Shown here in pieces: positions 1-64,000 of a stretch of 64,000 nt of DNA. Position numbers and translations under genes: made by a program. The stretch covers positions 780,981 to 844,980 of the forward strand of contig JABWAT010000001.1 of the NCBI GenBank assembly GCA_013360915.1. The letters run 5' to 3'. The stretch comes from Bacteroidota bacterium (lineage in GTDB: Bacteria; Bacteroidota; JABWAT01). Every line of letters starts with the position of its first letter. The first letter of the stretch is position 1. The notes under the pieces were generated by a model. The model did no database searches and had not been told where the DNA came from. It was given only the letters and a program-made list of their open reading frames with translations.

Positions 1-1
1 T

Positions 2-262
2 GATGATGAAACCCTTACAAAAGTAGCCACCCTGACCGGAGGCAAGTATTACCGTGCAACAGACAATACGTCGCTCCGGAACATTTATACAGAAATCGGT
101 CAGCTGGAAAAAACCAGAATTGAAGTAAAGACCTTTAATCAGTACGAGGATGTGTACTGGTGGTTTATGATTCCTGCACTTGCCTTGCTGTTTCTCGAAT
201 GGGTGCTGATCAATACCCGCCTCAGACAGGTAACCATCGTAAAAAAATGGAGAACCGGATGA
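2..262 (+). CDS. batA: BatA-like VWA protein, C-terminal fragment (5' end outside window)
   Basis: An open frame runs from the window edge to a TGA at 260-262 (86 residues). It encodes the end of a von Willebrand A protein: a 'GGKYYRATD' stretch (the last strand/helix of the VWA fold, followed by residues that normally close it), then a hydrophobic segment ending in a short basic tail. Its stop overlaps the ATG of the next gene (ATGA, 259-262), and that gene is a clear BatB. By position and content this is BatA, the first VWA subunit of the Bat complex, a membrane system tied to aerotolerance and stress in Bacteroides and Leptospira. Most of the gene, including any MIDAS motif, lies outside the window. 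Confidence 0.8.
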   Translation, partial: DDETLTKVATLTGGKYYRATDNTSLRNIYTEIGQLEKTRIEVKTFNQYEDVYWWFMIPALALLFLEWVLINTRLRQVTIVKKWRTG

Positions 263-1305
263 AATTTGCCTGGCCGGACTACGCACTCCTTTTTCCGATT
301 TTGCTGATTGCCGGGGTCCTCGTATGGATCTATCAGCGATATCAGAACCGGCAATTACTGAACTATTTTTCCACCTCGAATCTCGAAAAGCTGGCAGACA
401 GACCCTCGCACCATTTACCGGTTCTGACCTTAATCCTCTGGTCTTTCATGTGGATTTTCCTGGTGGTAAGTCTGATGGGGCCTCTGCTTGGTGAACGGAT
501 ACGGGAAGTGAAATCGAAGGGAACCGACATCATCATTGCCCTTGATGTCTCCAATTCCATGCTTGCGCAGGATATACAGCCCAGCCGGCTGGAAAAAACC
601 AAACTGGAAATCAGAAATTTCGTCAGTCAGCTGAAAGGCGATCGGGTCGGATTAATTGTTTTCGAAAACGATGCCTTCCTTCAATGTCCGCTGACCACCG
701 ATTACTCAGCCATATACATGTACCTGGATGCCATCACCACCGGCTACCTTCCCAATCCGGGCACCAACCTGGCCGGACCGGTTTATCAATCCGCAGAAGC
801 CTTTAAGCGAACACTTTCCATTGGGGAAACAGCCGAAGACAAGGAACGAACCCGCATTCTGGTGGTTTTATCGGATGGAGAGGACCACGAAGGAGGCCTG
901 AACGAAGCCATTGCCTTCGCGAAGGAAGAACGGATCCGTGTTTACACAGTTGGGGTGGGTACTGCTGCTGGCGGTCCGATTCCGGTAACCGACCGGTTTG
1001 GAAAAGTCACCGATTTCAGGCGTGACCGGTCGGGCAATGTGGTCACCACACAGCTTAAGGAACAGAATATGGCAGAACTCGCCAGTGGAACCGGCGGAGA
1101 GTATTTCAGAATCGGGTCGGCCTTCTCTGATTTTTATAAACTGAGCGATGTGGTCAGTTCCCTGAAAAAGGAGGATTACAAAGCTGAGGAAGTGCTCGAT
1201 CTGGATAATAAATTCCAGTATCCGCTTGCGGCCGGATTGGTTTTATTCATGTGCCTGACCGGCTTAACTCTTTTCACCACCCGTAAAAAGGAACCCCTGT
1301 CATGA
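259..1305 (+). CDS. batB: BatB: membrane-anchored VWA-domain protein of the Bat aerotolerance operon
   Basis: 348 residues from ATG 259, which overlaps the batA stop. An open frame reaches further upstream, but it runs through batA and has no credible start. The protein has two N-terminal membrane segments (about residues 8-25 and 54-75), then a VWA domain with an intact MIDAS motif (D96-x-S98-x-S100), a 'LSDGEDHEG' strand typical of BatA/BatB, and a C-terminal membrane helix near residues 315-337. In the family the VWA domain faces the periplasm and is thought to bind a metal-bridged partner, probably the other Bat subunits. Its own stop overlaps batC (ATGA, 1302-1305), so the genes are probably translationally coupled. 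The exact biochemical role of Bat proteins remains unsettled. Confidence 0.9.
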   Translation: MKFAWPDYALLFPILLIAGVLVWIYQRYQNRQLLNYFSTSNLEKLADRPSHHLPVLTLILWSFMWIFLVVSLMGPLLGERIREVKSKGTDIIIALDVSNSMLAQDIQPSRLEKTKLEIRNFVSQLKGDRVGLIVFENDAFLQCPLTTDYSAIYMYLDAITTGYLPNPGTNLAGPVYQSAEAFKRTLSIGETAEDKERTRILVVLSDGEDHEGGLNEAIAFAKEERIRVYTVGVGTAAGGPIPVTDRFGKVTDFRRDRSGNVVTTQLKEQNMAELASGTGGEYFRIGSAFSDFYKLSDVVSSLKKEDYKAEEVLDLDNKFQYPLAAGLVLFMCLTGLTLFTTRKKEPLS

Positions 1306-1976
1306 TCTGGTTGATTCTGGCGTTTCTTTCCCTGGATATCGGGAATCTTCAGAAGGCCGATCTTCTTTATAAGAAGGGCCAATATGCAGAGGCACTTCAA
1401 CTGTATCAGAACGAGCAAAAGGAAAGACCGGATGACCCTCTGCTTGCATTCAACATTGGTAATACCCTGATGAAACTTGGCAGGCAGGATGAAGCGGTCC
1501 GCCAGTATCAGTTATCTGAATCCCTCACAAGATCGGCCCCGGTGGCCGGCAAGTCGGCCTATAACCGGGCGCTTGCCAATATGAAGCAACAGGAAATGGA
1601 AAAAGCACTGCTGGACGCACGCCAGGCTGTGAAATTAAATCCGGCCGATCCTGATGCCCGTGCCAATGCCGAGGTGATTTCCCGTCTGATTGACCTCAGG
1701 CAGCAACAACAGAAACAGCAACAGAACAAAGACGATAAAAAAGACCAGAACAAACAGGATCAGCAAAAACAGGAACAACAAAAGCAGGACCAGCAGAAAA
1801 ACGATCAGAAGAAACAAGATCAGCAAAAGCCAGATCAGCAGCAGCAACAAGCCACCATGCCAAAAGAGCAGGCTCAGCGTTTACTGGATGCTTTGAAAAA
1901 AAATGAACAGGAAGCACTTCTGAAAAAGAAAGAAATGCAAACCCGTCAGCGACGGAAAACCGACAAGGACTGGTAA
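1302..1976 (+). CDS. batC: BatC: TPR protein with a Q/K/D-rich low-complexity tail
   Basis: 224 residues. The N-terminus is hydrophobic and followed by TPR-type repeats ('GQYAEALQLYQNEQ', 'GRQDEAVRQYQLSE', 'EKALLDARQAVKLNPADP', about residues 20-125). Residues 135-180 are almost only Q, K, D and N, built from short units such as QQKQDQQK, and a basic C-terminus follows. BatC proteins usually combine TPRs with a low-complexity tail, so the architecture fits. The start overlaps the batB stop, and batD begins 1 bp after its stop. It probably acts as a scaffold for the Bat subunits at the membrane (inference). The matching CAG/AAA-rich DNA produces several spurious reading frames on the other strand. 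Confidence 0.85.
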   Translation: MIWLILAFLSLDIGNLQKADLLYKKGQYAEALQLYQNEQKERPDDPLLAFNIGNTLMKLGRQDEAVRQYQLSESLTRSAPVAGKSAYNRALANMKQQEMEKALLDARQAVKLNPADPDARANAEVISRLIDLRQQQQKQQQNKDDKKDQNKQDQQKQEQQKQDQQKNDQKKQDQQKPDQQQQQATMPKEQAQRLLDALKKNEQEALLKKKEMQTRQRRKTDKDW

Positions 1977-1977
1977 C

Positions 1978-3759
1978 ATGCGATTGATTCTGTTTCTTCT
2001 TGTCAGCAGTCTGTTCACCGGTCTCCGTGCACAGGAAATTGAGCTGGCCATTTCAACCGATCGGACCACCTACCGGGTGAATGATATTGTCACGGTAACG
2101 CTGGAAGTGGCCACATCGGGGAATGTCAACCTTCCGGAACCCACTCTTTCTCCTGTACAAGGGCTTAAAAGACTTCCCGGTCAATCTTCGAGCGGACAAA
2201 GCATTTCCATTGTCAACGGGTCCTATCGGGTGAGTACCACGCAAACCCACACCTACCTTGCTACCGAAACCGGAACTTTGAAAGTGGGACCAGCCACCGT
2301 TGTGTTCAAAGGAAAGACCGTTCAGAGTAACCTTCTGACACTAAAAATCGTGGCAGCCGATGCGAAGCTGGGCTCTGAAACCGGACAGGAACAGGATGAA
2401 CTGGTTTTTATAAAAGCAACCGCAAATAAGACCAATCCGGTGGTGGGTGAACCCGTTTACATCAAATACCGGTTGTATTTCAGGACGCGCATCAACAATC
2501 CGCGTCAGGTTCAGGATTTTACCATTTCAGGGGCCCTTACCGATGATGTGAATACTGGTGTTCCCAACCAGCGGCCACAGAATGAAGTGGTGGGAGGCAT
2601 CACATACAGCGCTGTAAACATCAGGGAATTGGTCATATACCCGCAGCAACCGGGACTGCTCGAAATCAAACCACTGGTTTTGACAGTTCAGGCAGCCAGA
2701 CCGCGGAAAAATAACCGTTCCAGTGTTTTTGATGACTTTCTGATGGATCCGTTTCAGGAGTACACTCAGATCTCGGTTAGCAGCAACTCCCTCAAGCTGA
2801 CGGTCAGACCAACAGGTCCGCTTCCCGCTGATTATACCGGGTTTGTCGGGGATATAACCGGCAAGCGGACGGTTTCCCGGCAAACAGCTGAAGTGAATCA
2901 GCCAGTCTCGGTATTCATGACCTTTGAGGGAACCGGAAATTTCAAAAACTTCTTACCCCCAAAATTGTCGTTCGGATCCCAGGTTGAAGCCTACCCTCCC
3001 AAAGAAACCACCAAAATGAATGCAGGTGTTCGCGGCGGAACCGGGACCTGGTCCATCGAATACATTATCATTCCCCGATATTCTGGAGATATCAACCTGC
3101 CGGCTGTCAGCTGGTCCTGGTGGGATTCCGGTTCAGATAAGGTGAAAACACAGACTTTTCCAGCCATCACCATTCCGGTTACCGGGGGAGCAGCTGCCAA
3201 CGGTCTGCCAACGGGAGAGAGCATCGATTTCAGAACCATTGGGAAAGACATTTCCTTCATCAGAACCGAGTCAGACTGGTCAGAAGCATCCGGATTCAGA
3301 AAATCCCCGCATCAGTGGGCCATTCCAGCTTTTCTGATGATGTGGGCAATATTCGGGATGGCCTTTGTCTGGTTACGACGGTCCGACCGACTGCGTGCTG
3401 ACTACAAATCATTTGCCCATCGTCATGCCGAGAAATTTGCCAGAAAAAGCCTGGAAAAAGCACGGAAACTGGCAGAAACCACCGATACCCGTGAAGTACT
3501 TGGTGAAATTCACCGGGTGATCAGTCAATTCATTGCCCATAAGCTGAAAATCGGCGAGACAGCCTGGACTGCGAGTGAGGTCATCCAATTGTTATCCAGT
3601 CAGAACATGCCACCTGAACAGCTTTCGCGTGTTTCTGCCTATCTTCACAAGCTGAACGAGTACCGGTTCGCACCCGTTCAGGCCATCACAGAATCGAAAG
3701 AGGAATTAATCAAACATGCAGAAATTATTCTTGCTGATCTGTCTGCTTTCTGGTCTTAA
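1978..3759 (+). CDS. batD: BatD: secreted/membrane oxygen-tolerance protein
   Basis: 593 residues. A signal peptide (MRLILFLLVSSLFTG, cleaved near 'LRAQ') leads into several beta-sandwich domains. The opening 'STDRTTYRVNDIVTVTLEV' and later 'QPVSVFMTFEGTGNFKNF' are typical of the BatD oxygen-tolerance family. A single membrane helix lies near residues 442-463 ('WAIPAFLMMWAIFGMAFVWL'), with a helical cytoplasmic tail. The topology is therefore a large periplasmic part anchored by one helix. The 3' end overlaps batE by 44 bp in a different frame, so the two proteins are probably made together. Length and order match Bat operons of Bacteroidota and relatives. Confidence 0.88.
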   Translation: MRLILFLLVSSLFTGLRAQEIELAISTDRTTYRVNDIVTVTLEVATSGNVNLPEPTLSPVQGLKRLPGQSSSGQSISIVNGSYRVSTTQTHTYLATETGTLKVGPATVVFKGKTVQSNLLTLKIVAADAKLGSETGQEQDELVFIKATANKTNPVVGEPVYIKYRLYFRTRINNPRQVQDFTISGALTDDVNTGVPNQRPQNEVVGGITYSAVNIRELVIYPQQPGLLEIKPLVLTVQAARPRKNNRSSVFDDFLMDPFQEYTQISVSSNSLKLTVRPTGPLPADYTGFVGDITGKRTVSRQTAEVNQPVSVFMTFEGTGNFKNFLPPKLSFGSQVEAYPPKETTKMNAGVRGGTGTWSIEYIIIPRYSGDINLPAVSWSWWDSGSDKVKTQTFPAITIPVTGGAAANGLPTGESIDFRTIGKDISFIRTESDWSEASGFRKSPHQWAIPAFLMMWAIFGMAFVWLRRSDRLRADYKSFAHRHAEKFARKSLEKARKLAETTDTREVLGEIHRVISQFIAHKLKIGETAWTASEVIQLLSSQNMPPEQLSRVSAYLHKLNEYRFAPVQAITESKEELIKHAEIILADLSAFWS

Positions 3760-4519
3760 TCTGCAGACAGCTTCGGCTCAGTCAGCAGCACCGGACAGCA
3801 TGTTTCTCTGGGGAAACCAGGATTATTCTGCCGGCAGATACAGCGAAGCTGTGAACCGGTATCTGAGTTTACTGAATGAAGGATTTGAATCATCAGCCAT
3901 GTATCTAAATCTGGGCAATTCCTGGTTCCGGTTGCAGCAATATGGTCTGGCAAGATGGGCCTATGAAAAAGCAGCACAATCCGACCCGTGGTCTGCCGAT
4001 ATTCAACAAAACCTTAACCTCGTCCGTCTGATTCAAACTGACAAAATCACCAAACTGCCTCAGGTCACTCTTCGCGATCAGGCCTTGTCTGCCTTGTCTT
4101 TTTTCAGATACCCGATGGTTGCCATTCCGGTCATTCTGCTATCAATTCTCGCACTCATTTTATTTTTTCTGCGTTTTCATCAACGATGGAGCGGTTGGAA
4201 ACAGAACGCGGTTCTGGTTCTTGTCTGGGTGACCATTTTTATTCAGCTGGCCGCAACCAGTTATCTCTATCTCGAAAACCTCGAAGACCATGGTTTTATC
4301 ACGGCTGCACAATCTGATATCAAATCGGAACCCAATACACGCTCTGCCACCCTGTTTCAATTGCACCATATCACCCGTGTCTTTATGATTTCCCGCTTTG
4401 GTGAATGGGTTCATATTCGTCTGGAAAATGGCAATACCGGCTGGATTCCCCTGAAAGAGGTGGCTTTTCTTTCAGATACTCTGCCCCCACAGGTTGCAAT
4501 AAACGAGGGTTCGGAATAA
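3716..4519 (+). CDS. batE: BatE: TPR and SH3-like membrane protein closing the Bat operon
   Basis: 267 residues from ATG 3716, inside the end of batD. The start is supported by the signal peptide MQKLFLLICLLSGLNLQTASAQ. TPR repeats follow (about residues 28-100, with 'SSAMYLNLGNSWFRLQQYGLARWAYEKA'-type helices), then two membrane helices (about 135-155 and 165-187) and a C-terminal SH3-like region ending 'GEWVHIRLENGNTGWIPLKEV'. TPR, membrane segments and bacterial SH3 is the usual BatE layout. It is the last gene of the block; no clear terminator follows before the tRNA at 4617. Confidence 0.85.
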   Translation: MQKLFLLICLLSGLNLQTASAQSAAPDSMFLWGNQDYSAGRYSEAVNRYLSLLNEGFESSAMYLNLGNSWFRLQQYGLARWAYEKAAQSDPWSADIQQNLNLVRLIQTDKITKLPQVTLRDQALSALSFFRYPMVAIPVILLSILALILFFLRFHQRWSGWKQNAVLVLVWVTIFIQLAATSYLYLENLEDHGFITAAQSDIKSEPNTRSATLFQLHHITRVFMISRFGEWVHIRLENGNTGWIPLKEVAFLSDTLPPQVAINEGSE

Positions 4520-4616
4520 CTTTGCAGTCCGTTTGAGGTTCTGATGCGGATAATGCCGTATTGGTTCACTCAAAAACAACTTGATTTTTACAAAGGAATC
4601 CGTTTCCTGAGTAAAT

Positions 4617-4701
4617 GCCGGGGTGGTGAAACTGGTAGACGCGCTGGACTCAAAATCCAGTGGGCTCAAAACCCGTGTCGGTTCGAGTCCGACCCTCGGC
4701 A
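4617..4701 (+). tRNA. tRNA-Leu (anticodon CAA)
   Basis: An 85-nt cloverleaf with a long variable arm, as expected for Leu. The acceptor strands GCCGGGG (4617-4623) and CCTCGGC pair with one G-T wobble. The anticodon stem CTGGA/TCCAG encloses the loop CTCAAAA, giving anticodon CAA (codon TTG). The T arm is GTCGG-TTCGAGT-CCGAC. The discriminator is A4701, followed by CAA, so the CCA tail is not fully encoded. A reading frame on the opposite strand (4472-4816) is the usual artefact seen over Leu tRNA genes. Confidence 0.96.
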
Positions 4702-4726
4702 CAACCATTAAGCGACTGTTGAAGAA

Positions 4727-4784
4727 GTCGGACGAGAAGTTTACCCCGATAGGAACGTATCGGGGAGTCCGACCCTCGGCACAA
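4727..4784 (+). repeat. tRNA 3'-end copy carrying a hairpin insert
   Basis: Bases 4765-4784 repeat exactly the last 20 bases at the tRNA-Leu 3' end (4685-4704). The copy also has a T-stem-like pair, GTCGG (4727-4731) with CCGAC (4769-4773), but the T loop is replaced by a longer insert. That insert contains the 7-bp hairpin CCCCGAT/ATCGGGG (4744-4750 and 4759-4765). It looks like a degenerate tRNA-tail fragment or a REP-like element that carries tRNA sequence. No integrase gene is nearby. Confidence 0.6.
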
Positions 4785-4884
4785 TCAGTCTGAGCTGGGA
4801 CTGGTGAAAGTTTCACCGTTTCAACAAATGATCATCCGGATCGGATCCAACCCGATCGGAGTGGTAATCCCCTTTTGAAGTAAA

Positions 4885-4909
4885 GTCCATCTCTGATGGG
4901 CTTTTTTAT
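4885..4909 (+). terminator. Rho-independent terminator
   Basis: GTCCATC (4885-4891) pairs with GATGGGC (4895-4901) around a 3-nt loop, with one G-T pair, and six T follow. It sits between the tRNA element and ettA, so it probably ends the tRNA (or bat-tRNA) transcript. Confidence 0.7.
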
Positions 4910-4938
4910 TTTAATCTATCTGAATAGCGGAGACACAC

Positions 4939-6609
4939 ATGGCAGGTAATGAAATTATTTTTTCGATGATCGGTGTCAGTAAGGTTTACAAACCAAACCG
5001 GACGGTCCTGAAAGATATTTACCTTTCCTTTTTTTACGGAGCAAAAATCGGCGTTCTCGGACTCAACGGCGCTGGAAAAAGTTCACTTCTTAAGGTAATT
5101 GCGGGTGAGGATCATGATTATCTTGGTCAGATCACCCGTCAGAAGGGAGTGACCTTCGGACTGCTGCATCAGGATCCGGTACTGGACCCATCAAAAACCG
5201 TCAGAGAAATCGTTGAAGAAGGCGCGAAGGAAACCATTCAGCTGCTTCGGGATTACAATTCCATCAGCGAACAATTTGCCGATCCGGATGCAGACTATGA
5301 GAAGCTGATGGATAAGCAGGCAGCTCTGCAGGAAAAAATTGATGCCATGAATGCCTGGGACATTGATGCCCGCCTTGAAATGGCCATGGATGCTTTACGG
5401 TGTCCACCGGGAGATACCCCGATCAATGTGCTCTCGGGTGGGGAACGCCGCCGTGTGGCGCTTTGCCGGCTGTTGCTTCAGAAACCCGATGTGCTTTTGC
5501 TGGATGAGCCAACGAACCATCTTGATGCTGAATCGGTCAGCTGGCTGGAGCATCATCTCGGTACCTATGAAGGAACCGTCATTGCGGTAACACACGACCG
5601 GTATTTCCTCGATAACGTCGCCGGCTGGATTCTGGAACTGGACCGTGGTGAAGGAATTCCCTTTCAGGGCAATTACTCCTCCTGGCTGGAACAGAAACAA
5701 AAACGTCTTGAACAGGAAGAGCGGCAGGAAAGCAAACGCTCCAAGGCACTTGCCATGGAATTGGAGTGGATCCGGATGAATCCTAAGGGCCGTCATGCAA
5801 AATCCAAAGCCCGTATCTCTGCCTATGAAAAAATGCTTGAGGAACAAACCGAGAAACGCAGCGAAGATATTGATATCTACATTCCACCCGGACCGCGTCT
5901 TGGTGATGTGGTGATTGAATCGAAATCAGTTGCAAAAGCCTACGGTGACAATCTTCTCTACGATGACATGACGTTTGCCCTTCCGCCGGGAGGCATTGTC
6001 GGGGTCATCGGTCCGAACGGTGCTGGAAAAACCACCTTGTTCAGAATGATTACCGGGCAGGAAAAACCCGACACAGGAACCATCAGGATCGGTGACACTG
6101 TCAAACTGGCCTATGTTGATCAATCGCGTCCGCTCGATGGGGAAAAAACCATCTGGGAAGAAATTTCAGGGGGAGATGATACCATCCTTCTCGGAAAACG
6201 GGAAGTCAATTCACGTGCTTATGTGGCACGATTCAATTTCTCGGGAAGTGATCAGCAGAAAAAGGTAAAGGAACTATCAGGTGGAGAGAAAAACCGTGTC
6301 CACCTGGCCAAGGTACTGCGTCAGGGAGCCAATGTTCTGCTGTTGGATGAACCCACCAATGACCTGGATGTGAATACGTTGCGGGCATTGGAAGAAGCCC
6401 TGCAGAATTTTGCCGGTTGTGCAGTGGTTATTTCACACGACCGCTGGTTCCTGGACCGGATTGCCACGCATATTCTGGCCTTTGAAGGAGACAGCACGGT
6501 GGTTTACTTCGATGGAAATTACACAGAATATGAAGAAAACAGGAAGAAACGGCTGGGTATTGATGCTGAGCAGCCTCATCGGATCAAGTATAAAAAACTG
6601 ACCCGCTAA
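4939..6609 (+). CDS. ettA: EttA: energy-dependent translational throttle, ABC-F ATPase
   Basis: 556 residues, essentially the length of known EttA proteins. Two ABC ATPase domains are present in one chain without membrane segments: Walker A near residues 41-49 (GLNGAGKSS) and 358-366 (GPNGAGKTT), signature motifs LSGGERR (about 165) and LSGGEKN (about 446), and Walker B/'DEPTNHLD' and 'DEPTNDLD'. A charged helical linker with 'RMNPKGRHAKSKARI' connects them, corresponding to the P-site tRNA interaction motif of EttA. The protein binds the ribosomal E site and couples early elongation to the ATP/ADP ratio. It stops 3 bp before the stop of the convergent sensor kinase. Confidence 0.95.
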   Translation: MAGNEIIFSMIGVSKVYKPNRTVLKDIYLSFFYGAKIGVLGLNGAGKSSLLKVIAGEDHDYLGQITRQKGVTFGLLHQDPVLDPSKTVREIVEEGAKETIQLLRDYNSISEQFADPDADYEKLMDKQAALQEKIDAMNAWDIDARLEMAMDALRCPPGDTPINVLSGGERRRVALCRLLLQKPDVLLLDEPTNHLDAESVSWLEHHLGTYEGTVIAVTHDRYFLDNVAGWILELDRGEGIPFQGNYSSWLEQKQKRLEQEERQESKRSKALAMELEWIRMNPKGRHAKSKARISAYEKMLEEQTEKRSEDIDIYIPPGPRLGDVVIESKSVAKAYGDNLLYDDMTFALPPGGIVGVIGPNGAGKTTLFRMITGQEKPDTGTIRIGDTVKLAYVDQSRPLDGEKTIWEEISGGDDTILLGKREVNSRAYVARFNFSGSDQQKKVKELSGGEKNRVHLAKVLRQGANVLLLDEPTNDLDVNTLRALEEALQNFAGCAVVISHDRWFLDRIATHILAFEGDSTVVYFDGNYTEYEENRKKRLGIDAEQPHRIKYKKLTR

Positions 6610-6612
6610 GTT

Positions 6613-9600
6613 TTAACCCCGGGGCAATTCGACGATAAATGTTGAACCTGCCCCGGGAATACTTTCCAAAGACAGAGTTCCGTGATGCAAGTCGGTAAAT
6701 TCCTTTACGATGGAAAGACCGAGTCCTGTTGAGAGCTCTCCTCCAGTTGGCTGAGCCGACAAGCGCTGATACCGCTGATACAGCCGCTGCTGATCTTCCT
6801 GCGTAAATCCCGGCCCTTCATCCTCAACCTCCACCCGGATACCCTCGGGTTTCTCATAGGCCCGTACTGAAATGGTTTTTCCGGCAGGAGAGTATTTGAC
6901 TGCATTTGAAACCAGGTTATCAAAAATGTTCCTGATTTTGTCCTCATCACCTTTGATGGTGAATTTTTCGGGAAGATGGTTATCGAACTGAATTCGCTGA
7001 TTTTTCCGATGAGACAATGGTTCATTCTGAATAACCACGGTATTCAGAACCGCATTCATATCCACTGGTTTCAGGTTCAGTGAAAGCGAGGCCAGATCAA
7101 TGTAGGACGAATCAAGCAATTCCCTGATAGATCCCACCATCCGTGCAGCCGATTTGTGGATTTTCTGTAGCCTGGGCGCAATATCCGAATCGGTTGGAAG
7201 CTGACTTTCAATCAGTTCAACATATCCGATGATGCTGTTCAGCGGATTTCTGAGATCATGAGCTGCAATACTCAGCAGTTTTGATTTCAGACTATCTGCC
7301 TTTTTCATGGCATCCACCATGGATTCCAGTTCGCGGTTCATCCGCTTTAACTGGCTTTCCTGCTGACGCAGCTGAATCAGGTTTTTCACACGAGCCAATA
7401 ATTCCTTTGTATAGAATGGCTTGTACATGTAATCATCGGCACCGATTTCGAGACCTTCGGCCTTCATTTCTCCAGATGCCTTTGCCGTCAGTAAAATAAT
7501 AGGCACATGGCTAAGCAGATCGTTTGAACGGACCCGTCTGCAGAATTCATAGCCATCCATCACCGGCATCATGATGTCCGTCAGAATTAACGTGGGAATC
7601 TGTTCTTCGGCAGCTTCCAGGGCTTCCTTTCCGTTTTCTGCTTCGATGATATCGTATTTATCCTCGAGAATGGCTCTGATATATGTCCGGATGTCTTTGT
7701 TATCATCAACCACGAGTACGACAGGCTTTTCACCCGATTCATCGCGGTCGAAATTGATATCATCCAGATTGATTCCGGTGCTGAACTCGGCCAGTTCCGA
7801 TTTGGCCCGCTCGATAAAGCCATGGATCGGGTCGGCAGAATCCTGAGCGATTTCCTCATCGGACCATGTATCCCGTGAGATCGGTATTCTGAAATAAAAT
7901 GTACTTCCCTTTCCGGGTTGGCTTTCTACGGTGATGATGCCTTTATGCAGGGCCACCAGATCGCGCGCCAGCGAAAGACCGATACCGGTTCCCTCCTGAA
8001 GGGATGAGTCAAGATGGTCTCCATGGAAAAACCGGTCAAAAATGAAAGGTAGCTCTTCCTCCTTAAATCCCCGTCCTGAATCGGTTATGCGGAACTCGAA
8101 GGCGGTCAGATCCGAGTTCACTTCTGTTTCAATCCGGATCGATCCCCCATCCGGGGTGAATTTGATTGCATTGGTAACCAGGTTAAAAATGATCTTTTCA
8201 ACCTTATCAACATCGAACCAGCAGAAGGCCGAGCCTGTGTTTGAATCGGTGATGTATTGAATCCGGCGTTCTGCACACAATTGACCAAAAAGTTGGGTGA
8301 TTTCCCGGTTTACCGTTACGATATCCTGGCGGCTGACCCTAAGCTGACTCTGCCCGGCATCAACCTTCGAAATTTCGAGCAGCTGATTAATCAGCCTCAG
8401 CAACCGTCTTGAATTACGGAGAGCGATGGTGAGTTGGTTTTTCAGTTTGGGTGTGACCTTGCCAAATGAACCTTCGATGGCGTTTTCCAAGGGTCCGATG
8501 GTCAGAGTCAGCGGTGTTCTGAATTCATGGGAAATATTGGCAAAAAAACGTGATTTGATGCGGTCCGCTTCAATCAGCTTCTGCTCATGGTTTTTAATGG
8601 TTTCCATGGCCTGTTCGGCAATAATCCGCTGACTTTCTGCTTCATTTCTTGCCTTCTCGGTATCTTCGAGCGCTTTTTCCGTCCGTTCCTTTTCGGCGAC
8701 CAGTGTCAGGGTACGCTCATTAACCAGATGCTGTAATTCCTGTTGCCGTTCACGCATTCGCTGAAACCGTCGTTTCTGCATGACCAGCGACACCATAAAG
8801 AATCCAAAGCCAATCACCAGAAAACCAATGATCTGGATGTACCAGGTCGAATACCAATGCGGCGTGATGACAAACCGGTACTCGGCTGGCTCACTCCAGA
8901 AATGACCCGATTTGATGGCTCGGACCTGAAAGATAAAGTTGCCGGAAGGAAGCGAGGGGTAATAAATGATTTTCTGACTGGAGGGGGTTGTCCAGTTTTC
9001 CTGATGACCGACCAGACGACATTGAAACTGAATGTATTCGGCCGGGTAAGTAACCGCATAGAATCCGGCGGTAAAGGAACTTTCTTCCAATACTGAGACC
9101 GAATCGGATCGTCCCAGTTCCACCGGCTGATCGTTAAAACTGATGGTGCTGAACTTGGGAAGCGGGGTAATCCGGACTGGCTGAACCCGTTTTTGCCAAT
9201 AGCCAAGTCCTTTAGCTGTTCCTGTCCAGATTCGTCCCTCGGGGTCCACGGTCATGGCATGGTGCGTGATGGTGGTATTTGACAAACCATCCTGCTTCCC
9301 GAAAAAGGCTGCCATCAGATTGTGGTACACAATGATTCCGGTTTCGGTGCCAATCCATAACTGGCCGTAATTGTCGATTACCAGAGATTTGACAGAAGGA
9401 ACACCAAACTGGTTGACGGTGGTAATCTGACTCACAATCCCGTTGTAATACCGGAACAGGCCATTGGCTGCACCCAGCCACCATTCCCCCGAAACGGAAC
9501 CCGGATACAGGGTACGGATAAGTTCCGGAGTCGGACTGCCAGCAGCCACAGTAAAAGTCCACTGAGAAAACCGATCTGATTCCTGATCATACTTGTGAAT

Positions 9601-11106
9601 TGTTGAAATTCCCTTTCCGGCAATTCCGAACACAGATCCGTCCGGAGTCACCACCAGGGACCCGAAACGGAAATCGGCACCTGAAGCGGACTGGTAAAAG
9701 CGCGGAACCAGTGTTGAATCGACACACACCACTTTTCCATCGCCTTCCGAAAAGGCCCAGAGCCGGTTCTCGGGATCCATGGTCAGATGATTCAGACGGA
9801 AGGCCGAAACCGGAAGTGGAACCGGTTGGCGGTTCATCGTTTTTCGGTTCAGCCTCGTCAGCTGGCCATCACGGGTCGAAATCCACAGATACCGTTCGTT
9901 AAATGCAAAATCGTAGAGGAAGGATTCCCGTTTTTCGAGGACCACGGTCTGCTTGACTTTTGAATCCGAAAAGAGAACCTGAACGATCCGTTCCTGATCA
10001 CTGGCAAGGACCGACCCATCGGCTGATGTTTTTACGCCTCTGACATATAAAACCTGGTTCTGAATTCCAACTGTATTAAAGAGCGTTTCGGTCGCCATTA
10101 CCACCCCATCATCGGTGGCCGCCCACACAATTCCCTCATCGTCGATGGTTATTGAATTCACGACTTCAAACGGAAAATTTGCAATGGGCCTTGGTTTATT
10201 GCCTTTACCCGGATAGAGAATAAACAGGCCATCGGTAAAGGAACCGATCAGAACGGAGCGATCTTCTGTTTCGGCCAGCGAGGATACCATGGGAAGATCA
10301 GATACTTTTTCTGCACGTGCCCCGGTTATATTGGCCTGTGGGACGAATCGGTAAATGCCCCTGTTGGTTCCGATCCAGATGCTCGAATCGCTCATGACCT
10401 TTAGAACATTCACCTGCAGACCCGACTGACCGCTGAGCAGCGGCAGTTCAATAAATGAATCCGATTGCGGATCGAATAAAAAGACCATCCCCTTCCAGGA
10501 AGTCATGAGCAAACGGCCGAACTGGTCTTCGGCAAAAAGGAAGGACCGGTTGTAACTGTCGGTCTGGTACCTGAGCGGGAACCGGTATTTTTTTAATTTC
10601 TGGCCATCCAGACGACTGACGCCGGTGGCCTCGCTGATCCACATGCGGCCGAACCGGTCGGAATACACGGTTTTTGGATAAACAATACTGGTATCTGAAT
10701 CAATTTCGGTTCCGGGGATCAGACGGTGGTAGCCGGTTCCGGCGGTAATTTTTCCAATGCCCATGTCAGAAATCACCAGCATATCTCCGGTTGGGGTGAT
10801 CACTATATCTTTGATGTACTGGCTGGGAAGTCCGCTGGTGATCGTCCGGAACTGAATGCCATCAAAATAGACCACGCCTCCATCGGTGGCCACCCAGATC
10901 AGGCCATCTTTGTCCTTTACAACCCGCTTGGTCAGATTCGAGGAGAGGCCTTTTTCGCTGTCATAAATATTGAAGTTATAATTCTGTCCATGCACATGGG
11001 CGGGCAGAAGAAACCAGACAACAGCCAGACACAACCAGAAAAGGTGGGAGTTGCAGCAGTATTTTATTGGCATTTTTATGATTTTCGTCACATCGGCTAA
11101 ATACAT
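6613..11106 (-). CDS. Hybrid two-component sensor: periplasmic propeller, kinase, receiver, second kinase
   Basis: 1497 residues. ATG 11106 is preceded by AAGGA; a second ATG (residue 12) has no such site. Order of parts: signal/anchor (to about residue 40), a two-component regulator propeller of repeated 'G.(L/I)W(V/I)(A/G)T..G' blades (about 45-670), a Y_Y_Y domain (about 700-765), a membrane helix (about 778-800), a coiled linker, HisKA with H860 in SHEFRTPL, a HATPase, a receiver with phospho-acceptor D1177 in LTDIMMP, a second HisKA with H1283 in AAHDLRNPL, and a second HATPase ending the protein. Classical Bacteroidota hybrid systems end in an AraC-type DNA-binding domain; none is visible here. 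Output must therefore pass to another protein. No cognate regulator is adjacent. The signal is unknown; the family often senses glycans. Confidence 0.9.
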   Translation of the reverse strand: MYLADVTKIIKMPIKYCCNSHLFWLCLAVVWFLLPAHVHGQNYNFNIYDSEKGLSSNLTKRVVKDKDGLIWVATDGGVVYFDGIQFRTITSGLPSQYIKDIVITPTGDMLVISDMGIGKITAGTGYHRLIPGTEIDSDTSIVYPKTVYSDRFGRMWISEATGVSRLDGQKLKKYRFPLRYQTDSYNRSFLFAEDQFGRLLMTSWKGMVFLFDPQSDSFIELPLLSGQSGLQVNVLKVMSDSSIWIGTNRGIYRFVPQANITGARAEKVSDLPMVSSLAETEDRSVLIGSFTDGLFILYPGKGNKPRPIANFPFEVVNSITIDDEGIVWAATDDGVVMATETLFNTVGIQNQVLYVRGVKTSADGSVLASDQERIVQVLFSDSKVKQTVVLEKRESFLYDFAFNERYLWISTRDGQLTRLNRKTMNRQPVPLPVSAFRLNHLTMDPENRLWAFSEGDGKVVCVDSTLVPRFYQSASGADFRFGSLVVTPDGSVFGIAGKGISTIHKYDQESDRFSQWTFTVAAGSPTPELIRTLYPGSVSGEWWLGAANGLFRYYNGIVSQITTVNQFGVPSVKSLVIDNYGQLWIGTETGIIVYHNLMAAFFGKQDGLSNTTITHHAMTVDPEGRIWTGTAKGLGYWQKRVQPVRITPLPKFSTISFNDQPVELGRSDSVSVLEESSFTAGFYAVTYPAEYIQFQCRLVGHQENWTTPSSQKIIYYPSLPSGNFIFQVRAIKSGHFWSEPAEYRFVITPHWYSTWYIQIIGFLVIGFGFFMVSLVMQKRRFQRMRERQQELQHLVNERTLTLVAEKERTEKALEDTEKARNEAESQRIIAEQAMETIKNHEQKLIEADRIKSRFFANISHEFRTPLTLTIGPLENAIEGSFGKVTPKLKNQLTIALRNSRRLLRLINQLLEISKVDAGQSQLRVSRQDIVTVNREITQLFGQLCAERRIQYITDSNTGSAFCWFDVDKVEKIIFNLVTNAIKFTPDGGSIRIETEVNSDLTAFEFRITDSGRGFKEEELPFIFDRFFHGDHLDSSLQEGTGIGLSLARDLVALHKGIITVESQPGKGSTFYFRIPISRDTWSDEEIAQDSADPIHGFIERAKSELAEFSTGINLDDINFDRDESGEKPVVLVVDDNKDIRTYIRAILEDKYDIIEAENGKEALEAAEEQIPTLILTDIMMPVMDGYEFCRRVRSNDLLSHVPIILLTAKASGEMKAEGLEIGADDYMYKPFYTKELLARVKNLIQLRQQESQLKRMNRELESMVDAMKKADSLKSKLLSIAAHDLRNPLNSIIGYVELIESQLPTDSDIAPRLQKIHKSAARMVGSIRELLDSSYIDLASLSLNLKPVDMNAVLNTVVIQNEPLSHRKNQRIQFDNHLPEKFTIKGDEDKIRNIFDNLVSNAVKYSPAGKTISVRAYEKPEGIRVEVEDEGPGFTQEDQQRLYQRYQRLSAQPTGGELSTGLGLSIVKEFTDLHHGTLSLESIPGAGSTFIVELPRG

Positions 11107-11166
11107 CGAAAAATCCTTATCTGCAACTTTAACAGGCCAAGTTACTGCGATTTAAGTCGCATCAAG

Positions 11167-11195
11167 TTGATTTGAAGAACAGCGGTGGTTATATA
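11167..11195 (+). promoter_or_regulatory. Sigma70-like promoter upstream of hutU
   Basis: TTGATT (11167-11172), a 17-bp spacer and TATATA (11190-11195). The start codon of hutU follows 24 bp later, behind an AAGGAGA ribosome binding site. Confidence 0.6.
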
Positions 11196-11219
11196 AGCCA
11201 ATCATGAAGGAGACCAACC

Positions 11220-12866
11220 ATGAAAATTCAGGCCCCCCGAGGTAGCCGGTTGTCCTGTAAAGGCTGGCAACAGGAAGCCGTCCTCAGAATGTTGATGAAT
11301 AATCTGGATCCGGAAGTTGCCGAACATCCCGAAGAACTCGTTGTTTACGGCGGAACGGGAAAGGCAGCCAGGAACTGGCCGGCTTACCATGCCATTGTGC
11401 ATTCTTTGCGCGAACTAGAGAACGATGAAACCCTGCTGATTCAATCGGGGAAACCGGTAGGTGTATTCAAAACCCATCCCCACAGTCCGCGGGTTCTCAT
11501 TGCCAATTCAAATCTGGTCGGAAAGTGGGCCGACTGGGAACACTTTCATGAACTCGAAAGGCAGGGTCTGATCATGTACGGTCAGATGACGGCCGGATCC
11601 TGGATCTATATCGGGACACAGGGCATTCTGCAGGGTACCTATGAAACCTTTTCAGCCATGGCCAACCGGCATTTTGGCGGAAGTCTCTCGGGACGGTGGG
11701 TATTGACCGCCGGATTGGGCGGCATGGGTGGTGCACAGCCTCTGGCAGCCACCATGAATGGGGCCGCTTTTCTCGGTATCGATGTGGATGAAAGCAGAAT
11801 ACAGAAGCGGCTTGAAACCGGCTATATAGATGAAATCAGTCACAGCCTTCCGGAAGCTCTTCAGAAAATCGATGAGTGGGTCCGTACCCGGCAGGCCCGT
11901 TCGGTTGGACTGGTCGGCAATGCAGCCGATATTCTTCCCGAATTGGTTCGCATGGGGCAGATTCCCGATATCGTGACCGACCAGACCAGTGCACACGATG
12001 AATTAAATGGATATGTGCCTAACGGCCTTCCATTGAAGGAAGCACTAGAACTAAGGAAAAAAGATCCGGAAGGTTATAAACTGGCTTCCATCCGATCTAT
12101 GGGGATTCATGTTTCTGCCATGCTGGATATGCAGCAGGCTGGAGCCAAAGCTGTGGATTACGGAAACAATATCAGGGCTCAGGCGGTTAAGGCAGGTGTT
12201 AAAGAAGCGTTCCGGATTCCGGGATTTGTCCCAGAGTACATCCGTCCGCTTTTCTGTGAAGGAAAAGGTCCGTTCCGCTGGGTGGTTTTGTCGGGTGATC
12301 CGGCCGATCTGGCTGTCACCGATCAGGCAGTTCTGGATGCATTTCCGAATGACAAGTCTCTGCACCGTTGGATCGGTCTGGCTCAAAAAAAGGTTCATTT
12401 TCAGGGATTGCCAGCCCGGATTTGCTGGCTTGGCTACGGTGAACGGGAAAAAATGGGTCTGATTTTTAATGAACTGGTCCGGACCGGGAAAGTCAGTGCA
12501 CCGATAGTAATCGGGCGTGACCATCTCGATTGCGGATCGGTGGCCTCACCCAATCGTGAAACAGAATCCATGCGTGACGGGTCTGATGCCATTGCCGACT
12601 GGGCCATTCTGAATGCATTGGTTAATACCGCGGCAGGTGCTTCCTGGGTCAGCTTCCATCACGGAGGAGGGGTTGGCATGGGATATTCCCTGCACGCCGG
12701 AATGGTGGTGGTCGCCGATGGAACTCCGGAAATGGAGACACGCCTGAAAAGGGTACTCACCACAGACCCCGGAATGGGGGTTATCCGTCATGCCGATGCA
12801 GGCTATGAGGAGGCCATCCGGACCGCCAAAGACCGGGGTGTCCGGGTTCCGATGTGGGAAATCTGA
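11220..12866 (+). CDS. hutU: Urocanate hydratase
   Basis: 548 residues, the normal length for HutU. It converts urocanate to 4-imidazolone-5-propionate in histidine degradation, using tightly bound NAD+ as electrophile. Visible support: N-terminal '[13 protein letters not shown]', the NAD-binding glycine run '[12 protein letters not shown]' near residue 163, the active-site cysteine C402 in 'ICWLGYGER', and C-terminal '[15 protein letters not shown]'. The start has a good AAGGAGA site. No hutH, hutI or hutG lies next to it, so the rest of the pathway must be elsewhere or absent. It is transcribed divergently from the sensor kinase. Confidence 0.96.
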
Positions 12867-12959
12867 TAGATGGTAACAAGGTTTTACTGAATGGAACCGC
12901 TTCTTACAGATAAAGTGATTTTTTTGTCTTAAACTTGTTTTTTCAAATCTGGAGGTCCG

Positions 12960-14285
12960 ATGAAAACTGTTTCTTCCCTGTTTCTCCTTCTGTTCGGTTG
13001 GCTGCCACTGGTTGCTCAGCAGGCCCCGACTTTTACAACCGTAGAATGGTCAGGATCGATGACCATTTATGAAGTAAATGTCCGGCAATTTTCTGAGCAG
13101 GGGACTTTTAAGGCTGTTGAAGCCCGTCTCCCCGAGCTGAAGGCACTTGGTGTCGGGATTTTATGGCTGATGCCCATTAACCCCATCGGCGAACAGAACC
13201 GGAAAGGACCACTTGGTAGTTATTATGCCGTCCGGAATTACACCGGAATTAATCCGGAATTCGGGACTGAGGCTCATTTTCACGATCTGGTAAAAGCTGC
13301 TCATCAACTTGAAATGAAGGTGATTATTGACTGGGTAGCCAATCATACATCCTGGGACCATCCCTGGGTGAAAACCAATCCAGACTATTTCACTAAAAAT
13401 GATAAAGGGGAAATGGTACCACCGGTTGCCGACTGGCAGGATGTGGTTGATCTGAATTATGATAACAAAGACCTGCGGAAAGATATGATAGAAGCCATGA
13501 AATACTGGGTCAGTGAATTCAATATTGACGGATTCAGGTGCGATGTGGCTGGTATGGTTCCGGTCGATTTCTGGGATGCTGCCCGTCGTGAACTCGATGC
13601 CATCAAACCGGTATTTATGCTGGCTGAAGCCCATGAAGCGGCCCTTCATGTGAATGCCTTCGACATGACCTACGGTTGGCAGCAAAAGGACTATTTCAAT
13701 AAACTGGCAGCAGGAACTCTTAAAGCCACCGATCTGATCAACTACTACACCAATGAGGAACAGAAACACTACCATCCTTCCAATTACCGGATGCTGTTTA
13801 TCACCAACCATGATGAGAATTCCTGGAATGGCAATGAATACAAACGGTTGGGCGATGCCTATCAGGTCATGTCGGTTCTCACCTTCACGCTGCCCGGAAT
13901 GCCGCTGATTTATAATGGTCAGGAAGCAGGAATGACTCAGGAACTCAAGTTTTTCGAACGGGACCCCATTCAATGGAAAGACCATCCCAACCGGGCCTTC
14001 TTCACCAACCTTACCTGGCTAAGGAAGGATAACAAGGCTCTGTGGAGCGGCAGTTACGGTGGTTCTCTGACTTGGCTTGAAGCAGGAAACAAGGAAACGA
14101 TTCTTTCCTTCAAACGCGAAAAAGAAGGAAACACGGTTGTGGTCGTTGCCAATCTGTCAAAAGATCCCGGCTCCTTCGAGCTGAAGGGAATGGGACCGAT
14201 GAACGACTACTTTACCGGGAAAACCGAAAAAAACCTTAAGGGAAAACTGAAACCCTGGGAATTCAGAGTTTACGTCAGCGAGTAA
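12960..14285 (+). CDS. Secreted alpha-amylase family (GH13) glycosidase
   Basis: 441 residues with a signal peptide ending near 'PLVAQQ'. The catalytic (beta/alpha)8 barrel shows the four conserved GH13 regions: DWVANHT (residues 124-130), GFRCDVA with nucleophile D195, LAEAHE with the likely acid/base E223, and ITNHDE with D285. A small C-terminal beta domain follows. It should act on alpha-glucan outside the cytoplasm; the exact specificity (amylase, glucosidase, neopullulanase-like) cannot be read from motifs. GGAGG precedes the ATG. The gene stands alone, 93 bp after hutU, and ends at a bidirectional terminator. Confidence 0.9.
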   Translation: MKTVSSLFLLLFGWLPLVAQQAPTFTTVEWSGSMTIYEVNVRQFSEQGTFKAVEARLPELKALGVGILWLMPINPIGEQNRKGPLGSYYAVRNYTGINPEFGTEAHFHDLVKAAHQLEMKVIIDWVANHTSWDHPWVKTNPDYFTKNDKGEMVPPVADWQDVVDLNYDNKDLRKDMIEAMKYWVSEFNIDGFRCDVAGMVPVDFWDAARRELDAIKPVFMLAEAHEAALHVNAFDMTYGWQQKDYFNKLAAGTLKATDLINYYTNEEQKHYHPSNYRMLFITNHDENSWNGNEYKRLGDAYQVMSVLTFTLPGMPLIYNGQEAGMTQELKFFERDPIQWKDHPNRAFFTNLTWLRKDNKALWSGSYGGSLTWLEAGNKETILSFKREKEGNTVVVVANLSKDPGSFELKGMGPMNDYFTGKTEKNLKGKLKPWEFRVYVSE

Positions 14286-14313
14286 GCCACCTTTCCTGCA
14301 CGTTTTAAAACAT

Positions 14314-14341
14314 AAAAAGTCCGGTACATCCCGGACTTTTT
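14314..14341. terminator. Bidirectional terminator
   Basis: AAAAAGTCCGG (14314-14324) and CCGGACTTTTT (14331-14341) form a perfect 11-bp stem with a 6-nt loop and T-runs on both strands. It lies between two convergent genes and serves both. Confidence 0.88.
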
Positions 14342-15611
14342 ATGTTTTATGGGGTTTCTTTCTTGCAGCAGGAAACAGAACATTGTTCAGAATCAGCCGA
14401 TACCCCGGTGAGTTTTTATGCAAAGCCAGGTCGGTGGGAGGATCGCCAACCGCATGCTGAAAATCTTCCGGGTCATGCCCACCAAAGAAAGTAAAGGACC
14501 CTTTCCCGAAATTTCCGGTCAGGTATTTCACTTCATCCCGCCCTTCATATTCTCCCAAAACCACCACTGAGGATTTCACAAACTGTTTTTTGTACAGTGT
14601 GGTCTGTCCCAGAAATCCTTTCAGAATTTTACGGTGATTCTGGGTCAGCATGGTCGGGACAGGATCCCACTTGGCTGAAAACTGAAAAAGGGTGAAAAAA
14701 TCGGTGGCCTGATTGGCCAGACGCTGAGGAACTTCCTCTGGTTGAATATCGATGGAGGAGTATTCATACTCGAGCGGATTGAGGCTGATCATGAATTTCT
14801 GAAAGGCGAATGTTCTGGTAAAATCGAGTCGTTCCTGAGCACCCGCCTCGGCCGGGGTGCCATCAAATTCTGGGGCCGCTATATCGATACCCCTGGCAGC
14901 CAGCGCAATGTCATAGGTATCAGTGGCAGAGCACATCGCAAACATGAAGCCACCTGCCCCGACGTATTCCCTGATTTTTTCTGCAACGGCTTTCTTTTCC
15001 TCATGTACAGACCGGAAACCCATTTCGCGGGCAAAGGCCTCATACTCAGCCTGTTGCCTGATGTACCACGGGGCTGTGGAAAAAGCCTGGTAGAATTTTC
15101 CGTACTGACCGGTAAAGTCTTCATGATGAAGGTGCAGCCAATCATAATCTGAGAGTTTTCCTTCCAGAACTTCCCGATCCCAGATTTTGTCATATTTGAT
15201 TTCTGCATAAGTCAGCGCAAGCGTGACTGCATCATCCCATGGCAGCGAATTGGGTGGCGTGTAAACCGCAATTTTGGGTGCCTTTTCCAGTCTGATCACA
15301 TCTGAATTCACATCATCACGTGAAATATCTGCCTTAATTGCCGCAGCATCGGCAACCGATAAAGGTTCAACCGATACTTCCCTGACCAGACATTCCTGAC
15401 GGCTGACTGGTGAATCAGCCAACAGAAAACTTCCTCCACGGTAGTTCAGTAACCATTCCACTGTCTGGCCCTGAGCAAGTTGCCAGTAAGCCACTCCATA
15501 GGCTTTCAGGTGATTGCTTTGGGTATCATCCATGGGCACCAGCAGATATTGCGCAGATGAAAGGGCCGGAAGGATCAGTCCGGTCAGCAAGGAGAGAAAA
15601 CGGGTTGTCAT
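14340..15611 (-). CDS. Conserved secreted Bacteroidota-type protein (often labelled 'asparagine synthetase B')
   Basis: 423 residues with a signal peptide (cleaved near 'LSSAQ'). I recognise the family by its very conserved stretches: 'YLLVPMD', 'LNYRGGSFLL', 'WLHLHHEDFTGQYGKFY', 'GGFMFAMCSATDTYDIAL', 'TFFGGHDPEDFQH' and 'YRLILNNVLFPAARKK'. Relatives in Bacteroidota carry the automatic name asparagine synthetase B, but I see neither the N-terminal Cys glutaminase domain nor an ATP-pyrophosphatase domain, and the protein is exported. That name is therefore probably wrong. The 'GGFMFAMCSAT' segment resembles a glutamine-amidotransferase-like nucleophile elbow (inference). It overlaps the stop of the upstream TPR gene (ATGA, 15608-15611), so the two are coupled. 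Confidence 0.82.
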   Translation of the reverse strand: MTTRFLSLLTGLILPALSSAQYLLVPMDDTQSNHLKAYGVAYWQLAQGQTVEWLLNYRGGSFLLADSPVSRQECLVREVSVEPLSVADAAAIKADISRDDVNSDVIRLEKAPKIAVYTPPNSLPWDDAVTLALTYAEIKYDKIWDREVLEGKLSDYDWLHLHHEDFTGQYGKFYQAFSTAPWYIRQQAEYEAFAREMGFRSVHEEKKAVAEKIREYVGAGGFMFAMCSATDTYDIALAARGIDIAAPEFDGTPAEAGAQERLDFTRTFAFQKFMISLNPLEYEYSSIDIQPEEVPQRLANQATDFFTLFQFSAKWDPVPTMLTQNHRKILKGFLGQTTLYKKQFVKSSVVVLGEYEGRDEVKYLTGNFGKGSFTFFGGHDPEDFQHAVGDPPTDLALHKNSPGYRLILNNVLFPAARKKPHKT

Positions 15612-17359
15612 GATACGCGGCCCTTCCTGATTTCATCGAGAAGGGTGCGTGCCTGCGGAATCCGGGAAGAACCGGGCACATTCGCAATCATCCAGGTCAG
15701 GATGGAAACGGCTTCATCAATCCGTCCCGTCTGACTGTACCAGACTGCCGTTTGAAACAACGGATCATCAACAAAGGGAGGTATCTCCTTCATTTCCTGA
15801 AGGGTTCTCAGGTGAGTGTCAACCTGACTTGCATCCTTCAGTGCCAGATCGGTATTCCACAGCTCTTTCCAGGCAATCGCTTTCACCTGAGGATCCGTTG
15901 CCAGTTCCCGGCTGCGGATAAACTGAAGTCTTGCCTCCTCCTTCTGGAAGACGTCGTTCATTATCAATCCTTTGGCCACCCCACCAAACTGAGCCATGTC
16001 AATTACGGGAACTGGAACCGTCTGAACCAGTAAATACAGGTACTGCTGCGTATCCGGATTTTTCAGATCACGCGCCCAGGCAAACAACAAGGTTTTTAAA
16101 GTATCGGCCGGTACCCCGACCGAGAGGGAGTTCATGACATATTCCCAACGGAACTGGTTACGAAAAACCGGATTGGCAAATATCTGCAAAGCACCCGGCC
16201 AGTCATCTCTCAGGACCCGCCGGACCCAATCCCAGTAAAACCGGTCCCGGGATTTATTGGCAGCAAGCAAAGAGTCGAGTACATCAGCCTTCCTTTTCAC
16301 GGACCAGGAGGTTCTCAAAACGGCCTGAAGCCAGATTTCCAGAAATTTCCCGGTATCACCAGCCGACTGTGATTTATACAGCACCTCGATCCGCTTCAGG
16401 ATTTCAGGGGTGACCGGCCCCGATTCCAGCCAGGAACCCGCCAATTTCAGATCGACCTGTTGCCGGAATGGACTATCGGGAAAATCAGTCCGGAAATTTT
16501 CAGAGAGCTGAATGATGATTGCCAGATCTTCTGCCGATCTCAGCTGACTGATGAGGGACCAGGACAATTGACCTTTGCTCATCATTTTTCGATCTGCCGT
16601 TGCCATACAGGTGTAAGCTTCTTTATACCGGCCAGCCAGCCGGTTCCAGTTTCCTGCCAACCGCCACCAGGCCGGAGTCTGGTGAACCGGACTTTCTGTC
16701 AGCCAAACTTTTATGACTGGTTCTATGGCTGCGCTGTCACCAAATACCGTGCTCAGACGGCTCTCAATCATCGATTCGGTCTCGGGACGGTGACGAAGCA
16801 GTAACAACCCCTCTTTTGCTGCATCTTCTGCACGCCAGGCCAGAACAGCAAAATTGAACAATTCAACTGCATACGCGGCCGGATCCTCTCGGGTCCGGTA
16901 AGCCTGAAACAAACGCTTGGCCAGGTCATACCGCTTTAATCCCGACAGGACCGAACCAACCGAGCGGATGACCGACGGATCTTCCTGATAGGCTTTGATC
17001 AATTGCTGCCATTCATTCCAGGCTCTTTCCTGTTTTCCCAGCAGCATGGAAAGCCGGCCCATGTCTTCGAGGTAATCGGGATTTCCCGTTCGGCGAAACC
17101 GGCCATCCAGCGCAGACCAGGCCCTGTTGTAATCACCCAGTTCGGTCAGACACATCCAGTATCGGTCAAAATAGTAATCGTTATCGGGTGAACGTGATGT
17201 CAGCTGACGGTAGAGTTCAAGTGCATCGGTGAAATTTTTTTGCGAATAATAGTGTTCTGCCATTGCAGAAAGCTGGGTCTCAGGAATGTCCTGAGCCTGA
17301 AGGAGCGCGGCAACCGCCATCAGCACACTTAAAAACAAGACTCGAAATTTCGAAACCAC
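15608..17359 (-). CDS. Secreted TPR-repeat protein
   Basis: 583 residues from GTG 17359. I chose this start because the frame upstream runs into the divergent dxr gene and is poor coding sequence, while the GTG gives a proper signal peptide (VVSKFRVLFLSVLMAVAALL, cleaved near 'QAQ'). The mature part is alpha-helical with TPR-like units ('YYSQKNFTDALELYRQLTSRSPDNDY', 'GDYNRAWSALDGRF', 'GRIDEAVSILTWMI'). It resembles periplasmic scaffold proteins; no enzymatic motif is seen. Its last codons overlap the start of the downstream conserved secreted protein, which suggests the two products work together. Confidence 0.75.
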   Translation of the reverse strand: MVSKFRVLFLSVLMAVAALLQAQDIPETQLSAMAEHYYSQKNFTDALELYRQLTSRSPDNDYYFDRYWMCLTELGDYNRAWSALDGRFRRTGNPDYLEDMGRLSMLLGKQERAWNEWQQLIKAYQEDPSVIRSVGSVLSGLKRYDLAKRLFQAYRTREDPAAYAVELFNFAVLAWRAEDAAKEGLLLLRHRPETESMIESRLSTVFGDSAAIEPVIKVWLTESPVHQTPAWWRLAGNWNRLAGRYKEAYTCMATADRKMMSKGQLSWSLISQLRSAEDLAIIIQLSENFRTDFPDSPFRQQVDLKLAGSWLESGPVTPEILKRIEVLYKSQSAGDTGKFLEIWLQAVLRTSWSVKRKADVLDSLLAANKSRDRFYWDWVRRVLRDDWPGALQIFANPVFRNQFRWEYVMNSLSVGVPADTLKTLLFAWARDLKNPDTQQYLYLLVQTVPVPVIDMAQFGGVAKGLIMNDVFQKEEARLQFIRSRELATDPQVKAIAWKELWNTDLALKDASQVDTHLRTLQEMKEIPPFVDDPLFQTAVWYSQTGRIDEAVSILTWMIANVPGSSRIPQARTLLDEIRKGRVS

Positions 17360-17419
17360 AATCTGATCCGTACTTTTAAAGTTTATATTCAAAATACAGG
17401 TATTGGCAGTTAAGTTCCA

Positions 17420-18583
17420 ATGAGGAAAAAAGTCGTCATTCTCGGTTCCACAGGCAGCATCGGGGTTTCTACTCTGACGGTTCTGCGTCATCTTGCTCAG
17501 GATTTCGAGGTAACGGGTCTGATCACCTATTCCAATCATAAACTACTCAATGAACAGATCAGTGAGTTTAAACCTGCTTTTGCCTGCCTGATCGATTCCA
17601 CCCACCATCATCATCTGAAAAACCATCCCGGAACCACCATTTACAGCGGACGGGAAGCCGCACTGAAATTGTGCGGAGAGGAACCTTACGACATTCTCGT
17701 GAGTTCGCTGGTAGGCTTTGCAGGGTTTGAACCGACCGTTGCAGCCATCCGTTCCGGTAAGACCATCGCACTTGCCAACAAGGAAACCCTGATTGTTGCC
17801 GGACACCTGATCACAGACGAATGCCGGAAATTCAACGTTCCTCTGGTTCCCATCGATTCTGAACATTCGGCCATTTTCCAGTGTCTGGTCGGCGAACCCC
17901 ATCATTCCATCGAGTCGGTGATTTTAACAGCCAGCGGGGGGCCTTTTCTCAACCTTCCTGTCGAAGAATTTCAGGATATTACCGTTGAGAGGGCCCTGAA
18001 ACACCCCAATTGGACCATGGGAAAGAAAATCACCATCGATTCCGCAAGTCTGATGAATAAGGGCCTGGAAGTCATTGAGGCCCGCTGGCTTTTTAATATC
18101 CGTCCGGATCAGATTCAGGTGGTGGTGCATCCTCAGAGCATCATTCACAGCATGGTTCAGTTTACCGATGGAAGCGTGAAGGCCCAGCTGGGTGTGCCCG
18201 ATATGAAAATACCCATCCAGTATGCCCTCACCTATCCGGACCGAAAACCCGCTCCCTGGAACCGGCCGCTTTTTTCTGAAATGAAGGCCCTGACCTTTTT
18301 CGATCCGGATACCAACCGGTTTCCATGCCTGCGAATCGCTTTTGAATCGATGACCGCCGGCGGCAACCGGCCCTGTGTGATGAACGCAGCCAATGAAGTG
18401 GCTGTCGCCGCTTTTCTGGATGGACAGATCGGATTCACCCAGATTCCAGAGATTATACAGGAAGCCATCGATCGGGTACCGTTTAACGGATTCCCCGATT
18501 TTGATGCGATATTTGATGCCGATCATGAAGCCCGGCGTTGGGCGGAACAGTGTGTAGATAAAAAGAAACGGGTGCTGATCTGA
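17420..18583 (+). CDS. dxr: 1-deoxy-D-xylulose 5-phosphate reductoisomerase
   Basis: 387 residues, normal for Dxr/IspC. It performs the second step of the MEP isoprenoid pathway, turning DXP into MEP with NADPH and a divalent metal. Visible: NADPH loop GSTGSIG (residues 8-14), 'ALANKETLIVAG', metal ligands D146 and E148 in 'IDSEHSAIFQ', 'DSASLMNKGLEVIEARWLF', and 'PDMKIPIQYALTYP'. The gene is divergent from the TPR gene, with a 60-bp gap, and rseP starts 1 bp after its stop. The dxr-rseP order is shared by many bacteria. Confidence 0.97.
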   Translation: MRKKVVILGSTGSIGVSTLTVLRHLAQDFEVTGLITYSNHKLLNEQISEFKPAFACLIDSTHHHHLKNHPGTTIYSGREAALKLCGEEPYDILVSSLVGFAGFEPTVAAIRSGKTIALANKETLIVAGHLITDECRKFNVPLVPIDSEHSAIFQCLVGEPHHSIESVILTASGGPFLNLPVEEFQDITVERALKHPNWTMGKKITIDSASLMNKGLEVIEARWLFNIRPDQIQVVVHPQSIIHSMVQFTDGSVKAQLGVPDMKIPIQYALTYPDRKPAPWNRPLFSEMKALTFFDPDTNRFPCLRIAFESMTAGGNRPCVMNAANEVAVAAFLDGQIGFTQIPEIIQEAIDRVPFNGFPDFDAIFDADHEARRWAEQCVDKKKRVLI

Positions 18584-18584
18584 T

Positions 18585-19886
18585 ATGTTAGAGTCTCTAT
18601 TTTATTTCATTATCGTAATCGGAGTTCTGGTTTTTTTCCATGAGCTCGGTCATTTTATGGCGGCCAAGGCCTTCGGAATGCGGGTCGACGTGTTCAGTCT
18701 TGGAATGGGTCCCCGTGCCATCGGATTTCAGCGGGGGGATACGGACTACCGTCTCAGCTGGTTTCCTCTGGGAGGTTACGTCAAAATTGCCGGAATGATC
18801 GATGAAAGCCTCGATACCGAATTTGTGGCCAGTGAACCACAACACTGGGAATACCGTTCCAAACCACGCTGGCAACGGATGATTGTGATCTCGGCTGGTG
18901 TGATCATGAATGTGATCATTGCCGGAATCATCTTTTCCTTCCTCAATTTCTCAAACGGAAAACAACTGATTCCGTTCGATGCCAACCGGTCGGTTTTCGT
19001 CGAAGAGAATTCTCTGGCCTGGGAAGTCGGCATCAGAACCGGAGACCGGCTTGTACGGATCAATGAGCAGGAAATCCGTTACTGGAACGATCTGCTTTCG
19101 CTTGAAGAGATCAGCGCAGTCGATCTGAACTTCACCGTCGTCAGGGATGGCCGTTCGCTCACACTCCACGCTCCGGATAATTTCCAGACCAACCTGGGTA
19201 AAAAGGATTTCGGAATCACCTACCCCTATGAGCCGGTCATCGGAACCATTGCCCCGGGATCTGCCGCCGAGAAATCGGACCTTCAGCCGGGTGACCGCAT
19301 CCTGAAAATCAATGACCGTGTGATTGAACGGTTCGAGGACATTCCTGACTATCTGGGTACCCTCACCGATCCAAATGTGACACTGACCCTCGAACGGAAC
19401 CGGCGTGAATGGGTTCAGCCTGTTACCCTTCAGGGCGGAAAAATCGGAATCACCCCACAACCCCCGGTATTCGAAAAAGTCGAGTATTCATCCGGCGAAG
19501 CCATTACCAGCGGATTTGCGCAAACCATCACCGGCATGGGTGCCATGATCAATTCCTTCACACGCATTTTCCAGGGCAAGGAAGATGCACGTGAAGCCAT
19601 CGGCGGACCCATTCAGATTTTCAGAATGTCCGGGCAGATGGGTTCCATGGGGATTGATACCTTCCTCAATTTTATTGCCATGCTGTCGCTTTCACTGGCG
19701 CTTCTGAATATTCTGCCCATACCAGCTCTGGATGGCGGACACCTGGTTATTCTGATGCTCGAAAGTGTCGTCCGGCGAGATATTCCCAATAAAATCAAAA
19801 TCGGAATCCAGCAAACCGGACTTTATCTGCTCATCGGTCTGCTGGCTTTTACAATCGTCAACGACATTACCCGCATTTTCCTCTGA
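18585..19886 (+). CDS. rseP: RseP-type site-2 (intramembrane) zinc protease
   Basis: 433 residues. The zinc motif HELGH (residues 19-23) lies in the first membrane helix, and the third ligand motif 'NILPIPALDGGH' is near residue 375. Two PDZ-like domains sit between (about residues 105-190 and 205-275, the second with 'PGSAAEKSDLQPGDRILKIN'). A short hydrophobic segment near residues 98-115 and C-terminal helices complete the usual topology. It cleaves membrane-bound anti-sigma factors or signal-peptide remnants; the substrate here is unknown. The coupling to dxr is 1 bp. Confidence 0.94.
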   Translation: MLESLFYFIIVIGVLVFFHELGHFMAAKAFGMRVDVFSLGMGPRAIGFQRGDTDYRLSWFPLGGYVKIAGMIDESLDTEFVASEPQHWEYRSKPRWQRMIVISAGVIMNVIIAGIIFSFLNFSNGKQLIPFDANRSVFVEENSLAWEVGIRTGDRLVRINEQEIRYWNDLLSLEEISAVDLNFTVVRDGRSLTLHAPDNFQTNLGKKDFGITYPYEPVIGTIAPGSAAEKSDLQPGDRILKINDRVIERFEDIPDYLGTLTDPNVTLTLERNRREWVQPVTLQGGKIGITPQPPVFEKVEYSSGEAITSGFAQTITGMGAMINSFTRIFQGKEDAREAIGGPIQIFRMSGQMGSMGIDTFLNFIAMLSLSLALLNILPIPALDGGHLVILMLESVVRRDIPNKIKIGIQQTGLYLLIGLLAFTIVNDITRIFL

Positions 19887-19893
19887 TTGATTC

Positions 19894-19939
19894 TGCCCTG
19901 CTTTGCCGGAATCCACCGGCCGGGCAGGGCAACTTTTTT
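19894..19939 (+). terminator. Terminator after rseP
   Basis: TGCCCTG (19894-19900) pairs with CAGGGCA (19925-19931); an inner CCGG pair lengthens the stem, and six T follow (19934-19939). It ends the dxr-rseP transcript 23 bp before the next gene. Confidence 0.7.
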
Positions 19940-19961
19940 CCCGCCGGCTTATCTTTACCGG

Positions 19962-21656
19962 ATGATCAGACTGTTTCTTCTCCGCCCTATTCTATCCTTT
20001 CTGTTTTTCCTTCTGGCCTCCTTGCCGGTGAGTGCTCAATACGAAAACATCCCGCTGTCATCCGATGTTTATGGTTTCCTGAAGGATTTATCCGTTGCCC
20101 GTGTCATTACCGGGTACCAGGAGGCCGATCCGAACAAAACCCTGCTCGAAATTCAGCGCTGGCTCGAGGAAGCCGACCGGAACCGGCACCGGTTGTCGCC
20201 TGTCGCCACCGATCGGCTCGATGGCTACCTTGATGATTTCTTTCCCGGCCGGTTCTTCCCTGCAGTCACCATCTTTTCCCCAGATGGAAGCCTCTCTCTG
20301 GCCGATTCAGTCTGGTTTCCGTCCAGACGAAATTATCTCTGGATGGTAAATGACTCACTGGCTACTTTGTACGCTGAAGCGCTGATTCACTCAACCGGTC
20401 TTCATGAAACCGCCATTCCACGTCCATCGGGTGCGGCCACCCTCGATGTCGGATTCCGGATCAATGGTACGTTTCTTCAACATCTGGGTTATGAACTGGG
20501 ATTGCTAAAAGGAATGGGTTGGGGCCCCTCTTCTACCCTGAAGACCTGGGATCCGAGACTGAACTACAATTACAAATTTCTGGAAAAGCACGAATACATG
20601 ATTGTGAAGAACTATGACTTTACTTCAGGGTATTTGCAATGGGGCTGGTCGCCGGCCGACCATGTTCTTCTGGCGGTTCAGGTCGGACGTGAACCCACTT
20701 CCTTCGGGCTGGGGTACGGCAGTAAACTTGTCCTGAGCGGAACCCATCCCGATCTGGATTTTGTGAAGTTCAGGGTACGGTATAAGCAATTTTCCTACCA
20801 TTCAATTCACGCCTCCACAGTAGGAGATTTTCTGCCTGACCGACGGTCCCGGTATACCAAGTACATTGTTCATCACCGGTTTCAATGGGCCATTCCCAAT
20901 GTGATGACCATCGGGGGCGGCGAGTCTGTGGTGTACCACCGGAGCCTGGATCTGGGTTACCTGTCTCCGCTTTCCATCCTGAAATTCACCGAATTGTCGT
21001 TGCAGGATCGTGATAACAACTTCTTTTTTGCCGACATCCAGACCAATGCATGGGACGGATTCCAATTGCAGGGCACCTTGCTGATGGATGAAAGTCTTTT
21101 TTTCAATCTTCCCTTTCCGGACCGTTACTCGAACAAAATTGCTGCTCAGATCGGGTTTTGGTGGTATGAACCGGCCGGCATGCAGGATCTGGCGGTCATT
21201 TCGGAATATTCCTGGATCAGGCCATTTGTGTACTCACACTGGGACCGTGAATCGAATTATCTGGCCTGGGGCTGGCCGTTGGGTCACCGGATAGGGCCCA
21301 ATGCCGATGAATGGATGTTGCGCCTGACGTATGATTTCTCGGCCCTTTACCGTCTCGAGACCGAATACCGCCTCACGCGCAAGGGGCAGAATGTGTATTC
21401 GGCTGGTGGAGATACCCTGTTTAATGCAGGTGCCGATCCATCATTCACTTACCGGGAGGAGAAGGATGATGAGTTCGTTGGTTTTCTCGATGGAGACCTG
21501 AACCTGTCTCATGAATTCCTGGTCAAATTCCGGGCCGAAATCGTGGCGGATCAGAACCTGGAAGCCGGTATCAGTCTTCATCTGAGCAAAGCCGAATCAG
21601 AGCCGGAATCGAAAGCCCATGGCTTCGGATTCATCCGTTATGTTATTGACTGGTAA
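19962..21656 (+). CDS. Outer-membrane beta-barrel protein, Wzi-like
   Basis: 564 residues from ATG 19962, chosen because it gives a clean signal peptide (MIRLFLLRPILSFLFFLLAS, cleaved near 'PVSAQ'); the frame upstream crosses the rseP terminator. The N-terminal part, 'IPLSSDVYGFLKDLSVARVITGYQ', is a helical segment like that of capsule-assembly (Wzi) proteins. The rest alternates aromatic and polar residues ('YLQWGWSPADHVLLAVQVGREPTSFGLGY'), as in an outer-membrane barrel, and ends 'GFIRYVIDW' with a terminal aromatic residue. Role in surface polysaccharide attachment is inferred from family likeness only. It overlaps the convergent hydrolase gene by 14 bp. Confidence 0.6.
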   Translation: MIRLFLLRPILSFLFFLLASLPVSAQYENIPLSSDVYGFLKDLSVARVITGYQEADPNKTLLEIQRWLEEADRNRHRLSPVATDRLDGYLDDFFPGRFFPAVTIFSPDGSLSLADSVWFPSRRNYLWMVNDSLATLYAEALIHSTGLHETAIPRPSGAATLDVGFRINGTFLQHLGYELGLLKGMGWGPSSTLKTWDPRLNYNYKFLEKHEYMIVKNYDFTSGYLQWGWSPADHVLLAVQVGREPTSFGLGYGSKLVLSGTHPDLDFVKFRVRYKQFSYHSIHASTVGDFLPDRRSRYTKYIVHHRFQWAIPNVMTIGGGESVVYHRSLDLGYLSPLSILKFTELSLQDRDNNFFFADIQTNAWDGFQLQGTLLMDESLFFNLPFPDRYSNKIAAQIGFWWYEPAGMQDLAVISEYSWIRPFVYSHWDRESNYLAWGWPLGHRIGPNADEWMLRLTYDFSALYRLETEYRLTRKGQNVYSAGGDTLFNAGADPSFTYREEKDDEFVGFLDGDLNLSHEFLVKFRAEIVADQNLEAGISLHLSKAESEPESKAHGFGFIRYVIDW

Positions 21657-23472
21657 TCCGGATTTGCTGTTCAGTCCGACCAGGAAGAATCCTGATTTCT
21701 GTTGTCTTCTCACCAACCACCACTTTCAGCAGAAAAGCCTCTTTCGACTCAATGCTGATTTTCCAATGGTCAGAGGCCGGTACCGCAATCAACGAGACCT
21801 TCGAGTGTCTGAAAGCCAGGTTTTCAATCCCCTGACGACCTTTTCCGTTTAATTCCCAGACAATCTCAGAATGCAGGCTGTTGACCGAAATCCCGAGAAT
21901 AGTCTCAATCAGCATGGCAATCGGTCCTAATCCGGTCCAGCCCACAAAATCCTGACGGCCTCTGAACGTCCGGTCCCATCGGGTACCTGGCTGCAAAGAA
22001 TCAGGGGAATAACATTCCCACAAGGTCCGGTACCCATCCTGAAAACGGTCCTCCCACGTAATAGCAGAATCCGTAATTCCCGGATTGGCATACACTTTAC
22101 TCAAGGCCGTCAGATGACTGACAGCCACCTCCCTTGCAAGTGTCCTTTCACCGGCTGTCTGCAATCCCTGAACCGTTGCGTAAGTCGTGGGTGCCCAGAC
22201 CCCACCGCGCCAGTAATGTCCAAGCGGGTCATAAAGTGGATCGCTTGCTGCAAGCGATGGGACCCGGTGGGGCCGGTTAAATGTAGTCGGGTCATTCAGC
22301 ATGGCTGCCATCCGCCTGGTCTGATCGCCGGTTGGTATACCAGCCAGCCAGGTCCAGACCGCCCCGATGTGTAACACCGGACTCTGACTGCCATCGGGTC
22401 GGACATCATGAAACCAGCCGGTTTTTTCATTCCAGCACCGGTCCTGTATCAGGGTGGAATCGCGGGAAACTTTTTGGGACCATCCGGCGCGTTCATCGGG
22501 AAAACCAGCCAGTACTGCCAGTTTCTGCATCATACGGGCAAACAATACCATCTGTGCCGACTGATCAATCCAACCGCCAAGTCCCACTCCCGGCCGTGGA
22601 ATATTATCCATTCCGCTGCCGAGATCGGTCTGGTAATACAGTCCCTTGCCATCGGGATGGCGAAGGTTTTGTTCCAGCCACTGGAAATAGTTTTTTAAGA
22701 CCGGATAAACACGCACCAGGCGTGTGGTGTCACCAGACAACACCGCATAGCGCCATTCCATCCAGGCAAACAACGGCGGATTGACCATGGGCTCTTCCAT
22801 GGTAGGCAATGTGGCCAGACTTCCATCCGACTCCCAATAAACCCGCTGTATGTATCCATCCTGCCGCTGTCTGGCGTAAAAATTATCCAGACTTTGCATC
22901 GCCGGAAAGGCAGGCCGGGCATAAACGGCAAAGGCTGTCATGAAACTGGTATCCCACTGATAGATCAGTTCATTAAACGCTTCATCCATGTAAGTTTCGG
23001 CAAATCCATTCCGGTCGGTCCCCTTCTGAACATGATTCCATGCCATCCGCCAGGCTTCATGATACAGGTGGATCCAATCAGGCCGGTCATCGAATACCGG
23101 ACGGGGAATGGATGCAGCCGGCAACGGATCCGGATTGAATTTCCGTTTCGGAACAGGCGGATGACCGGCTTTCAGAATGGAGTTTCTTCCCTGGCCCCCA
23201 TCATTGATCGACCAGGAATTGGCAGGATCGGTGATCCATTGACCGTTAACGACCAGTTTGTAATAGTAATATCCGGCCGGAACCTTCAGGCTGGTTTCCC
23301 AGACCGACCCAGTTTGTTTCAGGGGATGGGTCTCTGCATTCCAGTTGTTAAAACTGCCGGCCACCGAGGCAGACCGGATGGTGTCACCCGTAACGGTGAA
23401 TCTGATGGTAACCGAATCCTGGTCGGATCCGGAGCCCAGCAGCACAAACATTAACCACGCAGAAAGTATCAT
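21643..23472 (-). CDS. Secreted trehalase/GH63-like glycoside hydrolase with N-terminal glycogen-binding domain
   Basis: 609 residues; hydrophobic N-terminus, GGGGGA site before ATG 23472. Residues about 20-100 form a CBM48/AMPK-type domain ('VAGSFNNWNAETHPLKQTGSVWETSLKVPAGYYYYKLVVNG' region). The remainder is an (alpha/alpha)6 enzyme of the GH37/GH63 clan: 'YQWDTSFMTAF', 'YWRGGVWAPTTYATVQGL', and near the end 'DGYRTLWECYSPDS', where the Glu fits the catalytic base position and the Asp of WDTSF the acid. Substrate is probably an alpha-glucoside; trehalase, glucosidase or mannosylglycerate-hydrolase activity cannot be told apart. It follows the transporter gene by 25 bp and is likely in one operon with it. 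Confidence 0.78.
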   Translation of the reverse strand: MILSAWLMFVLLGSGSDQDSVTIRFTVTGDTIRSASVAGSFNNWNAETHPLKQTGSVWETSLKVPAGYYYYKLVVNGQWITDPANSWSINDGGQGRNSILKAGHPPVPKRKFNPDPLPAASIPRPVFDDRPDWIHLYHEAWRMAWNHVQKGTDRNGFAETYMDEAFNELIYQWDTSFMTAFAVYARPAFPAMQSLDNFYARQRQDGYIQRVYWESDGSLATLPTMEEPMVNPPLFAWMEWRYAVLSGDTTRLVRVYPVLKNYFQWLEQNLRHPDGKGLYYQTDLGSGMDNIPRPGVGLGGWIDQSAQMVLFARMMQKLAVLAGFPDERAGWSQKVSRDSTLIQDRCWNEKTGWFHDVRPDGSQSPVLHIGAVWTWLAGIPTGDQTRRMAAMLNDPTTFNRPHRVPSLAASDPLYDPLGHYWRGGVWAPTTYATVQGLQTAGERTLAREVAVSHLTALSKVYANPGITDSAITWEDRFQDGYRTLWECYSPDSLQPGTRWDRTFRGRQDFVGWTGLGPIAMLIETILGISVNSLHSEIVWELNGKGRQGIENLAFRHSKVSLIAVPASDHWKISIESKEAFLLKVVVGEKTTEIRILPGRTEQQIRITSQ

Positions 23473-23497
23473 TGATCCCCCCTGGATTCACACTGAA

Positions 23498-25096
23498 TCA
23501 GCCAAGGACCCAAACGAGCACTTTGCAATAGATGATCATACCGATCAGGGCCACCGGGTAAACGGTGGCATAGGCAGTGGCTGCAAAAGAAGTGGCCGAG
23601 ATTGAAGTGGTGGTTGCCAGTCCGGGAGTACTGGTCATTCCCCCGGTGATGACTCCGAGGATTCTGAGAAACTGGATTTTCAGAACGGTTTTACAGAAAA
23701 TATATGCCACAATCATCGGAATGGTGGTGATGACAATACCTGCTAACAGTAAGGTGATCCCTTCTGAAGCAATGGTCGCCATGATGGTGGCCCCCGCACT
23801 GGTCCCTACGGTAGCAAGGAATAACAATAAGCCCAGTTCCCTGATAAAACCATTTCCGGTTTCCGGAATTGCCCAGATCACGGGTCCAGTCTGATAAATG
23901 GCGGACAGAATCAATCCCGACAACAAGACGCCCCCGGTTGTTCCCAGAGTGATTTCACCCACCAAAGGCAGATATACCGGAATTTTACCAATCAGATATC
24001 CGATAAAAATACCTGCCAGAACCGAGAACACACTGGTGGTGTAGACCACCCTGGCATCGTTTCCAAGCAATTTTTTCATGTTTTCCAGAGACTGTTCCAT
24101 ACCGACAAGGTGAATCACATCACCCATTTGCAGACGGGTGGTCGGGTCAGCCGGAATGTCGATGGAATTACGCGTTAAACGAGAGACCTGAACGTTAAAC
24201 ACCTCGGCAAAATTGATTGAGCCTATGGTTCGGCCAACAAAGGCCTTTTTGGAAACGATGATTTTCTTTTTCATCAGTTTCGAATTGAATTCCATTTTGG
24301 CCGATACCGGATGTCCGAGAACCAGACTGATCTGTTTCAGATCCTGTTCGGTCCCCACAACCCTGATCTGATCCCCTTCCTGCAGGATGGTCTCGGCATT
24401 AACCAGCTCCGGCTCGGTGGAACCTTTTCTGAGCAAGCGGGTGATGGCAATGGGGGCAATCGAAGTCAGGGAAAGATCCTTAACGGGCTTCCCAACCACA
24501 TTCGGGTTCGAAATTTCCAGATGGATAAAGGTGACCGGTGGATTTTCCCGGAGCAGTTCGGTTTTTAAGCGTTCTTCTTCTTCGGGAATCCGGGTTTTGG
24601 TGAACCGGGGAATCAGTTTTACAAACAGGATCACCCCGATCACCCCATAGGAATAGGTTAATCCATAGGCGGCGGGTGCCATGGCACTTTTGGTCATTTC
24701 AACAGCCACCGCCAGACCAGGGGTGCTGGTCAAAGCGCCCGAGAATGCGCCAGCGGCTGTGTCACCGCCGAACCCGAGAATCAGCGCCGAAACCAGGGTG
24801 GTGATAAATCCGACAGTGACCACCACAATGGCACCCAATGTCAGTTTCAGACCATGACTTTTAAACGAGTTCAGGAATCCCGGACCGGCCTGCAACCCGA
24901 TTGAATAAATAAACAGAACCAATCCCAGTTCAAGAAATTCTTTTGGAAGACTGAATCCGTTATGCCCAAAGACCAGTGCAACAAAAATGATGGCCGAGGA
25001 GCCGAAGGAGAACGCTTTAAATTCGACTTTCCCGATGGCCTCACCCAGGATGATAATAACGAGGAGTAAAAAGATTGGTTGATGCAGGATTTCCAT
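23498..25096 (-). CDS. AspT/YidE-family transporter with two TrkA-C domains
   Basis: 532 residues. Two homologous membrane halves (about residues 1-165 and 355-530), each with the conserved duplication signature, 'SGALTSTPGLAVAVEMTKSA' in the first and 'GVITGGMTSTPGLATTTS' in the second. Between them lie two cytoplasmic RCK_C/TrkA-C domains (about 190-270 and 280-350). This is the aspartate:alanine exchanger/YidE-YbjL layout. Characterised members exchange amino acids or dicarboxylates; here the substrate is unknown. A TATAAT box and a LacI-type operator lie upstream, and a glycoside hydrolase follows. Confidence 0.85.
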   Translation of the reverse strand: MEILHQPIFLLLVIIILGEAIGKVEFKAFSFGSSAIIFVALVFGHNGFSLPKEFLELGLVLFIYSIGLQAGPGFLNSFKSHGLKLTLGAIVVVTVGFITTLVSALILGFGGDTAAGAFSGALTSTPGLAVAVEMTKSAMAPAAYGLTYSYGVIGVILFVKLIPRFTKTRIPEEEERLKTELLRENPPVTFIHLEISNPNVVGKPVKDLSLTSIAPIAITRLLRKGSTEPELVNAETILQEGDQIRVVGTEQDLKQISLVLGHPVSAKMEFNSKLMKKKIIVSKKAFVGRTIGSINFAEVFNVQVSRLTRNSIDIPADPTTRLQMGDVIHLVGMEQSLENMKKLLGNDARVVYTTSVFSVLAGIFIGYLIGKIPVYLPLVGEITLGTTGGVLLSGLILSAIYQTGPVIWAIPETGNGFIRELGLLLFLATVGTSAGATIMATIASEGITLLLAGIVITTIPMIVAYIFCKTVLKIQFLRILGVITGGMTSTPGLATTTSISATSFAATAYATVYPVALIGMIIYCKVLVWVLG

Positions 25097-25151
25097 AATA
25101 ATTGTCCGTTTTTACACCGTAAAGGTAGTCTTCCTGTGTGAGATTAGCGAG

Positions 25152-25185
25152 GTAAAAGCGCTTTCACTCTAATCTTGTAATTATA
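25152..25185 (-). promoter_or_regulatory. Promoter -10 box and LacI-type operator of the transporter/hydrolase operon
   Basis: Reading on the minus strand, TATAAT (25185-25180) is followed 12 nt later by GTGAAAGCGCTTTTAC (25167-25152), a near-perfect palindrome (7 of 8 half-site positions) with the central GC of LacI-family operators. This places it just downstream of the expected start of transcription, a usual place for a repressor. The -35 region is poor. The operon ATG (25096) is about 55 bp further on. No LacI-type regulator is in the window. Confidence 0.6.
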
Positions 25186-25213
25186 ACCTAATTCTGCCGG
25201 ATCTGATGGTGAC

Positions 25214-27346
25214 TTACAGGTTTTCCAGAAAATGCCGGCTGATTTTTTCGAACAGGTGCACACGGTCTTTTCCTGCCACCCCATGTAAATGTCCGGGGTA
25301 GACGAAGTAATCCATCTGAACCGAGTTTCTGATGGCTTCGCTGACGAGAAGCAATGAGTGCTGCCACATGACCACGTTGTCATGGGTACCATGAATCATC
25401 AGAAGCCGGCCTTTCAGGTTTCCGATGGAATTCAAAACCGAGGAGGTTTTATATCCTTCCGGATTGGCAACGGGGGTATCCATATACCGCTCGGTATAAA
25501 CCGTTTCGTAGTAGCTCCAATCAATCACTGGTGCCCCGGAAACACCAGCCTTGAACCGGTCGGGCGCTTTGGTCATCAGCGTGGCGGTCATAAATCCACC
25601 GTAACTCCAGCCAAAGACACCCACACGGCTCATATCGGCCCAGGAAAACTGACTCAGCCAATCCAGTCCGGCAAGCTGATCCTCCATTTCAACCGTTCCT
25701 GCCCGACGGAAAATGGCCTGTTCAAAAGCCTTTCCGCGGTTGGGCGTCCCGCGGTTATCAAGTTGAATCACGATAAATCCACGCTGAGCCATATACTGGA
25801 ACCACAAATGATAAACACCCTGGGGCCAGGAATTGGTCACCAGCTGATTATGCGGTCCGCCATAGACATACAATATCACCGGATATTTTCTGGCTGGATC
25901 AAATCCGATCGGTTTGTAAAGCTGCCCATAAAGGGAATCACCTGAAACGGACCGGATGCTGAAAAATTCCGGCTTGCTGAAATGAATGGTTTTATACGGA
26001 TCGGGAGACTGGTGCAAAAGGAGGGGTTTTGAATTTCCACCTTTATACAAGACCAATTGACCGGGTTGAACGGGTGACTGGGTGAAAACAACAGCTTGTT
26101 TTGCATCGGGAGAGGGAGTGACCCAATTCATCTGGTCACCTGAACCGATCGGTGTGATTTTTCCTGATCCGGTACTCACCTGAAGAATCTGACGCCCCAA
26201 TGGTGACTTCCGGGTGGTGGTCAGAACCAGTTGGCTGCCATCCGGACTGACTTTATCAACCGATAGCACATTCCACTTGCCGCTGGTTACCTGTTTTTTC
26301 AGCCGGCCGGTTTTATCATATCGATACAAATGATCCCAGCCATCCCGGCGGCTCAGCCACAGCCAATCCCCATCAGAGCCGGGCAGAAAAACGGGACCAT
26401 GCTCCGGCTCAATCCAGACCTGATCGGTTTCTGTCAGCATGGTTGCCGGCGACCCCTGTCCAATGGGATAACGGACAATCCGGCTTGAATCCTGCCCGCG
26501 GTTCACATGAACCACCCACAGAGCCGACTCATCGGGCTGCCAGGTGAGGTTGGTCAGATATTGATCGGCTGGTTCACCAGTCGGAAGCCAGGTGGTTTTC
26601 CCTGTTTTGGTATCGAATACTCCGACGGTCACCAGATGATTGGCTTCCCCAGCCATTGGATACATAAACGGCTTCACCTCGGCCGGTCTGGAGGTGATAT
26701 CTACCAACGGGTAACGGGTTACCGGACGGTCATCCGACCGGTAAAAGGCCAGAAAACGACCGGATGGTGACCAGAAAGTGCCTTTTGTAATTCCGAACTC
26801 TCGCTGATGCGGGGCTTTACCATACACCTCCCCTTCGAAGGATGGCTCTCCAACCGGAATCGCCACCGAATCACGCAAACTGACTTTCAAAGCATTTCCA
26901 ACAGTAAAAGCCACTTTCAGGTCTGCAGACACATCGATGTTTTCGGCACTGGCAGGCAGGCGTGACCAGATGCGGATGGTCTCATCGGCCCGGTTCAGAA
27001 CAGCCAGTTTGCCCCCGGTCAGAAACCAGCCAGAGTCTGCCGACAGCCATTTCAGTTGGGGAAATCGCTTTACATCAGGAATACCGCTCATCCGGGCCAG
27101 GGAGGCAAAACGGTCCAGGTACAGGGTATCCTGCTTTCCGCTTTTCGGCTGATACCGTACCAGATGCTGCAATCCGGAAGACATCCATGTAAAAAAAGAT
27201 CCGCCGGGTTCCCATTCCACGCTTCGGGGAGAATCGGGGCGTAACCGTGCCAGTCCGACATCTTCAATGGTCAGAAGGCTATCCAATTGGGCATGGAGTA
27301 TGAAGGGAGTACAAAGCAGGAACAGGATCAGAAGGCGGACTTGCAT
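25214..27346 (-). CDS. Secreted S9 prolyl dipeptidyl peptidase (DPP IV family)
   Basis: 710 residues from ATG 27346; a GTG five codons earlier is less likely because the ATG opens a clean signal peptide (MQVRLLILFLLCTPFILHAQ). An N-terminal beta-propeller (about 30-450) precedes an alpha/beta hydrolase domain. The catalytic triad is readable: S581 in GWSYGG, D656 in 'GTHDNVVMW', H688 in 'GHLHGV'. The helix with 'YGGPHNQLV' supplies the oxyanion tyrosine. Family members remove X-Pro dipeptides from peptide N-termini in the periplasm. The gene diverges from the rhodanese gene, with a 75-bp gap, and no terminator is seen at its end. Confidence 0.93.
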   Translation of the reverse strand: MQVRLLILFLLCTPFILHAQLDSLLTIEDVGLARLRPDSPRSVEWEPGGSFFTWMSSGLQHLVRYQPKSGKQDTLYLDRFASLARMSGIPDVKRFPQLKWLSADSGWFLTGGKLAVLNRADETIRIWSRLPASAENIDVSADLKVAFTVGNALKVSLRDSVAIPVGEPSFEGEVYGKAPHQREFGITKGTFWSPSGRFLAFYRSDDRPVTRYPLVDITSRPAEVKPFMYPMAGEANHLVTVGVFDTKTGKTTWLPTGEPADQYLTNLTWQPDESALWVVHVNRGQDSSRIVRYPIGQGSPATMLTETDQVWIEPEHGPVFLPGSDGDWLWLSRRDGWDHLYRYDKTGRLKKQVTSGKWNVLSVDKVSPDGSQLVLTTTRKSPLGRQILQVSTGSGKITPIGSGDQMNWVTPSPDAKQAVVFTQSPVQPGQLVLYKGGNSKPLLLHQSPDPYKTIHFSKPEFFSIRSVSGDSLYGQLYKPIGFDPARKYPVILYVYGGPHNQLVTNSWPQGVYHLWFQYMAQRGFIVIQLDNRGTPNRGKAFEQAIFRRAGTVEMEDQLAGLDWLSQFSWADMSRVGVFGWSYGGFMTATLMTKAPDRFKAGVSGAPVIDWSYYETVYTERYMDTPVANPEGYKTSSVLNSIGNLKGRLLMIHGTHDNVVMWQHSLLLVSEAIRNSVQMDYFVYPGHLHGVAGKDRVHLFEKISRHFLENL

Positions 27347-27421
27347 GAGGGTCACTTTCACGTATTGGGTTTCCGGAAAATAAAAAAAATATCTATTTTA
27401 ACCGACAAGACCAATTCATCC

Positions 27422-27820
27422 ATGAAACACCACGCTCCCCGATTTCTCAAACTGGTAAACGACACGCGGCAACACGTCAGGGAAACCACTGTCGAAGCCA
27501 TCTATCAACGCCTGGCATCGGGCGAACGCCTGACACTCATCGATGTCCGCGAGGATCATGAATGGAACGAATCACGGATTCCCGGTTCCCTTCACCTTTC
27601 AAAAGGCATTGCGGAACGGGATATCGAAAGCAGGTTTCCCGATACCGGTGAAGAACTGATACTCTATTGCGGCGGCGGGTTCCGGTCGGTCCTGACTGCC
27701 TGGACTCTGGGTCAGATGGGCTATACTGCGGTGATTTCGATGGATGGTGGATTCCGTGGCTGGAAAGAAGCAGGATATCCTCTCGACACCCAACCACCGG
27801 CCGGAAAGGACTCAAAATGA
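27422..27820 (+). CDS. Single-domain rhodanese-like sulfurtransferase
   Basis: 132 residues from ATG 27422; the open frame upstream overlaps the divergent peptidase and is not used. A single rhodanese fold: 'TLIDVREDHEWNESRIPGSLHLS', active-site C83 in 'LYCGGGFRS', and 'MDGGFRGWKEAGYPL'. The six-residue active-site loop CGGGFR fits sulfur-transfer (not phosphatase) rhodaneses. It probably carries a persulfide for thiolation or detoxification. Its stop overlaps the ATG of the next gene (27817-27820). Confidence 0.9.
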   Translation: MKHHAPRFLKLVNDTRQHVRETTVEAIYQRLASGERLTLIDVREDHEWNESRIPGSLHLSKGIAERDIESRFPDTGEELILYCGGGFRSVLTAWTLGQMGYTAVISMDGGFRGWKEAGYPLDTQPPAGKDSK

Positions 27821-28608
27821 AAGTACTGGTAACCGGACTGCATGGAACCCTTGGCAGGCAATTAAAAATTTATCTTGAATCCAAAGGTGATACCGTGATC
27901 GGGTGGAACCGGAATGTGGTTCCCATCGACCAGTATTACCCCATGGAAGATTACATCAGGATGGAAAAGCCCGACATGCTGATTCACCTGGCCGTGAACA
28001 GCAAACCCACCGGGCGCGAAAACGAAAACTGGATTGTGAATTATCAATGGCCGAGCGAACTGGCCTGGATTACCCGAAACCTGAACATCCGGTTTGTATA
28101 TACCAGCACAGTCATGGTTTTCTCTGATTATGCAGTAGGCCCCTTCACCATCGACTCTCTTCCCGATAATAACAAGGGATACGGTTTCGAGAAAAGAATT
28201 GCAGAAGGACGCATTCAGTATCAGAATCCCGATTCAATCACCCTCCGGTTGGGCTGGCAGATAATCAATGAGATGGGCAGCAACAACATGATCGACTATC
28301 TGGAAAATCAGCAGTCCACACAGGGGTCGGTACGTTGCAGCACGCGCTGGTTACCGGCCTGTTCCTTTGCAGAAGACACGGCTGCGGTTCTGAGGGAGTC
28401 GCTGACGATGAAACCCGGTCTTTACCAGGTGGATTCCAACAAAGGGTGGAATTTCTTTGAAATTGCCACCGCCTTACGAGATAAATTCGGGAAGAACTGG
28501 GATCTGGAACCAACCGGCGATTTTGTCTTTGATCAGCGGATGATTGATGACCGGCTTAAAGTAACACCGCTTTCCAAACGGTTACCCGGTCTGCGCAAAC
28601 TGAAATAA
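27817..28608 (+). CDS. RmlD/epimerase-like NAD(P)-dependent extended SDR
   Basis: 263 residues, starting at ATG 27817 behind AAGGA and overlapping the rhodanese stop. The Rossmann glycine motif GLHGTLG (residues 7-13), 'TSTVMVFSD' with the catalytic Thr/Ser, and YGFEK as the YxxxK pair identify an extended short-chain dehydrogenase close to dTDP-4-dehydrorhamnose reductase (RmlD). The C-terminal part ('GLYQVDSNKGWNFFEIATAL') is the usual substrate domain. Substrate unknown: no other nucleotide-sugar genes are adjacent. A hairpin terminator shared with rpmA follows. Confidence 0.8.
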   Translation: MKVLVTGLHGTLGRQLKIYLESKGDTVIGWNRNVVPIDQYYPMEDYIRMEKPDMLIHLAVNSKPTGRENENWIVNYQWPSELAWITRNLNIRFVYTSTVMVFSDYAVGPFTIDSLPDNNKGYGFEKRIAEGRIQYQNPDSITLRLGWQIINEMGSNNMIDYLENQQSTQGSVRCSTRWLPACSFAEDTAAVLRESLTMKPGLYQVDSNKGWNFFEIATALRDKFGKNWDLEPTGDFVFDQRMIDDRLKVTPLSKRLPGLRKLK

Positions 28609-28610
28609 AA

Positions 28611-28641
28611 AAAGGGACCGGTCTTTCAACACGATCCCTTT
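28611..28641. terminator. Terminator of rplU-rpmA (and of the SDR gene)
   Basis: AAAGGGA (28611-28617) and TCCCTTT (28635-28641) form the stem. On the minus strand the stem is followed by a T-run, giving a clear rho-independent terminator for rpmA; the plus strand has only a short T-run. Confidence 0.78.
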
Positions 28642-28684
28642 ATACAGACTTACTCCCGTTTAACCGGGAATGATCAGACCAGTC

Positions 28685-28948
28685 TCAGTTGACTGAAACC
28701 GGCGTAACCGAAACATATTGCCGTTTGTTGGCTTTCACACGGAATTCGACCTTTCCGTCTACCAGAGCAAACAGGGTGTCATCTCCGCCTTTTCCAACGT
28801 TGATACCGGGATGAAAACGGGTACCCCGCTGACGGACGAGAATGCTTCCGGCTGTGACAACTTCACCACCAAATGCTTTCACTCCCAACCGCTGGGCATT
28901 ACTATCGCGTCCATTCCGCGTCGATCCGGCTCCTTTTTTATGTGCCAT
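28685..28948 (-). CDS. rpmA: 50S ribosomal protein L27
   Basis: 87 residues beginning [16 protein letters not shown], the standard L27 N-terminus that reaches the peptidyl-transferase centre. The family pattern '[19 protein letters not shown]' is intact. No N-terminal propeptide of the Firmicutes type is present. It follows rplU by 19 bp and ends at a terminator. The obg gene that often follows is not here. Confidence 0.98.
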
Positions 28949-28967
28949 GACTTTGCTTACCTCCCTG

Positions 28968-29282
28968 TTATGCCTTAATCGAGTTGATTAAAACCTGTGT
29001 GTATTGCTGACGGTGACCTTGCGTCCGGCGAAATCCTTTTCTTCTCTTGTATTTGAAGATACGGATTTTATCGGCCTTGACGTGGGCAAGTACAGTAGCT
29101 TCTACTGAAGCATTTTTGACAGTTGGGGTCCCTACCGTGGTTTTGCTCTGGTCGTCAGCAACCAAAAGCACCTGGTCGAAAGTTACCGTGGTACCCACTT
29201 CTTTATCGAGAAGCGGAACGTAAACCTTCTTCTGACCCTCAACCTTGAACTGCTTGCCAGCTATATCGACGATGGCGTACAT
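28968..29282 (-). CDS. rplU: 50S ribosomal protein L21
   Basis: 104 residues starting [16 protein letters not shown], the L21 signature, with the basic rRNA-binding run '[19 protein letters not shown]' near the end. First gene of the rplU-rpmA operon, behind an AAGGAG site and a strong promoter. The pair is normally co-expressed because both proteins enter the 50S subunit. Confidence 0.98.
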
Positions 29283-29318
29283 CGGATTCTCCTTATGCGC
29301 AAAAAATTCAGTTAAGGC

Positions 29319-29369
29319 CTCTTTTTAAAAGAGAACCACAAATATCAGCTAATGATGGTTTTATGTCAA
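29319..29369 (-). promoter_or_regulatory. rplU promoter and leader hairpin
   Basis: On the minus strand: TTGACA (29369-29364), 17-bp spacer, GATATT (29346-29341). The untranslated leader contains the small self-complementary stretch CTCTTTT-A-AAAAGAG (about 29333-29319), about 35 nt before the start codon. It could modulate translation, but L21 autoregulation is not proven by sequence. Confidence 0.62.
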
Positions 29370-29403
29370 CAGAAGAGGTGAAAAATCGTAGGTATTCAGG
29401 TGA

Positions 29404-29814
29404 TTAATGAAAGGGGCCAGCTGCATGTACCTGACGCCAGTCGGACCAGATCAGTGCCCAGAACGGAATGAAGAGAAGCGCCATGACACCGGCCAGCACC
29501 AAAGCAGCCCCAAGAGCAGGAAAATGTGCCAGTTCATAGGCCTTGGCCATGGCCCGGAAATCGATAAGTAAATCCACCGTTTGCCAGAATTGAACAGCCA
29601 GTCCCAAACCCACCCACAGAACAAGCAGGTAGTACATCCAGCGGCCGGCTTTGTTAAAGATGGCAAGAACAAACAATGATACGGCCCAGATCAGTCCGGC
29701 CATCAGGCTGTCCGGTGCATACTCCCACGCCAGCAGAGCAACAACCGAATGAATCAGAAACATGACACCAGCCAATCCCTGCAGAAACCATCTCTGTTTC
29801 CGTTGCCAATCCAT
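29404..29814 (-). CDS. Small four-helix membrane protein of unknown function
   Basis: 136 residues from ATG 29814, preceded by a strong GGAGGTGA site; a longer frame (to 30003) lies inside hlyIII and is ignored. Four hydrophobic helices can be seen (about 12-30, 38-52, 60-80, 105-126) with tryptophan-rich edges. I recognise no family. It starts 2 bp after the hlyIII stop, so the two are co-transcribed and probably translated together. Confidence 0.7.
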   Translation of the reverse strand: MDWQRKQRWFLQGLAGVMFLIHSVVALLAWEYAPDSLMAGLIWAVSLFVLAIFNKAGRWMYYLLVLWVGLGLAVQFWQTVDLLIDFRAMAKAYELAHFPALGAALVLAGVMALLFIPFWALIWSDWRQVHAAGPFH

Positions 29815-29816
29815 AT

Positions 29817-30458
29817 TCACCTCCCCGGGAGTAAATAGAAATATACCATCCAAAAATGGCTGAAGCTTCCTCCGATCACAAACAGGTGCCAGATTCCATG
29901 GTGAAATGGAAGGCGGGTCCAACTGAAGAAAATCAGACCTGAAGAGTAAAAGATTCCACCCAGAATCAACCAGAATACACCTGAAGGGGTCATGCTGTTC
30001 CACAACTGGTCAAAAACCAGAACAGCCAGCCAGCCCATTGCCAGGTAAATAAGGGATGAAAGGGTTATCCACCGGTCAGAAAAAAGAGCCTTCCAGGTCC
30101 AGCCAAGGATGGTAAGACCCCATAAAACTCCAATCAAACTCCAGGCCCAGCCAGATGTCAACCCAAGAAGACATATTGGAGTATATGAACCAGCGATGAG
30201 CAGGAAGATGGACTGATGATCAAAAATCTGAAATAACCGACTCACTTTCCGTCCCTGAAAAGAGTGGTAAAGGGTAGACATCAGATACATCAGAGTCATA
30301 GATGCACCAAAAACAGACACGCTAACAACGGCTATCGCGGTTCCTGTCGTGGATGCCTTCCAGATCATCAGTACCAAACCGGCAACGGAAAGAAGAAATC
30401 CAATTCCGTGAGAGATCGAGTTCACCAATATTTCTGCCAAAAAACCGGGTTTGTACAT
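29817..30458 (-). CDS. Hemolysin III/PAQR-family membrane protein
   Basis: 213 residues with seven predicted membrane helices. The family's metal-binding and signature positions are visible: 'NSISHGIGFLLSVAG', 'STLYHSF', 'FDHQSIFLLIAGSYTP', and 'HHGIWHLFVIGGSFSHF'. Bacterial members are called hemolysin III, but the PAQR superfamily is thought to have hydrolase-type activity with zinc held by Ser, Asp and His; hemolysis is doubtful here. It lies between the methyltransferase gene and the small membrane protein in one operon. Confidence 0.92.
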   Translation of the reverse strand: MYKPGFLAEILVNSISHGIGFLLSVAGLVLMIWKASTTGTAIAVVSVSVFGASMTLMYLMSTLYHSFQGRKVSRLFQIFDHQSIFLLIAGSYTPICLLGLTSGWAWSLIGVLWGLTILGWTWKALFSDRWITLSSLIYLAMGWLAVLVFDQLWNSMTPSGVFWLILGGIFYSSGLIFFSWTRLPFHHGIWHLFVIGGSFSHFWMVYFYLLPGR

Positions 30459-30475
30459 TACAAATACATTTCCAT

Positions 30476-31105
30476 TCAGTGTACTTTTTGCCTGATCAGT
30501 GCAAACGGGGCCGGTTTCAGTGTTTTTCCCACTCCAAAAACCCAGGTTTGCCAGTTTTCCTCCATTGTCTGAATCAGGTCAGCCACCGCCAGAGCTTCCC
30601 GGCTGCCTTCCTCATGTCCGGGGTAGAACATGACACTCAGCAGGCCTCCCTGTCTTAATCCTTCATGTGCCTGCAGAATCGCTTCACAGGTCGATGAGGT
30701 CTGGGTGGTAAGGTGATGATCACCACCAGGCAGATAGCCCAGGTTAAACATGATGACCGAAACTGAACCCCAATCGGATCCCACGTGGCCTTTCATGGCC
30801 TGATGACTGTCGTGAATCAAGCGAACGTTGGATGGCGACCCGTAAGTTTCAAGACGTTTCCTGGTTGAATCCAACGCCGCCTGCTGGATATCAAAAGCAT
30901 ATACCCTTCCAGTTTCACCAGCAAGTGAGGAAAGGAAAAGGGTATCATTTCCATTTCCGGCAGTGGCATCAATCAGGATATCCCCCGGTCTGATCGCCTC
31001 ACGGAGATGGTTCTGAACAGTACTGATCAGGTGACCTGCGCGGATGGGTTGAACGGACAACCGGTCTGCAAACCACTCAAAATCCATAAGCCATGAACCC
31101 GCCAT
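30476..31105 (-). CDS. MnmM/YtqB-like SAM-dependent tRNA methyltransferase
   Basis: 209 residues from ATG 31105, or 203 from ATG 31087; neither start has a strong ribosome site. A class I SAM domain: 'ILIDATAGNGNDTLFLSSL' (motif I), 'GRVYAFDIQQAAL' (motif II), 'VIMFNLGYLPGGDH' (motif IV, with the NLGYLPGGD signature of the YtqB family). YtqB, now MnmM, methylates nm5U34 of tRNA in Bacillus; this is an inference by family. It overlaps the upstream SDR gene by 11-29 bp. Confidence 0.82.
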   Translation of the reverse strand: MAGSWLMDFEWFADRLSVQPIRAGHLISTVQNHLREAIRPGDILIDATAGNGNDTLFLSSLAGETGRVYAFDIQQAALDSTRKRLETYGSPSNVRLIHDSHQAMKGHVGSDWGSVSVIMFNLGYLPGGDHHLTTQTSSTCEAILQAHEGLRQGGLLSVMFYPGHEEGSREALAVADLIQTMEENWQTWVFGVGKTLKPAPFALIRQKVH

Positions 31106-31853
31106 CGACCACCAGACAGTGACCGGTCATGTAAGATGAAGCTGGCATAAGGCAAAAGACCACCGCACGGGCCACTTCAACGGGCTCGGCTATCCGCTTC
31201 ATGGGTGTTCGGGAAAGAATGTCGGCCAGCACCTCGGGCTGTTCCAGAACCGGTGAGGCAAGTGGTGTACGTGTATACCATGGAGCCACCGAGTTAACCC
31301 GGATCTGGTCGGAGGCCCATTCCACCGCCAGATTGCGGGTCATCTGAATCATAGCCGCCTTGGTCATGGCATAGGGAGCACCGCTTCTCAGGGCCCTGAG
31401 TCCGCCAACCGAGGCCACATTTACAACCGACCCCGAACCGGAGGCCCTCAGGTTCGGAACCAATTGCCTGATCAGATGAAAACCGGACAGCAGATTGGTT
31501 CGGAGCAGGTACTCCACTTCGTCTTCCGTATAATCTACCGATTTTTTACGGATGTTGGTTCCCACATTATTCACCACACCATGCAGAACCGGTGCCTCTT
31601 TTCTGATCCAGTCCAGAGCCTGTTCCACTCCTGAACGACCGGACAAATCAATTGAAAGCCCTTTTACCGGGAATCCTGAACCACGCCAGGCTTCCAGTTT
31701 TTCAGCAAGCCGGTTCTGATTTCTGGCAAGTACCAAAACGGTGGCTCCCAACCGGGCTGCTTCCTGAACCACGGCTTCACCAATACCCATGGTTCCACCC
31801 GTGACCAGGATGGTTTGACCGTTCAGTGACCAGGGAGCATTTGTTGACAACAT
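31077..31853 (-). CDS. Classical short-chain dehydrogenase/reductase
   Basis: 258 residues. Cofactor motif TGGTMGIG near residue 18, 'NNVGTN' (the NNAG equivalent), catalytic Ser in 'NVASVGG', the YAMTK pair (YxxxK), and C-terminal 'GHCLVVDGGFMAYGF'. The 'Arg' after the cofactor strand ('LVLARNQNRL') suggests NADPH. Closest in style to tropinone-reductase-like SDRs; substrate unknown. The CoA-transferase gene upstream ends in its own terminator, so this is probably the first gene of the SDR-mnmM-hlyIII operon. Confidence 0.85.
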   Translation of the reverse strand: MLSTNAPWSLNGQTILVTGGTMGIGEAVVQEAARLGATVLVLARNQNRLAEKLEAWRGSGFPVKGLSIDLSGRSGVEQALDWIRKEAPVLHGVVNNVGTNIRKKSVDYTEDEVEYLLRTNLLSGFHLIRQLVPNLRASGSGSVVNVASVGGLRALRSGAPYAMTKAAMIQMTRNLAVEWASDQIRVNSVAPWYTRTPLASPVLEQPEVLADILSRTPMKRIAEPVEVARAVVFCLMPASSYMTGHCLVVDGGFMAYGF

Positions 31854-31887
31854 GGGTTAAATGTCGTGAAAACCCGTAAAAATAAAA

Positions 31888-31920
31888 ACGGACTGAAACC
31901 AGTCGGCGGCTTCAGTCCGT
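31888..31920 (-). terminator. Terminator of the CoA-transferase gene
   Basis: ACGGACTGAA (31888-31897) and TTCAGTCCGT (31911-31920) form a perfect 10-bp stem; on the minus strand a run of T follows. Confidence 0.85.
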
Positions 31921-31941
31921 TCAGTGAGAATAGAACCAGAA

Positions 31942-33222
31942 TCAGAACAAGGATTTTCCGAACCGTTCAAAAGCCGCTTTATCAAGACCTTCACGGTGGT
32001 CGGGATGGGCAATTTTGATCAGTTCCTGAGCACGAAGGCGATTGTTTTTCCCGAAGAGCTCTGCAATTCCATACTCGGTGGCGATGTAATGAGCCTGGGC
32101 ACGGTTGGTTACCACACCAGCCCCCACCTTGAGTGTATTGACAATTTTGCTGTCTCCCCTCGAGGTGGTGGAAGGCAGCGCAATGATGGGTTTTCCACCT
32201 TCAGAAAGTGAGGCTCCACGGATAAAATCGACCTGTCCGCCGACACCTGAGTACATACGGGTTCCAATGGAATCAGAGCAGACCTGACCGGTGAGATCCA
32301 CTTCAATGGCACTGTTAATGGCGGTGACCTTCGGATTTTTTCTGATGACGGCTGTGTCATTCACATAAGCAATATCACACATGGCAATCAGCGGATTGTC
32401 ATCCATAAAGTCATAAAGACGGCGGGTTCCCATGGCAAATCCAGCCACAATTTTACCCGGATGGGTTTTCTTTCTCATGTTGGTCACGATTCCCTTTTCA
32501 ACCAGCGGAACCATTCCATCAGAAAACATTTCTGTATGAATTCCAAGGTCCTTGTGGTTCATCAGTTTTCCCAGAACGGCATCTGGAATGGCACCAATTC
32601 CCATCTGAAGGGTGGCTCCATCCTCAACAATACCGGCGATATGGGCGCCAATCAGATCGGTCACATCTGATTTTTCGTCATTGTGATGTTCATGAATCGG
32701 ATCATTGACCAGGACCAGAGCGTCAAACTTTGAGTAATGAATAAAGCCATCACCGTGGGTTCTGGGCATGTTCGGATTTACCTGAGCAATCACTTTACGG
32801 GCGGTCTGAACGGCAGCGCGAGCCACATCAACCGAGACACCGAGGGTCACATAACCGTGTTTATCGGGAGGGGATACATGCACCATGGCCACATCGAGCG
32901 GAAGAATACCACGACGGAACAGCGTGGGACAATCCACCAGAAAGATGGACATGTTATCGGCCCGTCCTTCATTTACTGCCTTGCGTACATTTCCGGCCAT
33001 GAACATGCTGTTATCGCGGAAAAAGGGCTCCATTCCAGGTTCTGCAAAGGGTGCAGGACCTTCGGTATGAAGGTGAATGGTTTCAATTTCACGGATTTCG
33101 CCAGCGCGGGCTGTCATGGCTTTAATCAGGGTGGTTGGAGTGGCAGCTCCCCCGTGAATGAACACACGGTCGCCCGATTCAATCACTTTTACTGCTTCTT
33201 CGGCAGAGACATACTTAATCAT
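31942..33222 (-). CDS. Acetyl-CoA hydrolase/4-hydroxybutyrate CoA-transferase family protein
   Basis: 426 residues, close to the family length. N-terminal 'YVSAEEAVKVIESGDRVFIHGGAATP', 'HVSPPDKHGYVTLGVSVD', 'LQMGIGAIPDAV', the likely catalytic Glu in 'IHTEMFSDGMV', and 'STTSRGDSKIV' all match cat2/abfT-type CoA-transferases. These move CoA between acetate and another acid; acetate:succinate or butyrate-type activities are the likely options. GAGGA precedes the ATG. The gene stands alone, with its own terminator. Confidence 0.9.
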   Translation of the reverse strand: MIKYVSAEEAVKVIESGDRVFIHGGAATPTTLIKAMTARAGEIREIETIHLHTEGPAPFAEPGMEPFFRDNSMFMAGNVRKAVNEGRADNMSIFLVDCPTLFRRGILPLDVAMVHVSPPDKHGYVTLGVSVDVARAAVQTARKVIAQVNPNMPRTHGDGFIHYSKFDALVLVNDPIHEHHNDEKSDVTDLIGAHIAGIVEDGATLQMGIGAIPDAVLGKLMNHKDLGIHTEMFSDGMVPLVEKGIVTNMRKKTHPGKIVAGFAMGTRRLYDFMDDNPLIAMCDIAYVNDTAVIRKNPKVTAINSAIEVDLTGQVCSDSIGTRMYSGVGGQVDFIRGASLSEGGKPIIALPSTTSRGDSKIVNTLKVGAGVVTNRAQAHYIATEYGIAELFGKNNRLRAQELIKIAHPDHREGLDKAAFERFGKSLF

Positions 33223-33361
33223 AAAACTTCCTCATGGTCAGAAATGTTGGTATTCAGAACAGTTAAAGGTACGACTGTCTGTTTTTCTGATCAATTTGAC
33301 CCGGTAAGTGGTCAATTAGAAATCTGTTGGAGTTTAATTAGGGTTCGCTTACAGGCAGGCG

Positions 33362-34909
33362 TCAGCGAAGCAGAGTCATCCGGCCGGTCATAGAAACCTC
33401 ACCAGCCAGCAGGCGATACGGATAGATTCCGGAAGCAAATCCTCCGAGCATGACCGGTACCGACTGCTGACCAGCGGACATCAGTCCGTATTGCTCAGTA
33501 ATGACTTCCCTTCCGGTGCTGTCATAAACCCTCAGTGAGACGGCAGATGGCTGGCTCAGGTAAAAACCTATGCGGGTGGATGGATTAAACGGATTCGGAT
33601 AGTTAAAGACACCACCGGTCTTAACCGGTTTTTCACTTTCAGGAACCGAGACCGGCTTGCTGGGCGGAAACAGATATATCAGGACGTCATCGTTCAGGGC
33701 ACGCCAGTTTCCCCAGGAATGTCCCTCATTGACCGCCTTATACACGTGCTCATAATCCTTTGGAATCAGATAGGTATTCAGAAGGGTTTCAGCCTGATTC
33801 TGTGTGTCTCCGATGAGACCGGTGCTCAGAAAAATTTTCAGGGGCATCCGATCGGTAGCATACAGACTGTAAATAGTGGAGTTTGCCTGAAAAGCCGGCG
33901 ACTGAATAGCAATCCGCCTGAACACATCATGACGTTTGGCCCCGAAATAGGCCGAATTCAATCCACCCATCGAGGTGCCGAGAATTCCGCGGGTATCTGC
34001 GGTGGCAGCCGTCCGGTAGGCCGCATCGATCACCGGAACCAGTTCATCACACACATAATCGAGAAAGGCCTTGTTGAGATTATACTCGTTCATCCGGCGG
34101 TTCTGACTGGTATTATCCGGATTTCTGGGATCGAGGAAAACCACAATCAATGGTTCAATCAGGCGGGCAGCAATCAGATTGTCCAGAATGATGATCAGAC
34201 TTCCGGTTGCATCCGCTGAATACTCGTGTCCATCGGTCACATACAGCACAGACAGGGTTTGAAGGGTATCATAACCGGCTGGCGTATAGACACGGTATTG
34301 GGAGACGTATCCCAGTTTCTGACTGGTAAACCGGATGTTGGCCGACAGCTTACCGGTTGCAATGCCTGGTGTCCTTACCAGCCAGGGAGATACATTCCAA
34401 TTGGGCATTCTGAGTTCTGAATTATCTCCGAAACCACTCATCTGAGTGAAAGGATTCGCCGGATCCAGAATCCAGTTGGAGCCACCAATCACCCATTTAT
34501 AATCCAATCGGGCATCGGGAGGAAAGGTTGTTTCGACCAGGTGCAAATCGAGATTGGTCACCTTTTTCCCCTGCCATGCTGTCCCGGAAGGGGACCATCC
34601 GTTAAAATCACCGGCAATGGCTGTGGACGATGAGCCTGCCCCTTTGTACATGAAGGCAACCTGATTTCCGACGGCAAAGGGGATTCGGTTTGCTGCCTTC
34701 AGGCGGTTCCAGAAAGCATTCAACCGGGTTGTCCGTTCGGTCGGACTGGTCAAGCCGCTGAACAAGGTCAGGGAGTCTTTGAATGCCTGATAAGATTCAG
34801 GAATCTGGGCACCGGCCGGCCATGCGGTCAGCAGCAGTCCCAGAATCAGAATCCGGACTGGTTTACTGGATAGTCGACAGGAAATCTTGCAGGGCAGAGT
34901 TGAATTCAT
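33362..34909 (-). CDS. Secreted esterase with N-terminal CBM48-like domain and T9SS sorting tail
   Basis: 515 residues. A long N-region and hydrophobic helix end near 'AWPAGAQ' (residue 35). Residues about 75-165 are a starch-binding-like fold ('TAIAGDFNGWSP', 'DYKWVIGGSNWILDPANP'). An esterase domain follows (YqiI/Fes/XynZ type): 'VLYVTDGHEY', nucleophile in 'GTSMGG', His in 'EGHSWGNW'. Residues about 430-515 are a type IX secretion tail ('FNYPNPFNPST...' to 'MTLLR'). It should be surface-exposed or released. The start codon lies 47 bp inside the upstream hydrolase gene; no ATG further in would give a full signal peptide. Confidence 0.85.
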   Translation of the reverse strand: MNSTLPCKISCRLSSKPVRILILGLLLTAWPAGAQIPESYQAFKDSLTLFSGLTSPTERTTRLNAFWNRLKAANRIPFAVGNQVAFMYKGAGSSSTAIAGDFNGWSPSGTAWQGKKVTNLDLHLVETTFPPDARLDYKWVIGGSNWILDPANPFTQMSGFGDNSELRMPNWNVSPWLVRTPGIATGKLSANIRFTSQKLGYVSQYRVYTPAGYDTLQTLSVLYVTDGHEYSADATGSLIIILDNLIAARLIEPLIVVFLDPRNPDNTSQNRRMNEYNLNKAFLDYVCDELVPVIDAAYRTAATADTRGILGTSMGGLNSAYFGAKRHDVFRRIAIQSPAFQANSTIYSLYATDRMPLKIFLSTGLIGDTQNQAETLLNTYLIPKDYEHVYKAVNEGHSWGNWRALNDDVLIYLFPPSKPVSVPESEKPVKTGGVFNYPNPFNPSTRIGFYLSQPSAVSLRVYDSTGREVITEQYGLMSAGQQSVPVMLGGFASGIYPYRLLAGEVSMTGRMTLLR

Positions 34910-35627
34910 TCGGGTGTTCCATCATTGGCATGTGACCGCTTTCCGGAAGAACCATCAGCCGGGCTGCGGAATTCAGTGCTGAGATATCGTTCTGTACCGT
35001 TTGGATGATTGATACATCTTTTGCGCCAAAAAACAATCCGACCGGAATTTTCATTTTAACCAGAAGGAAGGATCGGTCAGGACGGGCCGACATGGCTTCC
35101 TGAGAATTGATGATGGCCTCTGGTCTGGCACTTTTCATTATGGACCGCGCAGTTGAGATCAGGGCAGGATTGGAGGCAATCGTCTGTGGTGCAAAAATCT
35201 TCTGAATCATGACATCACCGACAAAATCAGAGCCCTCACGGCGGATCCGTTCAATCATCTGTAACCGGCCGGATTTGGCCTCGGAACTATCTGCGTAAGG
35301 ATGACTGGCGACTAATCCGAACCCTGAAAGCATGCCAGCATGACGTGCAGCAAAGGACAGCGCAATATAACCACCCATGGAGTGGCCAAGCATGATTACC
35401 CGGCTGATTCCCATATCGGTCAGGGCTGAGGCAATTGAATCTGCAAGGGAATCAATGGTAAATGGTTCCCAGTCCGATCCACCCATGCCCGGAAGGGTTG
35501 GCAGAAGCAGTTTGTAAGTGGCTGAAAGGTCACGCTGGCTGTCCCAGATGGCAGGTGACAGCGGAAAACCATGTATCAGAACCACCGGTTTACCGGAACC
35601 GACTGCCTCGATGGTGATTGGAGTCAT
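34863..35627 (-). CDS. Cytoplasmic alpha/beta hydrolase
   Basis: 254 residues from ATG 35627, favoured over a GTG 14 codons upstream because GAGGT lies 8 bp before it. A compact alpha/beta hydrolase: oxyanion 'LIHGFPLS', nucleophile in GHSMGG, acid in 'FFGAKDVSI', and His in 'ESGHMPMMEHP'. No signal peptide. Similar proteins are esterases, lactonases or haloperoxidase-like; specificity unknown. Its 3' end overlaps the start of the secreted esterase by 47 bp, so the two are co-expressed. Confidence 0.85.
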   Translation of the reverse strand: MTPITIEAVGSGKPVVLIHGFPLSPAIWDSQRDLSATYKLLLPTLPGMGGSDWEPFTIDSLADSIASALTDMGISRVIMLGHSMGGYIALSFAARHAGMLSGFGLVASHPYADSSEAKSGRLQMIERIRREGSDFVGDVMIQKIFAPQTIASNPALISTARSIMKSARPEAIINSQEAMSARPDRSFLLVKMKIPVGLFFGAKDVSIIQTVQNDISALNSAARLMVLPESGHMPMMEHPNEFNSALQDFLSTIQ

Positions 35628-35715
35628 CAGGTGTACCTCTGTTTTATCCGGATGAAAAGATACGGACACTTTTCTGCTAAATAAACCGGAACGTAAACAT
35701 TACCAGACTTCCCGG

Positions 35716-36834
35716 TCAGTCCGGTTGAGCAGGTGCAGGATCTGCAGCGGGGGCAGGTTCCCTGACCACCACATAAGGTCGTATCCGTTCCAATTGGTCT
35801 GGTGTCATGCCAGGAACCCCAAGTAATTCATCCACCGACACAAATCCGTTTCGTCTGGTTCTCCATTCCACAATGTTCTTTGCCAGTCGGTCTGTAATTC
35901 CGGGCAATTGGGTCCATTGATCAACCGTTGCGAGATTCAGATCAACCAAAGGAATCACCCTTTCTCTCTTTTTAGTCGCAGTGGAGGGCGAGGGTTCCGG
36001 AAAAAGCATGTGCGGATTCTTGATTTCAATCCGGCCGACCAGAACCGACACCTGATGCGTCAGCCCCAGATGCGGATGAACCAGAACCTGGTATCGGGTG
36101 GTAACCACCGGCAGGATACCGGAAACTCCTGCAGACCATTGATGAGTGGACTCCTGCCAGTTCAGCTCAAGACGGAAACTTTCATGGGGACGCAAAACCA
36201 ATCCTGTAACCAGATCGACCGGCCAATGAGGTTCTGCCACCAGATCGGCTCCTGCCTCGAGCCAGGTAGTGAGGGAGGCCCACATTCCTCCGCGTAGCAT
36301 GAAGGGCAACGGTTCCCTGCTTCGTCCGATGGTTTGCTGAAACAGATTGTCTGCCTGAATGCCAAGTCTCAGTCCGGGAACGGCCTCTATCTGTACTCCC
36401 ACATCGGCCGACCAGGAAAAGGCCTGTCCGCCGCGATCAATACGCAGGTGATGCATATTCAGAGAGAGTCCTGCCGACAGAGAACCGGTTAAACGGGTTG
36501 CAAGCCACGCACTCGCAGTCAGTTCCCTGTAAAGATCCGAGCCCATCTGGTGAACCGAGAAACCTGGAATCAGTGCACCGGAAGGCCAGACACCCAGTGC
36601 ATACAGACTGGTCAGTTCAGTCAGTCCGTACGGTCTCGTTGCCGTCACCATCAGTACAGGATCTGAAAGCCCGGCGAGCCCGGCCGGATTGCCCCACAGG
36701 GCTTCATAACTGGCAAAACGGGCTGAAACCGCCCCGCTTCCGGCAGGTTTTCTTGATTCGAACCCGGCCAGAACAGACCCTGCAGGCAGCAGACTCAGAA
36801 TGGGGATAAAAAGGAGTAGAAACCAGATTTTCAT
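35716..36834 (-). CDS. Outer-membrane beta-barrel protein with C-terminal ComEA-like helix-hairpin-helix domain
   Basis: 372 residues from ATG 36834 (signal peptide ending near 'GSVLAGF'). Residues about 25-275 read as a PorV/FadL-like beta barrel with 'ARFASYEALWGNPAGLAGL' at its start and many alternating aromatic strands. Residues about 285-350 are a tandem HhH domain of ComEA type: 'VDLNLATVDQWTQLPGITDRLAKNIVEWR' and 'FVSVDELLGVPGMTPDQLERIRPYV'. A Pro/Ala tail ends the chain. ComEA domains bind double-stranded DNA during natural uptake; joined to a barrel it could anchor DNA at the outer membrane (inference). It starts 5 bp after the upstream stop. Confidence 0.75.
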   Translation of the reverse strand: MKIWFLLLFIPILSLLPAGSVLAGFESRKPAGSGAVSARFASYEALWGNPAGLAGLSDPVLMVTATRPYGLTELTSLYALGVWPSGALIPGFSVHQMGSDLYRELTASAWLATRLTGSLSAGLSLNMHHLRIDRGGQAFSWSADVGVQIEAVPGLRLGIQADNLFQQTIGRSREPLPFMLRGGMWASLTTWLEAGADLVAEPHWPVDLVTGLVLRPHESFRLELNWQESTHQWSAGVSGILPVVTTRYQVLVHPHLGLTHQVSVLVGRIEIKNPHMLFPEPSPSTATKKRERVIPLVDLNLATVDQWTQLPGITDRLAKNIVEWRTRRNGFVSVDELLGVPGMTPDQLERIRPYVVVREPAPAADPAPAQPD

Positions 36835-36839
36835 TGCAT

Positions 36840-37424
36840 TCACCAGACAAACGGTTCTTCCGACCACACTCCGAATCTGGATCGGGTCCGGACCATTCCA
36901 AACCTGGAAGCCTGCCAGTTCATTTCATAGATCAGCAGCCTTCCATCCATCAGGACCACGCGGCCAGATCCGTCCGGAAAAAATTCACAACGACTGGTTT
37001 GTGAGGTTTCAGGTAAAAGTCTGGTCAGAAACAGACCGGCTGAATCCTGCCGGCTGGTCAGGACCTTAACCGGATCGGTCTGCTCCCTGCTGAAGAAATA
37101 CCGCAGCCTTCTCGAACCTTCCAGTGAATCCTGCCGGACCAATCCCGGACCACTGTTCTGAGCAACCTTAACCTCTCCCAGTGAATCAACAAAGGCGTTG
37201 CAGAGCAAATGAGCACCCGACCCTTCAGGCCTGAGATACTGAATTGACCAGTAATAGTCGGTCAGGGCCTGTCTGGCCTCGGAAATACCCCGGCGCACTG
37301 CTGGCAATGGATGACCAGACATACCAGAAAGGTCCACACCCGTTTCCTTTTTCAGGAATGAAACCGTTTGGCCCCAAACCGGGTTGACGAGAAAAATGAA
37401 AATCAGACAGATAACCGGGATCAT
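36840..37424 (-). CDS. Secreted protein of unknown function
   Basis: 194 residues from ATG 37424, which opens a signal peptide (MIPVICLIFIFLVNPVWGQ); a GTG-initiated longer form lacks one. I recognise no family. The mature chain is basic, with repeated short beta-like stretches ('GRVVLMDGRLLIYEMNW') and several arginine pairs. Only 5 bp separate its stop from the barrel-HhH gene, so the two are likely one operon and may work together. No ribosome site is seen; a palindrome lies just upstream. Confidence 0.55.
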   Translation of the reverse strand: MIPVICLIFIFLVNPVWGQTVSFLKKETGVDLSGMSGHPLPAVRRGISEARQALTDYYWSIQYLRPEGSGAHLLCNAFVDSLGEVKVAQNSGPGLVRQDSLEGSRRLRYFFSREQTDPVKVLTSRQDSAGLFLTRLLPETSQTSRCEFFPDGSGRVVLMDGRLLIYEMNWQASRFGMVRTRSRFGVWSEEPFVW

Positions 37425-37427
37425 GGT

Positions 37428-37442
37428 TATGTTATTAACATA
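37428..37442. promoter_or_regulatory. 15-bp palindrome between divergent genes
   Basis: TATGTTA-T-TAACATA, perfectly symmetric, in the 83-bp gap between the secreted protein (minus) and the M28 peptidase (plus). It lies 3 bp upstream of the minus ATG. A dimeric regulator's operator is possible; chance cannot be excluded because the region is AT-rich. Confidence 0.35.
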
Positions 37443-37507
37443 CCAGTTTGTCTGCTGAAATTCAATTTCTGGTTGAAAAACCCCTTTCACTGGCGTACAT
37501 TCTTTAC

Positions 37508-39097
37508 ATGTTCTCCGGAATGCTCCTCTTATTCAGTCTGATCACTGGAACCCCAGACACGGTGGCCATTTCGCGTCATTGGCATTTTCTTTCATCCGAT
37601 CAGCTGGAAGGACGCGGCACCGGGACGCGTGGTGAACGGATTGCCGGAGACTATCTGATCAGTCAGTTAAAGGCAGCAGGATTAAAACCGGTCCCCGGTC
37701 TGGGATATGAACAAAAGATTCCCATGCACGGAGGGATTGCCATGCCCAACTCCGTTCTGACCTTTCATTCCGGCGATTCGGTTTTTCAGCCGGTTCTTCA
37801 TAAGGATTACGGAACGCTGACCACGGGCGCCAGCACTTTTCTTCCCGAGCCAACAGGTCTCGTCTTTGTGGGTTATGGCATCATTGCTCCCGAATACGAC
37901 TATAACGACTATCAGGCCGTTGATGTCACCGGAAAAGTGGTGATTTACCTGAGCGGAGAGCCTCCCTCATCCACAGCAGAATTTTTCCAGGGTCCCCGGT
38001 CCACCATCTATTCTCTGCCGGCGATTAAACATCGGACCGCGATTGGCCAGGGGGCCGCCGGAACCATACAGATTTATGATCCGGACAGAGATTCCCGAAG
38101 CTGGACGGCCTGGATCCGTGAATTGTCCTTCGAAGACGTGATACAATCCTACTCCATTACCAGCGGGTTTTCGATCCTGCTGCACAAGGATCAGACCGGA
38201 TGGCTGTTCCGGGATTCCAACCGTACCTACCTGGAATTACTTGAGCAGGAAAAACGGTACAATCTGACCAGTTTTGAACTAAAAACCCGCCTCTCTTTTC
38301 ATGGCAGTTTCCGTTCACGGGACTTTCTTTCACGGAACATTCTGGCGGTAGCAGGAGACACAACCGATTGGAAAAACACCCGGCTGGTACTGGTCTCCTC
38401 GCATTATGATCACCTTGGCATCGGTCCTGCTGCAAACAGGGACAGTATTTATAACGGTGCAATGGATAATGCCATTGGTGTGGCTGTAACTCTGGAACTG
38501 GCCGGAATTCTTGCCAGGAACCCACCACCTGTTCCAGTCCTGTTTGTTTTTACAACCGGTGAGGAAAAGGGTCTTCTTGGAAGTATTTATTACACCAATT
38601 TTCCGGTACGTCCGCTGTCTTCCACAGTGGCCTGCATTAACATAGACGGAATCAATTTTCTGGATCCGGCCACCGGATACCTTGCCATCGGAGGGATCTA
38701 TTCAACGCTCGGGGATCTTGCCTCAGAAGCGTTGGATTCCCATGATCTGACCCGACTGACTCCTCCATCAATTTCAGACGATGATTCATTTCTCCGGTCA
38801 GACCATTATGCATTTGCACAGGCCGGCATTCCGTCGGTTTCTCTGATCGAAGGCCCGGGGCACGTTAACGTGTCCGAAGAATCTGCACAGACTTTTAAAC
38901 ACCTGTGGGATCAGACCGTTTATCATTCACCGTTTGACGATTCCCGACAGTATATCAACTGGAAGGCGGTTCACCAGCATGCCAGTGTTTACCTGTCCCT
39001 GCTGAACCAGGTTACCGGCAATCCGGACGATGTCCGCTGGTACCGTTCCAGTCCCTTCCGTCAGATCCGACTTCAGACCCAGGCCGAAAACCGATGA
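37508..39097 (+). CDS. Secreted M28 aminopeptidase with PA-domain insertion
   Basis: 529 residues from ATG 37508, with a short signal peptide; a TTG-initiated longer form is less likely. An M28 zinc peptidase: the five metal ligands read as H299 and D320 (SHYDHLG, GAMDNAIG), E352/E353 (TTGEEKG), D380 (NIDGIN) and H473 (VYHSPFDD). Residues about 120-260 hold a PA-like inserted domain. It should cut N-terminal residues from peptides in the periplasm. Its stop overlaps the ATG of the PstS-like gene. Confidence 0.9.
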   Translation: MFSGMLLLFSLITGTPDTVAISRHWHFLSSDQLEGRGTGTRGERIAGDYLISQLKAAGLKPVPGLGYEQKIPMHGGIAMPNSVLTFHSGDSVFQPVLHKDYGTLTTGASTFLPEPTGLVFVGYGIIAPEYDYNDYQAVDVTGKVVIYLSGEPPSSTAEFFQGPRSTIYSLPAIKHRTAIGQGAAGTIQIYDPDRDSRSWTAWIRELSFEDVIQSYSITSGFSILLHKDQTGWLFRDSNRTYLELLEQEKRYNLTSFELKTRLSFHGSFRSRDFLSRNILAVAGDTTDWKNTRLVLVSSHYDHLGIGPAANRDSIYNGAMDNAIGVAVTLELAGILARNPPPVPVLFVFTTGEEKGLLGSIYYTNFPVRPLSSTVACINIDGINFLDPATGYLAIGGIYSTLGDLASEALDSHDLTRLTPPSISDDDSFLRSDHYAFAQAGIPSVSLIEGPGHVNVSEESAQTFKHLWDQTVYHSPFDDSRQYINWKAVHQHASVYLSLLNQVTGNPDDVRWYRSSPFRQIRLQTQAENR

Positions 39098-39924
39098 AAT
39101 TACCACTGTCCCTTCTTTTATTCTCCTTCCCTTTGTTCCTGTCCTGTCAGCAGGGCAAAGAAACGACCGGAACCGGTAATCAGGTCATCCGGATTGCAGG
39201 ATCTGAAACCCTTCATCCACTTCTGGACCGTTGGTCCGAAGAATACATGATTAAGAATCCGGGAATCAGTATAAGGGTAACCGGTGGGGGATCCAGATAC
39301 GGTTTAAAAGCCTTGATTGATGGAAAGACCGACATTGCAGCCACCTCGCGCCCGCTTAAACCCGACGAGGTCAAACGTCTGGCCGATTCTCATCAGGGAG
39401 TGGGTGTCTCGTTTTTGGTTGCCAAGGATGCCATTACCATCTATGTGAATGAACAGAACCCGGTCAGAAACCTGAGTCTTGAAGCCATCCGGCACATTTT
39501 CACAGGAACCATCACCAACTGGAAAGAAGTGGGTGGGGCCGATACCGCCATTCAGGTATTTATCCGGCCTCCGAATTCGGGGACCTATCAGTACTTCCTT
39601 GAACACGTATTGCTGAATAAAAATTATTCACCCGGGGCAGCTGCCATTCCCACTGCCGAACTGGTGGCCGAAGTGGTTTCAAAAAGCAGACATGGAATCG
39701 GTTATGGAACAATTTCTCACCGGTTTCCCTCGAGGAATATTCCCGTGAACGGCATTGAACCCACCGAACAAACCGTCCGGTCGGAAAGCTATCCGCTTAC
39801 CCGGTATCTCTACCTGGTGGTCCCGAATACGCCTGACCCATCTGTCATGAATTTTATCGGATGGGTTCAGGGAGAACAGGGACAGGCAATCGTCAGAGAA
39901 TTGGGGTATGTTCCTCTCTGGTAA
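39094..39924 (+). CDS. PstS-like phosphate-binding lipoprotein
   Basis: 276 residues, start overlapping the peptidase stop (ATGA, 39094-39097). The signal ends in a lipobox (LFLSCQQ), so it is probably a lipoprotein. Phosphate-binding fold: 'IRIAGSETLHPLLDRWSEEYM', 'GGGSRYGLKALIDGKTDIAATSRPLK', 'IFTGTITNWKEVGG' and 'RPPNSGTYQYF', as in PstS-type binding proteins. The usual phosphate-contact Ser/Thr/Arg/Asp positions are plausible but not all proven. No pstCAB genes are adjacent, so it may be an orphan sensor or binder. Confidence 0.88.
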   Translation: MKLPLSLLLFSFPLFLSCQQGKETTGTGNQVIRIAGSETLHPLLDRWSEEYMIKNPGISIRVTGGGSRYGLKALIDGKTDIAATSRPLKPDEVKRLADSHQGVGVSFLVAKDAITIYVNEQNPVRNLSLEAIRHIFTGTITNWKEVGGADTAIQVFIRPPNSGTYQYFLEHVLLNKNYSPGAAAIPTAELVAEVVSKSRHGIGYGTISHRFPSRNIPVNGIEPTEQTVRSESYPLTRYLYLVVPNTPDPSVMNFIGWVQGEQGQAIVRELGYVPLW

Positions 39925-39925
39925 G

Positions 39926-41065
39926 TCAGGAACGGGCCAGCGCGAGCAGTTCTCCGGCAAAACCTGACCAGGAAAAGTCGGGCGCCCTTGCGGCAATTTC
40001 CCGTTCCATCTGTCCATCTGAATGGTTTTCGAAAAACCGGCGGATGGCATCGGCCACCGCCCCGGGGTTTCCGGGAGGAATCACCAGTCCGGTAACTCCG
40101 TCAGTCACCATCTCGGTCAGGCCGCCCACTGCCGTTACAATCACAGGAAGCTGGTAATGATAGGCGATTTGCACAATTCCACTTTGTGTCGCAGACCGGT
40201 AAGGCAGAACAACCACATCTGCAGCTGAGAAATAGACGGCCACTTCCGTATCGGGTATGTAGTGGTGATACAGGTAAATCCTGGAACCAAGCTGCAACCG
40301 GTCGATCTGCTCCTGATAAGCCTCAAAGGACCCATAAACTTCACCAGCAACCATGAGCCCGATGCGGGAATCGGTTTCGGGCAGGGCCTCAATTAACACA
40401 TCGAGTCCCTTGTAACCTCTGATGAATCCGAAAAAGAGCAGCATGGGTGAATCCGGATCGAGTCCCAATTGCCTGCGTGCCTCTGCACGACCCATGCGGG
40501 CCGGGAAGTGATCGTAAACAGGATGGGCTTTTACCACATGCCGGGCGTCTGGTTTCAACCGCAATAAATCATCACGAACTGTTGCTGTCATGGCAATAAA
40601 TGCAGAACTGCGGTTCAGGAAATACCTTATAAGGGTAAGATCACCTGGCCGGCGTTCATGCGGAATCACGTTATCGAGGATGGTCACCACCCGAACGCCC
40701 CTTTTTTTCAGATAGCCAGCGACAAAACCAAGCGAGGGTCCGAAAAAGGGCATCCAGAATTTCATAACGAGCACGTCGGGTTTCCAGGAGGCAATCAGTC
40801 GGGCTGTCCGGTACCAGGAAACGGGATTGATGGTATCCAGACACCGGTCAGCCTGAATGGGGTCGGCAGGGTCTCCCTTCTGAATCAGCTGAGTCTGACC
40901 TGGAAACAGCAAATCGGGATACTGTCTGGTAAAAGTGAAAGCACGGATTTCAGCGTGCTTTTCCAATTCACGGTACAAGGAGGCATTGAACTGGGCAATC
41001 CCGCCCCTGTAGGGATAAAAGGTTGAGAGATAGGCAATTTTCACCGGCTGAACCTGCTCACTCAA
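39926..41065 (-). CDS. Glycosyltransferase family 4
   Basis: 379 residues. The first codon may be TTG 41065, overlapping the upstream stop, or GTG 41044 with a GAGCAGG-like site; the codon is therefore uncertain. GT-B fold: N-terminal 'IAYLSTFYPYRGGIAQFN', 'LLFFGFIRGYKGLDVLIEALP' and the donor-site 'VVLPYRSATQSGIVQIAYHYQLPVIVTAVGGLTEM'. It is the third gene of the mazG-GT9-GT4 run. It probably adds a sugar to a lipopolysaccharide or exopolysaccharide (inference). It ends 1 bp from the PstS-like stop. Confidence 0.9.
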   Translation of the reverse strand: MSEQVQPVKIAYLSTFYPYRGGIAQFNASLYRELEKHAEIRAFTFTRQYPDLLFPGQTQLIQKGDPADPIQADRCLDTINPVSWYRTARLIASWKPDVLVMKFWMPFFGPSLGFVAGYLKKRGVRVVTILDNVIPHERRPGDLTLIRYFLNRSSAFIAMTATVRDDLLRLKPDARHVVKAHPVYDHFPARMGRAEARRQLGLDPDSPMLLFFGFIRGYKGLDVLIEALPETDSRIGLMVAGEVYGSFEAYQEQIDRLQLGSRIYLYHHYIPDTEVAVYFSAADVVVLPYRSATQSGIVQIAYHYQLPVIVTAVGGLTEMVTDGVTGLVIPPGNPGAVADAIRRFFENHSDGQMEREIAARAPDFSWSGFAGELLALARS

Positions 41066-42174
41066 CCCTTTTTAACGGCAAGCATCTGATGAACAGCCTG
41101 ATACACCTTCTCAACCGGCAGATCATTCATACAATGCTGGTCACGTTTACAGGTATTGCCAAAATAGCAGTCACAACCGGAATCGGGCTGAACAATCACA
41201 CCCCGGTCATACAACTCGAATTCGTACGGATTGAAAATGTTTACAAACAACACCTGCGGAATTCTGAGTGCAATAGCAATATGCATCATCATGGAAACCG
41301 CGGTCACAATCACATCGCACTGGTTCGTCAGCGAGAAAAACTGCGGTAGCGTAAAGGTACCGGGGTAGTAAGCGCCGGTGAGCGATTGCAATTCACGGTT
41401 TCCGGCATCTTCAGCCGGACCGCCCAGCAGAACCGGGAAAAATCCGTCGTTCGTCAGCCGGGTAATCAAATCCACCCAGTACGGAGTGGGCCATAGACGG
41501 GTCAGCCAGCGGTCGCCGCATCCGGTATTCAGCCCGATGATTTTTCTGCCATTCGCACGGGCACGCAAGTCATCCCACATGGCATCGAGGGAAGGGTTTA
41601 GCTCGAGTACATAGGGTTCTTTGTTGAAGGAGAAACCACAGATTTCAAAAATTTCTTCCAGATAATTTTTCCGGTTCACTTTTGACAGATTGTCGAACAT
41701 ACCGGTCAGGAATTTATGGTCAGCCAGATGGTTAGCCACATCCACATGACCATCACGCAGGATGTAGCCATACTTTTCCACTGCCCAGACATCGGCAAGC
41801 AGGGCACAGGCTTCCACATCTTTATCGAGGTTAATGGCAATGTCGAATTTCAGATGGCTCAGATTGTAAACCGATTTAAAATCGAGTTTGTAAATCTTAT
41901 CCACACGACTCGCCGGAACGGCTTCGGGAGTAAGAGTCAGCCAGGTGATATGACATCCGGGATGAACTTCACGGAATTTCTGAATCAGCGGGGTGGTCCG
42001 GATCACGTCACCGATTGCACCGAGTTTGATCATCAGAATCCGTTTGCTGATGGGCTCGTAAGCGGTGCAGGTGGGGCAGACCTGATCATTGGTTTTGTTG
42101 GGTTTGCAGGGAATATCTCCGCGGAAATGCCGGCAATCGAACCGAACCTGATTCATGCTTACCTGAACGCTCAT
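41062..42174 (-). CDS. Glycosyltransferase family 9 (heptosyltransferase-like) with Cys-rich N-terminus
   Basis: 370 residues. The start overlaps the mazG stop (ATGA); an ATG six codons on is also possible. A GT9 domain from about residue 43: 'ILMIKLGAIGDVIRTTPLI', 'GLNTGCGDRWLTRLWP', 'TAVSMMMHIAIAL'. The preceding 40 residues contain 'DCRHFRGDIPCKP' and 'CPTC', and a cysteine-rich stretch recurs near the C-terminus (DSGCDCYFGNTCKRDQHC). These could hold a metal or Fe-S cluster, which is unusual for a plain heptosyltransferase. Acceptor unknown. Confidence 0.85.
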   Translation of the reverse strand: MSVQVSMNQVRFDCRHFRGDIPCKPNKTNDQVCPTCTAYEPISKRILMIKLGAIGDVIRTTPLIQKFREVHPGCHITWLTLTPEAVPASRVDKIYKLDFKSVYNLSHLKFDIAINLDKDVEACALLADVWAVEKYGYILRDGHVDVANHLADHKFLTGMFDNLSKVNRKNYLEEIFEICGFSFNKEPYVLELNPSLDAMWDDLRARANGRKIIGLNTGCGDRWLTRLWPTPYWVDLITRLTNDGFFPVLLGGPAEDAGNRELQSLTGAYYPGTFTLPQFFSLTNQCDVIVTAVSMMMHIAIALRIPQVLFVNIFNPYEFELYDRGVIVQPDSGCDCYFGNTCKRDQHCMNDLPVEKVYQAVHQMLAVKKG

Positions 42175-42950
42175 GACTTTAAACGACTTTCTGATTTTTT
42201 TGCTTCATTCCAGAATTGATCCATGACATCGAGAGGTGTGGTTTTCCAGGGAAGATTTTCTTCCCGCATCCTGTTTTCGACGTGACGGAATCTTGATTTG
42301 AATTTTCGGTTGGTTCTGGCCAACGCCGTTTCGGGATTCAATCCGATAAACCGGGCATAATTGGTCAGACTGAAAAGCAGGTCACCCAATTCCTCTTCAG
42401 CACGATCAGGAGACTGCCCCTCTGCCTCGCGGAATTCGGCCAGTTCCTCCTCAATTTTCGCCCAGACCTCGCGTCGGTCCGCCCAATCAAAACCAAGCGA
42501 GGAAACCTTATCCTGAATCCGGTAGGCCTGCAGCAAGGCGGGCATCGAGTCAGGAACCCCTTCAAGAACCGAGGAACGTCCTTCCTTCATCTTGATCAGT
42601 TCCCAGTTTTGCTTAACTTCATCAACCGAGGATACATCGGTGGCTGCAAAAATGTGCGGGTGACGCCTGATCAGTTTAGCCGTGATGGAGGAAAGAACTT
42701 CGGAGAGCGAAAAACGGTTATCTTCTTTGGCAATGATGGCATGAAGGACCACATGAAGCAAAAGATCGCCCAATTCTTTTTTTAACTCATCAAAATTCTG
42801 ATTTTCGATGGAATCGGTGGTTTCGTAGGCTTCTTCGATCAGCAGGTGGGCAAGACTCTGGTGGGTTTGGGTGGAATCCCACGGGCAGTCTTTCCGCAGC
42901 CGTCTGACCACGGTTACGAATTCATCAAACAGGTCTGATTCAGATTTCAT
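42171..42950 (-). CDS. mazG: Nucleoside triphosphate pyrophosphohydrolase MazG
   Basis: 259 residues with two MazG-type four-helix units: 'LRKDCPWDSTQTHQSLAHLLIEEAYE' and 'EELGDLLLHVVLHA' in the first, 'KIEEELAEFREA' and 'EELGDLLFSLTNYARF' in the second. The EExxE...ExxD metal motifs are intact in both. The enzyme hydrolyses NTPs to NMP and PPi, cleaning aberrant nucleotides and influencing the stringent response. It heads the mazG-GT9-GT4 run and diverges from pepP, with a 27-bp gap. Confidence 0.95.
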   Translation of the reverse strand: MKSESDLFDEFVTVVRRLRKDCPWDSTQTHQSLAHLLIEEAYETTDSIENQNFDELKKELGDLLLHVVLHAIIAKEDNRFSLSEVLSSITAKLIRRHPHIFAATDVSSVDEVKQNWELIKMKEGRSSVLEGVPDSMPALLQAYRIQDKVSSLGFDWADRREVWAKIEEELAEFREAEGQSPDRAEEELGDLLFSLTNYARFIGLNPETALARTNRKFKSRFRHVENRMREENLPWKTTPLDVMDQFWNEAKKSESRLKS

Positions 42951-42977
42951 TCACTACTTAAACTACTGTAAAAAACC

Positions 42978-44216
42978 ATGAAAATGCCGGTTGAATTTCA
43001 TCAACGCAAACGACGTTCACTTTTGCAGGCCTTGCCGCCCGGAACCATTGCAATCATTACCTCGTCCTTCCCCGCCTGGAAAAGTCATGACCAGTTTTTT
43101 CCTTTCCGTCAGGACAGCAATTTCTACTACCTGACTGGATTGCAGGCTGTAACTCCTGCCATGCTCATTCTGACCACCGATGCTTTTCTTGGATCTCATG
43201 AATGGCTGTTGTTTCCCCGCCCCGACAGCCACAAGGCCCGCTGGGAAGGCGGAGTTGAAACGGACGAACGGATCAAGGCCGCAACCGGGGTTGAAACACT
43301 TGCCTATTGGGATGAATTTGAACTCAGGTTCGGAAGGTTGTTCTCTTCTTCTAAAACGGTATTGCTGAACACTCCCGAACTCGATTTCAGTCCGCTGATT
43401 CACCCGACCCACCACATCCGGGAAAAACTGACCAGGTCCTTTCCCCATATACAGCCCGGTTCTGTGAATTCTTACGTTCACCGATTGAGGCAATTCAAAG
43501 ACAATGAGGAACTGGATCAGCTGCGGTCGGCCATTTCGGTCACCGCCTCGGGGATCAGACACATGGTGGAACTGGCACCGATCGTTGATTATGAATATGA
43601 ACTGGAGGCAGGTTTTCTCCATGAAATTCACCGGCATGGAATCCGGAATCTTGGCTATGAGCCCATCATTGCCGCCGGAAATAATGCCAACATTCTTCAT
43701 TACACCGCTAACAATTCACTGATCGGTGAAAATGATTGCATTCTGGCCGATGTGGGGGCCGAGGTTGGTGGCTATTCGGCCGATGTGACCCGGGTATTTC
43801 CGAAAAACCACTTTACCGACCGCCAGGCGGCCATTTATGAGGCGGTCCTGCGTGTAAATGAAGCGGTCATCCGTGCCGTCCGCCCGGGAATTATTTACCA
43901 GAGTCTGAATGATCTTGCCAAAGATCTGCTGACGGAAGAAGCCCTGAAACTGAACATCATTGGTAAACCGTCGGAAATTACCAACGTCTATATGCACCGG
44001 GTAACCCATTTTCTCGGTCTGGATGTGCATGACATGGGCAACTACCAGCAAACCCTCGAACCCGGAATGGTGATCACCATTGAACCGGGCCTGTATGTGG
44101 ATTCTGAACATACGGGCGTGCGGATTGAAGACGACGTGCTGGTCACCGCATCGGGATGTGAGGTTCTGACAAGCTCCATTCCGAAATCTTCTGATCATTT
44201 CAGGCGGCACCGATGA
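42978..44216 (+). CDS. pepP: Xaa-Pro aminopeptidase (aminopeptidase P, M24B)
   Basis: 412 residues. N-terminal creatinase-like half ('HDQFFPFRQDSNFYYLTGL') and a pita-bread C-terminal half. The two-metal site is visible: Asp in 'LADVGAEVGGYSADVTR' (both D), His in 'THFLGLDVHDMG', Glu in 'MVITIEPGLY' and Glu in 'GVRIEDDVLV'. It removes the first residue from peptides with proline at position two, in the cytoplasm. The stop overlaps the LON-domain gene by 4 bp. Confidence 0.95.
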   Translation: MKMPVEFHQRKRRSLLQALPPGTIAIITSSFPAWKSHDQFFPFRQDSNFYYLTGLQAVTPAMLILTTDAFLGSHEWLLFPRPDSHKARWEGGVETDERIKAATGVETLAYWDEFELRFGRLFSSSKTVLLNTPELDFSPLIHPTHHIREKLTRSFPHIQPGSVNSYVHRLRQFKDNEELDQLRSAISVTASGIRHMVELAPIVDYEYELEAGFLHEIHRHGIRNLGYEPIIAAGNNANILHYTANNSLIGENDCILADVGAEVGGYSADVTRVFPKNHFTDRQAAIYEAVLRVNEAVIRAVRPGIIYQSLNDLAKDLLTEEALKLNIIGKPSEITNVYMHRVTHFLGLDVHDMGNYQQTLEPGMVITIEPGLYVDSEHTGVRIEDDVLVTASGCEVLTSSIPKSSDHFRRHR

Positions 44217-44854
44217 TTCCGCTGTTTCCGCTGAATGTGGTGGTTTGTCCCGGCGAAGAACTGGCTTTGCACATCTTTGAAGACCGCTACCGGGAAATGA
44301 TCCGGCTTTGCATCAGCGAAACCCGTCCCTTTGGCATTATTCTGGTACATGACTCCGCCATGATGACTGTTGGCTGCACAGTGAAAATCAGCCAGGTTCT
44401 GAAGGTTTTTGATGATGGACGGATGGATATTCTGACGGAAGGCCAGCAACGATTCACCCTGCTTTCCACCGACCGCCGGAAAAGTTACCTGCAGGCAACA
44501 GTCGATTACTTCTCTGATGAACCGGGTGAACCGGACTCATTTGTCACCGAAGAAGCCATCAGGCTTCACAAACAATTGCTATCTCTTGCTGGTGCGCCGG
44601 CCGATGAGAAAACCTATGAAAAAAGACCTCTTTCCTTCTCTTTGGCCCACAGTGCCGGACTTGATCTTGAAGACAAACAAAAGCTGCTCGAGGACCGGTC
44701 AGAACCCTCCCGTCTGTTGTTCCTGATCGGGCATCTTACCGCACTGATCGATAAAATCCGTTACTATGAAGAAGTAAAAAAGATGGTCCGGGCAAACGGA
44801 CATGCCCGTTTTTTTCCACCCATCGACCTGACCAATCTGGGAACCCGATCATGA
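44213..44854 (+). CDS. LON substrate-binding-domain protein (Lon N-terminal-like, no protease)
   Basis: 213 residues, nearly all a LON/PUA-like domain: 'MIPLFPLNVVVCPGEELALHIFEDRYREMI', 'FGIILV', 'VGCTVKI', and a helical tail 'LTALIDKIRYYEEV'. No AAA+ or Ser-Lys protease domain is present, and the length is normal for the stand-alone family. Function is not established; it may bind protein substrates for another protease. Start and stop overlap both neighbours by 4 bp, so pepP-LON-MBL is one transcript. Confidence 0.9.
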   Translation: MIPLFPLNVVVCPGEELALHIFEDRYREMIRLCISETRPFGIILVHDSAMMTVGCTVKISQVLKVFDDGRMDILTEGQQRFTLLSTDRRKSYLQATVDYFSDEPGEPDSFVTEEAIRLHKQLLSLAGAPADEKTYEKRPLSFSLAHSAGLDLEDKQKLLEDRSEPSRLLFLIGHLTALIDKIRYYEEVKKMVRANGHARFFPPIDLTNLGTRS

Positions 44855-45699
44855 AAACCATTGGTGATTATACGCTGCAAACCATTGAAACAGGCCGCTT
44901 CCGACTGGATGGCGGGGCCATGTTCGGGACGGTACCCAAAGTACTCTGGGATCAGCAACTCCCGTCGGACCCCCAGAACCGGATTGATATGGCACTGCGC
45001 ACACTTCTGATCAGGGGCCATGGCCGAACCATTCTCATCGACACAGGAATGGGCCATAAATGGGATGAACGACAGCAGTCCATGTATGCGCTCGATTACT
45101 CACATACCACTTTGACGCAATCACTCAATGCAGCAGGAATCGGACTTTCAGACATTACTGATGTGATTCTGACTCACCTGCACTTCGATCATGCCGGCGG
45201 TGCCACCATGTTAAGGGATGGAGAACCCGCACCTGCCTTCCCGAATGCCACTTACTACATCCAGAAATCCAATCTGGAATGGGCACGAAATGCACATGAA
45301 CGCGAACGGGCCAGTTATCTACCCCAGAATTTCGAACCATTGGCCCTTGCCGGTTGTCTTGAATCCATCGATGGCCCAACCACCTTGTTTCCCGGATTGT
45401 CCGTTTTTGTTTCGGATGGCCATACAATCGGCTTGCAGGGGGTGAGAATAGAGGGATCGGGCGAGTCGGTGGTTTACTGTTCTGACCTGATTCCAACCAG
45501 CGCCCATATTCCCGTTCCATGGATCATGGGCTATGACATTCAGCCGCTCATTCTTCTGAATGAAAAGAAAAACCTGCTCAGCCAGGCCCTCGATCAGAAC
45601 TGGATTCTGTTCTTCGAACATGACCCGGTTACAGAAGCATGCAGACTTAAACCCGGAAAGAAATATGTCGAAAAAGGCGACCCGGTTGTCTTTAGCTGA
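44851..45699 (+). CDS. Metallo-beta-lactamase-fold hydrolase
   Basis: 282 residues. The zinc motif THLHFDHAGG near residue 108, an early 'ILIDTGMG', a later His in 'SDGHTIG' and Asp in 'YCSDLIP', and a final His in 'FFEHDP' match the AHL-lactonase/RNase Z-like MBL branch ('quorum-quenching' class). The likely activity is hydrolysis of a lactone or ester, but the substrate cannot be read. No signal peptide. It closes the pepP operon; a structured RNA locus follows 100 bp on. Confidence 0.85.
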   Translation: MKTIGDYTLQTIETGRFRLDGGAMFGTVPKVLWDQQLPSDPQNRIDMALRTLLIRGHGRTILIDTGMGHKWDERQQSMYALDYSHTTLTQSLNAAGIGLSDITDVILTHLHFDHAGGATMLRDGEPAPAFPNATYYIQKSNLEWARNAHERERASYLPQNFEPLALAGCLESIDGPTTLFPGLSVFVSDGHTIGLQGVRIEGSGESVVYCSDLIPTSAHIPVPWIMGYDIQPLILLNEKKNLLSQALDQNWILFFEHDPVTEACRLKPGKKYVEKGDPVVFS

Positions 45700-45801
45700 A
45701 ATTTTTTAAAATCAAAGCCCTCGAACCTTACTTATTAAACCAGAGTGACCTTTAAATTGCGCCACTTCGGGTGAATTTCAGAGTCAATGTAAAATTTTAA
45801 G

Positions 45802-45849
45802 TGGAAACGTTTCCAAACTATTGACATTTAAGTGAGGGGCCCGTATGTT
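45802..45849 (+). promoter_or_regulatory. LacI-type operator and sigma70 promoter of a short transcript
   Basis: A perfect 14-bp palindrome TGGAAACGTTTCCA (45802-45815) is followed by TTGACA (45821-45826), a 17-bp spacer and TATGTT (45844-45849). The palindrome ends 5 bp before the -35 box. The 331 bp between 45700 and 46030 hold this promoter, the RNA and its terminator; the first 100 bp show nothing else I can name. Confidence 0.72.
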
Positions 45850-45855
45850 TGCTCC

Positions 45856-45967
45856 TGACGGTACTGGTCATACTGTCAAAGAAAGCTCAGCATGACCGCA
45901 AGGAAGTGCTGAATCCTTTTCTGTATCTTCATGGTTTACCCCGGTTTGGTCACCGGGGTTTTTTTTT
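45856..45967 (+). ncRNA. Candidate structured small RNA (about 112 nt), new or unrecognised family
   Basis: Starting about 7 nt after the -10 box, three stems follow. (1) TGACGGTA/TACTGTCA (45856-45863 and 45871-45878), 8 bp with one G-T. (2) TCAGCA/TGCTGA (45887-45892 and 45907-45912) around an internal loop TGA/AAG, a CC/GG pair and a GCAA tetraloop. (3) A strong terminator. No credible reading frame starts inside; trhO begins 63 bp after the terminator. It could be an independent RNA or a leader that attenuates trhO. I compared it with SRP RNA: the tetraloop hairpin looks slightly similar, but the conserved AGCAG side of the SRP loop is missing. Confidence 0.6.
45938..45967 (+). terminator. 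Intrinsic terminator of the small RNA
   Basis: ACCCCGGT (45938-45945) and ACCGGGGT (45952-45959) form an 8-bp stem with a 6-nt loop, followed by nine T (45959-45967). Confidence 0.88.
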
Positions 45968-46030
45968 GCTGTTACCTGACCATGCACATGCTTTCCCCGT
46001 TGTCCTGCCTGTTCTTATCTTTGCACCCCA

Positions 46031-46933
46031 ATGGAAACTTATCATATCCTTTTATATTACAAATACGCTCCGATTCCGGATCCGGTTGCCTTTATTGCTG
46101 AACACCGGCAGTTGTGTTCCTCCCTGGACCTGAAGGGCCGGATTTATGTTGCTGGTGAAGGCATTAACGGAACGGTTTCAGGGTTACCGCACCAGACCGA
46201 TGCCTACCAGGAAGCGGTCCGGAACCTTCCGGGTTTTGAGACAATCGAATTTAAAACAGAAACCTGGCATCAGCATGCCTTTCCAAGGCTAACCATCAAG
46301 GTCCGTCCCGAAATTGTGGCACTGAAAGCAGGTACCGACCTCGATCCCAATCAGGAAACCGGCACGTATCTGGAGCCCGGAGAGTTTGACCAAATGCTTG
46401 AATCAGATCCGGATGTTCTGGTTCTCGATACACGGAATGACTATGAATATGCCATCGGGCATTTTAAAGGGGCTGTTGAATCCCCCATCCGGAACTTCAG
46501 GGATTTCCCCGACATGATCGAGAAACTGGAACCCTACCGTGATAAGAAAATCCTTGCATATTGCACGGGTGGAATCCGGTGTGAAAAGGCAACAGCTTTA
46601 TTAAAACGGGCCGGATTTAAACAGGTTTTTCAGTTGCATGGCGGAATCATCCGGTATGGGCAGATCACTGGTGGCAAAAATTGGGTGGGCAAATGTTACG
46701 TGTTCGACAAACGGATTGCTGTTCCGGTCAATCAGACAGATAACACGGTTATTTCGACCTGCCGAATCTGTCAGCAACCTTCCGACAGGTATATTAACTG
46801 CAGCAATGCGGCATGCAATCAACAAATACTGGTTTGTGAATCCTGTGAACCAGCCATCAAAGGGGCCTGTTCCGAGGCCTGCACCAACTCACCTCTGAGC
46901 AGATGGGGTCAAAAACAGGAAAGTCCGGCCTGA
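46031..46933 (+). CDS. trhO: tRNA uridine(34) hydroxylase, rhodanese type
   Basis: 300 residues. An N-terminal acylphosphatase-like domain ('YHILLYYKYAPIPDP', 'GRIYVAGEGINGTVSG'), a rhodanese domain with active-site C178 in 'YCTGGIRCEK', and a C-terminal cysteine-rich segment ('CRICQQPSDRYINCSNAACNQQ', four or more Cys). This is the TrhO/YceA layout; TrhO uses O2 to make 5-hydroxyuridine at position 34 of tRNAs. It lies after the small-RNA terminator. The last codons form a perfect 12-bp hairpin. Confidence 0.95.
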   Translation: METYHILLYYKYAPIPDPVAFIAEHRQLCSSLDLKGRIYVAGEGINGTVSGLPHQTDAYQEAVRNLPGFETIEFKTETWHQHAFPRLTIKVRPEIVALKAGTDLDPNQETGTYLEPGEFDQMLESDPDVLVLDTRNDYEYAIGHFKGAVESPIRNFRDFPDMIEKLEPYRDKKILAYCTGGIRCEKATALLKRAGFKQVFQLHGGIIRYGQITGGKNWVGKCYVFDKRIAVPVNQTDNTVISTCRICQQPSDRYINCSNAACNQQILVCESCEPAIKGACSEACTNSPLSRWGQKQESPA

Positions 46934-46945
46934 CCGGACTTTCCT
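46917..46945. terminator. Perfect hairpin at the end of trhO
   Basis: AGGAAAGTCCGG (46917-46928) and CCGGACTTTCCT (46934-46945), a 12-bp stem with a 5-nt loop. It overlaps the trhO stop and sits between convergent genes. No long T-run follows, so it may act as a processing or stability stem more than a classical terminator. Confidence 0.6.
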
Positions 46946-46965
46946 GAACAAACGTGCAAATCTGA

Positions 46966-47604
46966 TTAACTATTTCCTGCCACCAAACCTTCCAGCATGG
47001 CCAGGATCCGGTCGATATAATCGGCAGCATTGGGGTCGGGATTAAAATCGGCCTGAACCAATTGAATATATACCACTGCATCGGCGTAGTTTTTCTGAAG
47101 TACCCTGATCTGAGCACCCATCAAAGCCCCATCCTTATAATTGATGGTCTGATCGTACTGAAACTGATACAATGGCCTGTCCACAGTCAGGAAGGTTTTT
47201 AACCTCGACAGGACCTCATCGGTGGCAATTGATGCATGTGATTTATTCCGGTTCAGATCGTAATATTTGATCATGCTGTACGGAATAATTGCTTCCCTCT
47301 GATCATTCAGACACCGTTCAAGATACAAGGCCGATGAATCGGCATTTCCTAACCGGTAAAATGCCCATCCCAATCCCAGTTCCACTTCAGGCACACGCCT
47401 CAATTCCTCAGACATGAGCCGGTAGGCGGTCCGGAAATCCTCAAGAGCCAATGAATAGTTTGAGCTCTGATAGGCCTTCCAGGCCGATTCCACCTTTTCT
47501 TCAATGGTTGGTGAGGTATCCTCACTGCAGGAAAAAAAGGTCACAGCCAGAGAAAAGGATATCAGTCTGATGAATAAGGCAACAGGTAATTGAATCGTTT
47601 TCAT
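46966..47604 (-). CDS. TPR-containing lipoprotein
   Basis: 212 residues, AAGGAG before ATG 47604. The signal ends in a lipobox-like 'TFFSCSED', so a lipid-anchored protein is likely. TPR-style helices: 'AWKAYQSSNYSLALEDFRTAYRL', 'LGWAFYRLGNADSSALYLERCL', 'GAQIRVLQKNYADAVVYIQLV'. No enzymatic motif. It starts 10 bp after the stop of the giant T9SS protein, so the two share a transcript and may be partners at the surface (inference). Confidence 0.8.
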   Translation of the reverse strand: MKTIQLPVALFIRLISFSLAVTFFSCSEDTSPTIEEKVESAWKAYQSSNYSLALEDFRTAYRLMSEELRRVPEVELGLGWAFYRLGNADSSALYLERCLNDQREAIIPYSMIKYYDLNRNKSHASIATDEVLSRLKTFLTVDRPLYQFQYDQTINYKDGALMGAQIRVLQKNYADAVVYIQLVQADFNPDPNAADYIDRILAMLEGLVAGNS

Positions 47605-47614
47605 GGTTTTCTCC

Positions 47615-50600
47615 TTATTTCATCAACACCAGTTTACGAGTCAGGCGCTGACCATCCACCGTCAGCCGGACAAAATAGACCCCTGAAGCCTGCATCCCCT
47701 GCGATCCGACCGCACGCCATTTAACCGAGTGATGGCCGGCTGGCAACTCCTCTGCATCCAGCAAAGTGGTCACCTGCTGACCCAGCAGATTAAACACCTG
47801 AATGGTCACGGTGGCATCGGCCGGCAGGTTGAACGGTATGGTGGTTTCCGGATTAAACGGGTTTGGATAGTTCTGGTCCAGACTGAGTTTATCGGGAAGC
47901 AACGGCTGCTCTTCATTGTAGAACAAGGACATGGTCTCAAGTTTCCGTAATTGGATCGTCACCTGTCCGTTACGGCCCTCACCTCCCAACCACTTCCATT
48001 CTGAGTCAGCTTCATCCCAGCGATAAACCGAAACATGCCGTTCCGATTTCCATCCCTGTGCCGGTTCATATCCGAGTGTCAGTTCCGCTTTCGATTGCAG
48101 AGACGGATTCCCGTTCCAGACAAGAACCGGTGAAACCATCGTCCATCCATCAGGAACCGGGTAATCTGTTCCCGGGTCGTTTGTTTCAAGCGCAACCCAT
48201 GCTTCCTGACTCATTCCCTTCTCAGGAATGGTGATGGAGCCGATCAGTTTCTCCAATGCAAGCCGGTTTCTGACTCCTGGTGCAAATCTGAGAATCCGTG
48301 CCTGCTTAATCAGCGAACCGGTGTTACCGACGGCATCAATCCCCGTAATGGTAATTCTCAGGAGTCCGGTATCGAGATCATGCAGATAAATCACTCTCAG
48401 ATTCCGTTGACTGTCGAGAACCCAGACAGAATCCTTCAGACTGCTTCCATTCATAACGGAAGAAACTGACGGTGAAGAAGCAAAGGTTTCGGCAGACCGG
48501 AACAACACACTCAGATTATTTCCCAAACCATTATCGGTTGCTTTCATCACCCATGCACCAATCACGGGCGCCTGAGTGTCGGCAGTGATCACCCGCCGGG
48601 TCGGAGAAGAAACAGTGGTTACCCCCGATTTGTCCGATGCCAGCACACGCCAGTTCCAGACACCATTGGGTAACCGGTCAGGGAAAGTATATCCGAGTAG
48701 CCGGGTATTGGCTGTCAGAACCGGTGCGGTGAACAACGTATCAGCAGCAAGCTGAATCCGGTAAGTCACCGTATCTCCTTCTCCTTCATCAGGATCGGTT
48801 GAAGCGGTCCATGAAAAGGCCACCTGATTGCCATTGGTTAATAAACCGGAGTCAGGTGAGAGGAGTGAGAACAATCCGGGTGCATCATTTACGGGACGGA
48901 TGGTAACCAGAAATGTATCTGTCACCGATATCTGAAGTGGATCCGTAGCAGTCACCACCACACGCGCAATGCCGTTCTGGTTCGGAACCGTCGTTCCGGT
49001 AACTTCGTTTTCCATCAGACTGACCGTGAGTAATCCGGGATCAAGACTTGAAACCGTCAACGTAAGCAGGTCACCATCCACATCAGAAAAAACGTCCTTC
49101 AGACCTGCAATCACCTTGTCCGATTCATCCTCACTGACAGATGCATCTTGTATCAGATTTCTTAATACCGGTTTGTCATTGACCGGATTGATCAGGATGA
49201 CCAGAGTGTCGGTGGCTGTAAACTGTCCATCAGAGGCCGTTAAAACCACCTCGAAACGACCGTTGGCATCCGCACCAGACTCTGACAGTACAGTGGCACC
49301 ATCTACCTGAACCATTAATCCCGGTTGAAGGGATACTGCCGAATAACTCAGCTCAGAATTGTCTGGATCAGAGAATACCAGATCCAGATCATTCACGGTA
49401 ATCTGCGGACCCGAATCTTCATCAAACACCCGATCGGATGCGGGATTTAATACAAACGGCGCATCATTAACGGGAAGAATTGTCACAATCAGCGTATCGG
49501 TCACAAAGGAGCCAGACGGATCGGTGGCTCTTACAATAACCGACACTGGTCCGGTCTGGTTACTGAGCGGTGTGACAGAAAGCTTTCCATCTGTCACTGA
49601 TGCAATCAACCTTGCAGTTGCCTGACTCAATGCAGAATAACTCAGTGGATCCCCATCCACATCGGTAAAATAGGAGGTAATATCAGCCAGTTGGGTGGTG
49701 GATTGATCTTCGGTCACCTCTCCATCCGGTATGTGACCAACCAGCCCAGGCTGATCATTAACGGGCAGAACCGTAACCAGGAAAGTATCTGAAACCGAAT
49801 ACTGGTCATCCGATGCAACCAATTCTACCTGAAAAACCCCATTAATGTTAAGAGCAGGGGTCACCTTCAGTCCACCCGACTGTAACTCAACAATCAGCCC
49901 TTCTTTCAGAGATGATGCCTCATAGGTAAGGTTGGGTGAATCAGAATCATCGAAAAACAAGCTTACATCGGTCAGAAGCATTTGTGTACCACTGTCTTCT
50001 GCAATGGTCTTATCACCAATCGGATTCTGTAAGAAGGGTGGGTCATTAACCGGATCAATGGTCACCACAAAGGTATCGGTGGCTGTTTCGAAAGATGGAT
50101 CCGAGGCATAGACCACGACGGATACCGATCCGTTTGCTTCACCAACTGTGCTCACAAACAGACTGTTATCAGAAAGGGTGGCGGTCAGTTTTCCCGGATC
50201 AGCACTGATAACCTGATAACTGAGAATATCTCCATCAGGATCAGAAAACACGCCTTCCGGTAATCCGGCCAGGATCGATTGATCCCCTTCACTGATCCGG
50301 ATGTCGGAAAGTGGATTCTGCCGGACCGGTTTATCATTTACCGGTGTGACCACCACTTTAAAGGTATCGATGACCGTATACTGTCCATCCGAGGCAGACA
50401 AGGTGACCAGAAAATCGCCATTCACATTCTGATCGGGCGTAACCAGTACCGTATTTGCGCTCAGGATAGCAGATAAACCAGGTGTCAGGGATTGAACAAT
50501 GTAAGAAAGCTGAGGTCCATCGATGTCTGAGAAAACTGCCGAAACAGATGGAACCACCAATTGATTCATTGAATCTTCATTTATCACCTTATCGGTGACC

Positions 50601-53600
50601 GGGGAAGAAACCACAGGGGGATCATTCACCGGCCGGATGGTTACCAGAAAGGTATCGGTTACCGACACCAATGAAGGATCGGTCGCCCGGACAACAACCG
50701 ACACCGTGCCGTTCTGATTTGGCTGAGCCGTACCGGTAATCTGGTTGGTATTCAGAGAAACGGTCAGCCGGGTCAGATTCAGACTCGTCACGGCATAAGT
50801 CAGCAAATCACCATCGGGGTCAGAAAACAGCCCGGTTACCGAACCCAACGGAGCATTAATGGCCTCCTCATCAATCGACACATCGGTCAGCTGAAGGTTT
50901 CGTACCGGAGCATCATTCACCGGGGTCACCGTCACTTTGAACGTATCAGCCACGGTAAACTGGCCATCCGAGCCCGCCAACCGGACCAGGAATTCGCCAT
51001 TGAGATTGGACGACGGAGTTACCAAAACGGTATTTCCGCTGATCACAGCCGACAAACCCGGGGTCAGGGACTGAACATCATAGCTAAGACCCGGACCATC
51101 GATATCGGAAAAGACTGCGGAAACAGAAGAGACCACCAACTGATTGGCTGAGTCTTCTGCAATCGTTTTATCGGAAACAGGATTTTGCACCACAGGTGCA
51201 TCATTCACCGGGGTCACCGTCACTTTAAACGTATCAGCCACGGTAAACTGGCCATCCGAGCCCGCCAACCGGACAAGGAATTCACCATTGAGATTGGATG
51301 ACGGGGTTACCAAAACGGTATTTCCGCTGATCACGGCCGACAAACCCGGGGTCAGCGACTGAGCATCATAGCTAAGACCCGGACCATCGATATCGGCAAA
51401 GACTGCGGATACAGAAGAGACCACCAACTGATTGGCTGAGTCTTCTGCAATCGTTTTATCGGAAACGGGATTTTGCACCACCGGCGCATCATTCACGGGA
51501 GTAACGGTTACCAGGAACGTATCGGCCACAGAGAACTCATTATCAATCATTTCCATGACCACACGAAAAACTCCGCTGGTATCCGGGACGGGTTGCACCA
51601 GAACTTCTTCTCCGTTCAGCCAGGCAGTTAATCCCGGATCAAGCGAGATCACTGAAATCGTGTTCGCGGTTTCATCGGGATCGGTTATGACGGATTTCCA
51701 GGAATCTACCACCCGGTAGGCGGCGTCGTCTTCTGAAATTATCACATCCTTCACAGGACCGATCAGAACCGGTGGTTGATTGCCTTTTCTGATTTCCACA
51801 AGAAATGTATCGGAGACAGAGGCTTCGGTCGGATCATAAGCAGTTACCACCACCCGGGCCCAGCCCGTATCGGCTGCCTCTGAGAAGGCCATAATATCCG
51901 ATTCTGACAGACGCACGGAAAGAAGGTCCGGATCCAGTGAGTAAGTATCGTAAAAAAGGGTATCTCCGTCCACATCAGAAAAGACACCATTCAAAGAAGC
52001 AACCATCCGTTCCGGTTTTCCTGACAGCACATAGGAATCGGAAACCGGTTGGATGACAACCGGTGCATCGTTAACCGGGGTCACGGTCACCACCAGCGTA
52101 TCCGCTGCAGAATAGTCTCCATCAGACGCCGATAATCTGATCCTGACCTGACCATTAAAATCGGACTGCGGAGTAAACAATACCTGATTTGCCAACAGTT
52201 TTACCGTTCCGCCTGCATCCAGTGCCGAAACACCCATCATCAGGGAAGGGGTATCAACATCGTAGAACACGCTTGCAACATTGCTGACCAGCACCGACTC
52301 GGGGGCATCCTCATCGATGGTTTTATCCGCAGCCGGATTCTCCACAATAACAGCATCATTCACCGGCGAAACGGTTACAAGCAGGGTGTCAGAAACCGTT
52401 TGGATTCCATCGGTGGCAGTCAGAACAAAGCGGACCGTTCCGTTAAAATTGGATTCAGGAGTGAGATACAAGGCCTGGTCTTCGGTTCTGAAATTGATAC
52501 CTGAATCCAGCCGGTCCACGGTGACCGTCAGGTCATCCCCATCCGGATCCGAAAAGCCACTCCGGATGTCACTGATAATAACCGCTTCATCGGCATCCTC
52601 TGCAATGGTCTCGTCTGATACCGGCTGGCTTACAACCGGCGAATCATTAACAGGATCGATGGTGACAGAGACCGTATCGGTTGCAGAAAGTCCGGTTGTA
52701 TCCGTTGCGGTGACCATGATCAGGGCCACCCCATGCTGATTGGGCTGAAGAGTAACCTCAATCTGACTTCCGTCCAGAGCAGGTGTCAGTAAATCGGGCC
52801 TGTTGGTGGAAACAGATATTTCCTTCAGGTCCTGATCAAAAAAGACAGTGCTCAGATCGGCAAGAATGAAAGGATCGTCATCCTCTGATACCCTGGCATC
52901 TGCAATGGGATTTTCAATGACGGGCGGAAGTGCCGCACCAAAGTCCCAGTGACGGTAGCGGGCAGGATCAATGGATCCGAAGGCCACCTGCCTGATGACT
53001 TCCAGACTGTCTGTTGTCAGGTAGATTTTGTGCTCCGTTCCGGTCACGCCTTCATTGTCATATCCTCCCAGGCTCAGTTTAAAGGTGGTCGAATCGAGGA
53101 CATCGACCTGCCGAACATATTCAATGGCCCATCTGGTTGGATCCACCGGTCCGTTCGGACTGGTTTCCATCATGGACATCATTCTCATTTCACCCAGTGA
53201 GGAGGGCGTCCAGGGTTCCGCATAACCACCGGTTACCGGACCGTTGATAAACAGGACCTGTTCCTGGATGTTGTTTTTATCCACCACAAAGCCAGACCCG
53301 CCAAAATCTTCCAGTTTTTTTCCGTATTCATTCACCTCGCGGAGAGCCGGGTTGATATCGGCCACAATTTTCAATTTAACCGGAATCATTCCAGTCGAAT
53401 GAAACAGGCGTATCTCCTGTGATTTGGTCTCCCCGGAGGATGGAATAAACCTCGGGAATGAAATCAGAAGCTGTCCATCAAGCAAAAAGAGGTAAAAATC
53501 ACCATCATTCCCACCTTCATCGACGGGGGTTTCCGGATCATCACGGTAAACCGGAATGATGCCGAACTTTCCATCCTCTTTCGTAACGCCAGTTCCGCAC

Positions 53601-54430
53601 AGATTCCAGTCAGAATCGAGTACTTCAACGGTCAACCCACCCGGGACCGGACTTCCGTACCCATCCAGGATGGTACCGTAAAAGTTTTGCCAGACGGTTG
53701 TTGGCAGCACCCCGGCACTGATATCCAGATTGATGACATCACCATTTCCCGTCCATACCGGTTCGGTCTGATTCAAAGAACGTGCACGTTTCCCGTTCAC
53801 AAAAAACTGCAGGGGCTCACCAGGTCCGGCGCCTTCATCGAGCAGTGTGGAAGGATCATCGCGGTAAACCGAAACCAGTCCATATTTTCCGGCTTGCTTC
53901 ACTTCCGTGCGTCCGCACAGATTTCCATCCGCATCAAGCACATCCACCAGACTGCCCACTTCGGCAGGGACTCCGTTAACAAGAAGGTTGGTTCCGTAGA
54001 AGGATACCCATTCGGTCGTGGGGATGACACCACTCATCATCCGGTATTCAAACGTTTCACCGTTCTTGGTCCAGACCAGCGTCTGACCGTTTTCAGTTCT
54101 GGCCCGCTCATAAGCAACCCACACAGTCAGCACATCACCAGGTTCTGCACCTTCATCCAGCTCAGGTGTGGTAAAATCATCCCGGTAAACAGGGATAAGT
54201 CCGAATGTGCCGGGGGTTTTCACAGCACCGTATCCGCACACCACTCCCTGAGGATCTGTCACCCAGATCGGGGTACCCGGATTGGCCGGACGCCCGTTCA
54301 CCAAAACGCCCTTGCCCCAGATGCTGATCCATTCTGTGGTTGGTATAACAGGTCCATATCCCGGGGAGGAGTCTGCAATCAGCGGAAGTGCTACCAGTCC
54401 GGTAAGAATGCTGGCAATTAACTGTTTCAT
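47615..54430 (-). CDS. Giant T9SS-secreted protein with cadherin-like tandem repeats
   Basis: 2271 residues. Signal peptide (to about residue 20). Residues 29-330: three copies of a roughly 100-residue domain with the pattern PTTxW...LCG...G.(F/Y)G(L/I).(P/S)VYRDD..T...DEG. Residues about 505-1847: fourteen tandem 93-96-residue cadherin/tandem-95-type repeats, each ending near 'DTFLVTVTPVNDAP' (Ca2+-binding PVND linker). A fibronectin-III-like part (1848-1950), further beta-rich regions, and a T9SS tail with 'QNYPNPFNPETTIPFNLP' ending 'RKLVLMK'. Likely a surface adhesin or long filament held by calcium. GGAG precedes the ATG. Units 6 and 7 are almost identical at the DNA level. Confidence 0.88.
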   Translation of the reverse strand: MKQLIASILTGLVALPLIADSSPGYGPVIPTTEWISIWGKGVLVNGRPANPGTPIWVTDPQGVVCGYGAVKTPGTFGLIPVYRDDFTTPELDEGAEPGDVLTVWVAYERARTENGQTLVWTKNGETFEYRMMSGVIPTTEWVSFYGTNLLVNGVPAEVGSLVDVLDADGNLCGRTEVKQAGKYGLVSVYRDDPSTLLDEGAGPGEPLQFFVNGKRARSLNQTEPVWTGNGDVINLDISAGVLPTTVWQNFYGTILDGYGSPVPGGLTVEVLDSDWNLCGTGVTKEDGKFGIIPVYRDDPETPVDEGGNDGDFYLFLLDGQLLISFPRFIPSSGETKSQEIRLFHSTGMIPVKLKIVADINPALREVNEYGKKLEDFGGSGFVVDKNNIQEQVLFINGPVTGGYAEPWTPSSLGEMRMMSMMETSPNGPVDPTRWAIEYVRQVDVLDSTTFKLSLGGYDNEGVTGTEHKIYLTTDSLEVIRQVAFGSIDPARYRHWDFGAALPPVIENPIADARVSEDDDPFILADLSTVFFDQDLKEISVSTNRPDLLTPALDGSQIEVTLQPNQHGVALIMVTATDTTGLSATDTVSVTIDPVNDSPVVSQPVSDETIAEDADEAVIISDIRSGFSDPDGDDLTVTVDRLDSGINFRTEDQALYLTPESNFNGTVRFVLTATDGIQTVSDTLLVTVSPVNDAVIVENPAADKTIDEDAPESVLVSNVASVFYDVDTPSLMMGVSALDAGGTVKLLANQVLFTPQSDFNGQVRIRLSASDGDYSAADTLVVTVTPVNDAPVVIQPVSDSYVLSGKPERMVASLNGVFSDVDGDTLFYDTYSLDPDLLSVRLSESDIMAFSEAADTGWARVVVTAYDPTEASVSDTFLVEIRKGNQPPVLIGPVKDVIISEDDAAYRVVDSWKSVITDPDETANTISVISLDPGLTAWLNGEEVLVQPVPDTSGVFRVVMEMIDNEFSVADTFLVTVTPVNDAPVVQNPVSDKTIAEDSANQLVVSSVSAVFADIDGPGLSYDAQSLTPGLSAVISGNTVLVTPSSNLNGEFLVRLAGSDGQFTVADTFKVTVTPVNDAPVVQNPVSDKTIAEDSANQLVVSSVSAVFSDIDGPGLSYDVQSLTPGLSAVISGNTVLVTPSSNLNGEFLVRLAGSDGQFTVADTFKVTVTPVNDAPVRNLQLTDVSIDEEAINAPLGSVTGLFSDPDGDLLTYAVTSLNLTRLTVSLNTNQITGTAQPNQNGTVSVVVRATDPSLVSVTDTFLVTIRPVNDPPVVSSPVTDKVINEDSMNQLVVPSVSAVFSDIDGPQLSYIVQSLTPGLSAILSANTVLVTPDQNVNGDFLVTLSASDGQYTVIDTFKVVVTPVNDKPVRQNPLSDIRISEGDQSILAGLPEGVFSDPDGDILSYQVISADPGKLTATLSDNSLFVSTVGEANGSVSVVVYASDPSFETATDTFVVTIDPVNDPPFLQNPIGDKTIAEDSGTQMLLTDVSLFFDDSDSPNLTYEASSLKEGLIVELQSGGLKVTPALNINGVFQVELVASDDQYSVSDTFLVTVLPVNDQPGLVGHIPDGEVTEDQSTTQLADITSYFTDVDGDPLSYSALSQATARLIASVTDGKLSVTPLSNQTGPVSVIVRATDPSGSFVTDTLIVTILPVNDAPFVLNPASDRVFDEDSGPQITVNDLDLVFSDPDNSELSYSAVSLQPGLMVQVDGATVLSESGADANGRFEVVLTASDGQFTATDTLVILINPVNDKPVLRNLIQDASVSEDESDKVIAGLKDVFSDVDGDLLTLTVSSLDPGLLTVSLMENEVTGTTVPNQNGIARVVVTATDPLQISVTDTFLVTIRPVNDAPGLFSLLSPDSGLLTNGNQVAFSWTASTDPDEGEGDTVTYRIQLAADTLFTAPVLTANTRLLGYTFPDRLPNGVWNWRVLASDKSGVTTVSSPTRRVITADTQAPVIGAWVMKATDNGLGNNLSVLFRSAETFASSPSVSSVMNGSSLKDSVWVLDSQRNLRVIYLHDLDTGLLRITITGIDAVGNTGSLIKQARILRFAPGVRNRLALEKLIGSITIPEKGMSQEAWVALETNDPGTDYPVPDGWTMVSPVLVWNGNPSLQSKAELTLGYEPAQGWKSERHVSVYRWDEADSEWKWLGGEGRNGQVTIQLRKLETMSLFYNEEQPLLPDKLSLDQNYPNPFNPETTIPFNLPADATVTIQVFNLLGQQVTTLLDAEELPAGHHSVKWRAVGSQGMQASGVYFVRLTVDGQRLTRKLVLMK
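48890..52918 (-). repeat. Fourteen cadherin-like repeats (alternating A and B types)
   Basis: Units of about 288 bp. Two types are visible. A units have 'FSD(P/V)DGD.L.Y' and 'ATDPS' (units 4, 8, 10, 12, 14). B units lack DGD and have 'ASDGQ(F/Y)' (3, 5, 6, 7, 9, 11, 13). From unit 7 to 14 they alternate strictly, so growth by two-unit blocks is likely. Units 1 and 2 are more divergent. Confidence 0.8.
50911..51486 (-). repeat. Recent 288-bp tandem duplication
   Basis: 50911-51198 and 51199-51486 are two in-frame copies with 13 differences in 288 bp by hand alignment, only about three of them changing residues. Unlike its neighbours, which have diverged widely, this pair looks recent. Confidence 0.9.
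53441..54346 (-). repeat. Three copies of the PTTxW/YRDDP domain
   Basis: Three consecutive segments of about 100 residues (29-135, 136-240, 241-330) share PTT-W, a cysteine in CG, G(F/Y)G and VYRDD-DEG. A fourth copy closes the neighbouring 1961-residue protein (about residues 1756-1858). The Cys appears once per domain, so disulfide bonds within a domain are not implied. Confidence 0.75.
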
Positions 54431-54456
54431 TTAAATCTCCATATTCTCCAATGAAT

Positions 54457-54480
54457 CCCCCCGTTTTTTATCACGGGGGG
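54457..54480. other. GC-rich hairpin between two giant genes
   Basis: CCCCCCGT (54457-54464) and ACGGGGGG (54473-54480), 8 bp. On the minus strand no T-run follows, so it looks like an intercistronic processing or stability stem, not a true terminator. Confidence 0.6.
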
Positions 54481-54490
54481 TAACGTTACA

Positions 54491-57400
54491 TCACTTCAGA
54501 AGAATCATTTTCATCGTTCTGGTAAATGAACCAGCTTGTATCCGGTAGAAATACATGCCGCTTGCCACACGACTGCCACCCGAAGTCTGGCCATTCCATG
54601 TCACTGTCTGATAGCCAGCCGGTACCACCTGATCCACGAGTGTGGCAACTTCTTCACCGGTCAGGGAATAGACTTTGATGGTCACATGGCTTTCTGCAGG
54701 TAACTCATACCGGATTACCGTCGAAGGATTAAACGGATTCGGATAGTTTTGCTTCAGAGCAAACGTGGTTGGCAATCCGGATCCTTCCCCGGCCGATGTA
54801 ACCACATTGGAAATGTCCACGATGGCGCCCATTCCCTTCCACTCAAGACCTGACACCAGCAACTGATCACCGGCGAATAGCTGAATGGGTGAGCCCGGTG
54901 TGGCACCTTCATCTTCCGGAGTGGCCGGATCATCCCTGTAAATGGCCATCAGACCAAACTGTCCATCTGCTTTGGCCACTGTATAGCCGCAGAGAATTCC
55001 TGATTCGTCACGTGCCGTCACAACCGTTCCTTGTTTAAGCAGCAGGTTATCTGCTTTAACCGAACTGGCGTACACCGACATCCATTCAGAAGTAGGCACT
55101 AAACCTTCCGGACTGTCAACTGCCACATGTTTGGCTGGTTTCTTTTTCAGATTGGCAAGAACAGATTCCTTCCCGCCATCAATCACCCCATAGCCCCGGT
55201 AAACCAGGTTGGTTGCTTCCCTCACCTTAATCCAGTAACCGTGATTTTCCTTCATGGTGAGCAGGGTATTGAATTCCATTGGAATGGTTGGATCGTAGGT
55301 AAGTCCGCCGTATTCAAATCCCAGTACCAGTTCGAGATTGTCACCCAGATCCTGAAGCGTCCAGTTAAGCGGTATATCATTCGGGCCCAGGAAACTGACC
55401 AGATTCCATCCGGCATTCAGCGGAATGGGAGTGTTTGGTGCAAACGGATAGCCAGTCACATCCAGATTGGCAAAATCTTTCATTTTCATCCAGTATCCAC
55501 TGTAGCCGTCCATGGTCTGAAGGGTGTTCATTTCAGGCGGAACCTGTGGTGACCAGGTCAATCCTTCATTTTCGAAACCAAGTGCCACCCGCAGTTTATT
55601 CATGACAGATGATAAGGCCACCTGGGTGGAATCATTATATAACGTTCCACCGAATCCGATCAGATTCCAGCCGGGTGACAGAGCGATGTTTTTATAGTAG
55701 GGTCGGGATGCCTCATAGGAATAATAGGCCGACCAGGCAGCATCACGCAATTCCTGAAGCGAAGGAGCTGCAAGCACCGCATAGATGACCTTCACGTTCT
55801 GCTGACTTTCTAACCAGAAAGGCCCGGCAGAAACCATGGTTCTCACATCGGCGGGTGTTGATTCCTGAATGGAATATTGCGTCAGCAAGTTATAAAGTAC
55901 CGAATCTTGCTCCTGATGGGGCAAAAACGAATTCCAGGTTGCCGCACCCGAGGTTTCCCAATTCAGGATAACCATCCCGTAATAATTGTTGTTGTTTTTT
56001 GGAGCCGGTGCATAGACATAACTCAATTGGATATCCGTTTCGAATCCCGACAGATTAGCGGCAGCCGAATCCACATCCCAATCCATGGCCAGACCGACAT
56101 ACAGATTGGATAGCGGATACCCATTGGTGTTCCTGATTTCATAATCATAAATACCAAACCGCGGACCCATCTCGGCATCATCCATGGTAGCAACCAGTTT
56201 CACATCGAGACCAATCGGATTGCTGTAGATTCTTGAATCACTGAACCGGGCTTCCACTGCATTTTCAAAACCCCGGTAAGTCGATTTGATCCGGCGGATC
56301 GGAGCAAGCGGTCCCCATTCATATTTACCTGTAGAGACGGCACCAGAAACCTGATTTCCAGACACACCTACAATCAGCTGGCCTTCATACAAACCATTTG
56401 CTCCCAGTAACCGGAAACCTTCACCCACACCCAATGTCCCGTCGGATTGCACCGAGGTGGAAAGGATATCATTGGTCAGAATTTCATTGCTCAGCGGGTA
56501 CTTGTAGATGTAAACCGGGATATCGGTAAAGTAGAAACTTCCGACTCCATTATTGGCTGATACGGAGAACGTGTAAAAACCAGACATACCTTCCGGCGGG
56601 GCCCAGGAAAGATACTCACCATCAAAAGTGGCACCAGCAGGCATGTTGTGGAAGGTGATATCGCCTCTTTCTGGCCATCCGTCAGTGGTGACTCTGATAA
56701 CCCCCGGCGAACCGGCAATCAAATCGGTTCTGTCAAAGTGGATATAACTGACCGGCAACAGAACTTCATGCAGGAACGGAGCCCCGATCATACTGTTGTA
56801 GTCTTTTACCACCAGATGATTCTGGTTAGAAGTTACATCCGGAGTAAACCATTTGCCCATCTGACTGTATTGGAGTGTTTCCATCGGCCAATAGCCAATC
56901 AGGCCCGGTGTATGAGGGTCAAGGGTTACCATCATAGACTGGTTGATCTGAGACCAGTGATGGTAGTCATCCCACAGACGAACTTCATCAAGCAGACCAA
57001 AGAAAGGATTATTGCTCGAACTGGTACCTGTATAGAAGCCACCGGTTCCCGGTGCCACTGTTCCTGTTCCTGTAACCAATCCGTCCTCATTTCCATTGAT
57101 GTAAAGTCTGAGCTCGCTTCCGTTATAGGCACCGGCCAGATGATACCATACACCTGTTTCCGGAATCATGTTTGATTTCACCTGCATCCGTTGCCCATCC
57201 TGATTGAATACCACAAAAGCAAAGGCATAACGGGTGGTATCGTGATAAACCTGAAGGTTAAAGCTTCCCGGCCGGCTTAACAGAACCGAACGGTTTTTCA
57301 CGGGCGGACCTTCCGGATCAACTGCATCAGGCAGATTGGTCAAAAACACCCACGCTTCAACCGTGAGATCAGTACCCAATTGCTGAAAGACTGACGGATT

Positions 57401-60376
57401 GGCTCCCGGCTCTGGGTTGGAATCATTGGCGAATGCTGCCGGAACTGACATTGAGCTGGCAAAGGAATTCTGGCTGGGTGCCGTCGGACGTTTGTTATTC
57501 CAGTATTTCCAGGCAAGGGTGGTATCTCCATTCAGGAAAAACTTCCGGTTACCATTGTTGGCAAGATCCGGCTCACCCATGTAGTGGATATTTTCTTCCC
57601 AGGTAATCAATTCGCCGTTTTTTTGAACAAACTTGTATTCATACTGGCCCCTGAAGGCAGGATCGATCAGTACAATGCGCGAATAAAAGTGCTGATCGGC
57701 CGGGTAAATGCCATTGCCGCAGCACAGGTCATCATGCCTGACCTCGGGATACAATTTTCCTCTTTGGGTCATGCTCCATGATTCATCAATCATATTCCCT
57801 CTGACGAACAGTTCCCCCGTCTCACGTGGGAAAAATCGCTGATCTTCCATGTTCACCCGGAAATGAACAGCGATACTATCCGACCCGCCCTTTGCGATTT
57901 TCAGCGGATTCCATGATTGATCCCGCATGATCTGTTGTCCCGTGATGGGGTCTTCATACACCTCGGGAAGACCTGTTGATACAATTTTAATGGTGGTATC
58001 ATTGTAAACCACAAAGCCCGGATTAGCGTACCGGTCCCAACCGGTTCCGGACTGGGAAGTGGTGACAACCTTGAAAACTCCCGAAAAGTTACCGGCAGGT
58101 ATGGGAATCATTCCATACCACAAATCACCCCTCACATTGGTGAGCGGTGGCATGGTCTGGTAATTGGCCCAGTCACCGAACATGCCACTGCCTGCGATTT
58201 TCACCTGGGTTCCGTTACCGGCCCGGATGGTATCCTGAACGAAAGCTGTGTTTACTTCAAAAGACACTTTTTTGTAGGATGGATCCGGATAAATATCCGA
58301 CTGGGACCGGGGCATCAGCTGATACACACCTTCGAATTGAGAGATGACCCCAGTGACATGAAAGATTCCGGATGGAATGGGCGTTCCCACCAGGTTGGTA
58401 GGTCCGGATATCCGCATAACCGATCCGGCAGTCAGGTCGCGGATCAGGTAATTGGTGTTTTCTGTAAAGGTTCCTGAACCGTTCAATCCCACATTATATA
58501 TAGTAACAAGCATCCCTTCCTGGCCTTCCCCAAAGGAGGACAGTGTCATGGGCATGGCAGGTAAATATCGTTGATAAGTGTCAACCACATCCCAGACGAT
58601 ATTTTCACCATTGATCAGTGTCTGACCCGATCCGGGGTGCCCGCCCACCGAGCCAAACTCGGCAACCGCACCTGTCACCACCACTGAATCACCAATCGAA
58701 ACAGGTGGATGCTCGGTAAAATCGTAAATCGGAATTCCACCGGTCATGTCCTGAATGTAAACAGGTCCACCGAATTCGGGACCAACTGTTACCCGACCAG
58801 TCACGGTGACTCGGGTACCCAGAGGTGCCAATTTGGCTTCGGCAATATCAGTGATGCCCGAATAGGTTTCGAGGGCAATCTGCGGACCATTGTAATAAAT
58901 GGAAGCAGGGGCGGTACCAACTATCTGACTGGTTCCATCCGTTCCCACACCTGTCCACATCACGTGCAACTGGTACATTCCTTCTCCCAGACTGCTGACC
59001 CGTGGAGCCATCTGCGTAAAAAACTGCATCTGACTGTCATTGTCGTTAACGGCTAACGGCGTGGACCAGACGGAAGCATTAACTCCACGGCCCGAAACCA
59101 TGATTTCACTGGTTCCATTCGGATCGAGGGGATCGATATCGAGCCATTTTACAAACAGCGCCTCACCATTGTCATCCCTGGCCGCATCGATCTCTGACCG
59201 GGTGTTAAGCGGATCGGTCCCATAGACCCAATCGGTGTGACCCAGCGGGCTGACCAGGCTGAGTGACCGGGACTGGCCGGATCCGTTATCGGTCGATTTC
59301 AGTTCATACACTCCATGGTTGCTGTTATCGAGACCATAAAGCTCAAAAAAGGCATGAAAATCACCATTGTGGTCAGTGACCATGTCGTAATTGTAGGTAA
59401 TGTTGTTAACCGGAATCCCCAGATTCATGGCCATCTGGTAGATATCAACCAAATACTCTGAGATCACATTTCCATTGTCAATATGGATCAGATATGGGTA
59501 AAAGACACCATGCCCCAGCGACAAACCAGTGTTGAGTGCATAGAGAGAATCTGGCTGAACCGTTGCCACAAACCATCCTTGATTGCCATAAAAGTCACCC
59601 CGTAAATGGTTGGCTGTAATAACAACTCCTCCATTCTGAACATCGGGAATGGTATGAACCACCGACCAGCCGGCCCCTTCATCTGACCGGATCAGATACA
59701 GGCTGGAGTTATTCATCACGTTGGTTCCTGCCCACAGGTAAGAACCCTGTTCGACAGCAATTTCACCCGGGATCCCCCATTGAAGGGTATCCTGACCCAG
59801 CATAAACTCAGTGCTGTACCATTGGTCATAGATGAAGGGAAATCCGCCTTGCGAATTGATATCGGAAACCACCGATCCAAAACCTCCAAAATTTCCATTG
59901 ATCAGTTCGGCCCATTGGGTAACCAGTCGAACACTTTCCCCGTCATTCCGGATGGCGAGATTGGGATGTCGGCCTAAAAAGGTTGGCATGCTGTGATTGG
60001 CATTCTGAGCCGGTAACCAGGAAGTTCCTCCATCCAGACTGGTATGATAGGCAATGCGCCCACTGCCCGCCGGAATCTGATAGTCAGAGGGTCCCCGCCG
60101 TTTTACAATGACCAGGAATCCGGAAGAAGGATCATAGGCGATCTGGTTGGTTCCGGGGGCCTGGGTGGCATAGGAATTGGCCATGTCTCCCACTAAAGTT
60201 GAGGAAACGGTGGACTTTGCCAACCGTGAAACGGCGTTCCCCTGGTCCGCAGATTCATGGTCCAGAACAGGTCTCCCTGTCATGGATTGGGCAGAAATTT
60301 GAAACACTCCGGTAACAAGCATTCCTGCGATGAGAACCAGCATCCTGTTTACTGTCAACGATACCTGTTTTTTCAT
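54491..60376 (-). CDS. Giant multidomain T9SS-secreted protein with sialidase-like propeller and LamG domain
   Basis: 1961 residues; a long N-region and hydrophobic helix end near 'FQISAQ' (residue 30), GAGG before the ATG. Order: a propeller-like part with Asp-box motifs ('SLDGGTSW') to about residue 500; an OB-fold-like domain (about 512-600); two CBM20-like beta domains (about 700-800, 835-960); a LamG/concanavalin domain (about 1000-1170) with 'TVEAWVFLT' and 'LDEVRLWDD'; a beta region; two copies of a 'GWNL(I/V)...GYW(M/I)K' unit (about 1570-1740); one PTSEW/YRDDP domain (about 1756-1858); and a T9SS tail ('NYPNPFNPSTVIRYELP'). No certain catalytic site is seen. Likely a surface glycan-binding protein. 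Confidence 0.85.
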   Translation of the reverse strand: MKKQVSLTVNRMLVLIAGMLVTGVFQISAQSMTGRPVLDHESADQGNAVSRLAKSTVSSTLVGDMANSYATQAPGTNQIAYDPSSGFLVIVKRRGPSDYQIPAGSGRIAYHTSLDGGTSWLPAQNANHSMPTFLGRHPNLAIRNDGESVRLVTQWAELINGNFGGFGSVVSDINSQGGFPFIYDQWYSTEFMLGQDTLQWGIPGEIAVEQGSYLWAGTNVMNNSSLYLIRSDEGAGWSVVHTIPDVQNGGVVITANHLRGDFYGNQGWFVATVQPDSLYALNTGLSLGHGVFYPYLIHIDNGNVISEYLVDIYQMAMNLGIPVNNITYNYDMVTDHNGDFHAFFELYGLDNSNHGVYELKSTDNGSGQSRSLSLVSPLGHTDWVYGTDPLNTRSEIDAARDDNGEALFVKWLDIDPLDPNGTSEIMVSGRGVNASVWSTPLAVNDNDSQMQFFTQMAPRVSSLGEGMYQLHVMWTGVGTDGTSQIVGTAPASIYYNGPQIALETYSGITDIAEAKLAPLGTRVTVTGRVTVGPEFGGPVYIQDMTGGIPIYDFTEHPPVSIGDSVVVTGAVAEFGSVGGHPGSGQTLINGENIVWDVVDTYQRYLPAMPMTLSSFGEGQEGMLVTIYNVGLNGSGTFTENTNYLIRDLTAGSVMRISGPTNLVGTPIPSGIFHVTGVISQFEGVYQLMPRSQSDIYPDPSYKKVSFEVNTAFVQDTIRAGNGTQVKIAGSGMFGDWANYQTMPPLTNVRGDLWYGMIPIPAGNFSGVFKVVTTSQSGTGWDRYANPGFVVYNDTTIKIVSTGLPEVYEDPITGQQIMRDQSWNPLKIAKGGSDSIAVHFRVNMEDQRFFPRETGELFVRGNMIDESWSMTQRGKLYPEVRHDDLCCGNGIYPADQHFYSRIVLIDPAFRGQYEYKFVQKNGELITWEENIHYMGEPDLANNGNRKFFLNGDTTLAWKYWNNKRPTAPSQNSFASSMSVPAAFANDSNPEPGANPSVFQQLGTDLTVEAWVFLTNLPDAVDPEGPPVKNRSVLLSRPGSFNLQVYHDTTRYAFAFVVFNQDGQRMQVKSNMIPETGVWYHLAGAYNGSELRLYINGNEDGLVTGTGTVAPGTGGFYTGTSSSNNPFFGLLDEVRLWDDYHHWSQINQSMMVTLDPHTPGLIGYWPMETLQYSQMGKWFTPDVTSNQNHLVVKDYNSMIGAPFLHEVLLPVSYIHFDRTDLIAGSPGVIRVTTDGWPERGDITFHNMPAGATFDGEYLSWAPPEGMSGFYTFSVSANNGVGSFYFTDIPVYIYKYPLSNEILTNDILSTSVQSDGTLGVGEGFRLLGANGLYEGQLIVGVSGNQVSGAVSTGKYEWGPLAPIRRIKSTYRGFENAVEARFSDSRIYSNPIGLDVKLVATMDDAEMGPRFGIYDYEIRNTNGYPLSNLYVGLAMDWDVDSAAANLSGFETDIQLSYVYAPAPKNNNNYYGMVILNWETSGAATWNSFLPHQEQDSVLYNLLTQYSIQESTPADVRTMVSAGPFWLESQQNVKVIYAVLAAPSLQELRDAAWSAYYSYEASRPYYKNIALSPGWNLIGFGGTLYNDSTQVALSSVMNKLRVALGFENEGLTWSPQVPPEMNTLQTMDGYSGYWMKMKDFANLDVTGYPFAPNTPIPLNAGWNLVSFLGPNDIPLNWTLQDLGDNLELVLGFEYGGLTYDPTIPMEFNTLLTMKENHGYWIKVREATNLVYRGYGVIDGGKESVLANLKKKPAKHVAVDSPEGLVPTSEWMSVYASSVKADNLLLKQGTVVTARDESGILCGYTVAKADGQFGLMAIYRDDPATPEDEGATPGSPIQLFAGDQLLVSGLEWKGMGAIVDISNVVTSAGEGSGLPTTFALKQNYPNPFNPSTVIRYELPAESHVTIKVYSLTGEEVATLVDQVVPAGYQTVTWNGQTSGGSRVASGMYFYRIQAGSFTRTMKMILLK

Positions 60377-60523
60377 GATGACCGCCTCGGCTTGATTGTA
60401 AAAATTGGTCGGTTAATGTATCGACTTGTCCGGAATCTACCAACTTAGAAATCGGATAACTAAACAGACTTTAATCATCCAGGCGGAAAGGTGACGCCCG
60501 TCAATTATCAGACGTAGACATCC

Positions 60524-60552
60524 TTTTTGTTTACACTTTATATAAACAAAAA
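60524..60552. promoter_or_regulatory. 29-bp inverted repeat in the long intergenic gap
   Basis: TTTTTGTTTA (60524-60533) and TAAACAAAAA (60543-60552), perfect 10-bp arms with a 9-bp spacer, upstream of the 1961-residue gene and next to the preceding terminator. It may be an operator or part of the terminator's T-run. The remaining gap (60377-60523) shows no gene. Confidence 0.4.
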
Positions 60553-60581
60553 TGCCAGCGGGTATTAAGTCCGCTGGCATT
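60551..60581 (-). terminator. Terminator of the 813-residue T9SS gene
   Basis: AATGCCAGCGG (60551-60561) and CCGCTGGCATT (60571-60581) pair perfectly over 11 bp, with T-rich sequence following on the minus strand. Confidence 0.85.
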
Positions 60582-60612
60582 AAAAATAAAGACAGGTAAA
60601 AGCCGGATCGTG

Positions 60613-60943
60613 CTTTACTTAATCAAAACCACCCGAATCGGTTTAGTTTGTTCGCCCCGGGCTTCGGCGTTGACCAGATAAACACCCGATGCCAGCTTGC
60701 TGAAATCAAGCTCAGCAATCTGCTCACCTGCCGGACGGGTCACCGGAAGTGACATCACCTGCTGACCCAGCAGATTAAATACCCGCAGATTTACCTCACC
60801 GGCATGTGACTGAACCCAGCGCAGCGTGGTCGACGGGTTAAACGGATTCGGGTACGCCGACAGGAGTTGAAAAGCAGAAGGCTGAACAACCGGTTCTGAT
60901 TCGACGCCTACGCCAACATCTTCGGCAATCAGGAAATCATCTA
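60613..60943 (-). repeat. T9SS tail cassette, copy 1
   Basis: 331 bp that encode the C-terminal tail of the 813-residue protein; 9 differences from copy 2 (63194-63524) by hand alignment. It encodes the sorting motif 'YPNPFNPSTTLRW' and the end 'KPIRVVLIK'. Confidence 0.92.
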
Positions 60944-63056
60944 AATAAACAAATGAGGCTGAGGATGATTTTTTGATGAAACGAAATCTGATTTCTATCG
61001 GTTCAGAAAAAGACAAAATGGATGGTAAATCATAGTTATGCCTGACAAAGTTTACATCGAACATGGTCCGAAATTCATCTACTGTAATCCAGTTCTCTGC
61101 TGACTGATTTCGGATCTGAACTCTGAAGGTGTCTGAATCACGTAATCTGGCGGAAATGGTGAACGATAGACCAGCCTGATCAAATTCCGAAAGGTCAACA
61201 GTCGTCTGAAGCGTCCATTGACCCTTGTAACTGGAACTTAGCCTTATCGTACCATTGGTTCCAGTCCAGTTTGTTTGAGATGTTGTACTCAAAGTGGTAT
61301 CTCCCTTCACGCCACGTTGCCAATTGAGTATCTGTCCTGAGATCGGGTCATTTTCCCACTTTTCTTCTTTATACCCGGGTTGTTCATTAACCTTGAAATT
61401 AAGACTTGAAACAGAAGATTTGGTAATAGAAACAACCTTATCTGTTGTATCTGGTAAAATACCCCATCCCTTAGGGTTACTGATAATAGATACCCAGTAA
61501 TCCCCTCCATATAAGAATAAGGTCTGCTTTTCCCTTTCTGTTTTGAACAAAAAACCATCTTCCAGATTAATCGTTGAATTAAAGGGCGTGACATTAACCC
61601 AAAATTCCTTGATAGGTTGATTAAACTGGTTCTTTACATCCAATTCAAGTGTACCAAACGCTGGTTCAGGAGTATCGACCCTTAAAAGTTTATCAATTGA
61701 TGTTTTCATCACATCAATTTGGGATCTTAGTTTGAAAATGCTGTTTAAATTATCTGTACCCTTTCCAACTAAATAGGTTGCCATAATAACTTGTGTATCT
61801 CCAACAGCCATTGTGAAGGGCCTTGAACTGATCAACATACTTTTATCCTCACCCCTGCCGTCACGCCAACCAGTACCTTGCTCAGGATATCCCGGGTGGA
61901 CGATTCTTGGATTGTCTGAACTGGTGCCACCTATTCCTTCGAGATATGGTATAAAGGATGTGCCATTAAACTTGTAGCCCTTCTGGTAATTGCGAGCTTC
62001 TGTCGCAGAAAAAGGATAAGGCAATGTAGGGTCCCCACGAGCAAACTTCACAAAGGAATCCATGGGTAATTCCTTAAAGCCAATCTTTGGGTGGCCAAAA
62101 ACAAAGGCAGTATCCGTCGTTTGCCCTGTTTGTACCTGCGGTCCAAGTAAAAATCCTTGACCCAATGCAGGAGGCGCGGAACCATAGTCTGCGTCATTAT
62201 TGGTTTCATTGTAACAATAAGCCAATGAACGAGGCTCCCCTTTTTCTTTATCAAATACTCCCTGCCTGGTTATTCTCGTCGTATCAACCCCAATCATATC
62301 ATCATTTAACCGCCCCACATCCGGATCGGACCACAAGGAAAATATCATGTCATTTATCTGATGCTTTCCTTTGTTAATCAGTTTGTAAATCAGGATGACA
62401 GAATGATTGTATACCTCTGATTTGTCATCGACCCAAAAAGCAGACACCTGTGCTTCCAGTCCCATCGGTTTACTTCCCATAAGCCTACTTTGTGGTGCGA
62501 CTCCATCATTGATTACAAACCAAATCATTTCAGAGCCAAAAATTTTCGGCAGATCACCTTTTTGGGGATCATATATCCCGTTGTGGTTATAATCATGAAA
62601 GTCGGCCCCCAACTCAACCGGCCAATCAGCAATGTCAGGGTTTGAGGTCAGAACATCACCATGCTTGTATTTAAAAACCCTGAATTTTTTTGTGTTTGGA
62701 TCAACCGGGAATCCATCATTGCTAATGTTACCTGGTTGCCATTCTTCAATTCGTGAACTGGATGTCATCCATGCAGTGTAAAGACTATCCTCTTTGTATC
62801 CGCTTACCGCAAAACCTCCACAAAAAAGAGTGACCTTATCAGAATTTTTCGGATACTCAATTCCTCCGGTAGCCGATTGATTCTGAATATTTCCATTGTT
62901 CTCAAACCACATCCTGAAAGCAGGGGCATCCAGAAATTGAAATTGAGAATAGCCTGCTGATAATTGTGAACTACCAGCATTCTTATTTGAAGGTTGTGCC
63001 TCAACAGAGAAAAATAAAAACAGGCATGAGATTAGAAGAAAAAATCTATCATACAT
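60615..63056 (-). CDS. T9SS-secreted protein of unknown function with a mosaic tail
   Basis: 813 residues, signal peptide MYDRFFLLISCLFLFFSVEA. Residues about 20-560 have no family I recognise; a loop 'DYNHNGIYDPQKGD' looks like a calcium-binding dockerin- or EF-hand-like site, and 'AVGDTQVIMATYLVG' like a beta strand. Residues about 575-705 form a beta-sandwich ending 'VYLDDFLIAEDVG', similar to MAM/LamG-type folds. A T9SS tail follows. The body is visibly AT-rich (16 G/C in 60 bases at 61681-61740, against 31 in 60 in the tail at 60661-60720), which suggests acquisition from elsewhere. A paralogue lies directly upstream. Confidence 0.78.
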   Translation of the reverse strand: MYDRFFLLISCLFLFFSVEAQPSNKNAGSSQLSAGYSQFQFLDAPAFRMWFENNGNIQNQSATGGIEYPKNSDKVTLFCGGFAVSGYKEDSLYTAWMTSSSRIEEWQPGNISNDGFPVDPNTKKFRVFKYKHGDVLTSNPDIADWPVELGADFHDYNHNGIYDPQKGDLPKIFGSEMIWFVINDGVAPQSRLMGSKPMGLEAQVSAFWVDDKSEVYNHSVILIYKLINKGKHQINDMIFSLWSDPDVGRLNDDMIGVDTTRITRQGVFDKEKGEPRSLAYCYNETNNDADYGSAPPALGQGFLLGPQVQTGQTTDTAFVFGHPKIGFKELPMDSFVKFARGDPTLPYPFSATEARNYQKGYKFNGTSFIPYLEGIGGTSSDNPRIVHPGYPEQGTGWRDGRGEDKSMLISSRPFTMAVGDTQVIMATYLVGKGTDNLNSIFKLRSQIDVMKTSIDKLLRVDTPEPAFGTLELDVKNQFNQPIKEFWVNVTPFNSTINLEDGFLFKTEREKQTLFLYGGDYWVSIISNPKGWGILPDTTDKVVSITKSSVSSLNFKVNEQPGYKEEKWENDPISGQILNWQRGVKGDTTLSTTSQTNWTGTNGTIRLSSSYKGQWTLQTTVDLSEFDQAGLSFTISARLRDSDTFRVQIRNQSAENWITVDEFRTMFDVNFVRHNYDLPSILSFSEPIEIRFRFIKKSSSASFVYLDDFLIAEDVGVGVESEPVVQPSAFQLLSAYPNPFNPSTTLRWVQSHAGEVNLRVFNLLGQQVMSLPVTRPAGEQIAELDFSKLASGVYLVNAEARGEQTKPIRVVLIK

Positions 63057-63193
63057 GATTTAACCAACGCTTTTCTTTTGAATAGCAAATTTTTTTGATC
63101 ATTGAATTTGAACCTTCTGTGCGGAAATTATCATTTTAATTCAAGTGAATGACCTGTTTTAAAGTGAGAATCATACCCGTTCCTGAAAATGTT

Positions 63194-63524
63194 CTTTACT
63201 TAATTAAAACCACCCGAATCGGTTTAGTTTGTTCGCCCTGGGCTTCGGCGTTGACCAGATAAACACCCGATGCCAGCCTGCTGAAATCAAGCTCAACCGT
63301 CTGCTCACCTGCCGGACGGGTTACCGGAAGTGACATCACCTGCTGACCCAGCAGATTAAATACCCGCAGATTTACCTCACCGACATGTGACTGAACCCAG
63401 CGCAGCGTGGTCGACGGGTTAAACGGATTCGGGTACGCCGACAGGAGTTGAAAAGCAGAAGGCAGAACAACCGGTTCTGATTCGACGCCTACGCCAACAT
63501 CTTCGGCAATCAGGAAATCATCTA
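63194..63524 (-). repeat. T9SS tail cassette, copy 2
   Basis: 331 bp nearly identical to 60613-60943. Identity starts just outside the stop codon and stops abruptly where the divergent body of the gene begins. Confidence 0.92.
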
Positions 63525-64000
63525 TTGAAATATATGAAGAAACGTTTGAACGCTTTATGAACCTGAAGCGAATTTCGATTGGCTCTGCAAATGATACCAA
63601 TGATGGAAGGTAGTAATTATGACGCGTAAACGATGTATTAAGGATTGTCCGGAATTCATCCAGCAAAATCCACCCGGTCATAGAAGGATTGCGGACCTGA
63701 ACACGAAAGGTGTCCGAGGCATTCAGTTTAATTGATAGCGCAAATGAAACACCAGCGTTTTCCAATGTCGACAGATCAACCTGAGTCTGAAGTGTCCATT
63801 GACCTTTTAAAGTACTTGATTGTATTCTGATTGCACCATTATTGGGTGTCCATTCATATTTTGTCGATAAACTGTAAGTGGTGTCTCCCGGAACTTTCGT
63901 CAACCAATTGTCAATTACACCGGTATACAGATCCTTTCTCCACTCCTTTTCCCAATATCCAGTCTGTTCCATTAATACAAAACTGAGTTCAGATGTTTCT
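63196..64000 (-). CDS. T9SS-secreted protein, partial (5' end outside window)
   Basis: The frame stays open to the window edge; at least 268 residues are present. The visible part aligns with the end of the 813-residue protein: a beta-sandwich ('GQWTLQTQVDLSTLENAGVSF', 'YISIDDFLIAEDVG') then a nearly identical T9SS tail. The upstream domain is similar in order but clearly different in sequence, so the pair are tandem paralogues with homogenised ends. The internal ATG at 63972 is not the real start. The 139-bp gap to the next gene has no clear terminator. Confidence 0.85.
   Translation of the reverse strand, partial: ETSELSFVLMEQTGYWEKEWRKDLYTGVIDNWLTKVPGDTTYSLSTKYEWTPNNGAIRIQSSTLKGQWTLQTQVDLSTLENAGVSFALSIKLNASDTFRVQVRNPSMTGWILLDEFRTILNTSFTRHNYYLPSLVSFAEPIEIRFRFIKRSNVSSYISIDDFLIAEDVGVGVESEPVVLPSAFQLLSAYPNPFNPSTTLRWVQSHVGEVNLRVFNLLGQQVMSLPVTRPAGEQTVELDFSRLASGVYLVNAEAQGEQTKPIRVVLIK

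Follow-up and report, generated by a model that had tools for sequence, protein, structure and literature searches.

Positions 45856 to 45967 of the window (the whole 64,000-nucleotide stretch of Bacteroidota DNA that was analysed) very probably contain a real, previously unlisted small RNA (sRNA) gene that is restricted to one class. Its product, about 112 nt long, is reasonably likely to be a free-standing sRNA that belongs to a LacI-type alpha-glucan/glucoside regulon and would act in trans by base pairing with mRNAs. The strength of the case comes from conservation across genomes and not from the single sequence, in which both the palindrome and the promoter match are at chance level: four perfect 14-bp palindromes were seen in the window and about four are expected, while a promoter scan over 2.2 kb gave 2 promoter-like sites where 1.9 are expected. 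An earlier note on this DNA had described a palindrome, a promoter, two hairpins and a terminator within 45802-45967, and when the sequence was re-read all of them were found in their places (Table 1).

Table 1. Features of the sRNA locus in the window, and the candidate regulator gene elsewhere in the genome.
Feature	Position	Strand	Remarks
14-bp palindrome TGGAAACGTTTCCA, candidate LacI-type operator	45802-45815		arms TGGAA/TTCCA conserved, centre variable
Bacteroidota-type promoter, TTG-N20-TATGTTTG (relatives: TAACTTTG)	45821-45851	+	predicted +1 at 45856
Promoter hexamers TTGACA and TATGTT, 17-nt spacer	45821-45826; 45844-45849	+	
Very probable sRNA gene, about 112 nt	45856-45967	+	fold; conservation in 4/4 class genomes examined; no Rfam match
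Hairpin 1, 8 bp, loop CUGGUCA	45856-45878	+	88-100% identical in relatives
Hairpin 2, GCAA loop in this genome	45887-45912	+	sequence diverged, 7-8 bp helix kept
Linker AUCCUUUUCUGUAUCUUCAUGGUUU, mostly unpaired, invariant core CUUUUCUGUAUCUUCAUGGUUU	45913-45937	+	likely seed region
Intrinsic terminator, 8-bp stem (45938-45959), then T to 45967	45938-45967	+	loop UUGGUC; conserved including the loop
Metallo-beta-lactamase-fold (MBL) hydrolase gene, upstream neighbour	44851-45699	+	kept beside the RNA in G003 and G001
trhO (UPF0176_N + rhodanese), downstream neighbour	46031-46933	+	not conserved beside the RNA
LacI-family gene of this genome	G000:C8 8377-9408		

A single copy of the RNA element is found by BLAST in each of the four genomes of the class that were examined (two genera, 77-80% identity). 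These genomes all belong to one family, and the three relatives of the present genome are the public Bacteroidetes MAGs JAFLBE01, JAIUNL01 and JAKLJL01. Between genera, identity is 88% from the operator to the -33 element, 88-100% in hairpin 1 and 98% in the linker and terminator, and it is 53% in the promoter spacer and 42-44% in the hairpin 2 region. The flanks are 56-57% (100 nt upstream) and 39-50% (60 nt downstream) identical, and the adjoining MBL gene is 65% identical at the DNA level. Conserved blocks of 88-100% identity stand against 39-62% for the upstream region, promoter spacer and downstream region. In each of the three lineages compared, 57 nt separate the operator block from hairpin 1. 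Hairpin 1, the linker and the terminator are the nearly invariant parts of the RNA, with the terminator hairpin the most constant of them.

Outside the class, no convincing homologue was detected in 391 other genomes of the phylum (BLAST and covariance model). The weak matches in other families of the phylum were inspected one by one and are bare terminators or chance similarities. In an exact 18-mer scan of 84,980 genomes plus viral contigs, matches beyond the three relatives lacked hairpin 1 or the terminator, and no plasmid or phage match to the element was seen. Collection of loci via TrhO found nothing, and a literature search on sRNAs in Ignavibacteria/Kapabacteria returned nothing relevant.

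The promoter and the intrinsic terminator are conserved together, and the RNA is conserved independently of the downstream gene, as expected of an sRNA gene. The earlier note had also offered a trhO leader with attenuation: transcription would start at 45856, and the terminator (45938-45967) would set read-through into trhO, the ATG of which lies at 46031, on the same strand and 63 nt past the terminator. However, trhO follows the RNA in this genome only. In G003 the next gene encodes an aldo/keto reductase, and in G001 a D-hexose-6-phosphate mutarotase-like gene is followed by an aldo/keto reductase gene (these names are a reading of the sequences). In addition, the sequence between the terminator and the next gene is not conserved, no alternative antiterminator is evident, and it is the terminator hairpin that has changed least. 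The leader was rejected because the RNA is retained beside different downstream genes, and it is very improbable. The MBL-LON side of the RNA is kept in relatives.

On the minus strand, a GTCAA/TTGAC box is present in the region 45700-45801 and in the equivalent regions of two other loci (L003, L004); in all lineages it precedes the operator by a similar distance. It may belong to a divergent promoter antisense to the MBL gene; a clear -7 element is absent.

Where this genome has TATGTTTG the relatives carry TAACTTTG, and a TTG is found 20 nt upstream in all of them. Judged by its sequence, the sRNA promoter fits the Bacteroidota -33/-7 type (TTTG / TAnnTTTG) at least as well as sigma-70. The TTGACA-17-TATGTT arrangement reported before is present. 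The G at -5 rule for Bacteroidota promoters (PMC6847099) predicts +1 at 45856, the first base of hairpin 1, which is the start that had been proposed under sigma-70 rules. The only match to TTGAC-N18-TAnnTTTG in the 64-kb window is the sRNA promoter. Transcription of the sRNA would begin at a Bacteroidota-type promoter and be ended by the intrinsic terminator.

An ATG at 45845 opens a 16-codon frame (MFAPDGTGHTVKESSA) in this genome and the frame FAPDGTGHTV is kept in relatives, as might be seen if the stretch encoded a short peptide and not a regulatory RNA. This ATG, however, falls within the -7 element and so precedes the predicted +1. The frame lacks an ATG in G001 and G002, and conservation does not extend to the tail of the peptide. 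In the antisense frame MKIQKR similarity is lost beyond the sixth codon, and the best-conserved part of the locus (linker and terminator) falls outside the plus-strand frame. A coding function is scarcely credible.

The RNA has a minimum free energy of -37.9 kcal/mol and beats 200/200 dinucleotide shuffles (z = -3.6). The pentanucleotide UGGUC is common to the loops of hairpin 1 (CUGGUCA) and the terminator (UUGGUC) and is invariant in all four genomes, as is the single-stranded 22-nt linker. Hairpin 2 behaves differently: each lineage forms a 7-8 bp helix despite 42-44% sequence identity. The TGA/AAG loop and GCAA tetraloop that the first reading had singled out are present here but are not conserved in relatives. 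In a hand alignment, 3/6 pairs of this hairpin changed on both sides, in one between-genus comparison only. Automated covariation counts, based on three distinct sequences among the four genomes, gave no excess over shuffles. MAFFT and the covariance model misplace hairpin 2 of this genome, and automated covariation is therefore uninformative. For the proposed check, three distinct sequences are too few to establish covariation, and that of hairpin 2 is suggestive only.

By eye, hairpin 2 of both genera has bases that could pair with the loop of hairpin 1: AUGACC in this genome and ACCAG in the relatives. A loop-loop contact, kept by different bases, is possible.

Two observations could place the RNA, as a divergent form, in a known family (SRP 4.5S, 6S, PrrF, RyhB or similar). 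Hairpin 2 of this genome (CCGCAAGGAAGUGC) resembles the SRP tip, and sub-threshold Rfam scores reach 25.6 bits, largely from the terminator. Nevertheless, no Rfam match reached the gathering threshold: SRP RNA (RF00169) stayed below it, as did the PrrF, RyhB, Spot 42 and anti-hemB models. The tip-like motif is private to this genome and absent in relatives, and the true SRP RNA is found at G000:C1:511101-511200 with 56 bits. Membership of a known family is highly improbable, and the earlier description of the RNA as possibly undescribed agrees with the Rfam check.

The palindrome is centred at -47.5 from the predicted +1, just upstream of -33. Its arms TGGAA/TTCCA are invariant in 4/4 genomes, but its centre is ACGT here and GGCT or GGGA in relatives. 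It had been called a LacI-type operator partly for its central CG, and that reason now carries little weight as the CG is not conserved. The missing CG makes membership of a LacI regulon less likely, yet possible, because exceptions are known: LacI operators that lack a central CG form a minority (49 different and 29 degenerate of 1251 even-palindrome regulators; PMC4052901). The same survey reports that 72% of LacI regulators autoregulate, and with both figures in mind the operator here fits a known minority pattern.

Other evidence does support the LacI-type assignment. By a Pfam search, this genome has a single LacI gene and each relative has 2-3. One of these genes is orthologous in 4/4 genomes, with an identical HTH (TIYDIAREANVGIGTVSRALNNHPKI) and the Pfam domains LacI and Peripla_BP_3. 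Behind it come genes for a TonB-dependent receptor, for a large protein that has no Pfam match in this genome, and for a PorV-like protein. Exact TGGAAGCCTTTCCA is found 31-33 nt upstream of the orthologous lacI ATG in all four genomes. TGGAA-N4-TTCCA is therefore present at both lacI and the sRNA in 4/4 genomes, although 1-3 of the 4 central bases are not the same in the sRNA operator as in the form at the lacI promoter.

The 14-mer TGGAAGCCTTTCCA has nine exact occurrences in the four genomes, each of which either precedes a gene or falls at its very beginning. Four are at lacI, two are upstream of a GH3 glycosidase gene (G001, G002), two are at the 5' end of a CBM48/alpha-amylase gene (G001, G002) and one is upstream of a sodium/solute (SSF) symporter gene in G001, with one- and two-base variants in G002 and G003. 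In this genome TGGAAGAACTTCCA is found upstream of an alpha-amylase gene with CBM26. The link to sugar genes that was proposed at the outset is thus borne out by TGGAA-N4-TTCCA before amylase, GH3 and symporter genes. Over all positions the pattern occurs 61 times against 23 for a reversed control pattern, and many of the sites fall inside genes. Directly upstream of the other LacI paralogues the sites are TGTAAACGTTTACA or tandem TGTAAGCGTTTACA, which argues that the TGGAA form is specific to the orthologous regulator. A stricter motif with longer flanks (AAGTGGAA-N4-TTCCAAACT, 3 mismatches) was not enriched over control genome-wide, and the longer flanks therefore appear specific to the sRNA promoter.

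The sRNA could be real while its palindrome serves a different regulator, or no regulator at all, and has no link to sugar. The chance-level number of palindromes per window would agree with this, as would the different operator centres among species and the lack of genome-wide enrichment of the long-flank motif. Against it, the arms are conserved in 4/4 genomes at a fixed distance from the promoter, and identical arms are found at lacI and sugar genes of the same genomes. This explanation is unlikely, and from the shared sites it is quite likely that the sRNA belongs to a LacI-type alpha-glucan regulon.

These genomes contain two different LacI operator codes side by side (L115-L117). A separate pattern is seen about 100-400 nt upstream of the GH3 and symporter genes of G001-G003 (L146, L147, L161, L165, L178), where arrays of about three TATCAAAATGATA-like palindromes are found. 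The arrays precede the LacI-type site; downstream there is a TTTTGGCAYG element of sigma-54-like type (TTGGCACGTTGTATGCA in L178). Together these suggest control of the same sugar genes by sigma-54 and an enhancer-binding protein.

In the proposed mechanism, the LacI-family regulator would bind TGGAA-N4-TTCCA, probably repress its own gene, and also control the alpha-amylase, GH3 glycosidase and sodium/solute symporter genes. As read from the sequences, the operator is in the promoter start region at lacI and near the -33 element at the amylase gene, as for repression. Sites of the LacI-family protein CcpA upstream of -35 tend to activate, and promoter-overlapping sites repress (PMC3463425). 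With this precedent, the position of the sRNA operator just upstream of -33 makes either sign possible. The sRNA would then add a post-transcriptional arm to the alpha-glucan/glucoside response, most likely by pairing with mRNAs in trans through the invariant single-stranded linker core CUUUUCUGUAUCUUCAUGGUUU and possibly the two UGGUC loops. The candidate target-pairing segment is CUUUUCUGUAUCUUCAUGG.

Antisense pairing is suggested by the anatomy of the RNA and, given the rest, is somewhat favoured. Duplex tests against about 30 start regions (regulon and neighbour genes), a very small target search, gave no consistent target, and a search for the linker complement matched only the interiors of ftsA and a carboxypeptidase-like (peptidase) gene. 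The RNA might instead act by binding a protein through its UGGUC loops or linker. The constancy of the loops in 4/4 genomes and the failure of the duplex tests to find a target mRNA would suit such a role; however, a single-stranded linker of 22 nt that does not vary is typical of base-pairing sRNAs, and so small a search says little against pairing. Protein binding is improbable, and base pairing is retained as the preferred mode of action. A more elaborate proposal is that of a clade-specific sRNA family at the core of an alpha-glucan regulon of LacI type whose operator lacks the CG. With two matching UGGUC loops and a linker seed, the RNA would serve as a feed-forward arm or a sponge, in bacteria that have no known sRNA chaperone. 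This is speculative and rather unlikely.

Spot 42 (RF00021) and similar carbon-regulated enterobacterial sRNAs are sugar-linked and consist of hairpins, a linker and an intrinsic terminator. The present RNA has the same parts and a predicted sugar link, but it scores 13.4 bits with the Spot 42 Rfam model against a gathering score of 80, and its regulator differs. RsaI of Staphylococcus aureus is about 111 nt long, is controlled by the LacI-family protein CcpA, is linked to sugar supply and pairs with mRNAs (PMC9266662). Size, a LacI-family regulator (predicted here) and a sugar link are shared, while phylum and sequence are not; RsaI is under the global CcpA, whereas the present regulator appears to be local, a self-regulated LacI within an alpha-glucan regulon.

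GibS of Bacteroides thetaiotaomicron, as presented in the parts of its description used here (PMC7366714), is an intergenic sRNA of about 145 nt with a conserved single-stranded seed and a link to sugar metabolism. Both are intergenic Bacteroidota sRNAs with a conserved single-stranded segment and a sugar link (predicted here), in a group without obvious Hfq or ProQ. No search run gave a sequence match between them. GibS is largely unfolded with a 5' seed, while the present RNA has a hairpin at its 5' end and carries its conserved single-stranded segment ahead of the terminator; those parts of the GibS report describe no LacI-family link. By analogy the sRNA may work like GibS or RsaI, yet it is a member of neither family by any test run. 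The regulon resembles surveyed LacI-family regulons (PMC4052901) in its even palindrome, probable autoregulation, a site about 30 nt before the regulator start codon and carbohydrate targets, but unlike most of them has an operator centre that is not CG. The term "small RNA" is absent from the text of that survey.

The sRNA is probably the RNA arm of a starch/glucoside sugar response. Characterised sRNAs are few in Bacteroidota and their deep-branching relatives, and those with a predicted regulator are fewer still. Here the regulator, operator and co-regulated genes can be named, which gives the RNA a directly testable condition (alpha-glucan or maltose supply). If the proposal is true, it would add another LacI-family sugar regulator that controls an sRNA, in a phylum where Bacteroides is without obvious Hfq or ProQ.
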